Shown here piece after piece: positions 1 through 64,000 of a DNA stretch of 64,000 bases. The stretch comes from Bradyrhizobium ottawaense. Lineage in GTDB: Bacteria; Pseudomonadota; Alphaproteobacteria; Rhizobiales; Xanthobacteraceae. Each line of letters starts with the position of its first letter. Position 1 is the first letter of the stretch. The stretch covers positions 1,340,001 through 1,404,000 of the forward strand of contig NZ_CP029425.2 in the NCBI RefSeq assembly GCF_002278135.3. The letters are read 5' to 3'. Both the position numbers and the translations under genes were made by a program. Below the pieces are notes generated by a model. The model saw nothing but the letters and a program-made list of their open reading frames with translations. It did not search any database and had not been told where the DNA came from.

Positions 1-1
1 G

Positions 2-298
2 CACGGCTTTGCCGGCTATGACGACTACAACAACGTCGTCGACAACATCAGCCTGGTGATCGGCGGCTTCGATCCCGCGACCAAGAAATATGTCGGCCCC
101 GAAGCCGTGATCAAGGCGCAGATCGCGCAGCTCCAGGCCGACAAGAAGATGCCGGCCAAGGACAAGAAGGAAGCGCTCGACGAGCTCAACGAGGCGCTGA
201 AGACGCCGGCGCCTGCGGTCGAGAACAAGGCCAACATCGATCTCGTCGCCAAGTACTACGACAAGCTGGTCGCAGCGCTCGGCGATGACGAGAATTGA
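2..298 (+). CDS. C-terminal part of an unidentified protein (truncated by window start)
   Basis: An open frame enters from the left edge and stops with TGA at 296-298, giving 98 residues. The visible part starts HGFAGYDDYNNVVDNISLVI and is followed by a Lys/Ala/Glu-rich, probably helical tail (AKDKKEALDELNEALKT). I do not recognise a family. The N-terminus, any signal peptide and the operon context lie outside the window. Codon use is like its neighbours. It converges with the minus-strand TRAP gene, and a palindromic repeat and a terminator lie between them. Confidence 0.7.
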   Translation, partial: HGFAGYDDYNNVVDNISLVIGGFDPATKKYVGPEAVIKAQIAQLQADKKMPAKDKKEALDELNEALKTPAPAVENKANIDLVAKYYDKLVAALGDDEN

Positions 299-340
299 GC
301 AAGGTCTGCGGCGCGATTGCTCGCGCCACGCAATCACTGC

Positions 341-433
341 CGTAGGGTGGGCAAAGCGGAAGCGTGCCCACCATCCCTGTCCACATGCGTGAGATCGTGG
401 GCACGGCGCTGTCGCGCCTCTGCCCACCCTACG
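341..433. repeat. Intergenic palindrome, family A (copy 1)
   Basis: The outer arms are CGTAGGGTGGGC and GCCCACCCTACG, with inner complementary blocks (GCGTGCCCACC / GTGGGCACGGCG), so the whole element can fold as one long hairpin or two nested ones. Other copies of the family are at 8851-8940, 20431-20527 and 43683-43784. It lies between convergent gene ends. Confidence 0.85.
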
Positions 434-454
434 ATGTCTTCATCGACGCAACAG

Positions 455-484
455 AAAAGCCCCGGGGACATCTCCGGGGCTTTT
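455..484. terminator. Bidirectional intrinsic terminator
   Basis: AAAAGCCCCGG, an 8-nt loop, then CCGGGGCTTTT form a perfect 11-bp stem with a T-run on either strand. It sits between a plus-strand gene ending at 298 and a minus-strand gene ending at 514, so it can serve both. Confidence 0.85.
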
Positions 485-513
485 GTCGTTTCGCGCCTCG
501 CAGCGCAGTGCGA

Positions 514-1602
514 TTACGTCCGCGTCCGCATCCGCATCATGAAGCTGTCGAAGCTGAGCTCGGCGACCTGCATCCAGGCCAGCGAGTCGGCCCGGTAGGC
601 GGTCAGGCTCGCATACATCTTGCCGAAATGCGGATTGCTCTTGGCGAGATCGGCGTAGATCTCGCCCGCCGCGCCATAGCAGGCCTCGAGCACCTCCTGG
701 GGGAATGGCTTGAGGATCGCGCCGGCGGCGAGCAGCCGCTTGAGCGCGGGCGGATTGACCGAGTCGTACTTGCCGGTCACCCAGGTGAAGGTATCGAGCG
801 AGGCCGCCGAAATCGCCGCCTGATAATGTTTCGGCAGCGCATTCCACTTCTCGAGATTCATGATGTTGTGGCCCTGGCCGGTGCCTTCCCACCAGCCCGG
901 ATAGTAGTAGTACTTCGCGACCTTCACAAAGCCGAGCTTCTCATCGTCATACGGGCCCACCCACTCGGCCGCGTCGATCGTGCCCTTCTCCAGCGCCGGA
1001 TAGATGTCGCCGGCCGCGATCTGCTGCGGCACGCCGCCGAGCTTCGAGATGATGGTGCCGGCGAACCCGCCGACGCGGAATTTCAGGCCCTTGAGATCGT
1101 CGACGGTCTTGATCTCCTTGCGGAACCAGCCGCCCATCTGGGCACCGGTCGAGCCTGTCGGAACGCCGATCGCATTATGCTCCTTCAGCAGATCGTTGAG
1201 CATCTCCTGACCGCCATTCCACAACAGCCAGGAGATGTGCTGGCGGGTGTTGAGACCAAACGGCAGCGACGTGCCGAAGGTGAATGCCGGGTTCTTGCCC
1301 CAATAGTAATAGAGCGCAGTGTTGCCGATCTCGACGGTGCCGTTCGAGACGGCGTCGAGCACTTGCAGGCCCGGCACGATTTCGCCGGCGGCAAAGGGCT
1401 GGATCTGGAAGCGGTTGTCGGTGATCTCAGCGACGCGTTTGCAGAAATATTCGCAGCCGCCATAGAGCGTATCGAGTGATTTTGGCCAGCTCGCCGCCAG
1501 CCGCCATTTCACCTCGGGCATCGATTGTGCAACGGCCGGCGCGGCAACTGCACTCGCGGCCAGGCCCAGCCCGCCTGCCGTCAGAAACTTACGACGTTCC
1601 AT
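514..1602 (-). CDS. TRAP transporter solute-binding protein (DctP-type)
   Basis: A 362-residue periplasmic receptor of the DctP/TakP class of TRAP transporters, which bind organic acids and deliver them to a membrane DctQM pair. The N-terminus MERRKFLTAGGLGLAASAVA with a following AxA site looks like a Tat signal peptide. The mature protein has typical family segments (LEKGTIDAAEWVGPYDD, YYYPGWWEG) and normal length. The start is supported by GGGGAG upstream. No dctQ or dctM gene is visible, so the permease must be elsewhere or the protein is an orphan. It is the last gene of a same-strand run with COG4091, PhyH and GntR genes, suggesting its ligand is their substrate. The ligand itself cannot be read from sequence. 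Confidence 0.88.
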   Translation of the reverse strand: MERRKFLTAGGLGLAASAVAAPAVAQSMPEVKWRLAASWPKSLDTLYGGCEYFCKRVAEITDNRFQIQPFAAGEIVPGLQVLDAVSNGTVEIGNTALYYYWGKNPAFTFGTSLPFGLNTRQHISWLLWNGGQEMLNDLLKEHNAIGVPTGSTGAQMGGWFRKEIKTVDDLKGLKFRVGGFAGTIISKLGGVPQQIAAGDIYPALEKGTIDAAEWVGPYDDEKLGFVKVAKYYYYPGWWEGTGQGHNIMNLEKWNALPKHYQAAISAASLDTFTWVTGKYDSVNPPALKRLLAAGAILKPFPQEVLEACYGAAGEIYADLAKSNPHFGKMYASLTAYRADSLAWMQVAELSFDSFMMRMRTRT

Positions 1603-1785
1603 GCGTCTCCCCTCTTCCTGTGATGTCGTGTCCTCGACGAGGGATCGCGATCTTGCGTCGCTTTATCTTCGCCGCTGGCCGACGTTTCTTGGCGTCCGAG
1701 ATTTGGATGTCCCGGATCGCGGTCAGGATGACCAAAGGGGGAGCGCAAATCAAGCGCACTTTGGTTGCGCTATCGTCGCTGCCGT

Positions 1786-3099
1786 TCAATGCTGCGCTGC
1801 GAACGCGGCTTCCATGGCCTTTCGAACCTTCACCGTCTCATTGCCCGCGTCGAACTCGACGTCACTCCAGTGCACCACCGCGCCGTGTGCGACGTCGTGT
1901 TTCAGCTTCAGGCGATGCGCAAGTCCGATCGGCAAGGCGCCGGCCTTCAGGCTTGCTGCCGCCGGTACCAGCTTGCCCCACACCGTGTAGCCGCCTTCGC
2001 CGTCCAGCATCTCGCCCGCGCGCAGATTGCGCTTGGCGACCGCTGCGACGTCGCCCCGGAAGCCGCTGGCCTGACCGGTTGGCTCGCCGCGCAGCGCGGC
2101 CGACAGCACCGAGATATTCAGCTCGAGCCCGATCAGATGATAGGGCTTGTACATCGCAGCATAGCGTCCGCTGGCGTCGGTCTTGAGGCCGTATTGCCTG
2201 AAGCAGTCGGCGGCGTAGTCGTTCGGCGCCTCCAGCACGACATAGACGCCCCAGCGCAGGTCGCGGAACACCGGCCGTCCGTCGCGCTCGAGCGAGGACA
2301 CGACCTCCACCAGACCCGCCCGATCCAGCACGCCGCCGCGCGAGCGCGGCCGCATGATGTGCGGGAGGTCGTCGACGCCGCAGGGCGGAAACAGCAGGCC
2401 ATCCGCGGGCACGTCGAGGGCGCAGGCATTGGCGATCGCAGCCATCTCGATCGCCGATTTGGTGCCGTCGAGGAAGGAGTTGAACATCTGCGGATTCATG
2501 CCGGCCGATTGTGCCTCGCCCGCGGTGAGGCCGTAATGGTGCCAGACGCCGTCAGGCGTCACGTCGTGATAGGCCGGCAGGTATTTTGTCCCCTTGCCGG
2601 CGGCGACCACGCGGAAACCTGTGGCGCGGGCCCAGTCGACCATCTCCGCGGTCAATGCGGGCTGGTCGCCATAGGCGAGCGAATAGACCACGCCCGCCTT
2701 GCGCGCTTCCTCGGCGAGCAGCGGACCTGCCAGCACGTCGGCCTCGACATTCACCATTACGATATGCTTGCCCGCCGCGATCGCGGCGCGCGCATGCCTG
2801 ATTCCGACGGCGGGATTTCCGGTCGCCTCCACCACCACGTCCATCGCGCCGCCGGCAATGGCGCGCGCGCCGTCATCGGTGAAGACCGTTGCGGCGATCC
2901 GCTCAGAGCTCCAGCCGACCGTGCGGCAGGCCTCGCGTGCGCGGTCGCGGTCGATGTCGACGATGATGGGCACTTCCAGCCCCGGCGTGTGGGGCACCTG
3001 CGCCAGAAACATCGAGCCGAACTTGCCCGCGCCGATCAGCGCGACACGAACGGGCTTGCCGGCGGAGGCGCGGGCCTGGAGGAGGCGGAAGAGGTTCAT
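1786..3099 (-). CDS. COG4091-type NAD(P)-dependent dehydrogenase with C-terminal SAF domain
   Basis: 437 residues from ATG 3099. The Rossmann start PVRVALIGAGKFGSMFLAQV lies near the N-terminus, followed by a homoserine-dehydrogenase-like middle (VVVEATGNPAVGIRHARAAI) and a C-terminal SAF-like segment (KRNLRAGEML ... LPIGLAHRLKLKHDVAHGAVV). This architecture matches the family annotated as predicted homoserine dehydrogenase with SAF domain, often seen in sugar-acid or hydroxy-acid catabolic clusters. The frame is open to 3195, but the extra 32 residues are translated from a palindromic repeat, so I reject that longer start. It sits between the TRAP binding protein and the PhyH dioxygenase. 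The substrate is unknown. Confidence 0.85.
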   Translation of the reverse strand: MNLFRLLQARASAGKPVRVALIGAGKFGSMFLAQVPHTPGLEVPIIVDIDRDRAREACRTVGWSSERIAATVFTDDGARAIAGGAMDVVVEATGNPAVGIRHARAAIAAGKHIVMVNVEADVLAGPLLAEEARKAGVVYSLAYGDQPALTAEMVDWARATGFRVVAAGKGTKYLPAYHDVTPDGVWHHYGLTAGEAQSAGMNPQMFNSFLDGTKSAIEMAAIANACALDVPADGLLFPPCGVDDLPHIMRPRSRGGVLDRAGLVEVVSSLERDGRPVFRDLRWGVYVVLEAPNDYAADCFRQYGLKTDASGRYAAMYKPYHLIGLELNISVLSAALRGEPTGQASGFRGDVAAVAKRNLRAGEMLDGEGGYTVWGKLVPAAASLKAGALPIGLAHRLKLKHDVAHGAVVHWSDVEFDAGNETVKVRKAMEAAFAAQH

Positions 3100-3154
3100 G
3101 GGAAATGTCCAGGATTGCAGTTGTGATCGGGGGACCACGCGAACTATCAACGTC

Positions 3155-3252
3155 GTCATTCCGGGGCGCGACGAAGTCGCGAGCCCGGAATCCATACTCC
3201 CGATGGTGGTTATGGATTCCGGGCTCGACGCTACGCGTCGCCCCGGAATGAC
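3155..3252. repeat. Intergenic palindrome, family B (copy 1)
   Basis: It starts GTCATTCCGGGGCGCGACGA and ends in the inverse GCCCCGGAATGAC, with inner arms around CCCGGAATCCAT / ATGGATTCCGGG. Further copies are at 4093, 16373, 44965, 59356 and 62500. It fills the gap between the PhyH and COG4091 genes. Confidence 0.87.
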
Positions 3253-3261
3253 AGTGAGAGA

Positions 3262-4062
3262 CTACTCCGCCGCTTGCCTTGGTGCACGGGCAAGCCGCAG
3301 CAGCGCGTCGTCGTCCACCGTCTTGATCGGGGCGAAGTCGCGATGCGCGATGTAGTCCGGCCGCGTGGGATTGCGGATGTAGTTCGAGACGGCGTTCAGC
3401 GTCAGGTACACGATCTTGCGTGGGAAGGGCGTGATGTTGCCGGCCGAGCCGTGCACGAGATTGCCGTGGAACATCAGCATGCCCCCCGGCTTGCCGGTCG
3501 GCGCCACGATGCCGCCCTCCTTCACCAGCCGCGTCACCGTCGCCTCGTCCAGCGTCCACAGCGGATAGGAGGTGGTGGCGAGATCATGCGAGGCCTGGAG
3601 ATCGCCGGCATTCTGGCTGCGCGGCACCAGCATCAGGGGGCCGTTGATCGGCATCACCTCGTCGAGGAAGATCGCAATGTTCATGGCGCGCGGCTCCGGC
3701 ATGCCGTCGTCGCGCTTCCAGGTGCCGTAATCCTGGTGCCATTGCCAGACATCGCCGGTGAAGGCCGATTTCGCGTTGATCTTGAACTGGTGCATGTAGA
3801 CGGGCTCGCCGAACAGCTGCTCGACCGGATCGATCATGCGCGGATGCGCGCCGAGGAGGCCGAACGCCTCATTGTAGAGATGCGCGGCAAAAGCCGTGCG
3901 CGGCGCGCCGCTCTTCTCGCGCCAGACTTCGGGACGGTTTGCGTCGTAGATGCCGACCGCCTCGCGCGCCAGCAGATCGACCTCTTCCTGGCTGAACAGC
4001 TCGGGCAGGAACAGCCAGCCCTCGCGGTGGAAGAACTCCAATTGCTCCTGAGACAGTTTCAT
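3262..4062 (-). CDS. Phytanoyl-CoA dioxygenase (PhyH) family protein
   Basis: 266 residues, normal for the Fe(II)/2-oxoglutarate PhyH family. The predicted iron-binding H-x-D lies in WQWHQDYGTW, with the distal His in GNLVHGSAGNITPFPR, where the following Arg would contact 2-oxoglutarate. The start at 4062 has a textbook AGGAGG upstream. No signal peptide is present, so it is cytoplasmic. It lies downstream of the GntR gene on the same strand and upstream of the COG4091 dehydrogenase, suggesting hydroxylation of a small substrate before dehydrogenation. PhyH proteins act on many substrates, so the reaction is not assigned. Confidence 0.87.
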   Translation of the reverse strand: MKLSQEQLEFFHREGWLFLPELFSQEEVDLLAREAVGIYDANRPEVWREKSGAPRTAFAAHLYNEAFGLLGAHPRMIDPVEQLFGEPVYMHQFKINAKSAFTGDVWQWHQDYGTWKRDDGMPEPRAMNIAIFLDEVMPINGPLMLVPRSQNAGDLQASHDLATTSYPLWTLDEATVTRLVKEGGIVAPTGKPGGMLMFHGNLVHGSAGNITPFPRKIVYLTLNAVSNYIRNPTRPDYIAHRDFAPIKTVDDDALLRLARAPRQAAE

Positions 4063-4092
4063 GGGCCGTTTCCTCCTGTTTTGTTTGTTTTT

Positions 4093-4194
4093 GTCATTCC
4101 GGGGCGCGACGAAGTCGCGAGCCCGGAATCCATTTCTCCGCAGTTTCTGAGGCCCGATGGATTCCGGGTCGCGCTGTCGCGCGCCCGGAATGAC
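4093..4194. repeat. Intergenic palindrome, family B (copy 2)
   Basis: Same outer arms as the copy at 3155 (GTCATTCCGGGGCGCGACGA ... CCCGGAATGAC). It occupies the gap between the GntR and PhyH genes. Confidence 0.86.
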
Positions 4195-4205
4195 GGCGTT
4201 TGTCG

Positions 4206-4883
4206 CTACGCCGCCGCCTCTTCGCTCGCCCTCAATCTTTCCTCAGTCATCCGTCCCGCCGTCTGCGCATGCGCCAGCGCGGCGGCTTCGGCCGCCTTCA
4301 CGTCGCCCGCGAGAATGTGTCCGGCGATATCGGCATGTTCGGCCCAGGCGCTGCCGCGGTAGTCGAGCTCCGACAGCACCGTCGCCATCGAGCGGCGCAT
4401 GTGCGGCCATTGCGGCGCAATGGTCTCCTCGATCACGGGGTTGCCGGCGAGCTGATAGATCGCGCGGTGAAAATCCACGTCGAGCACGATCAGTTCAGTG
4501 AGTGTCGTGTTGCGGTCGATGCCGCGCCCCGCGGCGAACGCAGCCTCCAGCCGTGCGCGTCCTGCCGCGTCGCTGGCGGCGCGCTTCGCCGCAAGCCGCG
4601 CGGCCAGCGCGTCGATCGCGCCGCGCACCTCGTAGAGTTGGCGGATGCGCGCGGGATCGAGCTGGGTGACCTCAAAGCCGCGCCGTCCGCTCTCGGCGAC
4701 CAGACCCTGGCGGTGCAGCAGGTGCAGCGCATGCGAGACAGGCTGGCGCGACACGCCGAGCCTGTCGGCGAGCTCGTTCTGCCGGATGCGCTGGCCGGGC
4801 TGAAGCGTGCGGTCGGAGATCGCCTCCAGGATCCGGGCATAGACTTGGTCGATCAGGTTCGGGAGCGGGTCGAGAGGGATCAC
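4206..4883 (-). CDS. GntR family transcriptional regulator, FadR/FCD type
   Basis: The N-terminal winged helix (IDQVYARILEAISDRTLQPG, then LADRLGVSRQPVSHALHLL) is followed by an all-helical FCD ligand domain containing DVDFHRAIYQLAGNP. I start it at GTG 4883 (225 residues) because TAGGAG lies 8 nt upstream. The frame continues open to 4970, but that extension would run through a perfect 20-bp palindrome that is better read as the operator. It is the first gene of a minus-strand run (GntR, PhyH, COG4091, TRAP), so it probably controls itself and that run, and is released by a small organic acid. This last part is inference. Confidence 0.88.
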   Translation of the reverse strand: MIPLDPLPNLIDQVYARILEAISDRTLQPGQRIRQNELADRLGVSRQPVSHALHLLHRQGLVAESGRRGFEVTQLDPARIRQLYEVRGAIDALAARLAAKRAASDAAGRARLEAAFAAGRGIDRNTTLTELIVLDVDFHRAIYQLAGNPVIEETIAPQWPHMRRSMATVLSELDYRGSAWAEHADIAGHILAGDVKAAEAAALAHAQTAGRMTEERLRASEEAAA

Positions 4884-4902
4884 GCCGGCGGCTCCTACGA
4901 GG

Positions 4903-4922
4903 GAATACGGAATTCCGTATTC
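4903..4922. promoter_or_regulatory. Probable GntR operator (perfect 20-bp palindrome)
   Basis: GAATACGGAATTCCGTATTC is fully self-complementary and lies 20 bp upstream of the preferred GTG start of the GntR gene. Short AT-rich palindromes of this kind are usual operators of FadR/FCD regulators. No second copy was seen in front of the PhyH, COG4091 or TRAP genes, which fits one promoter for the whole run. Confidence 0.72.
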
Positions 4923-5062
4923 GACGGTATCGCGGGAGGGGAAGGGCGTCAAGACGGGCTCCGCGCCCACGCCATGGCGCCCCGTGCTGCTCCACTAAGT
5001 CATTGATATTACTGCGCCCGTCTACTGTGCATGGGGTTGTTTTCGCAAAAAAGGCGCCCGCC

Positions 5063-5932
5063 TCAGCCCTCCAGGACCTCCACCTCCAGCGCGGCGATCC
5101 CTTCCGCATCGGCCAGCGCCTCGATCCCGGCGATACGTTCGCCGTTGAACGTCACACGCAGCGCGATGCGCAGCTGTCCGCCGAGAATGACGGCAACGCC
5201 GATCTCGCCGTCGACCAGCGCCGTCCGCGCGGCCTGGGCGCGGCCCTTGTAGAGCTGCGCGACCGCGTCCGCGCCGCGGATCTCCGGCAGCGAGCCGAGC
5301 CGCACCGCGGCCATATCGGCGCGGAATACGACGTCGGGATCGAGCACGGCGAGCAGCCCCTCGAAATTGCCCTCGCGCGATGCCTTGAGGAAAGCATCGA
5401 CGATTCCGCGCTGGCGCGACAGGTCGGTCTCGGGCACCGGTGCCCCCTGCACGCGCCGCCGCGCCCGGCTTGCAAGCTGTCGCGACGCGTCGACCGAGCG
5501 GCCGACGATCGGCGCGATCTCCTCGAAGGGCACTGCGAACATGTCGTGCAGCACGAAGGCGAGCCGCTCCGCCGGCTGCAAAGTCTCGAGCACGACGAGC
5601 AGCGCCGCGCCGACGGAATCGGCCATCTCCGCTTCGCGCTCCCGCGTTTCGTCGACCGGCTCCGGCACATGCGGGCCCATCGGCTCTTCCTTGCGCGACT
5701 TCCGCGCGCGCAGCATGTCGAGGCAGATGCGCGCGACCACGGTCGTCAGCCAGCCGCGCAAATTCGCGACATCGGACATGTCGTAGCGGCTGACCCGGAG
5801 CCAGGCCTCCTGCACGGCATCGTCGACCTCTGCGCCGGAGCCCAGCATCCGGTAGGCGACCGCGCGCAGATGGTCCCTGCTGGCCTCGAACTGGTGGCTG
5901 AGAAAATTGTCTTCGAAGTTTTTTTCGGTCAT
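5063..5932 (-). CDS. ECF41-type RNA polymerase sigma factor with SnoaL-like C-terminal domain
   Basis: 289 residues. Sigma-2 (DDAVQEAWLRVSRYDMSDVANLRGWLTTVV) and sigma-4 (LHDMFAVPFEEIAPIVGRSV) are followed by about 100 residues of SnoaL-like fold (IVDAFLKASREGNFEGLLAVL). The linker GPHVPEPVDE corresponds to the conserved WLPEP-type linker of ECF41 sigma factors, here with HVPEP. In this family the C-terminal domain tunes activity in place of a separate anti-sigma factor. The usual NPDKL motif near the C-terminus is replaced by ADAEG, which may alter that control. The divergent neighbour is a carboxymuconolactone decarboxylase-like gene, the standard ECF41 partner. Promoter-like sites for both genes lie between them. 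Confidence 0.92.
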   Translation of the reverse strand: MTEKNFEDNFLSHQFEASRDHLRAVAYRMLGSGAEVDDAVQEAWLRVSRYDMSDVANLRGWLTTVVARICLDMLRARKSRKEEPMGPHVPEPVDETREREAEMADSVGAALLVVLETLQPAERLAFVLHDMFAVPFEEIAPIVGRSVDASRQLASRARRRVQGAPVPETDLSRQRGIVDAFLKASREGNFEGLLAVLDPDVVFRADMAAVRLGSLPEIRGADAVAQLYKGRAQAARTALVDGEIGVAVILGGQLRIALRVTFNGERIAGIEALADAEGIAALEVEVLEG

Positions 5933-5933
5933 C

Positions 5934-5960
5934 GGTCACATTCCCTCGTCGCGATCCGTC
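5934..5960 (+). promoter_or_regulatory. ECF41-type promoter toward the CMD-family gene
   Basis: GGTCACA (5934-5940), 16 bp, CGTC (5957-5960). The ECF41 consensus, as I recall it, is TGTCACA-N16-CGTC, so this has one mismatch and the exact spacing. It would start transcription about 65 nt upstream of the gene at 6032. Confidence 0.75.
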
Positions 5961-5968
5961 ATGCCCAT

Positions 5969-5995
5969 GACGAAGCCAATCCGGCCGATGTGACC
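5969..5995 (-). promoter_or_regulatory. ECF41-type promoter toward the sigma factor gene
   Basis: On the minus strand GGTCACA (5995-5989), 16 bp, CGTC (5972-5969), identical in boxes and spacing to the plus-strand site. The two -10 elements face each other across 8 bp, centred on CGTCATG-CC-CATGACG. This implies autoregulation of the sigma gene. Confidence 0.72.
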
Positions 5996-6031
5996 GGAAC
6001 CTTCGCAATTCGAGCGATGGAGACGAAAAAG

Positions 6032-6487
6032 ATGCACGCCCGCATGAATCACCCTGTCATGGTCCTCCCCGAGGCCATGAATGTCCTGCAGTCCCTCGGT
6101 AATCTGACCAAGCAGGGTCTGCCGGAAAAGCTCCTGGAACTGGTGCACCTGCGCGCCAGCCAGATCAACGGTTGCAGCGTCTGTGTCGACATGCATCCCA
6201 AGATCGCCCGCAAGCTGGGCGAGACCGACGAGCGCCTGTTCGCCGTGTCCGCCTGGCGCGATGCGCCCTATTTCACCGACGCCGAGCGCGCCGCGCTGGC
6301 GCTGACCGAGGCCGTCACGCGTCTCGCCGATCGCGAGGATCCGGTGCCCGACGCAATCTGGAACGAGGCCGACAAGCATTTCGACGAGCGCGAGCTCGCA
6401 ACACTGGTCCTCTCGATTGCCACTATCAACGTCTGGAACCGGCTGAACGCGACGATCAAGATGCCGGTCGGCGTTTGGAAGGTGTGA
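6032..6487 (+). CDS. Carboxymuconolactone decarboxylase/AhpD-like protein
   Basis: 151 residues from ATG 6032, chosen because GGAGA lies 8 nt upstream. ATG 6017 and 6044 are alternatives. The AhpD-like redox signature is in HLRASQINGCSVCVDMHPKI: a CxxC followed by His, preceded by the Glu-containing helix (EKLLELVHLRAS). Such proteins act as alkylhydroperoxidase-like thiol enzymes. It is divergent from the ECF41 sigma gene and is the conventional target of that sigma class. The product is predicted to be cytoplasmic. The physiological substrate is unknown. Confidence 0.9.
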   Translation: MHARMNHPVMVLPEAMNVLQSLGNLTKQGLPEKLLELVHLRASQINGCSVCVDMHPKIARKLGETDERLFAVSAWRDAPYFTDAERAALALTEAVTRLADREDPVPDAIWNEADKHFDERELATLVLSIATINVWNRLNATIKMPVGVWKV

Positions 6488-6502
6488 GGTCTCTTTCCTT
6501 GC

Positions 6503-6524
6503 CTCTCCCCGCTTGCGGGGAGAG
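6503..6524. repeat. Short palindrome, family E (copy 1)
   Basis: CTCTCCCCGC-TT-GCGGGGAGAG is a perfect 10-bp stem. It lies just after the CMD-family stop and before the convergent hydrolase stop. Other copies are at 58267 and 58381. Confidence 0.8.
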
Positions 6525-6527
6525 CTC

Positions 6528-7340
6528 CTATTCCGCCAGGAACCTGCTCACCACTTCGCCGAACTCCAGCGGGGCCTGCTCGAACATCCAGTGGCCGGCG
6601 TTCGGAATCATCGCCGTCCGGGCACCTGCGATATGCTCGGCAAGCACGCGCCACATCACCGAGAGGCTTCCCGTTGTCGCCCCGCCACCGATCAGCAGCG
6701 TGGGCGTCCGGATCGCCTGCGCATCGCTGAGCGTGTAGGGCCTGCGCTGCTCGTTGATCTGGCCGAGGAACGTCAGCGCGTTGTCGCGCAGCTGCTGCTT
6801 TGCCGCTGCCGGCACGCGCCGCCACGAGCCGTCACCCTCGATGCCCTCGTAGAAATTCTGCAGCGCGGCCTCGATATCGCCGGCGCGGATCATCTCGACC
6901 GATCGCGCGGTGCGCGCGGCCAGCGGCGGATGCGCGGGCGTGCCTTCCGGCACCGGCAGCGATGCGTCGAGATCGCCGCCCGGCTCGGCCAGCACCAGCT
7001 TTCGCACCAGATCAGGCCGCGCCTGCGCCACGCGAAACGCGATGTGTCCGCCGCGCGAATGACCCATCAGGTCGACGGGGCCGGGCCTCACTTGCTCGAT
7101 GAAGGCGATCATATCGGCGACATGCTGCGCCATCTTGTAATCGTCGCCGACGGCGTCCCAATGTTCGGGGAAGAAATGCCGCAGGCTGACCGAGATCACC
7201 CGATGCGTCTTCGACAGCGGGCCGAGCACCGAATACCAGGTGCGGAAGTCGCCGAGCGTGCCGTGCACGCAGACCAGTGGATGGCCCTCTCCGACTTCGA
7301 GATAGGCCATGTCGTAACCGTTGACGCGAAATGTGTGCAT
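6528..7340 (-). CDS. Alpha/beta-fold hydrolase (tandem copy 2)
   Basis: 270 residues with a complete alpha/beta-hydrolase layout: oxyanion region VCVHGTLGDFRTW, nucleophile elbow GHSRGGH (Ser), and late catalytic His in IPNAGHWMFEQAP. The nearest neighbour at 7343-8161 is a clear paralogue with the same N-terminus (VNGYDM.YL.VGE) and motifs; only 2 nt separate the two genes, so they are co-transcribed. No signal peptide is present. The substrate is unknown; the family includes esterases, epoxide hydrolases and C-C hydrolases. Confidence 0.88.
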   Translation of the reverse strand: MHTFRVNGYDMAYLEVGEGHPLVCVHGTLGDFRTWYSVLGPLSKTHRVISVSLRHFFPEHWDAVGDDYKMAQHVADMIAFIEQVRPGPVDLMGHSRGGHIAFRVAQARPDLVRKLVLAEPGGDLDASLPVPEGTPAHPPLAARTARSVEMIRAGDIEAALQNFYEGIEGDGSWRRVPAAAKQQLRDNALTFLGQINEQRRPYTLSDAQAIRTPTLLIGGGATTGSLSVMWRVLAEHIAGARTAMIPNAGHWMFEQAPLEFGEVVSRFLAE

Positions 7341-7342
7341 GA

Positions 7343-8161
7343 TCAGCTCGCCAGGAAGTCGAGAACCACTTCGGAGTATTTTTGCGGCGCCTGCTCGAAC
7401 ATCGGATGCGTTGCGCTCGGGATGATCGCGGTCTTCGAATAGGGCACATGCGCCGCGAGCGCATGCAGCACCTTCGGCAGCAGGCCCTTGGTCCGCGCCC
7501 CCAGGATGAACAGCGTTGGCATCTTGATCTGCTCCGCATCCGCCTTCGAGAACGGCGGGCGGTTGTCACGGACCTGCCCGATCAGGGTATAGGCATTATC
7601 GCGCAAATTCTGCTTCACCATCGCCGGCAGCCGCGGCCAGGTGCCGGCGCCTTCCAGCGTGTCCACGAACACGGCGAGGCCGCCGTCGACATCGCCGGCG
7701 GCGATCTTCTCGGCCGAGGCCACGAAGCGCGCCAGGAGCGGCGAGGGCCCGCCGGCATAATCGGGGTCGAGGCTCGCATCGAGTTCGCCGCCGGGCTCGG
7801 CCAGGATCAGCCGCCGCAACAGATCTGGCCGCCGCTGCGCCACGCGGAAACAGATGTGCCCGCCGCGGGAATGGCCCATCAGGTCGACTGGGCCGAGATC
7901 GAGCTTCTCGATGAAGGCGATGACGTCGTCGACATGCTGGGCGATCGAGTAGGTGTCGCCGATGCCGTCCCATCGCGCCGGGAAGAAGTGCCGCAGGCTG
8001 ACAGCGATCACCCGGTGCCGTTGGGTCAGTGGGCCGAGCACGCAGCCCCAGGCCCGGAAGTCGTTGAGCGAGCCGTGCACGCAGACCAGCGGCGGCCGGC
8101 CGCTGTCCTCGCCCACATCGAGATAGGGCATGTCGTATCCGTTGACGTGGAGGCTCTGCAT
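7343..8161 (-). CDS. Alpha/beta-fold hydrolase (tandem copy 1)
   Basis: 272 residues from ATG 8161 (MQSLHVNGYDMPYLDVGED). The frame stays open far upstream, but the extension is antisense to the ogt-like gene and is rejected. Motifs are VCVHGSLNDFRAW, GHSRGGH with the nucleophilic Ser, and IPSATHPMFEQAP with the His. It is the upstream member of a tandem pair arising by duplication. Its promoter should lie in the 135-bp gap shared with the divergent methyltransferase gene. Function beyond hydrolase is not readable. Confidence 0.87.
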   Translation of the reverse strand: MQSLHVNGYDMPYLDVGEDSGRPPLVCVHGSLNDFRAWGCVLGPLTQRHRVIAVSLRHFFPARWDGIGDTYSIAQHVDDVIAFIEKLDLGPVDLMGHSRGGHICFRVAQRRPDLLRRLILAEPGGELDASLDPDYAGGPSPLLARFVASAEKIAAGDVDGGLAVFVDTLEGAGTWPRLPAMVKQNLRDNAYTLIGQVRDNRPPFSKADAEQIKMPTLFILGARTKGLLPKVLHALAAHVPYSKTAIIPSATHPMFEQAPQKYSEVVLDFLAS

Positions 8162-8296
8162 TCTTAGCTCGCGAAGGGGTTGGAACTCCTGTGCAAGATT
8201 CCCGGAAACCGGGTGGATCGCAACTATTTCCAAGCCTAGATTTGGCCCGAGATCACATTGGGGGCATGCGAGGCAACGCAAGCCAGGAACCAAGCC

Positions 8297-8839
8297 ATGA
8301 CCGACCAGCATTTCGCCCTGTTCGACACCAGGATCGGCCTCTGCGCCATCGCCTGGGGCCCGCGCGGCATCAACGGCACGCAATTGCCGATGGGCGGCGA
8401 AGGGAAGGTCCGCACCCGCATCAGCCAGCGGCACGCCGATGCCGTTGAGGCCGAGCCGACCCCTGAGGTGCGGCAGGCGATCGACCGCATGACAAAACTG
8501 CTCGCGGGCGAGCCGGATGACCTCACCGATATCGAGCTCGATCTCGACGGGGTGCCCGAGTTCAACCTCGGCGTCTATGCGATCGCCCGTGCCATCCCGC
8601 CCGGCAAGACCCTCACCTATGGCGACATCGCCAAGCAGCTCGGCGGCGTCCAGCTGTCGCGCGACGTCGGCCAGGCGCTCGGCCACAATCCGTGCCCGAT
8701 CGTCGTGCCCTGCCATCGCGTGCTGGCTGCCGGCAACAAGCCCGGCGGCTTCTCGGCGAATGGCGGCGTGGTGACGAAGCTGAAGATGCTCGAGATCGAA
8801 GGCGCGCTGGTGAACCACACGCCGAGTTTGTTTGATTGA
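8297..8839 (+). CDS. ogt: Methylated-DNA--[protein]-cysteine S-methyltransferase
   Basis: 180 residues from ATG 8297, preceded by AGGAA. The C-terminal domain carries the suicide-cysteine motif VVPCHRV and the following GGFSANGG segment, with the DNA-binding helix region GDIAKQLGGVQLSRDVGQALGHNP. It removes alkyl groups from O6-alkylguanine or O4-alkylthymine in one irreversible transfer. Length and lack of an Ada-type N-terminal regulatory domain fit an Ogt/AGT-like repair protein. It is divergent from the hydrolase pair. No alkylation-response operator was recognised. Confidence 0.9.
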   Translation: MTDQHFALFDTRIGLCAIAWGPRGINGTQLPMGGEGKVRTRISQRHADAVEAEPTPEVRQAIDRMTKLLAGEPDDLTDIELDLDGVPEFNLGVYAIARAIPPGKTLTYGDIAKQLGGVQLSRDVGQALGHNPCPIVVPCHRVLAAGNKPGGFSANGGVVTKLKMLEIEGALVNHTPSLFD

Positions 8840-8850
8840 GACTACGGCAG

Positions 8851-8940
8851 CGTAGGGTGGGTTAGCCGAAGGCGTAACCCACCACCTTTGTCTCCGCAGA
8901 AGCAGAAGAGGTGGGTTACGCTTCGCTAACCCACCCTACG
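8851..8940. repeat. Intergenic palindrome, family A (copy 2)
   Basis: CGTAGGGTGGGTTAGC ... GCTAACCCACCCTACG with inner GGCGTAACCCACC / GGTGGGTTACGC. This is the GTTAG sub-type of family A. It lies between the convergent ogt and acyl-CoA ligase stops and may help end both transcripts. Confidence 0.87.
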
Positions 8941-8949
8941 AACCGCGTG

Positions 8950-10494
8950 CTAAATCTTCGTCGCGGTCTTCGGCCAATATTTGTCGCGCAAATGCCGCTT
9001 CACCAGCTTGCCCGTCGGCGTGCGCGGCAGCTCCGCTTCGAAATCGATCGAACGCGGGCACTTGATGGCGGAGAGGCGGCCCTTGCAATAGGCGATCAAA
9101 TCGGCCTCGAGCGCCTTGCCGGCGCGGCTCATGTCGTGCGGCTGCACCACCGCCTTCACCTCTTCACCCATCTCCTCGTTCGGCACGCCGAACACCGCAA
9201 CGTCGGCGACGTCGGGGTGGGTGATCAGCACGTCCTCGGTCTCCTGCGGGTAGATGTTCACGCCGCCCGAGATGATCATGTAGGACTTGCGGTCGGTGAG
9301 ATAGAGGAAGCCCTCCTTGTCGAGATAGCCGACATCGCCGAGCGTCGACCATCCTTTCGCGTTGTAGGCCTTCTTCGTCTTCTCGGGGTCGTTGTGATAG
9401 GTGAACGCTGGCGCGTCGGCGAAATAGACCGTGCCGATCTCGCCGAGCGGTTGCTCCTCGTCGTTCTCGTCCAGAATCTTGATCTTGCCGACCACGGCGC
9501 GGCCGACGCTGCCGCGATGCTCCAGCCATTGTTGCGAATTGCAGACGGTGACGCCGTTGCCTTCCGAGCCCGCGTAATACTCGATCAGGATCGGCCCCCA
9601 CCATTCGATCATCTTCGCCTTGACGTCGATCGGGCAGGGAGCGGCGGCGTGGATCGCGCCCTTGAGCGTGGAGACGTTGTATCGGTTGCGAACCTCGTCC
9701 GGCAGCTTCAGCATGCGCACGAACATGGTCGGCACCAGCTGTGATTGGGTGACCTTGTATTTCTCGACGAGCTTGAGGAATTCCTCGGCGTCGAAATGCT
9801 CCATGATGATGGAGGTGCCGCCGAGCACGACCGCCATCATGTTGAAGCGCAAGGGAGCCGCGTGATAGAGCGGCGCAGGCGAGAGATAGGTGCTCTCTGC
9901 GTTCATGCCGCACATGTCGGCGCAGAGCACGCGCAGGAAGGCGTTCGGCACGTCGATCCTGTTGCCTTCGAACGCCTTCTTGATGCCTTTGGGCCGGCCG
10001 GTGGTGCCGGACGAATACAGCATGTCGTAGCCGGCGACCTCATCCGTAACAGGCGTGGTCGGCTGCGCCGCGGCCTCCTTGTCGTAGGAGCGAAAGCCGG
10101 GCTGTGGCTCGTCCATCATGTAGAAGACCGGCTCGCCGGGGGTGCCCTTGATCAGGCCTTTGATCTGGTCGGCGCATTTCGGCGTGGTGATCACGACCTT
10201 GGCGCCGCAATCAGCGATGATGTAGTCGATCTCGTCCTGCTTCAGATAGCGGCTGATCGCGGTGTAATAGAGCCCGCTCCGCTGCGCGGCCCAGCACAGC
10301 TCCATGAAGGCGAGGCGGTTCTCCATCAGCAGCGCGATGTGGTCGCCGGCCGTGAGGCCGAGCGAGCGGAACAGATGGGCGCCCTGGTTCGAAAGCTCGT
10401 CGAGCTCGCGATAGGTGATCGCCTTGCCGGTGCCGGCCATCCGGTAGGCGATCTTGTCGGGCGTGGTGCGGGCGTGGATGGAGGGGTGAGTCAT
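8950..10494 (-). CDS. Acyl-CoA synthetase (AMP-forming)
   Basis: 514 residues from ATG 10494 (MTHPSIHARTTPDK). Adenylate-forming motifs are present: YSSGTTGRPKGIKK (phosphate loop), YYAGSEGNGVTVCN, GWSTLGDVGYLDKEG, the hinge before DRKSYMIISGGVNIYP, and the C-terminal PTGKLVKR with the adenylation lysine. It activates a carboxylic acid to its CoA thioester at the head of a beta-oxidation gene set. The upstream extension to 10599 is translated repeat (WVPAFAGTT) and not a real N-terminus. Chain length or aromatic specificity is not determined by these motifs. Confidence 0.9.
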   Translation of the reverse strand: MTHPSIHARTTPDKIAYRMAGTGKAITYRELDELSNQGAHLFRSLGLTAGDHIALLMENRLAFMELCWAAQRSGLYYTAISRYLKQDEIDYIIADCGAKVVITTPKCADQIKGLIKGTPGEPVFYMMDEPQPGFRSYDKEAAAQPTTPVTDEVAGYDMLYSSGTTGRPKGIKKAFEGNRIDVPNAFLRVLCADMCGMNAESTYLSPAPLYHAAPLRFNMMAVVLGGTSIIMEHFDAEEFLKLVEKYKVTQSQLVPTMFVRMLKLPDEVRNRYNVSTLKGAIHAAAPCPIDVKAKMIEWWGPILIEYYAGSEGNGVTVCNSQQWLEHRGSVGRAVVGKIKILDENDEEQPLGEIGTVYFADAPAFTYHNDPEKTKKAYNAKGWSTLGDVGYLDKEGFLYLTDRKSYMIISGGVNIYPQETEDVLITHPDVADVAVFGVPNEEMGEEVKAVVQPHDMSRAGKALEADLIAYCKGRLSAIKCPRSIDFEAELPRTPTGKLVKRHLRDKYWPKTATKI

Positions 10495-10522
10495 GAGCGC
10501 AGGTCCCAAAGGCACACGAGAT

Positions 10523-10649
10523 GTCGTCCCGGCGAAAGCCGGGACCCATAACCACAGGGCGTCGTTTGGCAGAGGATCGTCGTTCGGTACTGCGACCAAC
10601 CACTATCGATAGATTTCGCGGTATGGGTCCCGGCTTTCGCCGGGACGAC
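10523..10649. repeat. Intergenic palindrome, family C (copy 1)
   Basis: GTCGTCCCGGCGAAAGCCGG ... CCGGCTTTCGCCGGGACGAC, with ACCCATA / TATGGGT blocks inside each arm. Each arm is itself a small hairpin. It separates the thiolase gene from the downstream ligase gene on the same strand. Confidence 0.87.
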
Positions 10650-10672
10650 ACCGTTAGTGTGGCGGCAGTAGC

Positions 10673-11845
10673 TTACAGGCGCTCCACGATCGTCACGTTG
10701 GCCATGCCGCCGCCTTCGCACATGGTCTGCAGGCCGTAGCGCTTGCCGCGCTGGTGCAGGGCGTGGACCAGCGTTGTCATCAGCTTGGTGCCGGAGCCGC
10801 CGAGCGGATGGCCGAGCGCGATGGCGCCGCCGTTGACGTTGAGCCTGTCAGGATCGGCGCCGGTCGTCTTGAGCCAGCCCGTGGGCACCGAGGCGAAGGC
10901 CTCGTTGACCTCGAACAGGTCGATGTCGCCGATCTTCATGCCGGCCTTTTCCAGCGCCTTCTTGGTGGCGTGCAGGGGGGCATCGAGCATGATGACGGGA
11001 TCGCCGCCAGTCATGGTCATATGATGGATGCGAGCCAGCGGCTTCACGCCGAGCTGCTTGAGGCCGCGCTCGTTGACGACCATCACGCCGGAGGCGCCGT
11101 CGCAGATCTGGCTGGCGCTGGCCGCGGTCAGCTTGCCGTTCTCGGCGATCAGCTTGACGCCCTTGATGCCGTCGAGGGTGGCATCGAAGCGGATGCCCTC
11201 GTCGATGTGGTGGGTGTCCTTGCTGCCGTCGGCGCGGGTGATCTCGAGCGGCACGATCTCCTTCTTGAAGTGGCCGGCTTGCGTTGCCGCGATCGCGCGC
11301 TGATGGCTGTTATAGGAATATTCGTCCAGATCATCCTTCGACAGGCCGTACTTCTCGGCCATCATCTCCGCGCCGGTGAACTGGCTGAACACGATGTTGG
11401 GATAGCGCTGCTCGATGCCCGGGCTCTTGTAATTGCCAAAGCCATTCTTGGCGGGAAGCTGCGAGGACAGGCCCATCGGCACGCGCGTCATCGATTCCAC
11501 GCCGGCAGCGATCACGACGTCCATGGTGCCGGACATCACCGCTTGCGCGGCGAAGTGCAGTGCCTGCTGCGAGGAGCCGCACTGGCGGTCGATCGAGGTG
11601 CCGGGCACGCTCTCCGGCAGCTTCGAGGCCATGATCGCGTTGCGCGCGACATTGTTGGACTGTTCGCCGACCTGCATGACGCAGCCCATGATCACGTCCT
11701 CGACTAGCGCAGGATCGACCTTGGTGCGGTCGACCAGCTCGTTCAGCACTTTTGCCGCGAGATCGGCCGGATGCCAGCCAGCGAGACGGCCCCCCTTGCG
11801 CCCGCCCGCGGTACGCGCAGCGGCGACGATGTAAGCCTCGGCCAT
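10673..11845 (-). CDS. Acetyl-CoA acyltransferase (thiolase)
   Basis: 390 residues from ATG 11845, with AGGGAG upstream. The active-site Cys is at about residue 89 (DRQCGSSQQA), the second-half motif is NVNGGAIALGHPLGGSGTKL, and the C-terminal Cys is in CEGGGMANV. Thiolases cleave 3-ketoacyl-CoA with CoA in beta-oxidation, or condense acetyl-CoA in reverse; the genes around it (ligase, dehydrogenases, hydratase) favour degradation. It is divergent from the TetR gene and is probably its target. Length is typical of the degradative class. Confidence 0.92.
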   Translation of the reverse strand: MAEAYIVAAARTAGGRKGGRLAGWHPADLAAKVLNELVDRTKVDPALVEDVIMGCVMQVGEQSNNVARNAIMASKLPESVPGTSIDRQCGSSQQALHFAAQAVMSGTMDVVIAAGVESMTRVPMGLSSQLPAKNGFGNYKSPGIEQRYPNIVFSQFTGAEMMAEKYGLSKDDLDEYSYNSHQRAIAATQAGHFKKEIVPLEITRADGSKDTHHIDEGIRFDATLDGIKGVKLIAENGKLTAASASQICDGASGVMVVNERGLKQLGVKPLARIHHMTMTGGDPVIMLDAPLHATKKALEKAGMKIGDIDLFEVNEAFASVPTGWLKTTGADPDRLNVNGGAIALGHPLGGSGTKLMTTLVHALHQRGKRYGLQTMCEGGGMANVTIVERL

Positions 11846-11965
11846 GTCGGTTTCTCCCTGAATTCTTGATTGGGTCGGTTGTCGGGGCGGATTTAAGGGA
11901 CGCAAGATGATTTAGTCAATCGATCAATTAATTCTTGTGATGAGGCGCTGCTTGGGCTTATCTGC

Positions 11966-12655
11966 GTGCCTCTCGAGGTGCATTCAGGGATCTCCGTGGC
12001 TACCAGCGTACCGAACAGGCTCCCCAGCGGAAAAAATTCCACGGCAGAGAAATTGCTCGTGGCCGCGAGCGAGTTGATGATCGAACGCTCCTCGATCGAG
12101 ATCTCGCTCAGCGACATCGCCCAGAAGTCGGGCGCCAACGCCGCGCTGGTCAAATATCACTTCGGCAACAAGGACGGCCTGCTGCTGGCACTGCTCGCGC
12201 GGGACGCCGCGACCGAGATGTCCAATCTCGAATATCTGCTGGCGCAGCCGATCACGGCGACGGCGAAGCTCAAGCTGCATATCGGCGGCATCATCCGCGC
12301 CTATCACCGGTTCCCCTATATGAACCGGCTGATCCACTATCTCCTGCACGAGAGCGTCGCCGGCTCCGCGGACGAAGTTTCAAAATTCTTCGTGGCGCCG
12401 CTGCTCGACTTTCACCGCCGCCTGCTCGCCGAGGGCGTCAGCCAGGGCGAATTTCGCGCCACCGATCCCGTGCTGTTCTACACCAGCCTGATCGGCGCCT
12501 GCGATCATCTGTTCTTTGGCCGGCACGCGATGTCCCGCGCGACCGGCGTCGGCCCGGTCACCGACGACGTCTGCCGGCAATATATCAAGCACATGGAAAC
12601 GCTGATCTGCGGCGGCATCCTCACGCAAGCCGGGGAAGCTGCCGCGGCCGGATGA
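11966..12655 (+). CDS. TetR family transcriptional regulator
   Basis: Up to 229 residues. The helix-turn-helix is SLSDIAQKSGANAALVKYHFGNKDGLL. The start is uncertain: GTG 11966 gives the longest form, but a GTG about 30 nt downstream (VATSVPNRLPSG) has AGGGA in front and is attractive. The C-terminal ligand domain is variable, as usual. Divergent from the thiolase and upstream of the dehydrogenase/hydratase/ligase genes, it probably represses the whole acyl-CoA region, with an acyl-CoA as a likely inducer. The gap contains TCAATCGATCAA, a possible but imperfect operator. Ligand and operator are inference. Confidence 0.88.
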   Translation: MPLEVHSGISVATSVPNRLPSGKNSTAEKLLVAASELMIERSSIEISLSDIAQKSGANAALVKYHFGNKDGLLLALLARDAATEMSNLEYLLAQPITATAKLKLHIGGIIRAYHRFPYMNRLIHYLLHESVAGSADEVSKFFVAPLLDFHRRLLAEGVSQGEFRATDPVLFYTSLIGACDHLFFGRHAMSRATGVGPVTDDVCRQYIKHMETLICGGILTQAGEAAAAG

Positions 12656-12710
12656 TCCGGCCGCAACTCTCAAGTCTAGAGAAGAAACGTCCAAGGAAAG
12701 GTAGCCTGTC

Positions 12711-13469
12711 ATGGAATTGAAAGACGTAGCCGTTCTCATCACCGGCGGTGGTTCGGGCCTCGGCGAGGCGACCGCCCGCGCCATGGCGGCCAAGGGCGCC
12801 AGGATCGGCGTGATCGACCAGAACAAGGAGAATGCCGAGAAGGTCGCGGCCGAGGTGAAGGGCGTGGCGCTCCATGCCGACGTCACCAGCGAAGAGCAGA
12901 TCAAGGCCGCGATCGCCAAGGCGGAAGCCGCGCATGGCGTTGCGCGGGTGCTGATGAACTGCGCCGGCATCGGCGGCTCGCAGCGCATCGTCGGCCGTGA
13001 CGGCGTCTATCCCCTGGAGAAGTTCGCGCGCATCATCAACGTCAATCTGATCGGCACCTTCAACTGCCTGCGGCTGTTCGCCGAGCGCCTCGTCACGATC
13101 GAGCCAGTCGGTGAAGAGCGCGGCGTCATCATCAATACGGCCTCGGTTGCCGCTTACGAAGGACAGATCGGCCAGATCGCCTATTCGGCCTCGAAGGGCG
13201 GCGTCGTCGGTTTGACTTTGCCGGCCGCGCGCGATCTCGCCAGCCAGAAGATCCGAGTCAACACCATCGCGCCCGGCCTGTTCTTCACGCCGCTGCTGAT
13301 GGGGCTGAACGAGGAGGCCCGCAAGAGCCTGGGCGCGCAGGTGCCGCATCCCTCGCGCCTTGGCGACGCCAAGGAATACGGCTCGCTCGCGGTGCATATC
13401 GTCGAGAACCCGATGCTGAACGGCGAGACCATCCGTCTCGACGGTGCCATCCGCATGGCGCCGAGGTAG
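12711..13469 (+). CDS. Short-chain dehydrogenase, 3-hydroxyacyl-CoA dehydrogenase (HSD10-like)
   Basis: 252 residues. The NAD-binding motif ITGGGSGLGEATA is at the N-terminus, NCAGIGG follows, and the catalytic Ser and YxxxK are in NTASVAAYEGQ and AYSASK. The insertion containing RIVGRDGVYPLEKFARIINVN and the ending HPSRLGDAKEYGSLAVHIVENPMLNGETIRLDGA resemble type-2 3-hydroxyacyl-CoA dehydrogenases (17-beta-HSD10 class). It would oxidise the hydroxyacyl-CoA made by the hydratase encoded next. RBS AAGGAAAGG. It is the first gene after the TetR regulator. Confidence 0.9.
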   Translation: MELKDVAVLITGGGSGLGEATARAMAAKGARIGVIDQNKENAEKVAAEVKGVALHADVTSEEQIKAAIAKAEAAHGVARVLMNCAGIGGSQRIVGRDGVYPLEKFARIINVNLIGTFNCLRLFAERLVTIEPVGEERGVIINTASVAAYEGQIGQIAYSASKGGVVGLTLPAARDLASQKIRVNTIAPGLFFTPLLMGLNEEARKSLGAQVPHPSRLGDAKEYGSLAVHIVENPMLNGETIRLDGAIRMAPR

Positions 13470-13483
13470 CTGCAAACTCCGCT

Positions 13484-13612
13484 GTCGTCCCGGCGAAAGC
13501 CGGGACCCATACTCCGCGGCGTCTGTGGCGGGCACGCTGGCAGACGCGGTGCGCAAACAACAAACGCCTGTGGTTATGGGTCCCGGCTCGCGCTTCGCTT
13601 GGCCGGGACGAC
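13484..13612. repeat. Intergenic palindrome, family C (copy 2)
   Basis: GTCGTCCCGGCGAAAGCCGG at the left and GGCCGGGACGAC at the right, with an ATGGGTCCCGGC block inside. It fills the gap between the dehydrogenase and hydratase genes, ending about 18 bp before the next ATG. Confidence 0.86.
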
Positions 13613-13630
13613 AGTGAGGAGGAGCGCCCC

Positions 13631-14437
13631 ATGTCCCAACCGCTGCTGATCGAGCATGATGACGGCGTCGACCGGGTGACGCTCAATCGTCCTGACAGTC
13701 TCAACGCGCTCGATCCCGCGCTGATCGATGCGCTCAACGTTTATTTCCAGGGCCTCCAGCGCAACCGCGACACGCGTGTCGTGGTGCTGAAGGGGGCCGG
13801 CAAGAACTTTTGCGCGGGCCTCGATCTCAAGGCGGCCGTGGCCCGCCGGGCCGGGCAACAGGAGCCGCCTGGCGTCACGGAGTCGCTGGATTCGCAGCGC
13901 CGCATCGCCGACATCGTGATGCTGATGCGGCGCTGTCCGCAGCCAATCATCTCTCTCGTGCAAGGCGCGGCGGCCGGCGGCGGCTTTGCGCTGGCGCTTG
14001 CCTCCGACATCCGCATCGCGACGAAATCGGCGCGGATGAACTGCGCCTTCATCAAGCTCGGCCTGGGCGGCTGCGACATCGGCACCAGCTATTTCTTGCC
14101 GCGCCTCGTCGGCGTGTCCGTGGCGTCGGAGCTGATCCTCACCGGCCGGTTCATCGGCGCCGAGCGCGCGCTGGCGGTCGGGCTGGTCTCGGAGGTCGTC
14201 GAGGAAGACAAGCTCGATGCGGCGGCCGAACCCTATGTCGAGGCGATGATGACGGCGTCGCCCGTGGGCCTGCGTCTCTCCAAGGAATGCCTCAACATGA
14301 GCGTCGATGCGGGATCGCTGGAAGCAGTTATCGCTATGGAAGATCGCAACCAGGTCCTGTGCAGCCGTTCCGAGGAATTCTCGGAAGGCATCAGGGCCTT
14401 CCTTGAGAAGCGAAAGCCTGTCTATATCAAGCGCTGA
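13631..14437 (+). CDS. Enoyl-CoA hydratase/isomerase family protein
   Basis: 268 residues with a crotonase fold. The first oxyanion segment is KNFCAGLDLKAAV and the second PIISLVQGAAAGGGFALALASD. The downstream region NCAFIKLGLGGCDIGTSYFLPRLVG holds the acidic catalytic area, where canonical hydratase Glu positions are partly replaced (Leu-Gly-Gly-Cys-Asp), so isomerase or other crotonase chemistry is possible. RBS GGAGGAG just before ATG. It lies in line with the dehydrogenase upstream and a feruloyl-CoA-synthase-like ligase 43 bp downstream. Confidence 0.9.
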   Translation: MSQPLLIEHDDGVDRVTLNRPDSLNALDPALIDALNVYFQGLQRNRDTRVVVLKGAGKNFCAGLDLKAAVARRAGQQEPPGVTESLDSQRRIADIVMLMRRCPQPIISLVQGAAAGGGFALALASDIRIATKSARMNCAFIKLGLGGCDIGTSYFLPRLVGVSVASELILTGRFIGAERALAVGLVSEVVEEDKLDAAAEPYVEAMMTASPVGLRLSKECLNMSVDAGSLEAVIAMEDRNQVLCSRSEEFSEGIRAFLEKRKPVYIKR

Positions 14438-14480
14438 ACGAGAACGATCCGCAAAGGACGATAATTCCGGGAGACGCAAA

Positions 14481-16352
14481 ATGAGTGGAAGCGCGGCGGC
14501 TGTGATGACGAAGCCCGCCTTTCGCAAGATCGAATGGCTCGCGCGCGACATCGACGTCGAGCGCCGCAGCGACGGCACAGTGGTGCTGAAGTCGCGCATT
14601 CCGCTGCAAGCTTACGAGAAGCACATTCCGGCATCGCTGGCGAAATGGGCGAAGGAAGCGCCCGAGCGCATCTGGCTGGCGCAGCGCGGCGGTCCGAACC
14701 GCGAATGGCGCAAGGTGTCCTATGGCGAAGCCAAGCGCACCGTGGATGCGCTGACGCAAGGGCTGCTCAACCTGGGACTCGATGGTCGGCCCGTTGCGAT
14801 CCTCTCCGGCAATTCGATCGAGCATGCGCTGATGACGCAGGCCGCGATGCAGGCGCGTTCGCCAGCGGCGCCGGTGTCGCCGGCCTATTCCTTGATGAGC
14901 CACGATCACGTCAAGCTGAAGTATCTGTTCGACCTGATCAAGCCGGCCGTGGTGATGGTGCAGGACGGCCCGACCTTCGAGAAGGCACTGAAGGCGATCG
15001 ATCTCACCGGCGTCACCGTGGTTCACGTCGCGCGGCCATGTGAGGGCATCAAGAGCGTCAGCTTTGCTGAGCTCGCGGCAACTCCGGTGACCAAGGACGT
15101 CGAGGAGTCGATCGCCAAGATCACGCCCGACACCGTCGGCAAGCTGCTGTTCACGTCAGGCTCGACCGGCATGCCCAAGGCCGTCATCAACACGCAGAAG
15201 ATGATGTGCGCCAATGCGGCGATGATGATGCAGGTGCGGCCGCGCTCGCCTGATGGTCCTGTTGCGACCATGCTGGACTGGATGCCCTGGAATCACACCA
15301 TGGGCGGCAACGCGGCGTTCCACCCGATCCTGGTCGATGGCGGCACGCTCTATATCGACGATGGCCGGCCGATGCCGGGCCAGTTCGAGGAGACGCTGCG
15401 AAACCTGCGCGAGATCTCGCCGACCTACTACGCCAATGTACCGGCCGGTTACGCGGCGCTCGCGGCCGCCATGGAAAAGGATGATGCGCTCTGCCGCTCG
15501 TTCTTCAAGAACCTGTCGATCATGGCCTATGGCGGCGCGCGGCTGCCTGATGATCTCTACGATCGCATGCAGGCTCTCGCCGTCAAGACCACCGGCGAAC
15601 GCATCGTGTTCTACACCGGCTGGGGCTCGACCGAGACCGCGCCGACCTCGACCGGCACCTATTGGGACACCGAGCGCGTCGGCCTGATCGGCCTGCCATT
15701 CCCCGGCGTCGAGTTGAAGATGGTGCCGTGCGGCTCGAAATACGAATTGCGGCTGCGCGGCGTCAACGTTACGCCGGGCTATTTCGGCCAGTCTGAGCTG
15801 ACAAAGAAGATGTTCGACGAGGAAGGCTTTTACTGCATCGGCGATGCCGGGATCTTCGTCGACGATGCCGATCCGGTGAAGGGCATCATCTTTGCAGGCC
15901 GCGTGGTCGAAGACTTCAAGCTCACCACCGGCACCTTCGTGCATGTCGGCTCGCTGCGGACCGATGCGATCGCGGCGGCCACGCCTGTCGTGCACGACGC
16001 GCCGGTCGCGGGGCAGGACCGCCCGTTCATCGGCCTGCTCGCCTGGCCCAATTTGCACGCCTGCCGGCAACTCGTCGGCAATCCCGAGCTGAGCTTCGAG
16101 GACGCAGTGAAGCACCCCGAGATCGTCGCCTGCTTCAAGCGCGGGCTGGAGGCGCACAACAGGGAGTGCGAAGGTGCCAGCAGCCGCATCATCGCGCGCG
16201 CCATGCTGATGGTCGAGCCGCCCTCGATCGACGGCAACGAACTCACCGACAAGGGCTACATCAACCAGCGCGCCGGCCTCGAACGCCGCGCGGCACTAGT
16301 CGAGCGGCTCTATGCCGACAAGCCTGATCAGGATGTGATCGTGCTGAAATGA
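14481..16352 (+). CDS. Feruloyl-CoA synthase family AMP-forming ligase
   Basis: 623 residues from ATG 14481 (GGGAGA upstream). The phosphate loop is LLFTSGSTGMPKAVINT, followed by WMPWNHTMGGNAAFHPILVDGGTLYIDDG, which is characteristic of the feruloyl-CoA synthase branch; the late GYINQRAGLERRAAL tail also fits. The family activates ferulate, coumarate or related phenylpropanoids, but many relatives sit in beta-oxidation clusters with unknown substrates. Together with hydratase, dehydrogenase, thiolase and acyl-CoA dehydrogenases it suggests CoA-dependent side-chain shortening of an aromatic or cyclic acid. No aromatic-ring cleavage gene is in the window. Confidence 0.87.
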   Translation: MSGSAAAVMTKPAFRKIEWLARDIDVERRSDGTVVLKSRIPLQAYEKHIPASLAKWAKEAPERIWLAQRGGPNREWRKVSYGEAKRTVDALTQGLLNLGLDGRPVAILSGNSIEHALMTQAAMQARSPAAPVSPAYSLMSHDHVKLKYLFDLIKPAVVMVQDGPTFEKALKAIDLTGVTVVHVARPCEGIKSVSFAELAATPVTKDVEESIAKITPDTVGKLLFTSGSTGMPKAVINTQKMMCANAAMMMQVRPRSPDGPVATMLDWMPWNHTMGGNAAFHPILVDGGTLYIDDGRPMPGQFEETLRNLREISPTYYANVPAGYAALAAAMEKDDALCRSFFKNLSIMAYGGARLPDDLYDRMQALAVKTTGERIVFYTGWGSTETAPTSTGTYWDTERVGLIGLPFPGVELKMVPCGSKYELRLRGVNVTPGYFGQSELTKKMFDEEGFYCIGDAGIFVDDADPVKGIIFAGRVVEDFKLTTGTFVHVGSLRTDAIAAATPVVHDAPVAGQDRPFIGLLAWPNLHACRQLVGNPELSFEDAVKHPEIVACFKRGLEAHNRECEGASSRIIARAMLMVEPPSIDGNELTDKGYINQRAGLERRAALVERLYADKPDQDVIVLK

Positions 16353-16372
16353 AGACGACACTCGCTCACCTC

Positions 16373-16492
16373 GTCATTCCGGGATGGCCCGAAGGGCCAG
16401 GCCCGGAATCCATAACCCCGGCTCGTGGTTATGGATTCTCAGATGTGCAATTGCGCATCATAGCTCGCGACTTCGTCGCGCCCGGGAATGAC
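16373..16492. repeat. Intergenic palindrome, family B (copy 3)
   Basis: GTCATTCCGGGATGGCCCGA ... GCGCCCGGGAATGAC with ATCCATAACC / GGTTATGGAT inside. It lies between the ligase and the first acyl-CoA dehydrogenase gene. Confidence 0.84.
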
Positions 16493-16526
16493 GGTCTCAA
16501 TGACAACGAATAAGAGGTAGCCCGCC

Positions 16527-17654
16527 ATGAACTTCGATTTCTCCGACGACCAGAAGCAGCTCCGCGATCAGGCGCGCAAATTCCTCACCGAAAAATGCTC
16601 GCCGAAGGCGGTGCGTGTGGTGCTCGACGGCAAGGCGCCCTACGACAAGGAACTCTGGAAGGGCCTTGCCGAGATGGGTTTCCTCGGCGTCGCGATCCCC
16701 GAGGAGTTCGGTGGCGCGGGCGCCGGCCATCTCGAGCTCTGCGTGATCGCCGAGGAGATGGGCCGCGCGAACGCGCCGGTGCCGTTCTCGTCAACCGTGT
16801 ATCTCGCCGCCGAAGCGCTGCTGATCGCAGGCAGCGAGGCGCAAAAGAAGAAATGGCTGCCGGCGATTGCCTCGGGCGAGGCGATCGGCACGCTGGCGCT
16901 GTTCGAGGGCAAGGGCAATCCGTCGCCGGAGAGCGTCAAGCTCACGGCCGCGAACGGTGTCCTGAACGGCGTGAAGAAGCCTGTCGCCGACGGTGCGGTC
17001 GCCGACTTCGCGGTGGTCGCGGCGCGCACAGGAGCGAGCGGGCGCGACGGTGATATCTCGCTGTTTCTCGTTGATCTCAAGGCCGGTGGCGTCGAGGTGA
17101 AGAGCCTCGCCAATCTCGATCCGACCCGCGGGCAGGCGGAGATCACCTTCAAGGACGCTAAGGCCGAGCCGCTCGGCGCTACCGGCGAAGGCTGGAGCAT
17201 TTTGATCCAGGTGCTCGACCGCGCCGCGGTGCTCTGTGCGTTCGAGCAGGTCGGCGGCTCCGACCGTGCGCTGGAGATGGGCCGCGACTACGCACTCGAC
17301 CGCATCGCCTTCGGCCGCCAGATCGGCTCGTTCCAGGCGGTTAAGCACATGCTGGCCGACATGTATGTCTCGGCCACGCTGGCGCGCTCCAACAGCTATT
17401 ACGGTGCCTGGGCGCTTTCGACCAACGCGGCTGAATTGCCGGAAGCCGCCGCTGCCGCGCGCATCAGCGCGACGCAGGCGTTCCAGCACTGCGCCAAGAA
17501 CAACATCCAGGTCCACGGCGGCATGGGCTTCACCTGGGAGTTCGACTGCCACATGTACTACCGCCGCGCCAACGCCATGGCGCTCGGGCTCGGCAGCCTG
17601 TCCTATTGGGAAGACCAGTTGATCGACCGCATGCGCAAGAAGAACGCGGCGTAA
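16527..17654 (+). CDS. Acyl-CoA dehydrogenase family protein (short, possibly non-catalytic subunit)
   Basis: 375 residues. N-terminal FDFSDDQKQLRDQARKFL and GFLGVAIPEEFGGAGAGHLE are standard; FAD-contact segments such as YALDRIAFGRQIGSFQAVKHMLADM and NIQVHGGMGFTWEFDCHMYYRRA are present. Where most family members have the catalytic Glu in a YEGT-like loop, this protein has ALGLGSLSYWEDQ. That pattern is seen in one partner of hetero-oligomeric acyl-CoA dehydrogenases, so it may need the 413- or 414-residue neighbours. RBS GAGGT. It lies in the middle of the acyl-CoA region with palindromes on both sides. Confidence 0.88.
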   Translation: MNFDFSDDQKQLRDQARKFLTEKCSPKAVRVVLDGKAPYDKELWKGLAEMGFLGVAIPEEFGGAGAGHLELCVIAEEMGRANAPVPFSSTVYLAAEALLIAGSEAQKKKWLPAIASGEAIGTLALFEGKGNPSPESVKLTAANGVLNGVKKPVADGAVADFAVVAARTGASGRDGDISLFLVDLKAGGVEVKSLANLDPTRGQAEITFKDAKAEPLGATGEGWSILIQVLDRAAVLCAFEQVGGSDRALEMGRDYALDRIAFGRQIGSFQAVKHMLADMYVSATLARSNSYYGAWALSTNAAELPEAAAAARISATQAFQHCAKNNIQVHGGMGFTWEFDCHMYYRRANAMALGLGSLSYWEDQLIDRMRKKNAA

Positions 17655-17667
17655 TCCGCCGCTCGTA

Positions 17668-17778
17668 TCCCGGACGCGATGCGGCACGTAATGCCGCTTC
17701 GCAGAGCCGGGACCCAGAGGCCGCAATGGACCCCGGCTCTGCAGCGCATCACTTCGTGCTGCGCAGCGTCCGGGGAAC
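17668..17778. repeat. Intergenic palindrome, family D (copy 1)
   Basis: TCCCGGACGCGATGCGGCAC ... CTGCGCAGCGTCCGGGGAACGA, with CAGAGCCGGGACCC / CCCCGGCTCTG in the middle. A near-identical layout precedes the next dehydrogenase gene, so element plus gene look like one duplicated unit. Confidence 0.85.
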
Positions 17779-17796
17779 GAACCGAGAGATGAGACC

Positions 17797-19038
17797 ATGA
17801 ATTTCGACGACAACCCGCAGGAAGCCGAGTTCCGCGCCACCGCGCGCACCTGGATCGGTGCGAATGCGCCCAAGCAATACGAGGACGAGCTGCGCAAATC
17901 CTCGCTTGGCCGCACGCAGTTGAAAAACGCCAACATTCTCGAGGTCGCAAAAGCCTGGCAGAAAAGGAAAGCCGATGCCGGCTGGGCCTGCCTGCACTGG
18001 CCGAAGGAGTATGGCGGCCGCGGCTCATCGCCGATCGAGCGCGTGATCTGGCAGCAGGAGGAAGGGCCGTTCGGACTGCTGTCCCGCATGTTCATCATCG
18101 GCCACGGCATGTGCGGGCCGACCATGATGGCGTTCGCGCGCGAGGAGCATAAGCGCACCTATCTGCCGCCGTTGGCCTCCGGTGAAAAGATCTGGTGCCA
18201 GCTGTTCTCCGAACCGGCCGGCGGTTCTGACGTCGCGGGCTTGCGCACGCGCGCGGAGAAGGACGGCGACGACTGGATCATCAACGGCCAGAAGATCTGG
18301 ACCTCGGGCGCGCATTATTCCGACTACGGCATCTTGCTCACGCGCACCGATCCGACCGTGCCCAAGCACAAGGGCCTCACCACGTTCTTCCTGGACATGA
18401 AGAGCCCGGGTGTCGAAGTGCGGCCGATCAAGCAGGCGAGCGGCGCTTCCGACTTCAACGAGGTCTATTTCACCAACGTCAGGATTCCTGATCATCAGCG
18501 CCTCGGCGAGGTCGGCGACGGCTGGAACGTCTCGCTGACCACGCTGATGAATGAGCGCAGCGCGATCGGCGCGGCCGTCGCGACCGGATTTCCGGAGCTG
18601 TTCGAGTACTGCTCCAGCCTGATGCTCGACGACGGCCCCGCGATCGAAGATCGCGCGGTACGCTCGAAGCTGGCGAACTGGGCGGTGAAGGCGAGCGGGC
18701 TGAAATACACCAGCATGCGCGCGATCTCGGCGCTGTCGAAAGGCGAACGGCCGGGGCCGGAAAATTCCATCGGCAAGCTGGTGGCGGGCTCGATGATCCA
18801 GGACGTTGCGACCTACGCGTTGGACCTGCAGGGTGCGGGCGGCGTCGTCAGCGGCGAGGATGGCGAGCTCGCCGGCCGTTTCCAGGCGATGCTGCTGCGC
18901 GCGCCCGGCACCCGCGTCGAAGGCGGCACCGACGAGATCATGCGCAACATCATCGCCGAGCGGGTGCTGGGCCTGCCCGGCGATATCAGGGTCGACAAGG
19001 ACGTGCCGTTCAACAAGATCCCGACGAAGGGAAGATGA
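17797..19038 (+). CDS. Acyl-CoA dehydrogenase family protein (paralogue 1)
   Basis: 413 residues. The start MNFDDNPQEAEFRATARTWI and the body (LFSEPAGGSDVAGLRTRAEK, INGQKIWTSGAHYSDYG, FNEVYFTNVRIPDHQRLGEVGDGW) are typical of the 400-residue clade found in heteromeric systems. The C-terminal loop reads RVEGGTDEIMRNIIAERVLGLPGD, retaining Glu before GGT. The protein at 19166-20410 is a very close tandem paralogue. It likely oxidises an acyl-CoA to the enoyl-CoA and passes electrons to ETF; substrate unknown. Confidence 0.92.
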   Translation: MNFDDNPQEAEFRATARTWIGANAPKQYEDELRKSSLGRTQLKNANILEVAKAWQKRKADAGWACLHWPKEYGGRGSSPIERVIWQQEEGPFGLLSRMFIIGHGMCGPTMMAFAREEHKRTYLPPLASGEKIWCQLFSEPAGGSDVAGLRTRAEKDGDDWIINGQKIWTSGAHYSDYGILLTRTDPTVPKHKGLTTFFLDMKSPGVEVRPIKQASGASDFNEVYFTNVRIPDHQRLGEVGDGWNVSLTTLMNERSAIGAAVATGFPELFEYCSSLMLDDGPAIEDRAVRSKLANWAVKASGLKYTSMRAISALSKGERPGPENSIGKLVAGSMIQDVATYALDLQGAGGVVSGEDGELAGRFQAMLLRAPGTRVEGGTDEIMRNIIAERVLGLPGDIRVDKDVPFNKIPTKGR

Positions 19039-19043
19039 ATGCG

Positions 19044-19148
19044 TGTCCCGGACGCGGCGCAACGCGCCGGCGAGCCGGGATCCAGAAACTACAATGGGCC
19101 CCGGCTCTGCAGCGCACCGCTCCGCGCTGCGCCGCGTCCGGGGCACGA
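19044..19148. repeat. Intergenic palindrome, family D (copy 2)
   Basis: GTCCCGGACGCGGCGCAACG ... GCCGCGTCCGGGGCACGA with GGGCCCCGGCTCTGCAG near the centre. It is placed exactly as copy 1, just upstream of a paralogous dehydrogenase gene. Confidence 0.85.
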
Positions 19149-19165
19149 GAGAGGAGAGCTCGAAG

Positions 19166-20410
19166 ATGAATTTCGACGACACCCCGCAGGAAGCCGCGTT
19201 CCGCGCCTCCGCGCGCCAATGGGTCGACGCCAATGCGCCGAAGGAGTTGCATGCCGAGCTGTCAAAATCATCGCTCGGCCGCATTCGCCTTGCCAGCCAC
19301 GACATCGTCGAGGTCGGCAAGGCCTGGCAGAAGAAGAAGTTCGAAGGCAATTGGGCCTGCCTGCACTGGCCGAAGGAATATGGCGGCCGTGGCGCGACGC
19401 CGATCGAGAAGGTGATCTGGCAGCAGGAAGAGGGTGTCTACGGCAAGCTGACGCAGCCGTTCCAGATCGGCGAGGGCATGTGCGGCCCGACCGTGATGGC
19501 CTTCGGCAGCGAGGACGCCAAGCGCCGCTATCTGCCGAAGCTGGCTTCGGGCGAGGAGATCTGGTGCCAGCTGTTCTCGGAGCCGTCCGCAGGTTCGGAC
19601 GTTGCGGGCCTGCGCACCCGCGCGGAGAAGAAGGGCGATAACTGGATCGTCAACGGCCAGAAGATCTGGACCTCTGGCGCGCATTACTCCGACTACGGCC
19701 TTCTGATCGCGCGCACCGATCCGAACGTGCCCAAGCACAAGGGCCTCACCATGTTCTTCCTGGACATGAAGAGCCCCGGCGTCGAGGTGCGTCCGATCAG
19801 GCAGGCCAATGGCATGCAGGAGTTCAACGAGGTCTATTTCACCGACGTCGTGATCCCAGACAGCCAGCGGTTAGGGGCTGTCGGCGAGGGCTGGAGCGTC
19901 TCGCTGACCACGCTGATGAACGAGCGCATGTCGATCGGCTCGCGCCTTGCGACCGGCGTCCCGGAAATGTTCGAGTTCTGCTCCAATCTGATGCTGGAAG
20001 ATGGCCTCGCGATCGACGATCCTGCGGTGCGTTCCAGGCTCGCGAGCTGGGCGGCCAAGTCGAGCGGGCTGAAATACACGAGCTACCGCACGATCTCGGC
20101 GCTGTCGAAGGGCGAGCGGCCAGGCCCGGAGAATTCGATCGGCAAGCTGGTGTCGGGCATGATGCTGCAGGACATCGCGACCTACGCCATGGACCTGCAA
20201 GGCGCGGCCGGTGTTCTCACGGGCAGCGACGAGGAAACCGTGCAGGGCCAGTTCCAGCAGATGCTGCTGTCCTCGCCCTCGATGCGCATCGCCGGCGGCA
20301 CCGACGAGATCCTGCGCAACATCATCGCCGAGCGCGTGCTGGGACTGCCCGGCGACATCCGCGTCGACAAGGACGTGCCGTACAACAAGATCCCGACCAA
20401 GGGGCGGTGA
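19166..20410 (+). CDS. Acyl-CoA dehydrogenase family protein (paralogue 2)
   Basis: 414 residues from ATG 19166. Most blocks match the upstream paralogue (CLHWPKEYGGRGATPIEKVI, GEEIWCQLFSEPSAGSDVAG, KGERPGPENSIGKLVSG, NIIAERVLGLPGDIRVDKDV). The C-terminal loop reads RIAGGTDEILRN, so the Glu seen before GGT in paralogue 1 is Ala here. In some acyl-CoA dehydrogenases the base lies on another helix, so this does not prove inactivity, but it marks functional divergence between the copies. The frame is open upstream to 18806 inside paralogue 1; that part is not coding. Confidence 0.92.
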   Translation: MNFDDTPQEAAFRASARQWVDANAPKELHAELSKSSLGRIRLASHDIVEVGKAWQKKKFEGNWACLHWPKEYGGRGATPIEKVIWQQEEGVYGKLTQPFQIGEGMCGPTVMAFGSEDAKRRYLPKLASGEEIWCQLFSEPSAGSDVAGLRTRAEKKGDNWIVNGQKIWTSGAHYSDYGLLIARTDPNVPKHKGLTMFFLDMKSPGVEVRPIRQANGMQEFNEVYFTDVVIPDSQRLGAVGEGWSVSLTTLMNERMSIGSRLATGVPEMFEFCSNLMLEDGLAIDDPAVRSRLASWAAKSSGLKYTSYRTISALSKGERPGPENSIGKLVSGMMLQDIATYAMDLQGAAGVLTGSDEETVQGQFQQMLLSSPSMRIAGGTDEILRNIIAERVLGLPGDIRVDKDVPYNKIPTKGR

Positions 20411-20430
20411 TATCACCTCTCGCTGCATCT

Positions 20431-20527
20431 CGTAGGGTGGGCAAAGCGAAGCGTGCCCACCATATGCAGATGCTCCGGAGCAAGTCTGTCGGTGGGCACG
20501 GCGCGATGCGCCTTTGCCCACCCTACG
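20431..20527. repeat. Intergenic palindrome, family A (copy 3)
   Basis: CGTAGGGTGGGCAAAGCGAA ... CGCCTTTGCCCACCCTACG with inner GCGTGCCCACC / GGTGGGCACGGC. It lies between the last dehydrogenase gene and the nitroreductase gene. Confidence 0.88.
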
Positions 20528-20547
20528 AGGAGAGCGCGAGCTGAACC

Positions 20548-21246
20548 ATGGACGCTACCGTCAAACAAACCGATCGCATCGGCGTACTCGAAGAGCTGCT
20601 CAACGAGCGCTACTCCGTCCGGGCCTTCCTTCCCAAAGAGGTTGACCGCGCGACCATCGAGCATGTGCTGACCACCGCGCAGCGCACTGCGTCCTGGTGC
20701 AACAGCCAGCCCTGGCAGGTGATCATCGCCAGCGGCGAGGCCAAGGAGCGCTTCCGCAAGGCGATCTACGCGGAAGCCTCGGGCGGTCTCGGCGACGACT
20801 ACGATTTCACGCCGCCGCGCGAGTATGTCGGTGTTTATCTGGAACGCCGACGCGAAAGCGGCTTTCAGCTCTACAACACGCTCGGCATCATCAGGGGCGA
20901 CAGAAGCGCCTACGCCAGGCAGGCGCTGGAGAACTACAATTTCTTCGGCGCGCCGCATGTCGCCATCATTCACACCAACGAGCCGCTCGGCATTTACGGT
21001 GCGATCGATTGCGGCGCCTATGTCAGCAATTTCATGCTGGCCGCGCAGGCGCTCGGGCTGGGCACGATTCCGCAGGCGGCGCTCGCGCGGCATTCCGGAT
21101 TCATCCGCCGCCACTTCAATCTGCCCGACGATCGCCGCGTCGTCTGCGGCATTTCGTTCGGCTATGCCGACGACGCCCACAAGGTCAACAGCTACCGCAC
21201 CTCGCGCGCCAGCGTGGCCGAGACCGTGACCTTCGCGGACGAGTGA
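20548..21246 (+). CDS. Nitroreductase family FMN oxidoreductase
   Basis: 232 residues of the nitroreductase fold. FMN-contact regions are RYSVRAFLPKEV near the N-terminus, TASWCNSQPWQVII, and GIYGAIDCGAYVSNFMLAAQALGLGTIPQAAL near the C-terminus. These enzymes use NAD(P)H to reduce nitro groups, quinones or activated alkenes. As last gene of the acyl-CoA region it might reduce an enone or enoyl intermediate, but that is only context. A clear terminator-like hairpin follows 42 bp after the stop. Confidence 0.9.
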   Translation: MDATVKQTDRIGVLEELLNERYSVRAFLPKEVDRATIEHVLTTAQRTASWCNSQPWQVIIASGEAKERFRKAIYAEASGGLGDDYDFTPPREYVGVYLERRRESGFQLYNTLGIIRGDRSAYARQALENYNFFGAPHVAIIHTNEPLGIYGAIDCGAYVSNFMLAAQALGLGTIPQAALARHSGFIRRHFNLPDDRRVVCGISFGYADDAHKVNSYRTSRASVAETVTFADE

Positions 21247-21287
21247 TCAAGCGGCATAGCTCTGCGCTATCGCTGCCGGACGCACGC

Positions 21288-21315
21288 GAAGACGGCCGTG
21301 AGAACGGCCGTCTTC
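21288..21315 (+). terminator. Hairpin after the nitroreductase gene
   Basis: GAAGACGGCCGT-GAGA-ACGGCCGTCTTC, a perfect 12-bp stem with a GNRA-type loop. The following ATCTCATCT is only weakly T-rich. It lies between convergent ends (nitroreductase and ecfG), so it may act for both. Confidence 0.65.
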
Positions 21316-21346
21316 ATCTCATCTGAGCTCGGGTTGACGCCGGCCG

Positions 21347-21895
21347 TCAGCCGCCGCTGCCGCCGATCACGGCCCGCACGGTCTCGTCCGGGCCAAAGTC
21401 CTCGGCGCCGTCGACATAAAGCAGCGCGGCGAGCTTCGACCGCGCGCGGTTGACGCGGCTCTTGATCGTGCCGACCGCGCAGCCGCAGATCGAGGCCGCG
21501 TCTTCGTAGGAGAAGCCGGAGGCGCCGACCAGAATCAGCGCTTCACGCTGGTCCTGTGGAAGCTTGTCGAGCGCCGTGCGAAACTCCTCGAACTCGAGAT
21601 GCGCGTTCTGCGACGGCTGTGTCTTCAGCGTCTTGGCGTAGTTGCCTTCGGCGTCCTCGACCTCGCGCCGCCGCTTGCGATAATCGGAGCGGAAAAGGTT
21701 GCGCAGGATCGTGAACAGCCATGCCGGCAGATTGGAGCCGGGCTGGAACGAGTCGATGTTGGCGAGCGCGCGGAGCAGCGTCTCCTGGACCAAATCATCG
21801 GCGCGGTCCGCATTGCCGCTGAGCGAAATGGCGAACGCGCGCAGACTGGGCACGGCCGCCAGGATGTCATTACGCAGGGAGTCCGTGAGAGGCAT
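21347..21895 (-). CDS. ecfG: General stress response sigma factor EcfG
   Basis: 182 residues with sigma-2 (RADDLVQETLLRALANIDSFQPGSNLPAWLFTILRN) and sigma-4 (LPQDQREALILVGASGFSYEDAASICGCAVGTIKSRVNRAR). The sequence and the neighbours identify EcfG, the alphaproteobacterial ECF15 sigma factor. It is held inactive by NepR until phosphorylated PhyR captures NepR. The ATG overlaps the nepR stop as TAATG, so the two are translationally coupled. Promoters matching its GGAAC-N16-CGTT consensus occur in this window before sodB and the 44627 gene, with a near match before phyR. Confidence 0.95.
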   Translation of the reverse strand: MPLTDSLRNDILAAVPSLRAFAISLSGNADRADDLVQETLLRALANIDSFQPGSNLPAWLFTILRNLFRSDYRKRRREVEDAEGNYAKTLKTQPSQNAHLEFEEFRTALDKLPQDQREALILVGASGFSYEDAASICGCAVGTIKSRVNRARSKLAALLYVDGAEDFGPDETVRAVIGGSGG

Positions 21896-22125
21896 TAATC
21901 CCTCCCATTGTTGTCGTTGGATCCGCCCTCATTTCCCACGTGGGGTGTCGCTCCCGGCGCATCAAGCTTCTTGATCAGCTCTGCGAACCGATCTGGAACC
22001 CCTTGTCGCACGACATCATCATACATGGCGCGCAACTGGTGCCCGATCCGGGATTGAATCTCCGGAGTGAGGCCTCCCTTGCCGGGGGTCGTGCTTCTGC
22101 TGGCTTGAGACTTGAGATCTTTCAT
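21895..22125 (-). CDS. nepR: Anti-sigma factor NepR
   Basis: 76 residues if started at ATG 22125 (MKDLKSQASRSTT); a longer form from 22209 is open but lacks support. The NepR core is GGLTPEIQSRIGHQLRAMYDDVVRQGVPDRFAELIKKLD, the two-helix segment that binds EcfG and, alternatively, the sigma-like domain of PhyR. The tail is Gly/Asn-rich and probably disordered. It forms an operon with ecfG by a 1-nt overlap. I found GGAAC boxes upstream on this strand but no good -10 at the right spacing, so the promoter is unassigned. Confidence 0.92.
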   Translation of the reverse strand: MKDLKSQASRSTTPGKGGLTPEIQSRIGHQLRAMYDDVVRQGVPDRFAELIKKLDAPGATPHVGNEGGSNDNNGRD

Positions 22126-22241
22126 GACCTGTTCCACGTTTCCCCGAGTTAAGTGACTGTAAAATCGAGAGGTTTTCTCAACCGGGAGCCGTTCCCTGGA
22201 TAGGCTCAATTCGAGGTTCGAGAAAAAGTTCCCGCTCAGAC

Positions 22242-22266
22242 GGAACTTTTCTTGGCCTGAGGCGTA
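22242..22266 (+). promoter_or_regulatory. EcfG-type promoter of phyR
   Basis: GGAAC (22242-22246), 16 bp, CGTA (22263-22266). The consensus is GGAAC-N16/17-CGTT; only the last base differs. It lies about 80 bp upstream of the phyR start and implies positive feedback on the response regulator. Confidence 0.65.
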
Positions 22267-22344
22267 ATCAGCCCAGCAGGGGAACCCGGGCCCCCCTCGG
22301 ATTGCCTGGACCTTAAGGTTGGCCCGAAGATGAATGGAGTGGGG

Positions 22345-23151
22345 ATGTCCCGTTCACAGCTTGTTGCTGAACACTTGCCGTTGTTGCGCCGGTACGCACG
22401 CGCCCTGACGGGCAGCCAGGCCTCCGGTGACGCCTATGTCGCAGCCATGTTGGAAGCCATGCTGGGGGATCCCTCGGTGCTGGACGAGAGCCATGGGCCG
22501 CGCGCGGGCCTGTTCCGGCTGTTCACCCAGATCTGGAATTCGGTCTCCGTCAACGATGATTCCGAGGTGACGACCTTGCCGATGCCGCCGGAGCGGCGGC
22601 TGTCGAACATCACGCCGTTGCCGCGCCAGGCCTTCCTGCTGCTCTCGCTGGAGGGATTTTCGGAAGAGGAAGTCGGCTACATCCTCGGCACCGACGTCGC
22701 CGAGACGCGGCGGCTTGCGGATGCCGCCGGACGCGAGATGGCCGCCGAGATCGCCACCGACGTGCTGATCATCGAGGACGAGACCTTCATCGCCATGGAC
22801 CTCGAGAGCCTGGTGAAGAATCTCGGCCACAATGTCGTCGGCGTCGCGCGCACGCATGCCGATGCGGTGGCGCTGGCCAAGAACAAGCGGCCCGGCCTGA
22901 TCCTCGCCGACATCCAGCTCGCCGACGGCTCGTCTGGCCTCGACGCCGTCAACGAGCTGCTGCGCACGTTCGAGGTGCCCGTGGTGTTCATCACCGCGTA
23001 TCCCGAGCGCTTCCTGACCGGCGAGCGCCCGGAGCCGGCGTTCCTGATCTCAAAACCGTTCCAGCCCGCGATGGTCTCGGCGGTGGCGAGCCAGGCGCTG
23101 TTCTTCCAGCGCAACTCGCGCAACCGCACACCGAAGGCGCCGGCGGCTTAA
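22345..23151 (+). CDS. phyR: General stress response regulator PhyR
   Basis: 268 residues from ATG 22345 (MSRSQLVAEHLPLLRRYARA), preceded by GGAG; ATG 22330 is an alternative. The N-terminal half mimics an ECF sigma factor (LLSLEGFSEEEVGYILGTDVAETRRL). The C-terminal receiver domain starts DVLIIEDETFIAMDLE, with the phospho-acceptor Asp in LILADIQLADGSSG and the conserved Lys in FLISKPFQ. Once phosphorylated, the sigma-like half binds NepR and frees EcfG. It is divergent from nepR-ecfG. The cognate HWE-type kinase gene is not in the adjoining positions. Confidence 0.95.
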   Translation: MSRSQLVAEHLPLLRRYARALTGSQASGDAYVAAMLEAMLGDPSVLDESHGPRAGLFRLFTQIWNSVSVNDDSEVTTLPMPPERRLSNITPLPRQAFLLLSLEGFSEEEVGYILGTDVAETRRLADAAGREMAAEIATDVLIIEDETFIAMDLESLVKNLGHNVVGVARTHADAVALAKNKRPGLILADIQLADGSSGLDAVNELLRTFEVPVVFITAYPERFLTGERPEPAFLISKPFQPAMVSAVASQALFFQRNSRNRTPKAPAA

Positions 23152-23180
23152 TAGAGCTGGCCATTTGGCCAAACGATCCG

Positions 23181-23212
23181 ATCCGGCGTGCTGCAAGGCA
23201 CGCCGGATTTTT
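23181..23212 (+). terminator. Intrinsic terminator of phyR
   Basis: ATCCGGCGTGC, loop TGCAAG, GCACGCCGGAT, then TTTTCG: an 11-bp perfect stem followed by T residues, 30 bp after the phyR stop. Confidence 0.85.
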
Positions 23213-23290
23213 CGTTTCGCCTGCCGTGCTTGACGTGCGTCGGCTTCGCCGCTCATACCTCCTGCATTGATCCCAGCCGGAGATGTGCCC

Positions 23291-23884
23291 ATGGACCAGC
23301 AACTCCTCGATCGCCTCGCCATCCGCGACCTCGTCGAGAACTGGGCGGTGTGGCGCGATGCCGGCGACTGGGAGCGCTTTGCCACGGTCTGGCACGAAGA
23401 GGGCTGGATGTCCGCCACCTGGTTTCAGGGGCCGGCGCGGGATTTCATGCGCGTCAGCCAGGAGGGATTTGCCAGGGGCGTTCGCATCCTGCATTTCCTC
23501 GGCGGCACCCGCATCGACCTCGCAGGCGAACGGGCCATCGCGCAGACCAAGATGACGATTTCGCAGCGTGCCCCGGTGCACGACGTCGTTTGCGACGTCG
23601 TCTGCACCGGGCGCTTCTACGATTTCCTGGAAAAGCGGCAGGGAAAATGGGGCATCGTCCGCCGCCAGCCGATTTATGAAAAGGATCGGATCGACCCGGT
23701 CGATCCCGCCGCGACGCTCCGTCTCGATCAGACAGCGCTCGCCGGGCTGCCCGAAGGCTATCGCCACCTCGCCTACATGCAGGAGCTGATCGGCTACAAG
23801 GTCAAGCGCGACATGCCGGGGCTGATCGGACCCGAGGTCGAGAAGCTCTATGGCGAAGGGCGGGAGTGGCTGGCGGGGAAGTGA
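23291..23884 (+). CDS. SnoaL-like/NTF2-fold protein
   Basis: 197 residues from ATG 23291 with GGAG upstream. The opening LLDRLAIRDLVENWAVWRDAGDWERFATVWHEEGWM is the usual start of the SnoaL_4/NTF2-like family, in which a cone-shaped barrel binds a small hydrophobic molecule. Some members are dehydratases or isomerases; many are only binding proteins. His/Asp residues sit in the barrel region (HFLGGTRIDLAGERAIAQTKM). It is a single gene following a terminator, and no partner enzyme is adjacent. Function unknown. Confidence 0.82.
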   Translation: MDQQLLDRLAIRDLVENWAVWRDAGDWERFATVWHEEGWMSATWFQGPARDFMRVSQEGFARGVRILHFLGGTRIDLAGERAIAQTKMTISQRAPVHDVVCDVVCTGRFYDFLEKRQGKWGIVRRQPIYEKDRIDPVDPAATLRLDQTALAGLPEGYRHLAYMQELIGYKVKRDMPGLIGPEVEKLYGEGREWLAGK

Positions 23885-23902
23885 ACCCCAGAAAAAAAGT
23901 AA

Positions 23903-23931
23903 GGCGCGACTGGCATCACCACAGTCGCGCC
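23903..23931. other. Intergenic hairpin after the SnoaL-like gene
   Basis: GGCGCGACT, 11-nt loop, AGTCGCGCC. An A-run precedes it (a T-run only when read on the minus strand), so it is a doubtful terminator for the plus-strand gene. Confidence 0.45.
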
Positions 23932-24135
23932 CTACGTCGCCGGCTTATGGGGCAGGGGGGAATAGCCGGCTGTTGAGACGACTCCTGTCTGCGAAAGTCG
24001 TTCCACCCCTCGCGGAATATTTTGTGCACGTTGTCGCATTTGTCGCACACGGTTAAGTGATCGTAACCGCTGAGAACCCCTGATCCTTCCCCGGCGTTGT
24101 TCCCGTGATCGCCATGGGGCGAGGGACCGACAGCC

Positions 24136-24543
24136 ATGTCACAGATTCATAAGGTATTTTTGAGTGCCGTCGCCGTGGCTGCGACGCTCGGTGCCGTGCA
24201 GCTGGCCTCGGGCCATGATCTGGCGGACCGCTGGCAGGCGGTCGCTGACAAGGCCGACAAGCCCGGCCACAACGTCAATCGTACCGGCAAGGCCGACCGG
24301 CTCGCCGAGATCAAGCAGGCAGCAGTTCCAACCCGCACCGTCTCGATGCGGCTGAACGACCTCGCCGACACCTCGGTGCTGCTGCGGGTCCCCGCCGTGA
24401 TCGAAACCGGCAATGCCAAGCCGCCGGCGCTGCTCCAGAACCAGAAGAAGGTGCGCAACCGGCCGACGATCGCCTGCGAGCCGATGGTCAGCTCCCTGAC
24501 CGAGGTCGCAAAGCTGCTCCAGCCCGGCCGCTGCGTGACCTGA
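24136..24543 (+). CDS. Small exported protein of unknown function
   Basis: 135 residues from ATG 24136 (GAGGGA upstream). A likely signal peptide, MSQIHKVFLSAVAVAATLGAVQLASG, is followed by a basic, probably disordered stretch and a C-terminal part with two Cys (IACEPMVSSLTEVAKLLQPGRCVT), which could form a disulfide in the periplasm. I recognise no family. About 60 bp upstream AGAAC-N17-CGTT (24073-24098) is one base off the EcfG consensus, so stress control is possible but weak. Confidence 0.68.
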   Translation: MSQIHKVFLSAVAVAATLGAVQLASGHDLADRWQAVADKADKPGHNVNRTGKADRLAEIKQAAVPTRTVSMRLNDLADTSVLLRVPAVIETGNAKPPALLQNQKKVRNRPTIACEPMVSSLTEVAKLLQPGRCVT

Positions 24544-24600
24544 TCCGCCTAGGCACTGGACAGATCGTCCTCCCGCCCGGAGGGCGATTCTTCACGTCCA

Positions 24601-24628
24601 CTTGATCCCCTCTACGCTCGCGTTATAT
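24601..24628 (+). promoter_or_regulatory. Possible heat-shock (RpoH-like) promoter of htpG
   Basis: CTTGATC at 24601 and TTATATCCC ending near 24631 resemble the CTTG / C-rich -10 pattern of alphaproteobacterial RpoH promoters. Spacing is approximate. It lies about 40 bp before the htpG start. Confidence 0.4.
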
Positions 24629-24666
24629 CCCGGGTTTCTTCCCCTTCGTATTGACCGGGTAAACGC

Positions 24667-26544
24667 ATGACGACGTCAGACACGGCTGTGCATACGCAGC
24701 CCTTCCAGGCCGAGGTTTCCGAGCTTCTGCACCTGATGGTGCACTCCGTCTATTCCGAGACCGATATCTTTCTGCGCGAGCTCGTCTCCAATGCCTCGGA
24801 CGCTTGCGACAAGCTGCGCTATGAGGCGATCGCAAGTCCTTCGCTGCTCGGCGAGGGCGACGCGCTCAAGATCCGCATCATCCCGAACAAGGCGGCCGGG
24901 ACGCTCACGATCGCCGACAACGGCATCGGCATGGAGCGGCAGGAGCTGATCGACCATCTCGGCACCATCGCCCGCTCCGGCACCAAGGCGTTCGTGTCGA
25001 AGCTGAAGGAGGCCAAGGACGGCCTCGGCCTGATTGGCCAGTTCGGCGTCGGCTTCTATTCCGCCTTCATGGTCGCCGACAAGATCGTCGTGGTCAGCCG
25101 CCGCGCCGGCGAGAGCGACGTCTGGACCTGGACGTCCTCCGGCGGCTCCGGTTTCGAGATCGCCCGTGCCGGCGACGAGGAGGCCGCCCGCGTGACGCGC
25201 GGCACCGAGATCGTCCTGCACCTGAAGGACGACGCCAAGAAATATCTCGAGAGCTTTGAGATCGAGCGCATCGTCGGTGCCTATTCCGACAACATCCTGT
25301 TCCCGATCGAGCTGGTGCCGGAAGAGGGCGAGCCGCGCCAGATCAATTCGGCCAGCGCGCTGTGGCAACGCTCGAAATCCGAGCTGACCGCCGACGACTA
25401 CAAGAAGGCCTATCAGCAGATCGCCTCGGCTTTCGACGATCCCGCGATGACGCTGCATTACCGCGCCGAGGGCCGCTACTCCTACGCCGTGCTGCTGTTC
25501 GCGCCCTCGACCAAGCCGTTCGATTTGTTCGAGCCGAACCGCAAGGGCCGGGTGAAGCTCTACGTCCGCCGTGTCTTCATCACCGACGATGCCGATCTGT
25601 TGCCGGGCTATCTGCGCTTCATCCGCGGTGTCGTCGACAGCGAGGATCTCCCGCTCAACATCTCCCGCGAGATGCTGCAGAACAATCCACAGCTGGCGCA
25701 GATCCGGAAAGCGGTGGCGACCCGGGTCGTGTCGGAGCTCGAAAGCCTCGCCGAGAAGGATCCGGAGAACTTTGCCAGGATCTGGGACGCCTTCGGTGCG
25801 GTGCTCAAGGAAGGCATTTACGAGGATTTCGAGCGGCGCGAAAAGCTGCTGGCACTGTCGCGCTTCACCACGACGTCGGGCGAGAAGCGGTCGCTGAAGC
25901 AGGTCATCGCCGATTTCAAGCCGAACCAGACCGAAATCTATTATCTCGTCGGCGACAGCATCGAGCGACTGAAATCCAATCCGCGGCTGGAGGCTGCGAC
26001 CGCGCGCGGCATCGAGGTGCTGCTGCTGTCCGATCCCGTCGATGCGTTCTGGACCTCGATGCCGTCGGAGTTCGAGGGCAAGCCGCTCAAGTCACTGAGC
26101 CAGGGCGATCTCAATCTCGACCTGATTCCGCGCGTCGATGACAAGGACGAGGCAAAGAAGGACGAGCCCGAGGCGGATGAAGCCGCCACCATCGCCGTGA
26201 TCAAGGCCGCGCTCGGCGAGCGTGTCAGCGACGTCAAGGCCTCGACGCGCCTCACCAGCTCGGCCTCCTGCCTCGTCGCCGACAGCCAGGGCCCGAGCCG
26301 CGAGCTCGAGCGCATCCTGTCGCAGCAAAACCGCGGCATGAAGACCAAGCCGATCCTGGAGATCAATCTGCGCCATCCGATGGTGGGCGCGATCGCCAAG
26401 GCGCAAGCCGGCTCGAAGGCGGTCGACGATCTCAGCCTGCTCCTGCTCGAGCAGGCGCAGATCCTGGACGGTGAACTGCCGGAGGATCCCGCCGCGTTTG
26501 CGGCGAGGCTGAACCGGCTGGTGCTGCAGGGGCTCGGCGCCTAG
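24667..26544 (+). CDS. htpG: Molecular chaperone HtpG (Hsp90 family)
   Basis: 625 residues, normal for HtpG. The N-terminal GHKL ATPase has [17 protein letters not shown] (Mg-binding Asn), IADNGIGM (adenine-contact Asp) and [18 protein letters not shown]. The middle domain has [21 protein letters not shown] with the catalytic-loop Arg, and the C-terminal dimerisation segment ends [12 protein letters not shown] charged linker-like [13 protein letters not shown] near 490-505 separates middle and C-terminal parts. It is an ATP-driven cytosolic homodimer that remodels client proteins. It stands alone in its transcription unit, and a GC-rich hairpin (26543-26563) overlaps its stop. Confidence 0.96.
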
Positions 26545-26586
26545 CGCCGCAGCCCGCGGCGCTCACCTTGCCGTCATCTGTCCCTA

Positions 26587-26612
26587 GGAACAGTCGCCTC
26601 CGGCCTGGTGTT
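26587..26612 (+). promoter_or_regulatory. Candidate EcfG-type promoter before the first DUF3551 gene
   Basis: GGAAC (26587-26591), 17 bp, TGTT (26609-26612): one mismatch to GGAAC-N16/17-CGTT, 60 bp upstream of the gene at 26673. Confidence 0.45.
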
Positions 26613-26672
26613 ATGCCATACGAGGCCGTCGGCATCGGATCCGACGACGCCGTCGATTCGAGGACTAAGTCC

Positions 26673-26951
26673 ATGCGCCTGTCGATTCTGACCCTCACCG
26701 CGATTGCCACGCTGTTCGTCGCGGCGGATGCCAGCGCCCAGACCTATGATCCGCGCTACCCGGTGTGCATGCACGTTTACACGCCCGGCGGCGGCTTCGG
26801 CGGTGGCGGCGGCGATTATTTCGACTGCTCTTTCACCTCGCTGCCGCAGTGCCGCGCGACCGCGTCGGGCCGCTCGGCCAGCTGCGACGTCAATCCCTAC
26901 TACGCCTTCGACCAGCCGCCGCCGCGCCGGCGTCACAAGAAACAGCAATAG
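26673..26951 (+). CDS. DUF3551 small secreted protein (copy 1)
   Basis: 92 residues. Signal peptide MRLSILTLTAIATLFVAADASA, then QTYDPRYPVCMHVY, a Gly-rich loop, and the DUF3551 core DYFDCSFTSLPQCRATASG with further Cys. Four Cys after the signal peptide suggest two disulfides. The family is abundant in Bradyrhizobium and its function is unknown. GAGG precedes the ATG. A paralogue follows 33 bp downstream, so the two are likely one operon. Confidence 0.85.
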   Translation: MRLSILTLTAIATLFVAADASAQTYDPRYPVCMHVYTPGGGFGGGGGDYFDCSFTSLPQCRATASGRSASCDVNPYYAFDQPPPRRRHKKQQ

Positions 26952-26960
26952 CGATCTGCG

Positions 26961-27254
26961 ATGCAACGCACCGGAACACTGTTTATGCGCTTCTCGTTCG
27001 GCCTGATCATGACCGCCGGCGCACTGCTCACGCCCGCGTCAGCGAATGCGCAGACCTTTGATCCGCGCTATCCCGTCTGCATGCACGTTTATTCAGGTGC
27101 GAACGGGGGAGGCGGGGAGTGGTACGACTGCTCCTTCACCTCGTTGCCGCAGTGCCGCGCCACTGCTTATGGCCGATCCGCGATCTGCGATCTCAATCCG
27201 TATTATCCGGTTCACGCGCCGCCGCCGCACTTGCGCTACAGGCGTAGCGGCTAG
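26961..27254 (+). CDS. DUF3551 small secreted protein (copy 2)
   Basis: 97 residues from ATG 26961, or 89 from ATG 26985 (MRFSFGLIMTAGALL), which gives the cleaner signal peptide. The mature part, QTFDPRYPVCMHVYSGANGG, then EWYDCSFTSLPQCRATAYG and AICDLNPYYP, is clearly paralogous to copy 1, with the same four Cys. The C-terminus is Pro/Arg-rich and differs. Unknown function; adjacent duplication is common for this family. Confidence 0.84.
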   Translation: MQRTGTLFMRFSFGLIMTAGALLTPASANAQTFDPRYPVCMHVYSGANGGGGEWYDCSFTSLPQCRATAYGRSAICDLNPYYPVHAPPPHLRYRRSG

Positions 27255-27491
27255 CGTCGGCAGGTGCTGCGCGCTACTCCTTCCTGCCCCCACAGCTCGA
27301 CCACCTTGGGCCAGTGCGATCGGTCTCGGCCGTCACCATGCCGCCGAACTCTCCGGCGTTGCCGTGCGGCGGCAAAGGATCACTAGAGTTAACCGCGCCC
27401 TAACAGAGTTTTACCTTGTCTCTTAACACCTGGGCAGGGCGCGGGGGCTAGATTGCCTGATGTCAGCAGGCGGCCCGAAAGAATCAACGGC

Positions 27492-29297
27492 ATGACCACC
27501 GGTGTCATCGAACGACAAACCGTCGCGCGCGCGCCTTCGGCTTCAAAGATATGGCTGAAGGCCATCGAGCTCACCGCGCGGATCGAGACGCTGCCGGGAC
27601 GTCTGTTCGCGGACGTCATCGACGATTGGGCGCAACGCCAGCCCGACCGCGTCGCGCTGGTCATGGACGACGCAAGTCTCGACTATGAAGGCCTGTCGAA
27701 GCGCATCAAGCGCTACGCGCGCTGGGCGCGCTCGGCCGGTGTGGCCAAGGGTGATAGGGTCGCGTTGATCATGCCGAACGGCATCGATTATGTCGCGGCC
27801 TGGCTCGGCATCAGCCGGATCGGCGGTGTGGCGGCGCTGCTCAATACCAAGCTGGTGGGGCAATCGCTCGCGCATTGCCTCGATGTGGCAAAGCCCTCGC
27901 ATATCATCGTTGCGCATGAGCTGACGGAGATGCTGGAGAGCGCAACGCCGCATCTGAAGACGCAGGCCAAGGTCTGGACGCATGGCGATGCCCGCAGCGA
28001 GCGCGCCATCGACGTCGCCCTTGCGGCGCTGGACGATGCTCCTTTGTCGCCGGAGGAGCACGGCGAGGTCACCATCGATGATCGCGCGCTATTGATCTAC
28101 ACCTCAGGCACCACTGGCCTGCCGAAGGCTGCCAGCATCAGCCACCGCCGCATTCTCAATTGGGGCCTTTGGTTCGCCGGCCTCACCGGCGCGAGCCCGC
28201 AAGACCGGCTCTACGATTGCCTGCCGCTGTTTCACTCGGTCGGCGGCATCGTCGCGCCCTGCAGCATGCTCGCTGCCGGCGGCTCGGTGGTGATCGCGGA
28301 GAAATTCTCGGCCTCGCATTTCTGGTCCGACATCGTGCGCCATGACTGCACGTTGTTTCAATATATCGGCGAGCTCTGCCGTTATCTGCTCAAGGCGGCG
28401 CCGTCGGAATATGAGAACCGGCATCGTCTCCGCCTCGTCTGCGGCAACGGCCTGCGCGGTGACATCTGGGAAGACTTTCAGGCGCGCTTCGCCATTCCGC
28501 GCATCCTCGAATTCTATGCGGCGACGGAAGGCAATTTCTCGCTGTTCAACGTCGAGGGGCAGCCGGGCGCGATCGGTCGCATCCCGCCGCTGCTGGCGCA
28601 TCGCTTCCCTGCCAATCTCGTCAAGCTCGATCCCGACAGCGGCGCGCCGCTGCGCAACGAAGAGGGGTTTTGCCTCGCCTGCGCCCGCGGCGAGGCCGGC
28701 GAAGCCATCGGCCGCATCGGCACCGCCGATGAAGGCGGCGGCCGGTTCGAGGGCTACACCGACCCCGGCGAGACCGAGAAGAAGGTTCTTCGCGATGTCT
28801 TTGCCAGGGGCGATGCCTGGTTCCGCACCGGCGATCTGATGCGGATCGATGACAAGGGCTTCTTCCATTTCGTCGATCGGATCGGGGACACGTTCCGCTG
28901 GAAGGGTGAGAACGTCGCGACCTCGGAGGTCAATGACGCAATGCGCGATTTCACCGGCGTGGTCGATGCCACCACCTACGGCGTCAGCGTCCCCGGCGCC
29001 GACGGCCGCGCCGGCATGAGCGTGATCGTCGTCAACGAGGGTTTTGACATTGCGGCATTGCCCGCACATCTCGCGCAGCGCCTGCCGGCCTACGCACGGC
29101 CCGTCTTCATTCGCGTCTCCAGCGAGATCGATGCGACCGAGACGTTCAAGCAGAAGAAGGGCGATCTGTCGCGGGAGGGCTTCGATCCCGCCGCGATCTC
29201 CGATCCGCTGTTCATGGCAGACCCGAAGTCCGGGGCCTATGTGGCGCTCGATACGGAGGCCTATGCGCGAATCGTGGACGGCTCGATCAGGCTGTAA
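27492..29297 (+). CDS. Long-chain acyl-CoA synthetase (FATP/FadD6-like)
   Basis: 601 residues from ATG 27492. The phosphate loop is LLIYTSGTTGLPKAASISH. The segments DCLPLFHSVGGIVAPCSML, FYAATEGNFSLFNVEGQPGAIGR and FVDRIGDTFRWKGENVATSEV are hallmarks of the fatty-acid-transport-protein / very-long-chain branch rather than classic FadD. It would activate long-chain fatty acids at the membrane, giving acyl-CoA for degradation or lipid synthesis. The next genes are an ACP and a second ligase 141 bp downstream, so its acyl product may feed them, but the gap could hold a separate promoter. Confidence 0.9.
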   Translation: MTTGVIERQTVARAPSASKIWLKAIELTARIETLPGRLFADVIDDWAQRQPDRVALVMDDASLDYEGLSKRIKRYARWARSAGVAKGDRVALIMPNGIDYVAAWLGISRIGGVAALLNTKLVGQSLAHCLDVAKPSHIIVAHELTEMLESATPHLKTQAKVWTHGDARSERAIDVALAALDDAPLSPEEHGEVTIDDRALLIYTSGTTGLPKAASISHRRILNWGLWFAGLTGASPQDRLYDCLPLFHSVGGIVAPCSMLAAGGSVVIAEKFSASHFWSDIVRHDCTLFQYIGELCRYLLKAAPSEYENRHRLRLVCGNGLRGDIWEDFQARFAIPRILEFYAATEGNFSLFNVEGQPGAIGRIPPLLAHRFPANLVKLDPDSGAPLRNEEGFCLACARGEAGEAIGRIGTADEGGGRFEGYTDPGETEKKVLRDVFARGDAWFRTGDLMRIDDKGFFHFVDRIGDTFRWKGENVATSEVNDAMRDFTGVVDATTYGVSVPGADGRAGMSVIVVNEGFDIAALPAHLAQRLPAYARPVFIRVSSEIDATETFKQKKGDLSREGFDPAAISDPLFMADPKSGAYVALDTEAYARIVDGSIRL

Positions 29298-29438
29298 ATC
29301 GCGCCAAAATCCGCAGATAGGTCCAATTTTATCTGAATTGTCCAAGAAGCCATTTACTTCTGTCGGGTAAACAAGCGGCCATGGGGAGGCGGCCAGCAAG
29401 AGCCGCCGCAACGCCAACGATAACAAAGCGAGCCAGCC

Positions 29439-29684
29439 ATGTCGGTAAGGTCTAAGGTCATTGACGCGATCCAGCAGATCGCCAAAGAGCAGCACGTCAC
29501 GCTTCCCGCGCTCTCGGACGATCTGTCGCTGCACGAGACGGGTTTCGACTCGCTCGCCTTCGCCATCCTGGTCGCGCGCCTCGAGGACGAGACCGGCGTC
29601 GACCCCTTCACCATCTCCGAGGACGCAGCGTTTCCCGCCACGGTCGGCGATTTCGTGCGGGCCTACGAAAATGTCCCCGCGTGA
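29439..29684 (+). CDS. Acyl carrier protein (specialised)
   Basis: 81 residues. The phosphopantetheine site is Ser38 in LHETGFDSLAFAILVARLEDE (DSL motif), flanked by the four-helix ACP pattern; acidic overall. It is not the housekeeping AcpP (different helix II). Its last codons overlap the start of the next gene by 14 nt, so it is translated with that AMP-ligase, which probably loads it. Context implies a small biosynthetic pathway rather than primary fatty acid synthesis. Confidence 0.9.
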   Translation: MSVRSKVIDAIQQIAKEQHVTLPALSDDLSLHETGFDSLAFAILVARLEDETGVDPFTISEDAAFPATVGDFVRAYENVPA

Positions 29685-31053
29685 GATCTTTGCGCTTCGC
29701 GACCATCTCGGCGCGGAGCTGACCGGCCGTACGCTGTCGGACGCGCACACCTGCGTGTCGCTGACCGATATCCTGTCGCAGACGGTCCTGGGCGGCCGCC
29801 TGCGCGAATTATCCGGCCGCTCCGTGCTGCTCAAATTGTCCGATCAGCTGCGGTCGGGCCTTGCCATGATCGAGCTCGACGGCATCGCGCGTCGCATGCT
29901 TCTGTGCCCGCCCGATCTCAATCCGGCGTATCTCGAGGCGCTGATCGCCGATGCCGGGATCGATGCCGTCGTGACCGACGAATCCGACCGCCGGGCCGGG
30001 ACTGGCATCCCGCTCATCGTCACTGCGCAATTGCCGCCTGAAGCCACCGCGCCGGTCAAGACCGAACGCGGAACGGAATGGCTGATGCTCACCTCGGGTA
30101 CCTCGGGCGTGCCGAAGATCGTCGGCCACACGCTGGAGGCGCTGACCGGCGCGATCGTTGCCGAAGGCCCCGCGCGGGGCGCGGCGCCGGTCTGGGCGAC
30201 CTTCTATGACATTCGCCGCTATGGCGGCCTGCAAATCTTCCTGCGCGCCGTCCTTTCCGGCGGCTCGATGGTGCTGTCCGATCCCCATGAGGCGCTCGGC
30301 GATCACGTCGCGCGGCTGAAGGCGCGCGGCGTCTCGCACATCTCCGGCACGCCCTCGCACTGGCGCAAGCTCCTGATGAGCGGTTCGGCCGCGCAATTCG
30401 CTCCGGCTTACGTCCGCCTCTCCGGTGAAATCGCCGACCAGGCGGTGCTCGACGGGCTGAAGGCGGCATTCCCCAACTCCTCCGTCGGTCATGCCTATGC
30501 CTCGACCGAAGCCGGCGTCGGCTTTGCCGTCAACGACGGCCTGGAAGGCTTTCCGGCCGACTATCTCGGCAATCGCAATGGCGTCGAGATGAAGGTGGTG
30601 GACGGCTCGCTCCGTATCCGTTCGACGCGCACCGCGCATGCCTATGTCGGCCGCAATGCCGCCGCGCTCACCGATGACGACGGATTTGTCGACAGCGGCG
30701 ACATCGTCGAGCTGCGCGGCGAGCGCTATTATTTCGTCGGCCGCCGCGGCGGCATCATCAATATCGGCGGGCTGAAGGTCCACCCCGAAGAGATCGAGGC
30801 GGTCATCAACCGCCATCCCGACGTGCGGATGTCGCGGGCCAAATCGCGCAAGAGCCCGATCACCGGCGGCATCGTGGTCTCCGACGTGATCCTCACCGAG
30901 GGTACCGATCCCGCGCGCGCGAAAGAGATCCGCGACCAGATCCTGGAGCGGTGCCGCGCGCAGCTCGCGTCCCACAAGGTGCCGGCGGTGATCCGCTTCG
31001 TCGAGGCGCTCGACGTCACCCCGGCCGGAAAACTGGCGCGCACCGATGCATAA
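29671..31053 (+). CDS. AMP-dependent ligase, probably loads the adjacent ACP
   Basis: 460 residues from ATG 29671, inside the ACP gene. Adenylate-forming motifs are LMLTSGTSGVPKIVGHT, YASTEAGVGFAVND, DSGDIVEL, RRGGIINIGGLKVHPEEIEAVI, and the terminal PAGKLARTDA with the catalytic Lys two turns from the end. It is shorter than acyl-CoA ligases because the N-terminal domain is reduced. The overlap with ACP upstream and with a FabG-like gene downstream suggests that it activates a carboxylic acid and transfers it to the carrier. The substrate is unknown. Confidence 0.87.
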   Translation: MSPREIFALRDHLGAELTGRTLSDAHTCVSLTDILSQTVLGGRLRELSGRSVLLKLSDQLRSGLAMIELDGIARRMLLCPPDLNPAYLEALIADAGIDAVVTDESDRRAGTGIPLIVTAQLPPEATAPVKTERGTEWLMLTSGTSGVPKIVGHTLEALTGAIVAEGPARGAAPVWATFYDIRRYGGLQIFLRAVLSGGSMVLSDPHEALGDHVARLKARGVSHISGTPSHWRKLLMSGSAAQFAPAYVRLSGEIADQAVLDGLKAAFPNSSVGHAYASTEAGVGFAVNDGLEGFPADYLGNRNGVEMKVVDGSLRIRSTRTAHAYVGRNAAALTDDDGFVDSGDIVELRGERYYFVGRRGGIINIGGLKVHPEEIEAVINRHPDVRMSRAKSRKSPITGGIVVSDVILTEGTDPARAKEIRDQILERCRAQLASHKVPAVIRFVEALDVTPAGKLARTDA

Positions 31054-31768
31054 TGTCCTCGTCACCGGCGGCAGCCGCGGCATCGGCCTTGCGATCGGCA
31101 AGCGCCTCGCCGGCGCCGGCTACAACGTGGTCGCGGCCGCCCGACGCGAGAGCGAGGAGCTCAAGGCCGCGATTGCGGAGTCCGAAGGGCGCCTTCATTT
31201 CCGCGCCTGCGACCTTGCCGTGATCGACGCCATTCCGGCTTTTGCAAAACTCGTGCGCGACGAGTTCGGCCCGACCTACGGCCTCGTCAACAATGCCGGC
31301 CTCGGCACCGAAGGCCTGCTCGCCACCATGCATAATTCCGAGATCGAGGCATTGGTGCAGCTCAACGTGCTGTCGCCGATCATCCTCACCAAATATGTGG
31401 CACGGCAGATGATGGCCGACGGCGCCGGCCGCATCGTCAACATCTCCTCGATCATCGCGACCACCGGCTACAACGGCCTGTCCGTCTATGGCGCAACCAA
31501 GGCGGCCGCCACCGGCTTCACCCGCTCGCTCGCGCGCGAGGTCGGCAAGCTCGGCATCACCGTGAACGCGATCGCGCCGGGTTTCATCGACACCGAGCTC
31601 ACGCACAACCTGTCCGACGAGGCGCGCAAGCGCATCGCCGGCCGCAGCGCGCTGCGCCGCCTGCCGGAGACGGACGACGTCGCCCGCATGGTGGAGTATC
31701 TGCTCGGCGAGGGTGGTCGCAACGTGACAGGTACGGTGTTCACCATCGATGCGGGAAACACGGCATAA
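31046..31768 (+). CDS. 3-oxoacyl-ACP reductase (FabG-like SDR)
   Basis: 240 residues. VTGGSRGIGLAIG (cofactor loop), NNAGLG, Ser in NISSIIATTGYNG and the VYGATK catalytic Tyr/Lys are all present, as is the FabG-like end AIAPGFIDTELTHNLSDEARKRI. The start overlaps the ligase stop by 8 nt, so ACP, ligase and reductase form a tightly coupled trio. It should reduce a 3-ketoacyl group held on the adjacent ACP. No ketosynthase gene is nearby, so the carbon-chain source is missing from the picture. Confidence 0.9.
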   Translation: MHNVLVTGGSRGIGLAIGKRLAGAGYNVVAAARRESEELKAAIAESEGRLHFRACDLAVIDAIPAFAKLVRDEFGPTYGLVNNAGLGTEGLLATMHNSEIEALVQLNVLSPIILTKYVARQMMADGAGRIVNISSIIATTGYNGLSVYGATKAAATGFTRSLAREVGKLGITVNAIAPGFIDTELTHNLSDEARKRIAGRSALRRLPETDDVARMVEYLLGEGGRNVTGTVFTIDAGNTA

Positions 31769-31844
31769 GCGGAACTCCGCCGTCACAATTGAATTGATCC
31801 GGCACAATGACATGCAGCCGGATTTGGTCGTAAGATGCCCCGCA

Positions 31845-31868
31845 ATCGATTGGGTTACGTCAATCGAT
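31845..31868. repeat. Inverted repeat upstream of a small gene
   Basis: ATCGATTG, 8 bp, CAATCGAT: a perfect 8-bp inverted repeat, 26 bp before the ATG at 31895. It could be an operator; no regulator is assigned. Confidence 0.45.
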
Positions 31869-31894
31869 CTGCCCTAATCGACAGGGAGCAGTCC

Positions 31895-32104
31895 ATGACC
31901 ATGCCCAACATGACCGCTTCAAATCAGGGCCGGGCCGAGCAATCCCGCGCGAAGCCGGACGATGCCCGTTGCCCGCCGATGACGCACCAGAATTCCGGCG
32001 GTCATGGCCACGAAATGTACCCGCAGCAATTCGTGCGCCTGGTCGGCTGCCACGATGCGTCTCCCGATAGTTTGCGCAAGCGTCAGGACGAGAAGCTGCA
32101 TTAG
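31895..32104 (+). CDS. Small protein of unknown function
   Basis: 69 residues from ATG 31895, with AGGGAG 8 nt upstream, which decides the start over in-frame codons further left. The protein is polar and Gln/His-rich (NSGGHGHEMYPQQFVRLVGCHD), with two Cys, no signal peptide and no membrane segment. I do not recognise it. It converges with the minus-strand gene ending at 32109. The good RBS and the inverted repeat upstream are the main support. Confidence 0.5.
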   Translation: MTMPNMTASNQGRAEQSRAKPDDARCPPMTHQNSGGHGHEMYPQQFVRLVGCHDASPDSLRKRQDEKLH

Positions 32105-32108
32105 CAGC

Positions 32109-32495
32109 TCAGGTCCGGTCTTTCGGCAGGTCAATTCGTTCGTGTGAAAATTCCGGCGGCCCTTCGGTGAGGCGGCGGATGCGGCGGTCGCGTTCGTCCA
32201 CGGGCAATGCCGGATCGAGCAGCGTCTCGATCTCGTGGACCGCGATCTCTTCGATCCTGGCGGCGTCCGATGCGATCGGGTGCACCGGGGAGAGGACCGG
32301 AGGCGCGACCTTCAGGCCCAGCTCGATCAGCTTGCAGATTGCATCCGAGCGGGTCAGTTGATGGGCTTCAGCCCAGGCATCGACGGCTGCCGTCAGTCTT
32401 TCGGGCATCTTCACCGCGCTGATCGGGTCGATGCCCGTGTGCCGGCGGAGCGGAGAGGTGGAATCCTTGCTGCCGAAGTCGGACACCTCGATCAT
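32109..32495 (-). CDS. Ribbon-helix-helix-like protein of unknown function
   Basis: 128 residues from ATG 32495; the frame is open to 32567 but without RBS support for either start. Residues about 25-60 (AVKMPERLTAAVDAWAEAHQLTRSDAICKLIELGLK) have the strand plus two-helix pattern of Arc/MetJ-type DNA-binding domains. The C-terminal part is acidic and Arg-rich (EIETLLDPALPVDERDRRIRRLTE). No toxin partner is adjacent, so it is not an obvious antitoxin. Divergent from the DUF3095 gene. Confidence 0.62.
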   Translation of the reverse strand: MIEVSDFGSKDSTSPLRRHTGIDPISAVKMPERLTAAVDAWAEAHQLTRSDAICKLIELGLKVAPPVLSPVHPIASDAARIEEIAVHEIETLLDPALPVDERDRRIRRLTEGPPEFSHERIDLPKDRT

Positions 32496-32606
32496 CCCAT
32501 GCAACCCTTGGAGCTGAAGACGATAGCCGTTCTTCCCGACCGGCCGCTTGATGCCGATCAATGACACGCTGCGGCATTGCAGCGCGGCCTCGTGTTGTTG
32601 CTGCCG

Positions 32607-32634
32607 TATCTTGTTGTCGCCTTATCTTGTTGTC
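32607..32634. repeat. Direct repeat in the divergent gap
   Basis: TATCTTGTTGTC occurs at 32607-32618 and again at 32623-32634, period 16. It lies between the ribbon-helix-helix-like gene and the DUF3095 gene and may be a binding site for a regulator. Confidence 0.45.
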
Positions 32635-32735
32635 CTGGCCCGTTTCGGCCAAAGATTGAAAGGGGCCGCCGGCCGGCGAACCCGGATCGATCCTGCCACG
32701 TATTTGTTTCGCATTCCAACCATCCGGCATTCCCG

Positions 32736-33881
32736 ATGATCTCAGGCGAATCCTTCTATGGCGGCATTCCCGTCTTCCGCGGCTTCACCAGCCTGATGGA
32801 TCCTGCGCTCTATGCGCCGCTGCCGGACGATTGGAGCATCGGCGTTGCCGATATCGTCGATTCCACCAAGGCGATCGCGGCGCAGCGCTACAAGGCGGTG
32901 AACATGGCCGGCGCCGCCGTGATCGCGGCGGTGACGAACGCATTGGGAGGACGCGAATTCCCCTTCGTGTTCGGCGGCGACGGCGCCAGCTTTGCGGTTG
33001 CGCCAGGCGATCTCGAATCTGCCCGAGAGGCGCTGGCGGCAACCGCGACCTGGGTGCGGGAGGATCTCGATCTGACGATGAGGGTCGCGCTGGTGCCGGT
33101 CGGCGCCATCCGCGCGCAGGGCCTCGACGTGCGCGTCGCGCGGTTCGGTCCGTCGGCCAACCTGTCCTACGCGATGTTCTCGGGCGGCGGGCTCGCCTTC
33201 GCCGATGCCGCAATGAAGCGCGGGGAGTTTGCCGTCCCGGCCGCGCCGGCGGGCACGCAGCCCGATCTCTCGGGCCTGTCCTGCCGCTTCGAGGTGATAC
33301 CGGCCTCACGTGGGCTGATCCTCTCGGTTCTGGTGATGCCGGCGCGCGGCGCCGATCCGCACGCCTTCCGCAAGGTGATCGAGGACATCATCCACCTCGT
33401 CGAGCGCAGCCCCGACGGCGCCCGTCCGGTGCCGCCGCAGGGGCCGCCGCTGAAATGGCCGCCACAGGGGCTGGAATACGAAGCCCGTACCAGGCGCGGT
33501 GGTCCGCTGCTCGCGCGCCGCGCCACCGTGCTGGCCTATACGCTGTTCGTCTATCTGATCATGCGCTTCGACCTCAACGTCGGCGGCTTCGTGCCAAACG
33601 TCTACAGGCGTCAGGTGGTCGAGAACTCGGACTTCAGGAAATTTGACGACGGCCTGCGCATGATCCTCGATTGCACGCCGCAGCTCGAGCGCGCGCTGAG
33701 CGACCGACTGGCGATCGCGGCCCGTGACGGCATCGTACGCTACGGCCTCTACCAGCAGGATGCCGCCATGATGACCTGCTTCACGCCGTCGGCGCTACGC
33801 AGCGATCACGTGCACTTCATTGATGGCGCGCGAGGCGGCTACGCCTCGGCGGCGACGGCGCTGAAGGCGATGATGGCGTAG
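32736..33881 (+). CDS. DUF3095 protein with nucleotidyl-cyclase-like metal sites
   Basis: 381 residues from ATG 32736. The N-terminal third has IGVADIVDSTKAIAAQRYKAVN (Asp39) and FPFVFGGDGASFAV (Asp82). The two Asp are 43 residues apart, close to the spacing of the two metal-binding Asp in class III adenylate/guanylate cyclases, and ADIVDST resembles the class III FxDIxGST strand. I cannot place the transition-state Asn/Arg pair, so cyclase activity is not claimed. The C-terminal half (VGGFVPNVYRRQVVENSDFRKFDDGLRMIL) is specific to the family. No signal peptide. Confidence 0.82.
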   Translation: MISGESFYGGIPVFRGFTSLMDPALYAPLPDDWSIGVADIVDSTKAIAAQRYKAVNMAGAAVIAAVTNALGGREFPFVFGGDGASFAVAPGDLESAREALAATATWVREDLDLTMRVALVPVGAIRAQGLDVRVARFGPSANLSYAMFSGGGLAFADAAMKRGEFAVPAAPAGTQPDLSGLSCRFEVIPASRGLILSVLVMPARGADPHAFRKVIEDIIHLVERSPDGARPVPPQGPPLKWPPQGLEYEARTRRGGPLLARRATVLAYTLFVYLIMRFDLNVGGFVPNVYRRQVVENSDFRKFDDGLRMILDCTPQLERALSDRLAIAARDGIVRYGLYQQDAAMMTCFTPSALRSDHVHFIDGARGGYASAATALKAMMA

Positions 33882-33890
33882 GACGATCTC

Positions 33891-34022
33891 GTGCCCCGGA
33901 CGCAGCGCAGCACGCAGTGATGCGCTGCTGAGCCGGGGCCCATGTCTCGATCGTACCGTGCTGCTTTCTGGGTCCCGGCTCTGCGAAGCAGCGTTGCACG
34001 CTGCATCGCGTCCGGGACACGA
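33891..34022. repeat. Intergenic palindrome, family D (copy 3)
   Basis: GTGCCCCGGACGCAGCGCAG ... GCATCGCGTCCGGGACACGA with GAGCCGGGGCCCAT / GGGTCCCGGCTC inside. It lies between the convergent DUF3095 and DUF2147 stops. Confidence 0.86.
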
Positions 34023-34030
34023 GAGCGGGG

Positions 34031-34465
34031 TTACCGTCCCGCCCGCGTCCAGGTCTCTCCGCCGCAGAGCGCGCCGACGCAGCCTTCGACCCGCAGCGAA
34101 TCCGCTCCCGTCACGGAGATGCTGCTGGCATAAGTGCTGCCGTCGTCGGCGTTGTAGATCTGGCCGGACCATTTGTTCGGACCGGACGGCTGCATGCCGC
34201 TGAACAATGGCAAGCCGATCATCGGGCGCCTGGCGAGCTCGCGATTGGGGTTCTTGCTGTCGGTGGCGGGTTGGCCGGTCGCGGTGTCGTAGGGCTCGCG
34301 CAGCCAGGCGACGACGCCGCAGATGCCGCCGCTGCACTTGCTGATCTTGACGCGCGCATCGCCCGCCTGGGTGAGCCATGTCCCATCGGCGCTCTGCGCA
34401 TGTGCGGCCGTCGCGCCGAGCAGCGCAGCGAGGAGGACGATGAGAGCAGCGAATCTGGAAGTCAT
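34031..34465 (-). CDS. DUF2147 exported protein
   Basis: 144 residues from ATG 34465. Signal peptide MTSRFAALIVLLAALLGATAAHAQ. The mature part opens DGTWLTQAGDARVKISKCSGGICGVVAWL, the DUF2147 signature with the paired Cys, and continues PNKWSGQIYNADDGSTYASSISV, with two further Cys near the C-terminus. A beta-rich periplasmic or surface protein of unknown role. Single gene; the upstream gap contains a 13-bp tandem repeat. Confidence 0.85.
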   Translation of the reverse strand: MTSRFAALIVLLAALLGATAAHAQSADGTWLTQAGDARVKISKCSGGICGVVAWLREPYDTATGQPATDSKNPNRELARRPMIGLPLFSGMQPSGPNKWSGQIYNADDGSTYASSISVTGADSLRVEGCVGALCGGETWTRAGR

Positions 34466-34542
34466 GGAAGAGGCCCCGAAAATGGAGCGCCTCCATAGCA
34501 GCCCGGCGGGATAGTGCAACGCAGGCTGGAATCACATTCCTG

Positions 34543-34568
34543 CGTTCATTGCCTTCGTTCATTGTCCT
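34543..34568. repeat. 13-bp tandem repeat, two units
   Basis: CGTTCATTG at 34543 and again at 34556, in units of 13 bp. It lies between the DUF2147 and MATE genes, just past the MATE stop. Confidence 0.5.
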
Positions 34569-34572
34569 GCGA

Positions 34573-35964
34573 TCATTTGTCCCAGCGCGCGAAGGCGACC
34601 GCGGCCGCAGTCGACAGGCCGAACACCGCCATGGCACCGCCGACCAGCGCGAACAAGGTCCAGGCCGGCGCCTGCGTCATCATGAGGCCGACGCCGCCGA
34701 TCGCGACGATCAACAGCCGCGCGGTGGAGGCGAGCACAGGGCCGCCGACGCGCGTCGCGCCTTGCGAGGAGAAGTAGAGCGACACGCCGATGCCGAAAAA
34801 CACGAAGGTCGGGCCGGCCCAGTGGAAATAGCTGTGCGCGGCGGCGGTGACGCCGGAATCGCGCGTGAAGAGTGCGACCCACAGCGATGGAGCGAGCGCG
34901 ACAGCGAGGCCGATCAGGCCGACCGTCAATCCGGAAGCTGCAGCGGCGGTCCAGGCCACACGCCGGGCGCGCTTCACCTGTCCGGCGCCCATCGCCATGC
35001 CGACCATCGGCACCGAGGCGATGCCGAAGGCAAACGTGATCGGGATCAACAAGAATTCCAGCCGCGAGCCGATGCCGTAGCCGGCCAGCATCTCGGTGCC
35101 GAACGTGGCCAGGATCTTCGTGAAGATCAAAATGGTGAGCACGGTCTGGAGCGGCGACAGGCAGGCCACCGCACCAACCTTGAGGATGTCCAGGAACATC
35201 GCGCGCTCGAAATGAAACGCGCGAATATTCAGCGGCAGCCGGCTGCGGCCGGACGCGAGATACCAGAGGAAGAAGATCGCGGCGCAGGTGAACGCGATCA
35301 ATTGGCCGCTGGCGACGCCCGGCATGCCGAAGGGCTTCACGCCGAACAGGCCGAGCCCCAACGTGCCGCCGAGCGCGATCTGCAACACGCTCGCCCCGAT
35401 CAGCGTCATCGACGGCAGGCGCATGTCGCCGGTGCCGCGGATCACCGAGGCCAGCGTGTTGACGAGCCAGATCGCGACCGCGCCGGAGAACAGCACCTGC
35501 GAATAGCCGCTGGCCTCCTCGAGCACGCGATCGCGCCCGCCGAGCAGCGTGAAGAAGGAACGGCCGAAGACGAGCATCATCACCGTGAAGAACAGCCCGC
35601 CGCAGAGGCCGATGATGGCGGCATGCAGCGCCAGCGTCGCGGCGCGGTCACGATCCCCGGCGCCGAGCGCGCGGCTGATCGCGGACGAAACGCCGCCGCC
35701 CATCGCGCCCGCGCTCATCATCTGCGTCAGCATCGCGAACGGAAACACCAGCGCGATCGCGGCGAGCGGAATGGTGCCGAGCCGGCCGATATAGGAGGTC
35801 TCGGCGATCGCAACCAAAGTGCTGCCGACCATCGCGATCATGTTGGGGATCGCGAGCCGCAGCAGCGTCGGCAGGATCGGGGCCGTCAGCAGGCTGGCGA
35901 TGGGAGAGGCGACCGGCGCAAGCGGCGGGACGGCGTCTGCAGGGGCGTCGATCGTCATGTTCAC
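34573..35964 (-). CDS. MATE family multidrug/Na+ antiporter
   Basis: 463 residues with about 12 predicted membrane helices. The N-terminal SLLTAPILPTLLRLAIPNMIAMVGSTLVAIAETSYIGRLG and the repeat half (VAWTAAAASGLTVGLIGLAVALAPSLWVALF) are typical of MATE exporters, which expel cationic drugs or metabolites using Na+ or H+ gradients. A TATAAT-like -10 sits in the upstream gap at about 35990-36000 on this strand, without a clear -35. No regulator is adjacent. Substrate unknown. Confidence 0.92.
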   Translation of the reverse strand: MNMTIDAPADAVPPLAPVASPIASLLTAPILPTLLRLAIPNMIAMVGSTLVAIAETSYIGRLGTIPLAAIALVFPFAMLTQMMSAGAMGGGVSSAISRALGAGDRDRAATLALHAAIIGLCGGLFFTVMMLVFGRSFFTLLGGRDRVLEEASGYSQVLFSGAVAIWLVNTLASVIRGTGDMRLPSMTLIGASVLQIALGGTLGLGLFGVKPFGMPGVASGQLIAFTCAAIFFLWYLASGRSRLPLNIRAFHFERAMFLDILKVGAVACLSPLQTVLTILIFTKILATFGTEMLAGYGIGSRLEFLLIPITFAFGIASVPMVGMAMGAGQVKRARRVAWTAAAASGLTVGLIGLAVALAPSLWVALFTRDSGVTAAAHSYFHWAGPTFVFFGIGVSLYFSSQGATRVGGPVLASTARLLIVAIGGVGLMMTQAPAWTLFALVGGAMAVFGLSTAAAVAFARWDK

Positions 35965-36040
35965 CGGGCGGAATTTAGATGATGATCGACATATTATAGG
36001 ATGGCCGAGCCCCTGCGGCAGCCCTCACGCCACGCAGGGG

Positions 36041-36568
36041 TCACCACGGCAGGCCGCATAGGTCGATGGTGCCCAGCGTCGGCGCGCGGACGATGTTGAA
36101 GACGTAGGGCGCCATCTCGGTGAAGCGGATCCGCCCCTCCGGCTGTTCGCAATAGACCTCGCCCTTGAAGGGCAGCCAGCTCCGGGTCTCGTAGAACGAA
36201 AAATTGTGTGGCTCGCAAAACAGCAGCGCGAACCGGACCGCTTCGTTAGCCCTGATGGTGTGCACGGCCGCGTCGATCGCCACGGTCGCGTAGCCGCGAC
36301 CGCGCCGGTCCTCGCGGGTGCAGACCCCGCCGATTCCGCCGATATGGACCTTCTGTCCGTTCCAGATGACGGTGCGGAAGTAGATCCCGACATGGCAGAC
36401 GAGGCCATCCTCGGGCGTCTCGATCAGCACGCGCAGGTCCGCATTGGCCCATTTGATGTGAGCCCAGGGCTTGTCCGCGACCAAGTGCGGTCCCCAGACC
36501 GCCTGATGCAGCGGCTCCGCGATCGGCCAGGAGGCGTCGCCGTTCAAAATGTCGATCTCGATGCTCAT
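36041..36568 (-). CDS. GNAT family N-acetyltransferase
   Basis: 175 residues. The acetyl-CoA pyrophosphate loop is in IGGIGGVCTREDRRGRGYATVAI (R-x-x-G-R-G), followed by FALLFCEPHNFSFYETRSWLPF. The length fits a single GNAT domain. It is not the nodulation acyltransferase NodA: it has a standard GNAT core and no nod context. Acceptor unknown. It is divergent from sodB, and the 241-bp gap contains the EcfG promoter for sodB. Confidence 0.85.
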   Translation of the reverse strand: MSIEIDILNGDASWPIAEPLHQAVWGPHLVADKPWAHIKWANADLRVLIETPEDGLVCHVGIYFRTVIWNGQKVHIGGIGGVCTREDRRGRGYATVAIDAAVHTIRANEAVRFALLFCEPHNFSFYETRSWLPFKGEVYCEQPEGRIRFTEMAPYVFNIVRAPTLGTIDLCGLPW

Positions 36569-36750
36569 GGCTTTGTCTCTCGCAACACGCTGCGCGGTCC
36601 ATTCGTTCTGTCATAACCGGTTCAAAGGCAATGATATTTTGCGGCGGACGGCCGCCCCGGATTGGATGTCCCTCGGTGCGGCGAAGTTGTGCAATCCGGC
36701 CAAGCCGTGGCATCGCGCCTTTTCGCAAATTGGCGGTATTTAACGGCGGT

Positions 36751-36775
36751 GGAACCTTCTATAAGAGTCCCCGTT
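36751..36775 (+). promoter_or_regulatory. EcfG-dependent promoter of sodB
   Basis: GGAAC (36751-36755), 16 bp, CGTT (36772-36775), a perfect match to the EcfG consensus, 34 bp before the sodB ATG. It places superoxide defence under the PhyR-NepR-EcfG system encoded at 21347-23151. Confidence 0.82.
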
Positions 36776-36809
36776 AAGCCAGTTCCCCATCAGTCGCGGA
36801 CAACATCCC

Positions 36810-37406
36810 ATGACCTTTACGCTGCCCCCACTCCCTTACGCCTATGACGCCCTCGGCCAGTTCATGTCGAAGGAGACGCTGGAATTCCACCACGACAAGC
36901 ATCATCAGGCCTACGTCACCAACGGCAACAACGCGCTCAAGGGGACCGAATGGGAAGGCAAGTCCCTTGAAGAGATCGTCAAGGGCTCGTTCGGCAAGAA
37001 CCCCGCGGTGTTCAACAATGCCGGCCAGCACTACAACCACATCCACTTCTGGAGCTGGATGAAGCCCAATGGCGGCGGCACCAAGCTGCCGGGCAAGATC
37101 GAGAAGAAGATCAACGAGGACCTCGGCGGCTTCGAGAAGTTCAAGACCGACTTCCAGGCGGCCGGCGTCGGCCAGTTCGGCTCCGGCTGGTGCTGGCTCC
37201 AGGTCAAGAACGGCAAGCTCGAGATCTCCAAGACCCCGAACGGCGAGAATCCGCTGGTGCATGGCGCCACCCCGATCCTCGGCTGCGACGTCTGGGAGCA
37301 CTCCTACTACATCGACTACCGCAATCGCCGCCCCGATTATCTCAAAGCGTTCGTCGAGAACCTCGTGAACTGGGAATACGTCGAGTCCCTGTTCGAGAAG
37401 GCCTGA
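36810..37406 (+). CDS. sodB: Superoxide dismutase, Fe type
   Basis: 198 residues. Metal ligands are His27 (EFHHDKHHQAYV), His77 (NNAGQHYNHIHFW), and the Asp/His of ILGCDVWEHSYYIDY. The active-site Gln is supplied from NNAGQ, as in iron enzymes, rather than the Mn position. No signal peptide, so cytosolic. It dismutates superoxide to hydrogen peroxide and oxygen. It is expressed from an EcfG-type promoter and followed by a palindrome and a good terminator, so it is probably monocistronic. Confidence 0.96.
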   Translation: MTFTLPPLPYAYDALGQFMSKETLEFHHDKHHQAYVTNGNNALKGTEWEGKSLEEIVKGSFGKNPAVFNNAGQHYNHIHFWSWMKPNGGGTKLPGKIEKKINEDLGGFEKFKTDFQAAGVGQFGSGWCWLQVKNGKLEISKTPNGENPLVHGATPILGCDVWEHSYYIDYRNRRPDYLKAFVENLVNWEYVESLFEKA

Positions 37407-37416
37407 GTTTTACTCC

Positions 37417-37492
37417 GTCATCCCGGGGCGATGCACAGCATCGAACCCGGGATCTCGAGATTCCGGGTTCGGCTTCGCTGCCCCGGGACGAC
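37417..37492. repeat. Intergenic palindrome, family C-like (copy 3)
   Basis: GTCATCCCGGGGCGATGCAC ... GCTGCCCCGGGACGAC with GAACCCGGGATCTCGAGATTCC at the centre. It mixes the left arm of family B with the right arm of family C. Confidence 0.8.
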
Positions 37493-37496
37493 AAGG

Positions 37497-37523
37497 GGCG
37501 GTCGCTCGCGCGGCCGCCTTTTT
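37497..37523 (+). terminator. Intrinsic terminator after sodB
   Basis: GGCGGTCG, loop CTCGCG, CGGCCGCC (one G-U pair), then TTTTT. It lies just past the palindrome and closes the sodB unit. Confidence 0.78.
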
Positions 37524-37637
37524 GCTGTGCGGAATTGCCCTGCGTGGCGCGCGCACGGGTCTGTCATCCTACTGTTTGCATCGTGTGGAGGCCGCCCTTA
37601 ATCAGGACGGGCATCACCCTCGAGCCAACCGAGCCCG

Positions 37638-38249
37638 TTGTCAGAACCTTCCCCGAAAGACCCGGCGCCTGCCGAGGACGTCGAGTCCGAGCCGCGGCCG
37701 GGGCGAGTGCGCAAGCCGATCGGCTGGTCGACGATCATCATCGCCGCGCTGGTCGCGGTGAGCGCGGCGCTGGTCTTGCGGCGTGATGGCACCGACGGCG
37801 TTCTCGATATTCTCACCCACGATCTCTCGCTGTTCTCAGGCATCCTGCCGCGCGTGCTCGCCGGCTGCCTGCTCGGGGCCTTCATCTCGGAGATCCTGCC
37901 GCATGAAAAGGTCTCGCGCTCGCTCGGGCCGAAATCCGGCCTGACGGGCCTTCTGATCGGCACCGCCTTCGGCGCGATCCTGCCCGGCGGTCCCTTCACC
38001 GCCTATCCCGTGGCGAGTGCGCTGCTCGCGGTCGGCGCCGATTTCGGCGCAACCATCGCCATGGTCGTGAGCTGGACCCTGATCGGCTATGGCCGGGCAG
38101 TGGCCTGGGAAATCCCGATCATGGGCACCGACTTCACGCTGTGGCGGATTCTGATCTCGCTGCCGCTGCCGGTGCTCGCAGGGGCCCTGGGCCGCTTCGT
38201 CTATGTCCGGCTCTATCGGAAGCGCGAAAGCGACGAGGACCCGGCATGA
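37638..38249 (+). CDS. Half-permease 1 (DUF318/ArsP-like)
   Basis: 203 residues from TTG 37638; the start is uncertain because no good RBS is seen and a GTG at 37707 is possible. After a Pro/Glu-rich cytoplasmic tail come about five hydrophobic segments. The motif GAILPGGPFTAYP matches the PGGP motif of DUF318-type permeases (ArsP/YraQ group). The next gene, overlapping by 4 nt (ATGA), carries the second PGGP motif, so the two probably pair into one transporter. The substrate is unknown. It lies upstream of, and separate from, the Zur-controlled operon. Confidence 0.72.
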   Translation: MSEPSPKDPAPAEDVESEPRPGRVRKPIGWSTIIIAALVAVSAALVLRRDGTDGVLDILTHDLSLFSGILPRVLAGCLLGAFISEILPHEKVSRSLGPKSGLTGLLIGTAFGAILPGGPFTAYPVASALLAVGADFGATIAMVVSWTLIGYGRAVAWEIPIMGTDFTLWRILISLPLPVLAGALGRFVYVRLYRKRESDEDPA

Positions 38250-38746
38250 GCGCCGCGCTTTTCATCGACATCCTGTTGTGGGGCTCGGTGTTCGGCGTCG
38301 GCCTGATCGCGTTTCGCCGCGGCCCTCCGGTGTTCAAGGCCTCGCTGCGCGAAGGCTCGATGGACTTCATCAACATCGTGCCGCGGATCGCGCTCGGGGT
38401 GATCGGCTCCGGCTACATCGCCGCCATCATCCCGCAGGAGGTGATCACCGGCTGGCTCGGCCCGGACAGCGGCTGGCTCGGAGTTGCGACCGCCGTGGTC
38501 GCCGGCGCCGCCACCCCCGGCGGCCCCGTGATCGGCTTCTCCATCGGCACGGTGGCGCTGAAGTCGGGCGGCGGTGTGCCGCAGGTGGTGGCCTATGTTG
38601 TCGCCTGGGCCCTGTTTGCCTTCCAGCGGGTGATCTTGTGGGAAATTCCCTTCATGCCCGCCCGCTTCGTCTGGTTCCGCTGTGCCGTGTCGGTGCCATT
38701 TCCATTCGTGGCAGCGGCCATTGCGATGGTGATCGGCAAGCCCTGA
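38246..38746 (+). CDS. Half-permease 2 (DUF318/ArsP-like)
   Basis: 166 residues from ATG 38246, overlapping the previous stop. Hydrophobic throughout, with MDFINIVPRIALGVIGSGYIAAIIPQEVI and the motif GAATPGGPVIGFSIG, the counterpart of PGGP in half-permease 1. In related families both motifs lie in one polypeptide; here they are encoded separately. The Zur box and His-rich gene follow 26 bp after the stop, but the promoter for those genes lies between. Confidence 0.75.
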   Translation: MSAALFIDILLWGSVFGVGLIAFRRGPPVFKASLREGSMDFINIVPRIALGVIGSGYIAAIIPQEVITGWLGPDSGWLGVATAVVAGAATPGGPVIGFSIGTVALKSGGGVPQVVAYVVAWALFAFQRVILWEIPFMPARFVWFRCAVSVPFPFVAAAIAMVIGKP

Positions 38747-38771
38747 CACCCCGGTCGTGGACAGGGGTAAT

Positions 38772-38784
38772 GTTATAATATAAC
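38772..38784. promoter_or_regulatory. Zur box
   Basis: GTTATAATATAAC, a perfect 13-bp palindrome around a central A, matches the alphaproteobacterial Zur operator (TGTTATANTATAACA type). It lies 8 bp before the His-rich gene start and overlaps a TATAAT-like -10. It would repress the zinc operon when zinc is plentiful. Confidence 0.82.
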
Positions 38785-38792
38785 GTCTCTGC

Positions 38793-39041
38793 ATGGTTCC
38801 CGCCACGTCCCACGCCCATCATCACGATCATGCTCACGGTCATTCCCATGACCATTCGCCTGCTCATGGCCATTCGCACGGGCACGACCACACCCACGCC
38901 CATGTCCACGACGCGGCCTCGCCGCATCCGGCCCAGGCCGCGCCCTGGTCGATCCTGCGCATGACCATGGCCGCGCGCCTCGGGGCCGCGCTCGCCGTCT
39001 GTGCCGTGCTCTGGGGCGTGGTCTTCCTGGCGATGAGGTGA
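38793..39041 (+). CDS. Histidine-rich membrane-anchored peptide
   Basis: 82 residues. The first 45 contain 18 His in alternating His-x and His-x-His patterns with Asp, Gly and Ser (HSHDHSPAHGHSHGHDHTH), an obvious zinc-binding tract. Residues about 58-80 form one membrane helix. It has no cleavable signal peptide; whether the His tract faces the cytosol or periplasm cannot be told. First gene after the Zur box, overlapping the ABC ATPase gene by 4 nt. A probable zinc buffer or acceptor for the transporter. Confidence 0.78.
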   Translation: MVPATSHAHHHDHAHGHSHDHSPAHGHSHGHDHTHAHVHDAASPHPAQAAPWSILRMTMAARLGAALAVCAVLWGVVFLAMR

Positions 39042-39799
39042 TGATGGCGGCGCTGCACTTTCACAACGTGACGCTCGGCTATGACCGGCATCCCGCGGTG
39101 CACCATCTCAACGGCGAGGTCGCGCGTGGCGCGCTGGTCGCCGTGATCGGCCCGAATGGCGCGGGCAAGTCGACCCTGCTGCGTGGCATCGTCGGCATCC
39201 TCCGGCCGCTCGACGGCAGCATCCATCTCGGCGGGCTCGACTCTCGCGATATCGCCTATCTGCCGCAGAGCGCGGAGATCGACCGCAGCTTCCCGATCTC
39301 GGTGTTCGACTTCGTCGGCACCGGGCTGTGGCGCAACGCCGGCCTGTTCGGCGGGATCGGCAAGGCCGCGCGCGGGAAGATCTTGCGCGCGATCGCCTCC
39401 GTCGGCCTCAACGGTTTCGAGAACCGTCCGATCGGCACGCTCTCGGGCGGCCAGATGCAGCGCGTGCTGTTTGCGCGCGTGCTGCTGCAGGACGCTTCGC
39501 TCATCGTGCTCGACGAGCCCTTCAACGCCATCGACAGCAAGACCACCGCCGACCTGCTCGCGCTGGTCAAGCACTGGCACGGCGAGGGCCGCACCGTGCT
39601 CGCCGCGCTGCACGACATGGAGATGGTGCGCAACCATTTCAGCGAGACGCTGGTGCTGGCGCGCGGCCCCGTGGCGTGGGGACCGACGGCGGAGGTGCTG
39701 ACGCCGGAAAACCTGCTGGTGGCGATGCGGATGTGTGAGGCCTTTGACGACACCGCCGCGGCCTGCGCGGCCGATGACATCAACTCGCGGGCGGCGTGA
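39038..39799 (+). CDS. Zinc ABC transporter ATP-binding protein (ZnuC/AztA-like)
   Basis: 253 residues from GTG 39038 (ATG codons follow at once). Walker A is GPNGAGKSTLL, the signature LSGGQMQRVLFARVLL, Walker B LIVLDEPFNA, and the H-loop AALHDMEM. It belongs to the metal-type (cluster A-I) importer class by context with its permease and binding protein. It powers uptake from the periplasm at the inner membrane. The operon is under Zur control. Confidence 0.9.
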   Translation: MMMAALHFHNVTLGYDRHPAVHHLNGEVARGALVAVIGPNGAGKSTLLRGIVGILRPLDGSIHLGGLDSRDIAYLPQSAEIDRSFPISVFDFVGTGLWRNAGLFGGIGKAARGKILRAIASVGLNGFENRPIGTLSGGQMQRVLFARVLLQDASLIVLDEPFNAIDSKTTADLLALVKHWHGEGRTVLAALHDMEMVRNHFSETLVLARGPVAWGPTAEVLTPENLLVAMRMCEAFDDTAAACAADDINSRAA

Positions 39800-39805
39800 T
39801 CACCG

Positions 39806-40675
39806 ATGCTCTATGACGCGCTGATCGGTCCCTTCACCGAATTCGAGTTCATGCGGCGGGCGCTGGCCGCCGTGATCGCATTGTCGCTGGCCGGCGCGCC
39901 GATCGGCGTCTTCCTGATGCTGCGGCGGATGAGCCTCGTCGGCGATGCGATGGCGCATGCGATTCTTCCCGGCGCGGCGGTGGGCTTCCTCCTCTCCGGC
40001 CTCAATTTGTTCGCGATGACGGCGGGCGGACTCATCGCCGGCTTTGCCGTCGCCATCCTCGCCGGAGTCGTCGCGCGCTCGACCGGGCTGAAAGAGGACG
40101 CCTCGCTCGCGACCTTCTACCTGGCCTCGCTTGCGCTCGGCGTCACCATCGTCTCGATCAAGGGCACCAATATCGACCTGCTCCATGTCCTGTTCGGCAA
40201 CATCCTCGCGATGGACGACCAGACCCTGCTGGTGGTCGCCTTCAACGCCACGGTGACGCTGCTCGTGCTCGCGGTGATCTACCGGCCGCTGGTGATCGAG
40301 AGCGTCGATCCCTTGTTCTTGCGGACAGTCAGTCGCGCCGGCGGTCCCGCGCATCTCGCCTTCCTTGCGCTGGTCGTGATCAACCTCGTCAACGGCTTTC
40401 AGGCGCTCGGCACGTTGCTGGCGGTCGGCCTGATGATCCTGCCGGCTGGCATCGCGCGGTTCTGGTCACGCGACCTCACCGTCATGATCTGCATCGCCGT
40501 GATCGCCGCCGCGGCTTCCGGCTATGCCGGCCTCGTGCTGTCGTTCCAGACCCGCGTGCCGTCGGGCCCTGCGGTCATTCTCGTGGCGACGGTGCTCTAC
40601 ATCGTCTCCGTGCTGTTCGGCCGCGTCGGCGGCATCGTCCGGCAGCTGTTTCCCGGCCGGCATCTGGAAGCGTGA
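39806..40675 (+). CDS. Zinc ABC transporter permease (ZnuB/AztB-like)
   Basis: 289 residues with about eight or nine membrane helices. The N-terminal FMRRALAAVIALSLAGAPIGVFLMLRRMSLVGDAMAHAILPGAAVGFLLSG is the standard opening of the ABC-3 metal permease family. Six bp separate it from the ATPase gene, and it overlaps the binding-protein gene by 4 nt. It forms the channel part of the importer. Confidence 0.92.
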   Translation: MLYDALIGPFTEFEFMRRALAAVIALSLAGAPIGVFLMLRRMSLVGDAMAHAILPGAAVGFLLSGLNLFAMTAGGLIAGFAVAILAGVVARSTGLKEDASLATFYLASLALGVTIVSIKGTNIDLLHVLFGNILAMDDQTLLVVAFNATVTLLVLAVIYRPLVIESVDPLFLRTVSRAGGPAHLAFLALVVINLVNGFQALGTLLAVGLMILPAGIARFWSRDLTVMICIAVIAAAASGYAGLVLSFQTRVPSGPAVILVATVLYIVSVLFGRVGGIVRQLFPGRHLEA

Positions 40676-41544
40676 CGGCGATGCGGCTCATCCTGCTTTG
40701 TCTGCTGTTGCTGACTGCCTCGCCGCTGCACGCCGCGGAACGGCTCAACGTCGTCGCGAGCTTCTCGATCCTCGGCGACTTCGTCCGTAACGTCGGGGGA
40801 GATCGGGTCAACGTGACGACGCTGGTCGGCCCCGATAGCGACGTCCACGTCTATACGCCCGCGCCAAGCGATGCCAAGCGGGTCGCGGAGGCAAGGCTCG
40901 TCATCGTCAATGGGCTCGGGCTGGAGGGCTGGCTGCCGCGGCTCGTGCAGTCTGCAGGTAGCAAGGCAGTGGTCGTCACCGCGAGCGCCGGCATCACGCC
41001 GCTGAAGCTCGGCTCGGCCGCAGACCCCCATGCCTGGCAGTCCGTCCCCAACGCCAAAGCCTACGCAACCGACATCGCCAATGCGCTGGCCGCGGCCGCC
41101 CCGGATGATGCGGACTTCTTCCGGGCCCAGGCAAAAGCCTATCTGGAAAAGCTCGAAACGCTCGACCGCGAGGTCCGCGAGGCCGTGGCGAAAATCCCGC
41201 CGGAGCGGCGCAAGGTGATCTCCACCCATGACGCCTTCGGCTATTTTTCCGCCGAATACGGTATCCAGTTCATCGCCCCCCTGGGGGTCTCCACCGAAAC
41301 CGAGCCGAGCGCCCGGGACATCGCGGCCATCATCGGCCAGATCAAGGCCCAAAAAATACCGGCCGTGTTCCTGGAAAATATCAGCGATGACCGGTTGATC
41401 CGGCGGATCGCGGCGGAGACCGGCTCAAAAGTCGGCGGGACCCTGATTTCGGACGGTTTGACCGGCGAAAAGGGGCCTGCACCCACTTACATTGATATGG
41501 TCAGGCACAATATAAAGGCCCTGACCAGTGCGCTTGACCACTAG
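40672..41544 (+). CDS. Zinc-binding periplasmic protein (ZnuA/AztC-like)
   Basis: Up to 290 residues; the start is GTG 40672 or ATG 40681 (MRLILLCLLLLTASPLHA, signal peptide). Putative metal ligands are His in DSDVHVYTP, His in AADPHAWQ, His in ISTHDAFGYF, and Asp in LISDGLTG: the cluster A-I pattern. There is no long His-rich loop as in classical ZnuA, which resembles AztC; the His-rich function seems supplied by the separate 82-residue peptide and the GTPase loop. It captures zinc in the periplasm for the permease. Confidence 0.9.
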   Translation: MTAMRLILLCLLLLTASPLHAAERLNVVASFSILGDFVRNVGGDRVNVTTLVGPDSDVHVYTPAPSDAKRVAEARLVIVNGLGLEGWLPRLVQSAGSKAVVVTASAGITPLKLGSAADPHAWQSVPNAKAYATDIANALAAAAPDDADFFRAQAKAYLEKLETLDREVREAVAKIPPERRKVISTHDAFGYFSAEYGIQFIAPLGVSTETEPSARDIAAIIGQIKAQKIPAVFLENISDDRLIRRIAAETGSKVGGTLISDGLTGEKGPAPTYIDMVRHNIKALTSALDH

Positions 41545-41599
41545 GGCAGGGGCCACCCCGCCTCGCGTCGCGCGAAAAAGCCCTATGTCCGGAGTTGTT

Positions 41600-42646
41600 A
41601 TGTCTGAAGCGACCTCCCAGAAAATCCCCGTGACCGTCCTGACCGGCTATCTCGGTGCCGGCAAGACCACGCTCTTGAACCGCATCCTGTCCGAGAACCA
41701 CGGCAAGAAATACGCCGTCATCGTCAACGAATTCGGCGAGATCGGCATCGACAACGACCTCATCATCGGCGCCGATGAGGAAGTGTTCGAGATGAACAAT
41801 GGCTGCATCTGCTGCACCGTGCGCGGCGACCTCGTGCGCATCATGGACGGCCTGATGAAGCGCAAGGGCAAGTTCGACGCCATCATCGTCGAGACCACCG
41901 GCCTTGCCGATCCGGCGCCGGTCGCGCAGACTTTCTTCGTCGACGAGGACGTGCAGAAGAACGCCCGCCTCGATGCCGTCGTCACGGTGGCCGACGCCAA
42001 GTGGCTGTCCGACCGGCTCAAGGACGCGCCCGAGGCCAAGAACCAGATCGCCTTTGCCGACGTCATCGTGCTGAACAAGACCGATCTCGTCAGCAAGGGC
42101 GAGCTTGCCGAGGTCGAAGCCCGCATCCGCGGCATCAATCCCTATGCGAAACTCCACCGCACCGAGCGCTGCTCGGTGGCCCTGGCCGACGTGCTCGACC
42201 GCGGCGCCTTCGATCTCGACCGCATCCTCGATATCGAGCCGGATTTCCTGGAGGCCGACGATCATGACCACGACCATGATCACCACCATCACGGCCACGA
42301 TCATCACCACCATGATCACGGCCACGGCCTGAAGCACTATCACGACGAGGACATGCAGTCGCTGTCGCTCAAGACCGACAAGCCGCTCGATCCGAACGTG
42401 TTCATGCCCTGGCTCCAGAATTTGGTGCAGGTCGAGGGCGGCAAGATCCTGCGCTCCAAGGGCATCCTCGCCTTCCACGACGACGACGACCGCTACGTCT
42501 TCCAGGGCGTCCACATGATGCTGGAGGGCGACCATCAGCGGAAGTGGAAGGAGGGCGAGCCGCGCGAGAGCCGCCTCGTCTTCATCGGCCGCGAATTGCC
42601 GGAAGAGGCCATCCGCAAGGGTTTTGAGAGCTGCATCGTCTCGTGA
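41600..42646 (+). CDS. CobW/COG0523 GTPase, probable zinc chaperone
   Basis: 348 residues from ATG 41600, with GGAG upstream. Walker A is TGYLGAGKTTLL (about 15-26), the metal-binding CxCC is at 69-72 (GCICC), the GTP base motif is NKTD, and a long His-rich loop (HDHDHDHHHHGHDHHHHDHG) precedes the C-terminal CobW domain. G3E GTPases of this kind hand zinc to client proteins under zinc limitation. The Zur-led operon position supports that role. The next gene starts in its stop codon. Confidence 0.93.
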   Translation: MSEATSQKIPVTVLTGYLGAGKTTLLNRILSENHGKKYAVIVNEFGEIGIDNDLIIGADEEVFEMNNGCICCTVRGDLVRIMDGLMKRKGKFDAIIVETTGLADPAPVAQTFFVDEDVQKNARLDAVVTVADAKWLSDRLKDAPEAKNQIAFADVIVLNKTDLVSKGELAEVEARIRGINPYAKLHRTERCSVALADVLDRGAFDLDRILDIEPDFLEADDHDHDHDHHHHGHDHHHHDHGHGLKHYHDEDMQSLSLKTDKPLDPNVFMPWLQNLVQVEGGKILRSKGILAFHDDDDRYVFQGVHMMLEGDHQRKWKEGEPRESRLVFIGRELPEEAIRKGFESCIVS

Positions 42647-43665
42647 TGAAAGAGTTTACGCCGGCCCCCGATACCGCCTCGATCGTCTCCGTCACCGATC
42701 GCGTCAAGCCTGTTACGCTCGGCATGGGCGTGACCTCGGTGCATTTCCTTGGCCCCCGCGCCGCCTTCGTCGGCGGCGAAGAGAACGTCGCGTTCGTGGA
42801 CGCCCAAGGCGAAATCACGACGGTCGCCGTGCATGGCGGCGGCATTCTCTCGACGGCCTCCGACGGCAAGCGCCTCGTCATGGGCGGCGACGACGGCAAG
42901 GTCGTCTCGCTCGACGCCAAGGGCGAGGTGACGCTGCTCGCCACCGATCCCAAGCGACGCTGGATCGATGCGGTGGCGCTGCATGCGGACGGCTCCTACG
43001 CCTGGTCGGCCGGCAAGACGGCGTTCGTCAAGAGCGGCAAGACTGAGGAGAAGTCGCTCGAGGTGCCCTCGACCGTCGGCGGGCTTGCGTTCGCGCCGAA
43101 GGGCCTGCGGCTCGCGATTGCCCATTACAACGGCGCGACGCTGTGGTTTCCGAACATGGCGGGATCAGCCGAATTCCTGCCCTGGGCCGGCTCGCATCTC
43201 GGCGTCACCTTCAGCCCGGACAACAAGTTCCTGGTCACCACGATGCACGAGGCGGCGCTGCATGGCTGGCGGCTTGCCGACAACAGGCATATGCGCATGA
43301 CCGGCTATCCCGGCCGCGTCCGCTCGATGTCCTGGAGCGCGGGCGGCAAGGCGCTGGCGACCTCGGGTGCCGACACCATCATCCTGTGGCCGTTCGCCAG
43401 CAAGGACGGCCCGATGGGCAAGGAGCCCGCGATGCTGGCGCCGCTGCAGGCGCGGGTCTCCGTGGTCGCCTGTCACCCCAAGAACGACATCCTCGCCGCC
43501 GGCTACAGCGACGGCACCGTGCTGATGGTGCGGCTGGAGGACGGCGCCGAGATCCTGGTTCGCCGCAACGGCACCCCGCCGGTGGCTGCGATCGCCTGGA
43601 ACGCCAAGGGCACGCTGCTCGCCTTCGCCGATGAAAATGGGGACGGCGGTCTGCTGGAGCTTTAA
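42646..43665 (+). CDS. Cytoplasmic WD40/beta-propeller protein of the zinc operon
   Basis: 339 residues from ATG 42646, overlapping the GTPase stop by 1 nt. Repeated propeller-blade strands are visible, such as VTSVHFLGPRAAFVGGEENVAFVDAQG, LGVTFSPDNKFLVTTMHEAALHGWRL, SMSWSAGGKALATSGADTIILWPF and VACHPKNDILAAGYSDGTVLMVRL; about seven blades. There is no signal peptide, unlike the periplasmic chaperone AztD, so it should act in the cytosol beside the GTPase. The function is unknown. The pairing suggests it is a scaffold or client adaptor in zinc delivery. Confidence 0.85.
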   Translation: MKEFTPAPDTASIVSVTDRVKPVTLGMGVTSVHFLGPRAAFVGGEENVAFVDAQGEITTVAVHGGGILSTASDGKRLVMGGDDGKVVSLDAKGEVTLLATDPKRRWIDAVALHADGSYAWSAGKTAFVKSGKTEEKSLEVPSTVGGLAFAPKGLRLAIAHYNGATLWFPNMAGSAEFLPWAGSHLGVTFSPDNKFLVTTMHEAALHGWRLADNRHMRMTGYPGRVRSMSWSAGGKALATSGADTIILWPFASKDGPMGKEPAMLAPLQARVSVVACHPKNDILAAGYSDGTVLMVRLEDGAEILVRRNGTPPVAAIAWNAKGTLLAFADENGDGGLLEL

Positions 43666-43682
43666 TCCGTCATGGTTCCGGC

Positions 43683-43784
43683 CGTAGGGTGGGCAAAGGC
43701 GCCCTTGCGCCGTGCCCACGATCTCTCCGCGAAACAATAGTGGTGGGCACGTCGCGCGAAGAGCGCGCCTTTGCCCACCCTACC
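43683..43784. repeat. Intergenic palindrome, family A (copy 4)
   Basis: CGTAGGGTGGGCAAAGGCGC ... GCGCCTTTGCCCACCCTACC with GCCGTGCCCAC / GTGGGCACG inside. It separates the zinc operon from the MgtC-like gene. Confidence 0.87.
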
Positions 43785-43809
43785 GCATCCTCAATGGCGG
43801 CGCGAATAG

Positions 43810-44526
43810 ATGCGATTTCTAACGACCTTCCAGATTGCTGATTTTGCCGACACGCTGGTCAGCCTGTTCACGGCCTTCGTACTGGGCACGCTGATCGGCG
43901 CCGAGCGGCAATATCGCCAGCGCACCGCGGGCCTGCGCACCAACGTGCTGGTCGCGGTCGGCGCCGCCGCGTTCGTCGATCTCGCCATGCATCTGACCGG
44001 CGCCGACGGCGCGGTGCGCGTGATCTCCTACGTCGTCTCCGGCATCGGCTTCTTGGGCGCCGGCGTCATCATGAAGCAGGGCATGGACGTCCGCGGGCTG
44101 AATACCGCGGCGACGCTGTGGGCCTCGGCCGCGGTCGGCTCCTGCGCCGGCGCCGACATGATCGCGCAGGCGGCCGCGCTGACTGTGTTCGTCATCGCCG
44201 GCAACACCATGCTGCGCCCGCTGGTCAATGCCATCAACCGCATCCCGCTGAACGAGAAGGCCTCCGAGGCGACCTACTATTTCAAGCTCGCGGTTGCGGC
44301 CGACGCCCTGCCCGAGATGCGCGACCGGCTCGTCGACAAGCTCGAAGCCGCGAAATATCCGGTGGCGGGTATCGAGGTCGTCGAGATCGGCGAGGACATG
44401 CTCGAGATTGTGGCGAAGCTGGTCGCGAGCGCGGTCGATCCGAACGAGTTGAACACCGTTGCGACCGATCTCCAGCACCTGCCGGGCGTGCGCCACGCGA
44501 CCTGGGAAGTCAGCACGACGGAGTAA
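43810..44526 (+). CDS. MgtC/SapB family membrane protein
   Basis: 238 residues. The N-terminal helices contain the MgtC signature VLGTLIGAERQYRQRTAGLRTNVLVAVGAAAFV and GIGFLGAGVIMKQGMDVRGLNTAATLWASAAVG. A cytoplasmic C-terminal domain of about 85 residues (FKLAVAADALPEMRDRLVDKLEAAKYPVAGIEV) has an ACT-like pattern, as in many MgtC homologues. The family is linked to Mg2+ limitation and to inhibition of the F-type ATPase in some pathogens; here the role is unproved. No Mg-sensing leader was recognised. Confidence 0.9.
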   Translation: MRFLTTFQIADFADTLVSLFTAFVLGTLIGAERQYRQRTAGLRTNVLVAVGAAAFVDLAMHLTGADGAVRVISYVVSGIGFLGAGVIMKQGMDVRGLNTAATLWASAAVGSCAGADMIAQAAALTVFVIAGNTMLRPLVNAINRIPLNEKASEATYYFKLAVAADALPEMRDRLVDKLEAAKYPVAGIEVVEIGEDMLEIVAKLVASAVDPNELNTVATDLQHLPGVRHATWEVSTTE

Positions 44527-44573
44527 GCGCGGCGTTTTGGCGCGCAGGCGCGCAGTTCCACCTTGCCGGGAAC

Positions 44574-44598
44574 GGAACCCTGGTCGGGCCATTTCGTT
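44574..44598 (+). promoter_or_regulatory. EcfG-dependent promoter of the 44627 gene
   Basis: GGAAC (44574-44578), 16 bp, CGTT (44595-44598): perfect consensus and spacing, 28 bp before the ATG at 44627, in a short gap after the MgtC-like gene. Confidence 0.8.
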
Positions 44599-44626
44599 GA
44601 TCCCGCGGACAAAGGCGGTGATCGAC

Positions 44627-44956
44627 ATGACGGTCAATGACAAGCGCAGACTGAAACTCGACCTTCTGATCGCCTGTTCGCTGTTCGCAGCAGGTGTCGT
44701 GATATCAGGCTTATCGATCGCGCAGATCCGCGCCGAGAGCCGGCTGCAGCTGGCGCAGGCAACGCCGCCGTTGCAGGGCACCCCATCTGACGAGCAGAGC
44801 AAGGTGCCCGCGGAAGCCAAGCCCGGCGGCGACCGGCCGACCACGCCCGCCCCCGAGCCTGCACGCCCCGAGCCGCAGACACAAGGCGCGGCGACCAAGC
44901 CGGCCCTGCCGCCGGCACCGGCGGAGAAGATCGCGCCGCCGATCGAGAAGAAGTAG
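44627..44956 (+). CDS. Small membrane-anchored Pro-rich protein, likely stress-induced
   Basis: 109 residues. A short basic N-terminus (MTVNDKRRLKLD) is followed by one hydrophobic helix (LLIACSLFAAGVVISGLSIAQI), then a low-complexity Pro/Ala/Glu tail (PAEAKPGGDRPTTPAPEPARPEPQTQ) ending in IEKK. The layout suggests an inner-membrane anchor with a disordered periplasmic tail that could reach the cell wall. I recognise no family. A perfect EcfG promoter directly upstream makes it a predicted GSR gene. Confidence 0.75.
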   Translation: MTVNDKRRLKLDLLIACSLFAAGVVISGLSIAQIRAESRLQLAQATPPLQGTPSDEQSKVPAEAKPGGDRPTTPAPEPARPEPQTQGAATKPALPPAPAEKIAPPIEKK

Positions 44957-44964
44957 GTCTCTTC

Positions 44965-45060
44965 GTCATTCCGGGGCGCGCATAGCGCGAACCCGGAATC
45001 CATTGATCCCTGCCGCCCGATGGATTCCGGGCACGACGCTACGCGCCGCCCCGGAATGAC
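44965..45060. repeat. Intergenic palindrome, family B (copy 4)
   Basis: GTCATTCCGGGGCGCGCATA ... CGCCGCCCCGGAATGAC with AATCCATTGATC / GATGGATTCC inside. It lies between the convergent stops of the 44627 gene and homospermidine synthase. Confidence 0.87.
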
Positions 45061-45080
45061 GGGCGGAGAGAGGCGCCGTT

Positions 45081-46523
45081 TCACCGCACCAGAATATTCC
45101 GGAACTGCCAGGGATCGCTGGTGTCGATGTCTTCCGGAAACAGTCCCGGGCGATCCGTCAGCGGCGTCCAGTCGGTGTAGAAACCCTTGACCGGGCCGAG
45201 ATAGGGCAGCTGGATTTCCAGCAGGCGATCGAAATCCATCTCGTCGGCTTCGACGATGCCTTCGTTCGGGTTTTCCAGCGCCCACACCATGCCGCCGAGC
45301 ACGGCGGAGGTCACCTGCAGGCCGGTGGCGTTCTGGTAGGGCGCGAGCTTGCGGGTCTCCTCGATCGAGAGCTGCGAGCCGTACCAGTAGGCATTGTTGT
45401 CGTGGCCGAACAGCAGCACGCCGAGCTCGTCGATGCCGTCCACGATCTCGTTCTCGTCGAGGATGTGGTGCTTCTCCTGCATCTTCGCGGCGCGGCCGAA
45501 CATTTCATGCAGCGACAGCACGGCATCGTCGGCCGGATGATAGGCATAGTGGCAGGTCGGCCGATAGACCGCCGTGCCCGATGCGTCGCGCACGGTGAAG
45601 TAATCGGCGATCGAGATCGACTCGTTGTGGGTGACGAGGAAGCCATATTGTGCGCCGCGGGTCGGGCACCAGGTGCGAACGCGCGTGTTGGCGCCGGGCT
45701 GCATCAGATAGATCGCTGCGCCGCAGCCGGCTTCGTGGGTCCGCGCGTTCTCGGGCATCCATTTTTCATGGGTGCCCCAGCCGAGCTCGGACGGCTGCAC
45801 GCCCTCCGACAGGAAACCTTCCACCGACCAGGTGTTGACGAAGACGTCGGGCTCTTTCGGCTTCTTGGAGCGCTGGGTGTCGCGCTCTGCGATGTGGATG
45901 CCCTTGATGCCGGCCTGCCGCATCAAATCCGCCCATTCGGCCTTGGTCTTGGGCTTGGGGGCATTGAGCTTGAGATCGGCGGCGACGTTGAGCAGCGCCT
46001 GCTTGACGAAAAAGGAGACCATGCCGGGATTGGCGCCGCAGCAGGAGACCGCCGTCGTCGATCCCGCCGGGCGCGCGCGCTTGGCGGCCAGCGTGGCTTC
46101 GCGCAGGGCGTAGTTGGAGCGCGCTTCCGGGCCCTTCGAGGAATCGAAATAGAAGCCGAGCCAGGGCTCGTTGACGGTGTCGATGTAGAGCGCGCCGAGC
46201 TCGTTGCAGAGCTCCATGATGTCGGTGGAGCCGGTATCGACCGAGAGATTGACGCAAAAGCCCTGGCCGCCGCCTTCGGTGAGCAGCGGGGTCAGCAATT
46301 CGCGATAATTGTCTTTTGTCACGGCCTTCTGGATGAAGCGCACATTCTGCTTCTCGCAATGCGCCCTGCGGCCCTCGTCCTTGGGATCGATCACGGTGAC
46401 GCGCGACTTGTCGTAATCGAGATGCCGCTCGATCAGCGGCAGCGTGCCTTTGCCGATGGAGCCGAAGCCGACCATGACGATGGGACCGGTGATCTTCGCG
46501 TAGATCTGCGAGGCGGGGCTCAT
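45081..46523 (-). CDS. hss: Homospermidine synthase
   Basis: 480 residues from ATG 46523 (MSPASQIYAKITGPIVMVGFGSIG), with GGAG upstream. It has an N-terminal NAD-binding fold (VMVGFGSIGKGTLPLIERHL) and characteristic segments FVNTWSVEGFLSEGVQPSELGWGTHEKWMP and RPTCHYAYHPADDAVLSLHEMFG. The enzyme joins two putrescine units into homospermidine with release of ammonia, NAD acting as a redox prosthetic cofactor. Homospermidine is a major polyamine in rhizobia. It lies on the same strand and downstream of ornithine decarboxylase, which makes putrescine. Confidence 0.94.
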   Translation of the reverse strand: MSPASQIYAKITGPIVMVGFGSIGKGTLPLIERHLDYDKSRVTVIDPKDEGRRAHCEKQNVRFIQKAVTKDNYRELLTPLLTEGGGQGFCVNLSVDTGSTDIMELCNELGALYIDTVNEPWLGFYFDSSKGPEARSNYALREATLAAKRARPAGSTTAVSCCGANPGMVSFFVKQALLNVAADLKLNAPKPKTKAEWADLMRQAGIKGIHIAERDTQRSKKPKEPDVFVNTWSVEGFLSEGVQPSELGWGTHEKWMPENARTHEAGCGAAIYLMQPGANTRVRTWCPTRGAQYGFLVTHNESISIADYFTVRDASGTAVYRPTCHYAYHPADDAVLSLHEMFGRAAKMQEKHHILDENEIVDGIDELGVLLFGHDNNAYWYGSQLSIEETRKLAPYQNATGLQVTSAVLGGMVWALENPNEGIVEADEMDFDRLLEIQLPYLGPVKGFYTDWTPLTDRPGLFPEDIDTSDPWQFRNILVR

Positions 46524-46590
46524 GGGATGGTTTCTCCGGAACGTGCTGGCAAACAAATGGTGAGGGGTGGATCAGGCGCTGCGGCGCTTG

Positions 46591-46980
46591 TCAGATGCTG
46601 CGGCGCTTGGCGGTGACTTCGATCTCGACCTTCATCTCGGGCTTGGCGAGTGCGCTGACGACCAGCAACGTCGCCGCCGGCCTGATGTCACCGAGAACCT
46701 CGCCGCAGACGGCGAAGTGGGCATCGATGGTGCTGGCGTCGGTGACGTAATAGGTCGCACGGACGATATCGGCCATCGCGAATCCGCCCTCTTTCAGGGC
46801 AGCTTCGATGGTCTTGAAGCAGTTGCGTGACTGGCTCGTGACATCGGCCGGCATCGTCATCGTGGTGTAGTCATAGCCCGTGGTTCCCGCGACGAAGGCG
46901 AACTCACCGTCGATCACGGCGCGGCTGTAGCCGACGGTCTTCTCGAGCGGAGAGCCGGTGGAGATGAGGCGACGGGACAT
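46591..46980 (-). CDS. RidA family protein (atypical)
   Basis: 129 residues of the YjgF/RidA fold: VAGTTGYDYTTMTMPADVTSQSRNCFKTIEAALKEGGFAMADIVRATYYVTDAS. Canonical RidA imine deaminases have an Arg in the VARLP-like strand; this protein has SALAKPEMKVEIEV there, so that Arg is missing and enamine/imine deaminase activity is doubtful. It may belong to a Rid subgroup with other chemistry. It is located 67 bp upstream of hss on the same strand, in the polyamine run. Confidence 0.87.
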   Translation of the reverse strand: MSRRLISTGSPLEKTVGYSRAVIDGEFAFVAGTTGYDYTTMTMPADVTSQSRNCFKTIEAALKEGGFAMADIVRATYYVTDASTIDAHFAVCGEVLGDIRPAATLLVVSALAKPEMKVEIEVTAKRRSI

Positions 46981-47126
46981 GTTTCGGACCTCGACTGAAA
47001 GGCGTGTTTCGCGGGGTTAAAGGGCGTTTCTCGGGCCTGCGCAACCCCGAAAGAACAGGCGTCAGGACGGCGCAGCCGAGCGTTGCCGCTTTACGCGGCT
47101 TCGGTCGTCACCATCATGGCAATCCC

Positions 47127-47714
47127 TCAGGCCGCGTGCGCATGGAGGGCGCGAAGGACCCTGCGTTTGGACAGGGGCGCGCCGGTCGGAACGATCATCC
47201 CCTCGGCGCCATCGAGCGCACCCGCCTGGAATTCGATCGCGAGCAGCCGGTCGCGTTCGAACGGGCCGGGCAGCGCCAGCGCGCCGGTCTTCTCGCCCGA
47301 GAAGCCGAAGCGGGCATAATAGGGGGCATCGCCGAGCAGGATGACGGCTTGATGCCCGCGCGCCCGGGCGGCGGCCAGCGCTTGATGCATCAGCGCGGCG
47401 CCGATCCCGAGCTCGCGGCAGGCAGGGTCTACCGCCAGCGGTCCAAGGACCAAAGCGGGCCTGCCTCCGGCGCTGACGTGCCACAGCCGCACGGTTCCCA
47501 CGAGCTTGCCCTCGCGCACCGCCGACAGGGCAAGGCCTGCGGCAGGCGCGCGTCCGTCGCGCAGGCGCTGGCAGGTGCGGCCGTGGCGGTTTTCGCCAAA
47601 GCAGGCATCGAGCAGCGCTTCACGCACCGCGACGTCGGCAGCACGCTCCGCGCGGATCACGAACGGAGCGGCTTTCGAGGTGAGGGCGATTTGTGGCTTC
47701 CGAAAAGCGGTCAT
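47127..47714 (-). CDS. GNAT family N-acetyltransferase
   Basis: 195 residues. The acetyl-CoA region is LVLGPLAVDPACRELGIGAALMHQALAAARARGHQAVILLGDAPYYARFGF, typical of the YhbS-like subgroup. The acceptor is unknown; the position between ornithine decarboxylase and hss raises the idea of polyamine acetylation, but the subgroup is broad and the gene could simply lie there. No signal peptide. Confidence 0.85.
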   Translation of the reverse strand: MTAFRKPQIALTSKAAPFVIRAERAADVAVREALLDACFGENRHGRTCQRLRDGRAPAAGLALSAVREGKLVGTVRLWHVSAGGRPALVLGPLAVDPACRELGIGAALMHQALAAARARGHQAVILLGDAPYYARFGFSGEKTGALALPGPFERDRLLAIEFQAGALDGAEGMIVPTGAPLSKRRVLRALHAHAA

Positions 47715-47791
47715 GGCGCGTCAGTCCCCGCTTGAACCGGCGTGCGCGCAGCACGCCTGTCCAAGACGTCGTCAGATCGAAATGTCAGGGA

Positions 47792-47811
47792 GGAGCCGGC
47801 AAGCCGGCTCC
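47792..47811 (-). terminator. Hairpin after ornithine decarboxylase
   Basis: GGAGCCGGC-AA-GCCGGCTCC, a perfect 9-bp stem, about 33 bp past the decarboxylase stop. The minus-strand tail has only a short T-run, so termination may be partial. Confidence 0.5.
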
Positions 47812-47843
47812 CGGGTTCGTCAGGCCTCAGAGAAAGAGGCGGA

Positions 47844-48986
47844 TCAGATGTGGTACGTCCTCAGCGGCGGGATGCCGTTGAACGCCACCGACGAGTAGGT
47901 CGACGTATAGGCCCCGGTGCCTTCGATCAGCACCTTGTCGCCGATCTCCAGCGTGACGGGAAGCGGATACGGGTTCTTCTCGTACAGCACGTCGGCGCTG
48001 TCGCAGGTGGGACCCGCGAGCACGCACGGCGTCATGTCCGCGCCGTCATGGGCAGTACGGATGGCGTAGCGGATCGACTCGTCCATCGTCTCGGCGAGAC
48101 CGCCGAACTTGCCGATGTCCAGGTACACCCAGCGCACCTCGTCCTCGTCGCTCTTCTTCGAGATGAGCACGACCTCGGATTCGATGATGCCGGCGTTGCC
48201 CACCATGCCGCGGCCCGGCTCGATGATGGTCTCCGGAATCTGGTTGCCGAAGTGCTTGCGCAGCGCGCGGAAGATCGAGCGGCCGTAGGTCACGACCGGC
48301 GGCACGTCCTTCAGATACTTGGTCGGAAAGCCGCCGCCCATGTTGACCATGGACAGGTTGATGCCGCGCTCGGCGCAGTCGCGGAACACCTGCGAGGCCA
48401 TCGCCAGCGCACGGTCCCACGCCTTCACCTTGCGCTGCTGCGAGCCGACATGGAACGAGATGCCGCACGGCTCCAGGCCCAGGCGCTTGGCAACGTCGAG
48501 CACCTCGACGGCCATTTCCGGGTCGCAGCCGAACTTGCGCGACAGCGGCCATTCGGCGCCGGCGCAGTCATAGAGGATGCGGCAGAACACCTTCGCGCCG
48601 GGAGCGGCACGGGCGACCTTCTCGACTTCGGCGGCGCAATCCACGGCGAAAAGCCGGATGCCGAGCGCGAAGGCGCGCGCGATGTCGCGCTCCTTCTTGA
48701 TCGTGTTGCCGAAGGAGATGCGGTCCGGGGTTGCACCCGCGGCCAGCGCCATCTCGATCTCGGCGACCGTGGCGGTGTCGAAGCAGGAGCCCATGGACGC
48801 CAGCAGCGCGAGCACTTCCGGCGCCGGGTTCGCCTTGACGGCGTAGAACACGCGGCTGTCGGGCAGCGCCTTGGCAAACGTCTGGTAATTGTCGCGCACG
48901 ACCTCGAGGTCGACGACGAGGCACGGCTCGGTGTCGAGGCCATCCTTGCGGCGGTTGCGCAGGAATTCCTGAATACGTTCGGTCAT
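47844..48986 (-). CDS. Ornithine/lysine decarboxylase, alanine-racemase fold (type III)
   Basis: 380 residues. The PLP lysine is in VFYAVKANPAPEVL; the PLP-phosphate loop region is NMGGGFPTKY, with EPGRGMVGNAG; and the cross-subunit catalytic Cys is in GPTCDSADVLYE. This is the eukaryotic-like ODC family common in alphaproteobacteria, forming a dimer that makes putrescine (or cadaverine) in the cytosol. ATG 48986 has GGGAGAG upstream. A leader of about 525 nt, probably the speF regulatory RNA, precedes it. It supplies putrescine to homospermidine synthase downstream. Confidence 0.93.
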   Translation of the reverse strand: MTERIQEFLRNRRKDGLDTEPCLVVDLEVVRDNYQTFAKALPDSRVFYAVKANPAPEVLALLASMGSCFDTATVAEIEMALAAGATPDRISFGNTIKKERDIARAFALGIRLFAVDCAAEVEKVARAAPGAKVFCRILYDCAGAEWPLSRKFGCDPEMAVEVLDVAKRLGLEPCGISFHVGSQQRKVKAWDRALAMASQVFRDCAERGINLSMVNMGGGFPTKYLKDVPPVVTYGRSIFRALRKHFGNQIPETIIEPGRGMVGNAGIIESEVVLISKKSDEDEVRWVYLDIGKFGGLAETMDESIRYAIRTAHDGADMTPCVLAGPTCDSADVLYEKNPYPLPVTLEIGDKVLIEGTGAYTSTYSSVAFNGIPPLRTYHI

Positions 48987-49511
48987 AGCACTCTCCCAAA
49001 CGGCCCAGCGACGGGGATCCGTTCAAAAAATGTCGTCGGATAAGCGCCCCGGCCAGATCACGCGATGGAGGCGTGACGAGCCAAAGACTCAAATCAGACT
49101 GTGCTGCCGTGGATTGGTTGGGAATTTCCCGCCCGCACACCTGGCAATGAAGGACAAGCCTTTTCAGTAGCCCGCGCCGGCGTTGGACTGCCGGTAGAGA
49201 CCAAAAAAGCCCGATCCGTCGTTGCTTTAAGTCGCGTCCCCCGTTGAGAGCGGGGTGCGCCGGTTCGCCTCCGGCTGCCAGTCACGGTTGCAAAGAGCGA
49301 AGTCACCTTCGACAAGGCATCTCTTTGAGAGAGATGCTGGACGCTCCGGGTTTGCTTCCTCGTCCGACCTTCAGGCCTTGCGACCTTCAGTCTTCTGACT
49401 TCCGCACTTCCGAAGAGCCCCTCGGCTTCTTCACCCCTTGGCGGCTGTCCGGCCTCTTGTCCGGATACCTACCGACTGACACACGACCACAGGCACGTGC
49501 GAAATTGGGCA
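48987..49511 (-). ncRNA. Long 5' leader of ornithine decarboxylase, probable speF RNA
   Basis: No convincing large gene occupies 48987-49673. On the minus strand a promoter-like pair at 49546-49518 would start a leader of about 525 nt. It contains hairpins, for example TCCGG-acaagagg-CCGGA and CCGA-GGGGCTCT-TCGG, a purine-rich GAAG-repeat tract with two copies of CTGAAGGTCG, a CCCCG/CGGGG hairpin and a GGGCTTTTTT run halfway. A conserved structured leader called speF is known upstream of ornithine decarboxylase in alphaproteobacteria; position and length fit. I cannot align it without tools. Confidence 0.62.
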
Positions 49512-49517
49512 AGAGCG

Positions 49518-49546
49518 CACATAAGCGTTTTGACTCTGCTTCGCAA
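49518..49546 (-). promoter_or_regulatory. Probable promoter of the ornithine decarboxylase transcript
   Basis: On the minus strand TTGCGA (49546-49541), 17 bp, TATGTG (49523-49518): a fair sigma-70-like pair with ideal spacing, at the far end of the leader. Confidence 0.5.
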
Positions 49547-49673
49547 GAATTTTTTTAGGCTGAGAACAGAATTGCCTAACATCTGCTTGCGCGGTGTTGC
49601 GCGAGCGCCGCGGAAGATGAACGGGCGTTAAGTCTTGAAGCCTCGTGCGCGCGTCTCTCGCGCACGCGAAGCG

Positions 49674-49928
49674 TCAGCGGCGCTTCGTGAAGGGCTCGAC
49701 ACGCTGGGCCGCGCGGATGAACGCGGTCATCACGAGCACACCGAGCGCGAACAGCACGGCCTGCAGGATGTGCGTGCCCTGGTCGCCGAGCCCGAACAGG
49801 ATCGCGAGTGCCCAGCCACCGGCGAAGGCCGCGCCGAACACCTCCGCGCCGATCAGGATGGCGGCGCTGATGACGGTGATGACGCTTGGCCAAGCGATCT
49901 GACGGGAAGACGAGGAAGGCGCGTTCAT
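49674..49928 (-). CDS. Small two-helix membrane protein
   Basis: 84 residues. After a Ser-rich start (MNAPSSSSRQIAWPS) there are two hydrophobic helices (VITVISAAILIGAEVFGAAFAGGWALAILFGL and HILQAVLFALGVLVMTAFI), and a basic tail (RAAQRVEPFTKRR). Unknown function. It is upstream of the decarboxylase leader on the same strand but has no visible link to it, and is divergent from the M3 peptidase gene. Confidence 0.7.
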   Translation of the reverse strand: MNAPSSSSRQIAWPSVITVISAAILIGAEVFGAAFAGGWALAILFGLGDQGTHILQAVLFALGVLVMTAFIRAAQRVEPFTKRR

Positions 49929-50066
49929 GAGCTCAGGGATCCGTGGTCTGTCGAGGGCCGCAATCTCCCCGAAAAGGCGGCCGGGAGCAAGGGCAAATGG
50001 CCCAAAAAAGCCCCATCGCGTGCTATAGCTGGCCGCAACAATTGAGCCACGAAATCGGGACTTGTG

Positions 50067-52148
50067 ATGTCAGAACCCCGCCAAATTACGGACTCCGAGA
50101 CCAACCCGCTGCTGAAGGCCTGGGTGACGCCGTTTGCAACCCCGCCCTTCGACGAGATCAAGCCGGAGCATTTCCTGCCGGCCTTCGAACAGGCCTTCGC
50201 CGACCACTCGGCCGAGATCGCGGCGATCACCAACGATCCGGCCGCGCCCGACTTCGCCAACACCATCACCGCGCTGGAGCGCTCGGGCAAGCTGCTGAGC
50301 AAGGTGGCGGCCGTATTCTACGACCTCGTTTCGGCGCATTCCAACCCGGCCATCCTGGAGATCGACAAGGAGGTCTCTCTGCGGATGGCGCGGCACTGGA
50401 ATCCGATCATGATGAACGCCGTGCTGTTCGGCCGCATCGCCCAGCTCCACGAGAACCGTGCCAATCTGGATCTGGCTCCGGAGCAGCTTCGCCTCTTGGA
50501 GCGGACCTACACCCGCTTCCACCGCGCCGGCGCCGGCCTCTCCGAGGAGGCCAAGACGCGGATGGCTGAGATCAACGAGCGGCTCGCCCAACTCGGCACC
50601 AGCTTCAGCCATCATCTGCTCGGCGACGAGCAGGACTGGGTCATGGAGCTCGGGGAGGCCGACCGCCAGGGCCTGCCGGAGAGCTTCGTCGCCAGCGCCA
50701 AGGCTGCGGCAGAAGAGCGCGGCATGGAAGGCAAGGCCATCGTCACGCTGTCGCGATCCTCGGTCGAACAGTTCCTGAAAAGCTCCGCCCGGCGTGATCT
50801 GCGCGAGAAGGTCTACAAGGCTTTCACCGCACGGGGCGACAACGGCAATGCCAACGACAACAACGGAACCATCGTCGAGGTCCTCAAGCTGCGCGAAGAG
50901 AGCGCCAAGCTGCTGGGCTATCCGACCTTCGCCGCTTACCGGCTGGAGGACTCCATGGCCAAGACGCCTGACGCGGTGCGCAGCCTCTTGGAGCGGGTCT
51001 GGAAGCCAGCCCGCGCCCGGGCGCTTGCCGACCGCGACGACATGCAGGCGCTGATCACGGAAGAGGGCGGCAATTTCAAGCTCGCCCCCTGGGACTGGCG
51101 CTTCTACGCCGAGAAGCTGCGCCTTCAGCGCGCCAATTTCGACGACGCCGCGATCAAGCCGTATCTTTCGCTCGACCACATGGTCGCCGCCGCCTTCGAC
51201 TGCGCCACGCGCCTGTTCGGCATCACCTTCGAGGAGCGCAAGGACGTTCCGGTCTGGCACCCCGACGTCCGGGTCTGGGAGGTCAAGGGCCCCGATGGCA
51301 AGCACAAGGCGCTGTTCTATGGCGACTACTTCGCCCGGCCGTCGAAGCGCTCCGGCGCCTGGATGACCTCGCTGCGCGACCAGCAGAAGCTCGACGGCGA
51401 TGTTGCGCCGCTGGTTCTCAATATCTGCAATTTTGCCAAGGGCGCCGGCGGCGAGCCTTCGCTGCTGTCGCCCGACGATGCCCGCACCCTGTTCCACGAG
51501 TTCGGCCACGGCCTGCACGGCATGCTCTCCAACGTGACCTATCCGTCGCTGTCGGGCACTTCCGTGTTCACCGATTTCGTCGAGCTTCCGTCGCAGCTCT
51601 ACGAGCACTGGCAGGAGCGGCCAGAGGTGCTGCAGAAGTTCGCCCGTCACTACCAGACCGGCGAGCCGCTGCCCGACGAGCTGCTGCAACGGTTCCTTGC
51701 CGCGCGAAAATTCAACCAGGGCTTTGCCACGGTCGAGTTCGTCTCCTCCGCGCTGGTCGACCTCGAATTCCACACCCAGCCGGCCGAAGCGGCCAGCGAC
51801 GTGCGCGCCTTCGAGAGACGCGAGCTGGAGAAGATCGGCATGCCCGAGGAGATCGCGCTGCGCCACCGTCCGACCCAGTTCGGTCACATCTTCACCGGCG
51901 ATCATTATGCCGCCGGCTATTACAGCTATATGTGGTCGGAGGTGATGGACGCCGACGCCTTCGGCGCGTTCGAGGAGGCCGGCGATATCTTCGATCCCGC
52001 CGTCGCCAAGCGCCTGCACGACGACATCTACGCCTCGGGCGGATCGGTGGATCCGGAAGCCGCCTACGAGGCCTTCCGCGGCCGTCCTCCGGAACCCGAC
52101 GCGCTGCTCCGCCGGCGCGGCCTGCTCGACGCCGCGAAGGCCGCCTGA
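50067..52148 (+). CDS. M3 family oligopeptidase (Dcp/oligopeptidase A-like)
   Basis: 693 residues from ATG 50067 (GTG at 50064 adjoins). The zinc site is TLFHEFGHGLHGMLS (HExxH), with the third ligand Glu about 25-30 residues later in FTDFVELPSQLYEHW, and the substrate-binding HRPTQFGHIFTGDHYAAGYYSYMWSEVMDADAF near the C-terminus. It degrades short peptides in the cytosol (no signal peptide). Its stop overlaps the start of the DUF1007 gene by 1 nt, so a zinc peptidase is coupled to metal-transport genes. Confidence 0.94.
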   Translation: MSEPRQITDSETNPLLKAWVTPFATPPFDEIKPEHFLPAFEQAFADHSAEIAAITNDPAAPDFANTITALERSGKLLSKVAAVFYDLVSAHSNPAILEIDKEVSLRMARHWNPIMMNAVLFGRIAQLHENRANLDLAPEQLRLLERTYTRFHRAGAGLSEEAKTRMAEINERLAQLGTSFSHHLLGDEQDWVMELGEADRQGLPESFVASAKAAAEERGMEGKAIVTLSRSSVEQFLKSSARRDLREKVYKAFTARGDNGNANDNNGTIVEVLKLREESAKLLGYPTFAAYRLEDSMAKTPDAVRSLLERVWKPARARALADRDDMQALITEEGGNFKLAPWDWRFYAEKLRLQRANFDDAAIKPYLSLDHMVAAAFDCATRLFGITFEERKDVPVWHPDVRVWEVKGPDGKHKALFYGDYFARPSKRSGAWMTSLRDQQKLDGDVAPLVLNICNFAKGAGGEPSLLSPDDARTLFHEFGHGLHGMLSNVTYPSLSGTSVFTDFVELPSQLYEHWQERPEVLQKFARHYQTGEPLPDELLQRFLAARKFNQGFATVEFVSSALVDLEFHTQPAEAASDVRAFERRELEKIGMPEEIALRHRPTQFGHIFTGDHYAAGYYSYMWSEVMDADAFGAFEEAGDIFDPAVAKRLHDDIYASGGSVDPEAAYEAFRGRPPEPDALLRRRGLLDAAKAA

Positions 52149-52786
52149 TGGGCATGCGCGCCTTGTTCGGATTGCTGCTCGCCGCCGGCCTGTCGCTCTC
52201 GGCGGGCACGGCGCGTGCGCATCCGCATGTCTGGATCACTGCGACCAGCGAATTGCTCTACGCCGCCGACGGCTCGATCACCGGCGTTCGCCACGCCTGG
52301 ACCTTCGACGACATGTTCTCGGCCTATGCGGTGCAGGGGCTCGAGAGCAAGACCAAGGGCGCCTATACGCGCGAGGAGCTCGGGCCGCTGGCGCAGACCA
52401 ACGTGGAGTCGCTGAAGGAATACGCTTACTTCACCTTTGCGCGAGCCGACGGCAAGAAGGAGCGATTCCAGGAGCCGGTCGACTATTTCCTCGACTACAA
52501 GGATACGGTGCTGACCCTGCACTTCACGCTGCCGCTGAAGAACCCGGTCAAGTCCAAGCAGCTGGTGCTCGAAGTGTTCGACCGCTCCTTCTTCATCGAC
52601 TTCCAGATGGCCAAGGAAAGCCCGGTGAAACTGGTCGGCGCGCCCGCCGGCTGCCAGATGAAGCTGGAGCGCCCGAGCGACGGCACCGCGAGCGCGCAGA
52701 AGCTCAACGAGCAGACCTTCATGAACGGCGAGAACTCGAATTTCGGCATGATGTTCGCCAACAAGATCACGGTGGATTGTCCTTGA
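52148..52786 (+). CDS. DUF1007 periplasmic protein
   Basis: 212 residues. Signal peptide MRALFGLLLAAGLSLSAGTARA, immediately followed by HPHVWITATSELLYAADGSI, the DUF1007 opening, in which the new N-terminal His-Pro-His could bind a metal. The rest (HAWTFDDMFSAYAVQGL, YKDTVLTLHFTLPLKNPV) is the family core. DUF1007 genes regularly precede nickel/cobalt-type NicO permeases, as here (overlap of 10 nt). It is probably the periplasmic partner of that transporter. Confidence 0.88.
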   Translation: MGMRALFGLLLAAGLSLSAGTARAHPHVWITATSELLYAADGSITGVRHAWTFDDMFSAYAVQGLESKTKGAYTREELGPLAQTNVESLKEYAYFTFARADGKKERFQEPVDYFLDYKDTVLTLHFTLPLKNPVKSKQLVLEVFDRSFFIDFQMAKESPVKLVGAPAGCQMKLERPSDGTASAQKLNEQTFMNGENSNFGMMFANKITVDCP

Positions 52787-53913
52787 TCGGTCGTCTTCAG
52801 TCGCCGATTGCCCGCGGGCTTCTTGTCTGCGCCGCCGTTGTCCTCGTCGTGGGTGTGGCCGATGCCGCGCTTCACGATGTCTTCGCGCAAAACCCCTTTG
52901 GCGCGCCGCGGCCGGCGCAGGCGGCCCAGCCCGAGACCGGCGGCCTCATCGGCTGGCTATTGGCCAAACAGTCGGAATTCTATCGGCAGATGTCGGCGAC
53001 CATCCGCGCCGCCAAGTCCGACGGCTCGGCGGTGTGGACACTGCTCTTCATCTCGTTTGCCTACGGCATCTTCCACGCCGCCGGCCCCGGCCATGGCAAG
53101 GCAGTGATCGCCTCCTATCTCGTCGCCAACCACGAGACCGCGCGGCGCGGCATCGCGCTGTCGTTCGCCTCGGCGCTGATGCAGTCGCTGGTCGCGATCC
53201 TCATCGTCGGCATCTCGGCCTGGGTGCTGAACGCGACCGCCAAGACCATGTGCAAGGCGGAAGGGGCGATCGAGATCGCGAGTTACGCCCTGATCGCGTT
53301 GTTCGGGCTGCGTCTCGTCTGGGTCAAGGGCCGCATTTTCATCCGGGCGCTGCAGGCGGCCCAGCCGCTGCCGGCGATCGCCGGCGTGCCGCACGATCAT
53401 GATCACGGTCATCACCATCATCATGATGCCCACGATCATCACGATCACGGACATGATCACCATCACCACGATCATGGTCATGCGCACGCCCCGGCCCACC
53501 ACGGGCATGACCACGTTCATGACGAACATTGCGGCCATTCCCACGGCCCCACGCCGAGCGAGCTCGCCGGCCCCGGTGGCTGGCGGCGCGGCTTTGCGGC
53601 GATCCTGACCGTCGGCATCCGCCCCTGCTCGGGCGCGATCCTGGTGCTGGTGTTCGCGCTCGCCCAGGGCCTGTTCTGGGCCGGCATCGCAGCGACCTTC
53701 CTGATGGGATTGGGCACCGCGATCACGGTTGCGGCCATCGCGGTCGTCGCCGTCTCCGCCAAGGACATCGCCGCCCGCCTCAGTGCCGGGCGCGACGGCG
53801 GCGGCGCGCTGTTCATGCGCGGCATCGAATTCGCCGCCGCCGGCGTCGTGCTGCTGTTTGGCGCTGGCCTCTTGTTCGGCTACATCGCGGCCGAGCGGAC
53901 GACGTGTTTCTAG
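52777..53913 (+). CDS. NicO/RcnA-type metal transporter with His-rich loop
   Basis: 378 residues from TTG 52777 (TTG 52783 also possible). The NicO motif is SFAYGIFHAAGPGHGKAVIASYL in an early helix, and the matching late motif is LTVGIRPCSGAILVLVFALA. Between them is a cytoplasmic or periplasmic loop of about 65 residues with some 30 His (HDHDHGHHHHHDAHDHHDHG and more). About seven membrane helices. The family moves Ni2+/Co2+, usually outward (RcnA), and some members handle zinc. Linked to DUF1007; no Zur box is seen upstream. Confidence 0.88.
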   Translation: MSLIGRLQSPIARGLLVCAAVVLVVGVADAALHDVFAQNPFGAPRPAQAAQPETGGLIGWLLAKQSEFYRQMSATIRAAKSDGSAVWTLLFISFAYGIFHAAGPGHGKAVIASYLVANHETARRGIALSFASALMQSLVAILIVGISAWVLNATAKTMCKAEGAIEIASYALIALFGLRLVWVKGRIFIRALQAAQPLPAIAGVPHDHDHGHHHHHDAHDHHDHGHDHHHHDHGHAHAPAHHGHDHVHDEHCGHSHGPTPSELAGPGGWRRGFAAILTVGIRPCSGAILVLVFALAQGLFWAGIAATFLMGLGTAITVAAIAVVAVSAKDIAARLSAGRDGGGALFMRGIEFAAAGVVLLFGAGLLFGYIAAERTTCF

Positions 53914-53925
53914 GCCGAGTTTCTC

Positions 53926-54013
53926 GTGCCCCGGACGCAGCGCAGCGTCCCTTTGACGGTGCGCTGCAGAGCCGGGACCCATCTCTCGGTACGCTGCATC
54001 GCGTCCGGGACAC
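53926..54013. repeat. Intergenic palindrome, family D (copy 4)
   Basis: GTGCCCCGGACGCAGCGCAG ... GCATCGCGTCCGGGACAC with GCAGAGCCGGGACCCAT inside. It is very similar to the copy at 33891 and lies between convergent stops. Confidence 0.86.
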
Positions 54014-54023
54014 AGGGTGCACC

Positions 54024-54422
54024 TCACACCGGCAGAAACCGCTTCAGCGCCGGCATGAAGAAGATCCCGAGATTGATCGCAAAGCCGATGCTCCAGAGGA
54101 TCGAGCGCAGCGTCGGGCGGTTGCCGAGATAGGTCAGCACATAAGCGAGGCGGACGATGAGGAAGAGGGCCGCGAGCTCGTCGATCAGCCGCTGCGGCGA
54201 ATCCCTGAATTCGGCGAGGAGCACCGCGAAGGCGAAAAACGGGAAGGTCTCGATGCCGTTCTGGTGCGCGCCGAGCGCGCGCTGCGAGAGCGCGTCCTCG
54301 TAGAAGGCGGGGTCGCGCGGCCGGGAATTGTCGAAGCGGCGAAACCTGATCCATTTGATCGAGCCGATCGTCAACAGATAGAGCAGCAGCGCTCCAAAGA
54401 CGCACCATTCCGCGAGTGTCAT
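54024..54422 (-). CDS. MAPEG family membrane protein
   Basis: 132 residues with four hydrophobic helices. The segment SQRALGAHQNGIETFPFFAFAVLLAEF is the MAPEG signature (R-x-x-x-A-x-x-N-x-x-E), and RLAYVLTYLGNRPTLRSILW matches the second conserved part. The family includes glutathione S-transferase-like membrane enzymes. GGGGGAGG precedes the ATG. It is divergent from hemH, with the two coding regions 83 bp apart. Confidence 0.9.
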   Translation of the reverse strand: MTLAEWCVFGALLLYLLTIGSIKWIRFRRFDNSRPRDPAFYEDALSQRALGAHQNGIETFPFFAFAVLLAEFRDSPQRLIDELAALFLIVRLAYVLTYLGNRPTLRSILWSIGFAINLGIFFMPALKRFLPV

Positions 54423-54505
54423 CTTTGCCTCCCCCGCCTGGGTGCGACCCTAGCGAAACCCGCCTCATCTTGACAAGTTCGGACCAACGCGCGACCCACA
54501 GGGCC

Positions 54506-55543
54506 ATGACCAGTGTCGTCCCCATCGAGGCCGCGAGACCGGCCGCCCAATCCGCCCTGCCGCGCGCTGGCGTGCTCCTGATCAATCTCGGAACGCCCGA
54601 CACGGCCGATGCGCCGGGCGTGCGGGTGTATCTGAAGGAGTTCCTCTCGGACGCCCGCGTCATCGAGGATCAGGGCCTGGTCTGGAAGTTCGTGTTGAAC
54701 GGGATCATTCTGCGCAGCCGCCCCCGTACCAAGGCGCTCGACTACCAGAAGATCTGGAACACCGAGCAGAACGAGTCGCCGCTGAAGACCATCACGCGGT
54801 CGCAGAGCGACAAGCTGGCCGCCGCCCTGTCGGACCGGACCCACGTCGTGGTGGACTGGGCGATGCGCTACGGCAATCCCTCGATCAAGTCGGGCATCGA
54901 CGCACTGATCGCGAAAGGCTGCGAGCGCATCCTGGCGGTCCCGCTCTATCCGCAATATTCCGCCTCGACCTCGGCGACCGTCTGCGACGAAGTGTTCCGC
55001 GTGCTCGCCCGTTTGCGTAACCAGCCGACGCTGCGGGTAACACCGCCTTATTACGAGGACGCGGCCTATATCGAGGCGCTTGCCGTCTCGATCGAGACGC
55101 ATCTGGCAACGCTGTCCTTCAAGCCGGAGCTGATCGTGGCGTCGTTCCACGGCATGCCGAAATCCTATGTCGACAAGGGCGATCCCTATCAGCAGCACTG
55201 CATCGCCACCACCGAGGCGCTGCGTCGCCGGCTCGGCATGGACGAGACGAAGCTGCTGCTGACCTTCCAGTCGCGCTTCGGCAATGCCGAGTGGCTCCAG
55301 CCCTACACCGACAAGACCATGGAGCGGCTCGCGAAGGAAGGCGTGCGCCGCCTCGCGGTGGTGACGCCGGGCTTTTCCGCGGACTGCCTGGAGACGCTGG
55401 AGGAGATCGCGCAGGAGAACGCCGAGATTTTCAAGCACAATGGCGGCGAGCAGTTTTCCGCGATCCCCTGCCTCAACGACAGTGACCCGGGCATGGACGT
55501 GATCCGCACCCTGGTGCTGCGCGAGCTTCAGGGCTGGATCTGA
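54506..55543 (+). CDS. hemH: Ferrochelatase
   Basis: 345 residues from ATG 54506, preceded by AGGG. The opening GVLLINLGTPDTADAPGVRVYLKEFLSDARVIE is diagnostic. The active-site His is in LIVASFHGMPKSYVDKGDPY, and the late Glu-rich helix is SADCLETLEEIAQENAEIF. It inserts Fe2+ into protoporphyrin IX, the last step of haem synthesis, at the inner face of the membrane. I see no clear Irr (ICE) or Fur motif in the short upstream gap. An ABC binding-protein gene follows 10 bp after the stop. Confidence 0.95.
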   Translation: MTSVVPIEAARPAAQSALPRAGVLLINLGTPDTADAPGVRVYLKEFLSDARVIEDQGLVWKFVLNGIILRSRPRTKALDYQKIWNTEQNESPLKTITRSQSDKLAAALSDRTHVVVDWAMRYGNPSIKSGIDALIAKGCERILAVPLYPQYSASTSATVCDEVFRVLARLRNQPTLRVTPPYYEDAAYIEALAVSIETHLATLSFKPELIVASFHGMPKSYVDKGDPYQQHCIATTEALRRRLGMDETKLLLTFQSRFGNAEWLQPYTDKTMERLAKEGVRRLAVVTPGFSADCLETLEEIAQENAEIFKHNGGEQFSAIPCLNDSDPGMDVIRTLVLRELQGWI

Positions 55544-55553
55544 TGGGCGTCCC

Positions 55554-56531
55554 ATGAACCGCCGTGAGTGTCTGGCGTTTCTTGGGATGATCGCGGCGCT
55601 GCCGGTCCCGGTCCTGGCGCAACAGCCGAACGCGGCACGTCGGCTTGGCGTGCTCTCGGTCACGGCTGCCGATGATGCGATCGGCCAGACCCGCAGCATG
55701 GTCCTGGTCAAGGCGCTCGCCGGACATGGCCTGAAAGAGCGCGACAACCTCAAGATCGACTGGCGCAGCGGTGGCGGCGACCGCGCCCGCATCGCGCAGC
55801 TTGCCGACGAGCTGATCGCGCTCAGGCCCGACGTCCTGCTCGCGGTCGGCACGCCCTCGGTCGAGGAGCTGCGCCAGCGCACCACGACGATCCCGATCGT
55901 GTTCGCCGTCGTCACCGATCCCGTCAGCCAGGGCTTTGTCGAAAACCTCGCGCATCCCGGCGGCAACGTCACCGGCTTCACCGATTACGACGGCCCGCTG
56001 GCCGGCAAATGGCTGGAGATGCTGACGCAGGTCACGCCAAAGGTGTCCCGCGTTGTCGTCGTCTACAATCCCGCCACCGCGCCGTTCGCGCCGCTGATGC
56101 TGCGGACGATCGAGGACGCGGCACGGACCCTTCAGGTGGCGGTCGAGCCCGCGCCGGTGCATGACGCGGCCTCGATCGCGGCGCTGGGCTTGCGGAAAGA
56201 CGGTGGGTTGCTGGTGTTGCCGGACTTCTTCACCATGGCCAACCGCGGCGGTCTTCTGGCGGCGATCGCGCAGGCGCGCGTGCCCGCGGTGTTCTGGAGC
56301 CGCACCTTCGTCGAGGAGGGCGGGCTGATGTCCTACAGCACCGACAGCGCCGAGCAGCTCCGCCGCGCCGCGGACTATATCGACCGCATTCTGAAGGGCG
56401 CGCGGCCAGCCGACCTGCCAGTGCAGAACCCCACCAAATTCGAGCTCGCGGTCAACCTCAAGGCCGCCAGGGAGTGTGGCGTCACACTTCACCCGGGCCT
56501 CATTGCCCTAGCGAATGACGTGATCGAATGA
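55554..56531 (+). CDS. ABC transporter substrate-binding protein (ABC_sub_bind family), orphan
   Basis: 325 residues. Signal peptide MNRRECLAFLGMIAALPVPVLA, then RRLGVLSVTAADDAIGQTRSMVLVKALAGHGL and the family core VGTPSVEELRQRTTTIPIVFAVVTDPVSQGFVENLAHPGGNVTGFTDYD, which marks PF04392-type binding proteins. Bradyrhizobium carries very many of these as orphans. No permease or ATPase gene is nearby; it follows hemH by 10 bp, so it is likely co-transcribed. Ligand unknown. Confidence 0.9.
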   Translation: MNRRECLAFLGMIAALPVPVLAQQPNAARRLGVLSVTAADDAIGQTRSMVLVKALAGHGLKERDNLKIDWRSGGGDRARIAQLADELIALRPDVLLAVGTPSVEELRQRTTTIPIVFAVVTDPVSQGFVENLAHPGGNVTGFTDYDGPLAGKWLEMLTQVTPKVSRVVVVYNPATAPFAPLMLRTIEDAARTLQVAVEPAPVHDAASIAALGLRKDGGLLVLPDFFTMANRGGLLAAIAQARVPAVFWSRTFVEEGGLMSYSTDSAEQLRRAADYIDRILKGARPADLPVQNPTKFELAVNLKAARECGVTLHPGLIALANDVIE

Positions 56532-56752
56532 AGTCGTCCAATGCGCGCCTTCGGATTCGTTAATTTTTGCCGCTGGGTTTCCGCTGCACGCTTTCAAGGG
56601 CCCGCTACAAATACATATCTTGATCCTTCCCCGTTTGGATGTCTTGTGCAGAATTGGATCGATACCGACGTGAATTGCGACCGCTGAACCGGTAGGGTTG
56701 CGCTCCCGACCAATGACAGCGCGGGAAAGGGCTTTTCTGCCTTGGAGGAAAT

Positions 56753-57757
56753 ATGAGCGGTTTCGACATTTTCGCGATTGTTCTGGTTTTGCTCGTCATC
56801 GTCACGCTGGTCGCCGGCGTCAAGACGGTGCCGCAGGGCTATGACTGGACCATCGAGCGGTTCGGCAAATACACCCAGACGCTGAGCCCCGGGCTCAATC
56901 TGATCGTGCCCTATTTCGATCGCGTCGGGCGCAAGATCAACATGATGGAGCAGGTGATCGACATCCCCGAGCAGGAGGTGATCACCAAGGACAACGCCAC
57001 CGTGACGGTCGACGGCGTTGCCTTCTACCAGGTGTTCGACGCCGCCAAGGCGAGCTACGAGGTCTCCAACCTGACCCAGGCGATCACGGTCCTGACCATG
57101 ACCAACATCCGCTCGGTGATGGGTGCGATGGATCTCGACCAGGTGCTGTCGCATCGCGACGAGATCAACGAGCGCCTGCTCCGTGTCGTCGATGCCGCGG
57201 TCTCGCCGTGGGGCCTGAAGGTCAACCGCATCGAGATCAAGGACATCGTGCCGCCCGCCGATCTGGTCGAGGCCATGGGCCGGCAGATGAAGGCCGAACG
57301 CGTCAAGCGCGCCGACATTCTCGCCGCCGAAGGCCAGCGCCAGTCGGAAATCCTGCGCGCCGAGGGCGCCAAGCAGGGGCAGATCCTCCAGGCCGAGGGC
57401 CGCAAGGAAGCCGCGTTCCGCGATGCCGAAGCGCGCGAGCGGTCCGCCGAGGCCGAGGCCAAGGCGACGCAGATGGTCAGCGATGCGATTTCCAAGGGGG
57501 ACGTCGCCGCGTTGAACTACTTCATCGCCGACAAATATATCAAGGCGTTCGGCCAGTTCGCGGACGCGCCGAACCAGAAGATCATCATGCTGCCGATGGA
57601 AGCAACCTCCATGCTGGGCTCGCTCGCCGGCATCGGCGAGATCGCGAAAGCAACGTTCGGCGAAAGCGCGGCGTCCGCCGCTGCCGCCGCCCGCCGTGGT
57701 GGCTCGGTGCCGACGACCGGCAGCACGCCGCCGACGGTGCCGCCGCGGCAGGGATAG
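56753..57757 (+). CDS. SPFH/stomatin-like membrane protease-associated protein (QmcA-like)
   Basis: 334 residues. One N-terminal membrane helix (IFAIVLVLLVIVTLVAGV), the SPFH domain (TVPQGYDWTIERFGKYTQTLSPGLNLIVPYFDRVG ... ITKDNATVTVDGVAFYQV), then a long Ala/Glu-rich coiled coil (ADILAAEGQRQSEILRAEGAKQGQILQAEGRKEAAFRDAEARE) and a Pro/Ser tail. It forms large membrane rings. GGAGG lies just before ATG. The following NfeD gene is the usual partner. The 221-bp upstream gap shows no recognised element. Confidence 0.93.
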   Translation: MSGFDIFAIVLVLLVIVTLVAGVKTVPQGYDWTIERFGKYTQTLSPGLNLIVPYFDRVGRKINMMEQVIDIPEQEVITKDNATVTVDGVAFYQVFDAAKASYEVSNLTQAITVLTMTNIRSVMGAMDLDQVLSHRDEINERLLRVVDAAVSPWGLKVNRIEIKDIVPPADLVEAMGRQMKAERVKRADILAAEGQRQSEILRAEGAKQGQILQAEGRKEAAFRDAEARERSAEAEAKATQMVSDAISKGDVAALNYFIADKYIKAFGQFADAPNQKIIMLPMEATSMLGSLAGIGEIAKATFGESAASAAAAARRGGSVPTTGSTPPTVPPRQG

Positions 57758-57812
57758 TCCCCGGCGCATGTCCCTTCAGGCAGGGGCATGCACCATGATG
57801 GAAGGTCGTATC

Positions 57813-58256
57813 ATGACCGACATGTTCGTATCGCTCGGCACCTGGAACTGGCTGATCTTCGGCTTCATCCTGATGGCGCTGGAGGTGCTGGCGCCGGGCA
57901 TATTCCTGTTCTGGCTCGGGCTCGCCGCGCTGCTCGTCGGCCTGATTTCGTTCACCGTCGTCCTATCGTGGCAGATCCAGCTCGTGATGTTCGCGGTGTT
58001 CGCCGCAGCCGCCGTGCCGATATGGCGCCGCCTTGCGCGGCCGAAGCCGGATGCAAGCGCCAGTCCGTTCCTCAACAAGCGTACCGAGGCACTGCTCGGC
58101 CGCGAGTTCACGCTGGAGAAGCCGATTATCGACGGCAGCGGCACCGTGCGCATCGGTGACACGGTGTGGCGCGTCGCAGGTCCGGATACGCCGGCGGGGA
58201 CGCGGGTGAAGGTGGTGCAGGTGGACGGTGCGAACCTGACAGTGGCCGCGGCGTGA
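57813..58256 (+). CDS. NfeD family membrane protein (short form)
   Basis: 147 residues from ATG 57813, with GGAAGG upstream; ATG 57795 and 57798 are alternatives. Three membrane helices (WLIFGFILMALEVLAPGIFLFWLGLAALLVGLISF and IQLVMFAVFAAAAVPI) are followed by an OB-fold tail (EALLGREFTLEKPIIDGSGTVRIGDTVWRVAGPDTPAGTRVKVVQVDGANLTV). It lacks the ClpP-like protease part of long NfeD. It pairs with the SPFH protein encoded upstream. Confidence 0.92.
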   Translation: MTDMFVSLGTWNWLIFGFILMALEVLAPGIFLFWLGLAALLVGLISFTVVLSWQIQLVMFAVFAAAAVPIWRRLARPKPDASASPFLNKRTEALLGREFTLEKPIIDGSGTVRIGDTVWRVAGPDTPAGTRVKVVQVDGANLTVAAA

Positions 58257-58266
58257 GGATTCTTCG

Positions 58267-58292
58267 CCTCTCCCCGCTTGCGGGGAGAGGCG
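58267..58292. repeat. Short palindrome, family E (copy 2)
   Basis: GCCTCTCCCCGC-TT-GCGGGGAGAGGC, a perfect 12-bp stem, 11 bp after the nfeD stop; it may terminate transcription. Confidence 0.8.
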
Positions 58293-58345
58293 GGATTGCA
58301 TCGCAGATTCAATCCGGGTGAGCGGACTCTCCGCGAGTCCGTCTC

Positions 58346-58729
58346 TCACCGTTTGCGCGGAGGCTCCCCCTCACCCCGACCCTCTCCCCGCAAGCGGGGA
58401 GAAGGGGAAGAGTCCTTCCACCTCTCCGCAAACCGGTGCAGCGGCATGAACGTCTCGCACAATTCCCGCCCGAGCGGCGTCAGCCCATAACCTCCGCCTT
58501 CGCCAAGCTCCACGAACCCCGCCTCGCGCAACTCCGTCAGGCGCGCTTGCAGCACTGTCGGCGAGGCGTCGTCGCAGGCGGTGCGCAGGGCGCGGGAGGT
58601 GAGGGGCTCGCCGCGCAACTCCCACAATATTCGCAGGCTCCAGCGCCGTCCGAGCAGGTCCAGCAGCGCCATGACCGGCCGGCCGGTGCGCGAGCCGCGG
58701 ACGCTTCGTGATGCCGCCTGTTTTGCCAT
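58346..58729 (-). CDS. HxlR family transcriptional regulator
   Basis: 127 residues from ATG 58729 (AGGG upstream). The winged helix is PVMALLDLLGRRWSLRILWELRGEPLTSRALRTACDDASPTVLQARLTELREAGFVELGEGGGYGLTPLGREL. The last 20 or so residues (SPSPRLRGEGRGEGEPPRKR) are translated from a family E palindrome and its flank, so the C-terminus has been extended by the repeat. It is divergent from a carboxymuconolactone decarboxylase-like gene, and two matching operators lie between. Confidence 0.9.
   Translation of the reverse strand: MAKQAASRSVRGSRTGRPVMALLDLLGRRWSLRILWELRGEPLTSRALRTACDDASPTVLQARLTELREAGFVELGEGGGYGLTPLGRELCETFMPLHRFAERWKDSSPSPRLRGEGRGEGEPPRKR
58381..58403. repeat. Short palindrome, family E (copy 3), inside a coding end
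   Basis: CTCTCCCCGC-AA-GCGGGGAG. It lies within the 3' end of the HxlR gene and encodes part of its terminal residues. Confidence 0.78.
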
Positions 58730-58747
58730 CGCCACCCTCTTGCGACA

Positions 58748-58789
58748 TGCTACAGATAGTGTAGCATGTTGCTACAATAGATGTAGCAA
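58748..58789. promoter_or_regulatory. Two tandem HxlR operators
   Basis: TGCTACA-N5-TGTAGCA (58748-58766) and TTGCTACA-N5-TGTAGCAA (58769-58789), both perfect inverted repeats with the same arms and 5-bp spacer. The centres are 22 bp apart, two helical turns, on one face of the DNA. They lie between the divergent HxlR and CMD-like genes. Confidence 0.8.
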
Positions 58790-58801
58790 AGGAAACGGCC
58801 G

Positions 58802-59353
58802 GTGTCCCAGTCCACGCCGCGCATTGCCCCGCTCACCCCGCCTTATCCCCCGGAGATCCAGGCGCAGTTCGATCGCATCATGCGCGGCGCGCCGCCGCTG
58901 ATCCTGTTCCGGGTGATGGCGGGCCACAGCCGCGCCTGGGACAAATTTCGCGCCGGCGGCCTGCTCGACCCCGGCCCGCTCTCGCTGCGCCAGCGCGAGA
59001 TCGTCATCGACCGCACCTGTGCGCTGAACAGATGCGAGTATGAATGGGGCGTGCATGTCGCGGTTTTCGCCGGGCCGGCGAAGCTCGCCGAAGACGAGGT
59101 GCGTGCCACAGTGCAGGGCGATGCGACGTCACCGTGCTGGTCGCCGGCCGAACAGGCGCTGATCGCAGCGGTCGACGCGCTGCATCACCGCGCGACGTTC
59201 AGCGATCAAGAGTTTGCCGAGCTGTCGGCGCATTACGACGAGGCGCAGATTCTGGAAATCATGCTGCTGTGCGGCTTCTACCGCACGGTATCGTATCTGG
59301 CGAACGGGCTGCGGTTGCCGCTGGAGGAGAACGCGGCGCGGTTTCCGGTGTAG
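58802..59353 (+). CDS. Carboxymuconolactone decarboxylase family protein
   Basis: 183 residues from GTG 58802, with AAGG about 8 nt upstream. The family region is LSLRQREIVIDRTCALNRCEYEWGVHVAVF, with one Cys (NRCEYEWGVH) where AhpD-like members have a CxxC, so redox cycling by a vicinal pair is unlikely. Length and sequence (ILEIMLLCGFYRTVSYLANGLRLPLEENAARFP) fit the longer CMD clade of oxidoreductase-linked proteins. Probable target of the divergent HxlR regulator, which often senses electrophiles. Confidence 0.9.
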   Translation: MSQSTPRIAPLTPPYPPEIQAQFDRIMRGAPPLILFRVMAGHSRAWDKFRAGGLLDPGPLSLRQREIVIDRTCALNRCEYEWGVHVAVFAGPAKLAEDEVRATVQGDATSPCWSPAEQALIAAVDALHHRATFSDQEFAELSAHYDEAQILEIMLLCGFYRTVSYLANGLRLPLEENAARFPV

Positions 59354-59355
59354 CT

Positions 59356-59458
59356 GTCATTCCGGGGCGCGCGAAGCGTGAACCCGGAATCCATTGGGCA
59401 GCGAGCTCGGAGATGAATGGATTCCGGGCTCGCGCCGAATGGCGCGCCCCGGAATGAC
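59356..59458. repeat. Intergenic palindrome, family B (copy 5)
   Basis: GTCATTCCGGGGCGCGCGAA ... GGCGCGCCCCGGAATGAC with AATCCATTGGGC / AATGGATTCCGGG inside. It lies between convergent CMD-like and kdsD stops. Confidence 0.88.
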
Positions 59459-59481
59459 GGTGCGGAGAGAAAGCGCGTGCC

Positions 59482-60489
59482 CTAGGCCACGCCCGCCCGC
59501 AGCAGATCGTGCAGGTGCACGATGCCCACCACCTTGCCGGCCTCGGTCACCACCAGCGTGGTGATCTTGCGCGTGTTCAGCACCTCGATCATCTCGGTCG
59601 CGAGCATCGAGGGCGGCACCGTTTTCGGCTGCTTCGTCATGATCTCGTCGACCGACGCCGTCAGCAGGTCGGGGCGCATGTGGCGGCGCAGATCGCCGTC
59701 GGTGATGATGCCCGCGACCTCGTTTGCTTCGTTGACGATGCAGACGCAGCCGAGGCCCTTGGCCGACATCTCGACCACGGCCTCCGACATCTTGGTGCCC
59801 AGGGGCTTGACCGGGATCTCGGCGCCCGTGCGCATGTAGTCGCGGACGAATTTCAGCATCGCGCCCAGCTTGCCGCCGGGGTGGAAATGCGCGAATTCCA
59901 GCGCGGTGAAGCCGCGGCCTTCGAGCAGCGCGATCGCGAGGGCATCGCCGATCGCGGCCTGCATCAGGGTCGAGGTTGTCGGCGCCAGATTGTGCGGGCA
60001 GGCCTCGCGCGCCTTCGGCAGCTCGATCACGAGGTCGGCGGCCTGGCCCAGCGAGGAGGCCGCGTTCGACGTCACCGCGATCATGGGAATGGCGAAGCGC
60101 GCCGAGTAGTTCACGAGGTTCTTCATCTCCGGCTGTTCGCCGGACCAGGACAGCGCCATGATGACGTCGTCGGTGGTGATCATGCCGAGGTCGCCGTGGC
60201 CGGCCTCGGCGGCATGCACGAAGAAGGCCGGCGTGCCGGTCGAGGCCAGCGTCGCGGCGATCTTGCGCCCCATATGGCCTGACTTGCCGAGCCCGGTGAC
60301 GATGACGCGGCCCTTGGCGTTGCGGATCAGGTCGACTGCTTTCGCGAATGTCGCGCCGAGCGGGCCGCGCAGGGCGGCTGCGAGCGCGTTGATGCCGCCG
60401 CTCTCCGTCTCCAGCGTGCGGAGCGCGGATTCGACGCTGTCGGGGATGGGGCCGGATGATGTGGTCATCAGCGGTTTCGAACTCGGCAT
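59482..60489 (-). CDS. kdsD: Arabinose-5-phosphate isomerase (KpsF/GutQ family)
   Basis: 335 residues. The N-terminal SIS domain has VIVTGLGKSGHMGRKIAATLASTGTPAFFVHAAEAGHGDLGMI and the family His/Glu motifs; PTTSTLMQAAIGDALAIALLE follows, then two CBS domains (VKPLGTKMSEAVVEMSAKGLGCVCIVNE and VDEIMTKQPKTVPPSMLATEMIEVLN). It converts ribulose-5-phosphate to arabinose-5-phosphate, the first step of Kdo synthesis for lipopolysaccharide. It is divergent from an outer-membrane protein gene, which fits an envelope role. Confidence 0.94.
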   Translation of the reverse strand: MPSSKPLMTTSSGPIPDSVESALRTLETESGGINALAAALRGPLGATFAKAVDLIRNAKGRVIVTGLGKSGHMGRKIAATLASTGTPAFFVHAAEAGHGDLGMITTDDVIMALSWSGEQPEMKNLVNYSARFAIPMIAVTSNAASSLGQAADLVIELPKAREACPHNLAPTTSTLMQAAIGDALAIALLEGRGFTALEFAHFHPGGKLGAMLKFVRDYMRTGAEIPVKPLGTKMSEAVVEMSAKGLGCVCIVNEANEVAGIITDGDLRRHMRPDLLTASVDEIMTKQPKTVPPSMLATEMIEVLNTRKITTLVVTEAGKVVGIVHLHDLLRAGVA

Positions 60490-60682
60490 GTACTGGTCCA
60501 GGGAGAAGGGGGCATTCGCACGGTCGGCGCCTCATTAGCACGCCGCGGCGGGGGAGGCGACGAGCGCGCCTAAGCCCTCAACCGGTCATTAACCATAATT
60601 GTTTTAACTCCATTAACGATGGTTCCCGCCAGCCGGCGGAGACCACCGTGAAAGTGTTTGATTTCGTTGGAGTTGTTCCATC

Positions 60683-62440
60683 GTGGGGTCGTCTCCAGGC
60701 ACCGGCCGGAGCAAACGCGCGCAGTTCCTGCGCGCGGCTTTGCCGTGCCTTGTGCCGGGTCTTGCGCTGACGACCCTCACAAGCGTGCCCGCGGCCGCCC
60801 AGAGCCTCACGCCCGATCTGTTCAATCCCAACCGCGGCGGCTTCGCCGCGCCCGAGACGCTGCCGACGCGGCGCACGGCGGGCGTGCCGCAGGCGCCGTC
60901 GGATGCATTGCCGGCGTTGCCCGATCCCAGTGCTGATCCGCGCAAACGCCAGCAGGCGCCCGCGACCTCGCGCGTCGGTCAGGTCCCGACTTATGGCCTA
61001 TCTGCCGCCACCGGCGCGAGCAGCTCCGGCTATGATTCGCTCAACCGAAAGAGACAGCAACCCAAGCTCTATCCGGGCCAGCCGAAGCCGAAGCGCGCGG
61101 CCGGTCCCGGCTCGCCGGCGCCGACCACGGTGCCGCCGCCATCGACGCTCGGCCTGCCCAGAATCGCGCCGCCGCCATCCGCCTCCGCCAACAAGGCGCC
61201 GGTGCCGGCGGCGATGGCGGGCACCGTGCCCGGCCAGCCGCTGCGCCGTCGCCTCAAGGCGGATGACGATGCGTTTGGGGCCGTCGGCGACTACGCCGGC
61301 AGTTTTCTGATCAAGGGCGGGCTTGAGCTCTCCACCGGCTACGACACCAATCCTGCGCGTCTCAACAAGCCGGTGGGATCGCCGGTCTACGTCGTCGCAC
61401 CCGATCTGCTGGTGATGTCCGACTGGGAGCGCCACGCGCTGGTCGCCGATCTGCGCGGCTCGTTCTCCGGCTACACCAACAACATGCCGGCGACGATCGA
61501 CGGCTTTGCCTCGCCTTCGCCGGTCGAGATCAATCGTCCCGACTTCACTGGCCATGTCGACGGCCGCCTCGACGTCGACCGCGACCTCAAGCTGACCTCG
61601 CAGCTGCGCCTGCGGCTCGCCACCGACAATCCCGGCAGCCCGAACGTGCAGGCGGGCCTGCAGAAATATCCGGTTTACGCCGCCTACGGCACCACGGTCG
61701 GCTTCGACCAGACCTTCAATCGTTTCCAGGTCGCCGCGGGCGCCACCGTCGATCGCACCGCCTACACGGACTCCAAGCTCACCGACGGCTCGACATTCAC
61801 CAACAACGATCGCGACTTCAACCAGTATGGCGGCATCGGGCGCTTCTCCTACGACCTCAAGCCCGGCCTGAAGCCGTTCGTCGAGATCCAGGGCGACACC
61901 CGAATCCACGACCAGGCCGCCGACCGCAACGGCTACTTCCGCGATTCCAACGGCGGTTATGCCAAGGTCGGCTCGTCCTTCGAATTCTCGCGCATCCTCA
62001 CCGGCGAAATCTCGGTCGGCTATTCCGCGCGCAACTATACCGACCCGCGCCTCAGCCAGCTTGCTGGCTTCCTCACCTCGGGCTCGCTGATCTGGAATGC
62101 GAGCGGCCTCACCACGGTGAAATTCTTCACGGACACGCAGATCGCGGAGACCACCATCCCCGGCTCCTCGGGCGTCCTGGTGCGCACCTATTCGGCCGAA
62201 GTCGATCACGACTTCCGCCGCTGGCTGACGGCCGTCGGCAAATTCACCTACGGCACGCTCGACTACCAGGGCCAGAACCGCAACGACAAGACCTACTCGC
62301 TCGAAGGCAATCTGATCTACAAGCTCAACCGCAACATCTGGGTCAAGGGCACGCTGCGTCACGACATCCTGGATTCGAACCAGGCGGGCTCGAGCTCGCA
62401 GGGGACGGTGGTGATGGTCGGGGTGAGGCTGCAGAATTAG
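60683..62440 (+). CDS. Outer-membrane beta-barrel protein
   Basis: 585 residues from GTG 60683. An N-terminal export signal (basic GRSKRAQFLRAALPCLVPGLALTTLTSVPAAAQS) is followed by about 160 residues rich in Pro/Ala/Arg (PKPKRAAGPGSPAPTTVPPPS), then a barrel from about residue 205 with alternating strands (ELSTGYDTNPARLNKP, GGIGRFSYDLKPGLKPFVEIQG) ending in VVMVGVRLQN. The final residue is Asn rather than the usual Phe. The barrel resembles outer-membrane BBP2-type proteins. Function unknown; the Pro-rich region may span the periplasm. Confidence 0.83.
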   Translation: MGSSPGTGRSKRAQFLRAALPCLVPGLALTTLTSVPAAAQSLTPDLFNPNRGGFAAPETLPTRRTAGVPQAPSDALPALPDPSADPRKRQQAPATSRVGQVPTYGLSAATGASSSGYDSLNRKRQQPKLYPGQPKPKRAAGPGSPAPTTVPPPSTLGLPRIAPPPSASANKAPVPAAMAGTVPGQPLRRRLKADDDAFGAVGDYAGSFLIKGGLELSTGYDTNPARLNKPVGSPVYVVAPDLLVMSDWERHALVADLRGSFSGYTNNMPATIDGFASPSPVEINRPDFTGHVDGRLDVDRDLKLTSQLRLRLATDNPGSPNVQAGLQKYPVYAAYGTTVGFDQTFNRFQVAAGATVDRTAYTDSKLTDGSTFTNNDRDFNQYGGIGRFSYDLKPGLKPFVEIQGDTRIHDQAADRNGYFRDSNGGYAKVGSSFEFSRILTGEISVGYSARNYTDPRLSQLAGFLTSGSLIWNASGLTTVKFFTDTQIAETTIPGSSGVLVRTYSAEVDHDFRRWLTAVGKFTYGTLDYQGQNRNDKTYSLEGNLIYKLNRNIWVKGTLRHDILDSNQAGSSSQGTVVMVGVRLQN

Positions 62441-62499
62441 TGCGCCTGTCGGCACACGTCGGAGTGAGATGCCGCGCGGGGGCGAGGCTCTCTCCGCTC

Positions 62500-62603
62500 G
62501 TCATTCCGGGGCGCGCGAAGCGCGAGCCCGGAATCCATTTATCCACTAAGCTTGCGGCCTGATGGATTCCGGGCTCGCGCCAAGTGGCGCGCCCCGGAAT
62601 GAC
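62500..62603. repeat. Intergenic palindrome, family B (copy 6)
   Basis: GTCATTCCGGGGCGCGCGAA ... GGCGCGCCCCGGAATGAC with CCGGAATCCATTTATCC / GATGGATTCCGGG inside. Nearly identical arms to the copy at 59356; between convergent stops. Confidence 0.88.
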
Positions 62604-62606
62604 AGC

Positions 62607-64000
62607 TCAGCGCGGCAGATCCGTCTTCCCCATCAGGAACGTATCAATCGACCTTGCGCACAGCCGCCCTTCGCGGATCGCCCACACCACTAGCGACTGC
62701 CCACGCCGCATGTCGCCGGCGGTGAACACGTTCGGGCGGGAGGTCTGGTAGTCCAGCGTGTTGGCCTTGACGTTGCCGCGGGGGTCGAGCTCGACCGAGA
62801 GCAGCTTCAAGAGACCCTCGTGCACCGGATGCACGAAGCCCATCGCGAGCAGGACGAGCTCGGCGTCGAGTTCGAACTCGGTGCCGGCAATCGGCTTGAA
62901 CTTGTCGTCGACGTGGACGCAGTGCAGCTTCTTGACCTGGCCGTTCTCGCCGGAGAACTTCTGGGTCAGCACGGCGTATTCGCGCACCGCGCCTTCGGCC
63001 TGGCTGGAGGACGTCCGCATCTTGAGCGGCCAGTTCGGCCAGGTGAGGCCCTTGTTCTCGCGCTCGGGAGGAGCGGGCATGATCTCGAGCTGGGTCACCG
63101 ACAGCGCGCCCTGGCGCAGCGAGGTGCCGATGCAGTCCGATCCCGTGTCGCCGCCGCCGATGACGACGACGTGCTTGCCGCCGGCCAGGATCTCCTGGAC
63201 GCCGTTCAGCGGCTCCTCAGAGACGCGGCGGTTCTGCTGCGGCAGGAAATCCATGGCGTAGTGGATGCCTGACAGCTCCCGGCCGGGGATCGGCAGGTCG
63301 CGCGGTGCTTCCGCGCCGCCGGTCAGCGCCACCGCGTCATACTCGTTGAGCATCTCGCGCGGATCGACATTGCCGTCGGCGCCGACATGGCTGTTGTAGT
63401 GGAAGGTGACGCCTTCGCCTTCCATCTGCTTGACGCGGCGGTCGATGACCCCCTTCTCCATCTTGAAGTCGGGGATGCCGTAACGCAGCAGGCCACCGGC
63501 CTTGGCGTGCTTCTCGAACAGATGCACGTCGTGACCGGCGCGCGCGAGCTGTTGCGCGCAGGCCATACCGGCCGGGCCCGAGCCGATCACGGCGACCTTC
63601 TTGCCGGTCTTGACGGACGCGACCTCAGGCTTGAGCCAGCCATTGTCCCAGGCGCGGTCGACGATCGCGCATTCGATGGTCTTGATGGTCACCGGATTGT
63701 CGTCGATGTTGAGCGTGCAGGAGGCCTCGCACGGCGCCGGGCAGATGCGGCCGGTGAACTCCGGGAAATTGTTGGTCGAGTGCAGATTGCGCGAGGCTTC
63801 TTCCCAATTGCCCTGGTAGACGAGGTCGTTCCAGTCGGGGATCTGGTTGTTGACCGGGCAGCCGGGCGTGCCGGGCGCGACCGAGCCGGTGCCGTGGCAA
63901 TAGGGAATGCCGCAGTTCATGCAGCGCGCGGCCTGGTCGCGCGTTTCCTTCTCGGTCAAGGGAAGGACGAACTCGTTGTAATGCTTCACGCGCTCGGCGA
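62607..64000 (-). CDS. gltD: Glutamate synthase small subunit (truncated by window end)
   Basis: 464 visible residues; the frame continues past 64000 ([22 protein letters not shown]), so the true start lies outside. The N-terminal 4Fe-4S ligand region is [12 protein letters not shown] ... [14 protein letters not shown] and [12 protein letters not shown]. The FAD fold is [18 protein letters not shown] and the NADPH fold is [15 protein letters not shown], ending with [23 protein letters not shown]. It is the electron-input subunit of NADPH-dependent GOGAT, passing electrons to GltB for glutamate synthesis. gltB is expected upstream, outside the window. Confidence 0.96.

Follow-up and report, generated by a model that had tools for sequence, protein, structure and literature searches.

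How is a sigma factor gene transcribed together with its divergent neighbour when two promoters of one and the same type face each other in the region between them? The question is raised by a locus in the window, by which we mean the whole stretch of 64,000 nucleotides analysed here (positions 1,340,001–1,404,000 of a single-contig genome of 8,589,152 bases). An ECF sigma factor gene occupies positions 5063–5932 of the minus strand and encodes 289 aa with sigma region 2, sigma region 4 and a SnoaL_2-like C-terminal extension. To its right, at 6032–6487 of the plus strand, lies a carboxymuconolactone decarboxylase (CMD)/AhpD-like gene encoding 151 aa, with a PF02627 domain and a CSVC (CxxC) motif.

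Mirror-image promoters between the sigma factor gene and the CMD gene

The whole mirror-image element spans 62 bp (5934–5995), with the sigma gene to its left and the CMD gene to its right. On the plus strand, P_COE (5934–5960) combines a −35 element GGTCACA (5934–5940), a spacer of 16 bp and a −10 element CGTC (5957–5960), and is inferred to drive the CMD gene. On the minus strand, P_sigma (5995–5969) repeats this arrangement with GGTCACA at 5995–5989, 16 bp and CGTC at 5972–5969, and would drive the sigma gene itself. The two −10 elements stand face to face, 8 bp apart, in the inverted repeat CGTCATG-CC-CATGACG (5957–5972), for which a palindrome scan returned perfect arms of 9 nt and 7 nt. 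The boxes are those of the TGTCACA-N16-CGTC consensus of ECF41 target promoters (Wecke et al. 2012, PMC3426412), except that the first base of the −35 is G instead of T. An earlier note on this DNA had described GGTCACA-N16-CGTC on both strands, and its boxes, 16-bp spacers, 8-bp gap, 62-bp span and repeat were all confirmed at these positions. Its further statement that the promoters overlap so that each transcript crosses the −35 of the other follows from the coordinates, and its proposal that the sigma gene is its own target is supported in that a consensus box faces the sigma gene, making autoregulation probable.

The loose single box GTCACA-N14–18-CGTC was found twice in the window against 0.82 expected, and 15 of 100 shuffles also reached two matches, so that one box alone means little. 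By comparison, the full mirror pair at the given spacing occurred once in the window, with 0 mismatches, when 0.01 matches were expected even with up to 3 mismatches allowed, and only 1 of 100 shuffles gave a match. These shuffles, together with a reversed control pattern that returned no match in any of the four phylum-draw tables described below, rule out a chance origin of the pair. At the scale of the 8.59-Mb genome, GGTCACA-N15–17-CGTC is not enriched, because its 13 sites compare with 16 for the reversed control. The stricter pattern DGTCACA-N16-CGTCWT, chosen after relatives had been inspected, matched 2 sites in the same genome, both belonging to this pair, with 0 in the control. This pattern search found no other such site in the genome, which is in line with the single target reported for ECF41 (PMC3426412).

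Other parts of the window also contain palindromic intergenic sequences. The one at 8851–8940 is REP-like, with 16-nt perfect outer arms and 19-nt inner arms at 84%, and is flanked by ORFs that, from their appearance by eye, we take to be a methylguanine methyltransferase and an acyl-CoA synthetase. A second element at 4093–4194, reading GTCATTCCGGG ... CCCGGAATGAC with inner 12-nt arms, is located between a PhyH gene and a GntR/FCD regulator gene. At 6528–8165 of the minus strand, two adjoining ORFs resemble paralogous alpha/beta hydrolases, the first of which matches Abhydrolase_6.

A sigma factor from a sister clade of ECF41

The sigma protein matches Sigma70_r2 and Sigma70_r4 of Pfam, and its SnoaL_2 match (E 2.9e-4, 21.8 bits) lies under the Pfam cut-off of 27. 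The solved structure nearest to it by sequence is that of Mycobacterium tuberculosis SigJ (PDB 5xe7; E 1.4e-42, query residues 13–246), which also resembles it in having a SnoaL_2 extension (PMC7730460). The closest named locus among the matches listed is that of Bradyrhizobium sp. Rc3b, with a sigma protein 98% identical. The architecture of ECF41, with regions 2 and 4 followed by a SnoaL/NTF2-like C-terminal extension, could be recognised from the Pfam and SigJ matches, and the promoter trait is present as a TGTCACA-N16-CGTC type box before an adjoining COE gene. With the NCBIfam SigJ/SigX4 models as a stand-in for ECF41 class membership, the protein remained below both cut-offs (NF007214, 233.6 vs 271 bits; TIGR02957, 211.2 vs 323.25).

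The sequence motifs point in the same direction as these models. The YVGPWLPEP/WLPEP motif of the ECF41 linker (PMC3426412; PMC7730460) is represented by WLP in 31 of 31 classical representatives and in 0 of 50 representatives of this sigma family; the protein of the window has EPMGPHVPEPV at the WLPEP site of the sigma2–sigma4 linker. Likewise, NPxKL (NPDKL in PMC7730460) and D-GG were found in 31/31 classical representatives, and those columns of the window protein read LADAEGI and RAD-MAAV. In a tree of 79 representatives, from which L117 and L138 were left out for their frameshifted C-termini, 48 members of this family were split from the 31 classical ones with branch support of 100/100, in a bootstrap analysis that had not fully settled. 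The sigma factor is, as far as motifs and tree can tell, a relative in an ECF41 sister clade without the hallmark motifs, not a typical ECF41. The name ECF41 used in the earlier note therefore stands for the promoter type, given the consensus TGTCACA-N16-CGTC, and does not hold for the protein, which lacks the hallmark motifs and misses the NCBIfam cut-offs. Compared with the ECF41 system of PMC3426412, the promoter consensus, the type of CMD neighbour and the fused C-terminal extension are alike, whereas the sigma proteins here, without WLPEP, D-GG and NPxKL, form a separate clade. Other SnoaL-type groups have been named as ECF56, ECF205, ECF294 and ECF295 (PMC7730460; PMC8999054).

Conservation and spacing of the promoter pair

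The 80 nearest loci, being the best 80 of at least 548 confirmed loci from named records and leaning to Bradyrhizobium, were scored for the presence of both boxes, with a combined total of no more than 2 mismatches and with 16-bp spacers only. Both boxes were kept in 70 of these 80, with gaps of 8, 9, 11 or 12. The pair was free of mismatches at gap 8 in 58 loci and at gaps 9 and 11 in one locus each, and 10 further loci had one or two mismatches at gap 8, 9 or 12. The 10 loci that failed by this scoring include L078, which keeps both boxes with a 17-bp left spacer. Among the 31 loci L055–L085, nine had one or both boxes lost or weakened (L055, L058, L060, L061, L066, L068, L071, L076 and L083), so the pair is not indispensable. 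The earlier note had named loss of the second box from genomes with the gene pair as evidence against its reading; such loss is not seen in 70 of the 80 nearest loci (best 80 of at least 548) and does apply to part of the distant relatives, as the failing loci other than L078 indicate.

When the family was reduced to 50 representatives (85% protein-identity clusters), the strict pair was present in 34, with gap 8 in 28, gap 9 in three and gap 11 in three; without the 10 representatives fetched via the pair pattern, it was present in 24 of 40 (gap 8 in 22, gaps 9 and 11 in one each). Since the pattern demanded the boxes, they are invariant in the 28 gap-8 representatives by construction and only unselected columns are informative, among which T precedes the right GACG in 28/28 and A follows the left CGTC in 26/28. 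Named records with the pair belong to Pseudomonadota and Actinomycetota, and metagenome assemblies extend it to Chloroflexota, Thermomicrobiota and Myxococcota. Plasmid records with sigma relatives number 454, many of them from Rhizobium and Streptomyces, and the two plasmid loci that were fetched (L176, Rhizobium etli p42e; L177, Shinella zoogloeoides) both contain the face-to-face pair at gap 8. Two variants may be recorded here: in Streptomyces rimosus (L085/L128) the paired promoters form an almost perfect palindrome of 60 bp with nearly identical half-sites, and in Streptantibioticus ferralitis (L084) a repeated middle places several GACG elements between the two outer boxes.

The spacing was further examined by even draws from four phyla (1,085 genome rows) with the pattern GTCACA-N16-CGTC-N(0–30)-GACG-N16-TGTGAC. 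Matches were found in 10 of 398 genomes of Pseudomonadota, all at gap 8; in 9 of 396 of Actinomycetota (gap 8 in three, 9 in two, 11 in four); in 6 of 151 of Chloroflexota (gap 8 in four, 9 in one, 23 in one); and in 1 of 140 of Myxococcota, where the gap-8 match is the genome used as the draw centre. Leaving out five genomes known beforehand to carry the pair (G000, G453, G459, G457 and G460), 21 newly drawn matches remained, including G020 and G058, which had already been met as sigma matches, with gap 8 in 14, gap 9 in three, gap 11 in three and gap 23 in one. If gaps were spread evenly over the 31 lengths allowed, at least 14 of 21 at one named gap would have a probability of about 1e-16, a value that ignores the shared descent of these matches. 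The gap-23 case (L174, genome G1044 of the Chloroflexota draw) has a duplicated middle and a CMD gene, and a stretch of 1.5 kb around the pair showed no recognisable sigma gene; it could not be oriented for lack of a sigma match, and the same applies to L137, which stops at a contig end. With both boxes and spacing kept beyond the genus in the nearest loci and in the phylum draws, the conservation check suggested in the earlier note came out positive, and the element is real and conserved.

Other layouts of the same boxes are less regular. In Actinomycetota, 5 of 392 genomes had the two boxes arranged back to back, and the gaps of these pairs were 10, 12, 13, 18 and 26. For a classical comparison, 30 alphaproteobacterial ECF41-type loci were fetched of 35 matches and scanned over 800 bp upstream of the sigma gene. 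One box lay 480–710 bp upstream of sigma in 15 of the 30, one locus had a box just upstream of sigma and three had two boxes back to back, a difference from the present element; within the scanned region, no box was found by pattern in 11 and the face-to-face layout in none. This contrast implies that, within the set of loci examined, to have the boxes face to face is a property of this clade and not of divergent ECF41-type loci in general. The geometry is, on these counts, the unusual feature, with a narrow choice of spacings across phyla.

What surrounds the boxes drifts considerably. Mean pairwise identity is 0.50 in the left spacer, 0.60 in the right spacer and 0.56 in the inner gap, and the CMD start lies anywhere between 11 and 119 bp from the right −35 (23 representatives). 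Pyrimidine-rich plus-strand columns at the Shine–Dalgarno region are conserved across the aligned representatives; in the window, the likely Shine–Dalgarno sequence of the sigma gene, GAGGGA (5942–5947, minus strand, read by eye), lies inside the P_COE spacer. Outside the boxes, half-sites are no more alike within a locus (0.364) than between loci (0.351), with no significant excess (p = 0.16). The partner gene also varies: in the 7 loci examined with Pfam, out of 16 inspected, the divergent gene differs from CMD, being glyoxalase-like (L057, L172, L175), polyketide-cyclase-like (L075), NmrA/epimerase-like (L138), MFS (L067) or ABC ATPase (L136), and at L062, L064, L080, L085, L134 and L135 the partner was not identified. 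Judging from these loci, the pair remains next to the sigma gene even where the divergent gene is a different one. Six actinobacterial loci (L059, L065, L070, L073, L074 and L082) have both −10 elements altered jointly, to TGTC on the left and GGTC on the right, at gap 8 in five and gap 9 in L059, and the four of them placed in the tree fall in two separate parts. Such a joint change is as expected if one sigma factor reads both, hinting at a changed −10 preference of the sigma factors at these loci.

Predicted interlocking of the starts and the proposed sharing of one site

A possible ground for the favoured gap is offered by the position of the starts. The mapped ECF41 start in S. meliloti reads CGTC-ATGGTGTC-G (PMC6180224 Table 1), whose last letter was taken as +1 because a row with a lower-case start has it there; inspection of the sequence places this start 24 nt before an ATG. 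Starts in B. licheniformis and R. sphaeroides are also G, 22/23 nt before the start codon (PMC3426412); in our reading they could not be aligned to a −10 element. A scan of 32 classical loci gave 21 boxes; at the ninth position after CGTC, 18 of them have a purine, several other positions being purine-rich too, and at the eighth 15 have a pyrimidine. Carrying CGTC-N8-G over from the S. meliloti promoter and these boxes predicts +1 (G) of the CMD transcript at 5969 (+), with a 63-nt leader, and +1 (G) of the sigma transcript at 5960 (−), with a 28-nt leader, 9 bp apart. At gap 8, each promoter would then have its +1 G base-paired with the final C of the opposite −10, and we hypothesise that this pairing accounts for the spacing. 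Read by eye, position nine is a purine in either direction in the gap-11 cases and in only 3 of 8 directions in the four gap-9 cases; interlocking at gap 8 is thus not obligatory, because these gaps exist and most gap-9 cases lack that purine.

We consider it likely that the element works as a symmetric bidirectional promoter with autoregulation: the protein encoded by the neighbouring sigma gene would read it, and a polymerase bound in one direction would exclude one bound in the other. If the behaviour of ECF41 applies, a signal acting on the SnoaL-like extension would free the sigma factor, which would bring polymerase to the site, where one holoenzyme could dock in either orientation, rightward to the CMD gene or leftward to its own sigma gene, both halves presumably being active and using one melted region. 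By footprint arithmetic, the areas taken up by two holoenzymes, each from −55 to +20, would have 48 bp in common, so that two polymerases should exclude each other and each initiation towards the enzyme gene would shut out one towards the sigma gene. Synthesis of sigma factor and enzyme would rise together yet compete for one site, and the feedback would thereby be capped. Positive autoregulation would be shared out at one initiation site, with no anti-sigma factor gene known next door, and the regulator may choose each time between more of itself and the enzyme.

The earlier note had offered a switch or mutual occlusion as outcomes. Competition between the halves is plausible from the geometry, and the two-state switch finds no support, since the same holoenzyme would serve both halves. 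A bistable toggle, unlikely because both directions need the same sigma factor as activator, was rejected. Basal transcription was too low for competition at five bidirectional promoters tested in E. coli (PMC12825309), so that competition should matter here only if the promoter is strongly induced; the Grainger group reported competition at activated, not basal, E. coli bidirectional promoters, with lower expression noise when there was competition (PMC12825309). It is conceivable, though we hold it rather doubtful, that the element is an old device by which a sigma factor without an anti-sigma factor checks its own feedback through one shared, interlocked start site, its output gene having been swapped across several phyla. 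Each −10 would then supply the start base of the other promoter, so that the spacing could hardly drift, and the choice point would have stayed intact across several phyla as outputs were exchanged (CMD, glyoxalase-like, NmrA-like, transporter).

A simpler explanation is that two ordinary promoters were packed into a short intergenic region, with an overlap of no regulatory meaning and a spacing kept by descent and the sigma leader. The sigma start codon does lie 2 bp from the −35 of the CMD promoter in 62 of 77 scored loci (from the best 80 of at least 548), and the Shine–Dalgarno region fills part of the left spacer, so that the left half cannot change length freely; the missing basal competition at E. 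coli bidirectional promoters (PMC12825309) would fit as well. Nevertheless, the inner gap is free of leader constraints, yet measures 8, 9 or 11 bp in 20 of the 21 new matches, spacers and gap diverge in sequence (0.50, 0.60 and 0.56), and back-to-back pairs vary in gap, which makes this explanation unlikely.

That only the enzyme-side promoter is used, the sigma-side box being a relic or weak, would agree with L060 and L076, which retain the left box alone with −10 GGTC, and with the 15 of 30 classical loci whose lone box, 480–710 bp upstream of sigma, would precede another gene. It seems improbable in view of L068 and L071, which retain the sigma-side box alone, and of both boxes being mismatch-free at gap 8 in 58 of 80 loci (best 80 of at least 548). 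A palindromic operator, bound by a separate dimeric regulator repressing both genes, is suggested by the perfect 9-nt and 7-nt inverted arms; but the strongly conserved bases are those of two −35/−10 promoters with spacers of 16 bp, symmetry outside the boxes is no greater within than between loci, and the element stays when the target gene changes, so that we give this idea hardly any credence.

The shared promoter that we favour has precedents in part. Among 55 divergent <ECF< >COE> ECF41 loci, a box precedes the ECF gene in 36 and the COE gene in 41, "often both" (PMC3426412 Table 4); autoregulation is thus not the new part, since such paired boxes were already reported, and in the text passages of that paper covered here no description of their mutual layout was found. 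The sigma70 bidirectional promoters of Warman and Grainger (PMC12825309; PMC10268837) are similar in their pseudo-symmetric DNA, and the predicted starts and footprints would also give the present element their reciprocal −10/start overlap, their divergent starts 7–25 bp apart and their exclusion of one polymerase by the other. They differ in depending on sigma70 and in having a shared −10 element and starts most often 18 bp apart. The present element goes instead with an ECF sigma factor; its two −10s are distinct and separated by 8 bp, its starts are predicted to lie 9 bp from each other, a full −35 stands on either side, it occurs in several phyla, and one product is the sigma factor itself. 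Divergent ECF41 box pairs (PMC3426412) and exclusion at sigma70 promoters are therefore known already, and what appears new is the fixed face-to-face ECF geometry: no report of a fixed face-to-face sigma/target spacing was found in the literature searched, including text passages of PMC3426412, PMC6180224, PMC8103513, PMC8999054, PMC7730460, PMC12825309 and PMC10268837, which is weak evidence of absence.

The analysis defines a sister clade of ECF41 that has a motif set of its own and a promoter pair for which the DNA pattern suffices to recognise it in genomes. Should the two halves both fire and compete, promoter geometry alone, instead of a repressor or an anti-sigma factor, would limit a self-activating regulator and fix the ratio of regulator to output, and the locus would provide a clean system in which to test what purpose bidirectional promoters serve, both directions being served by one alternative-sigma holoenzyme.
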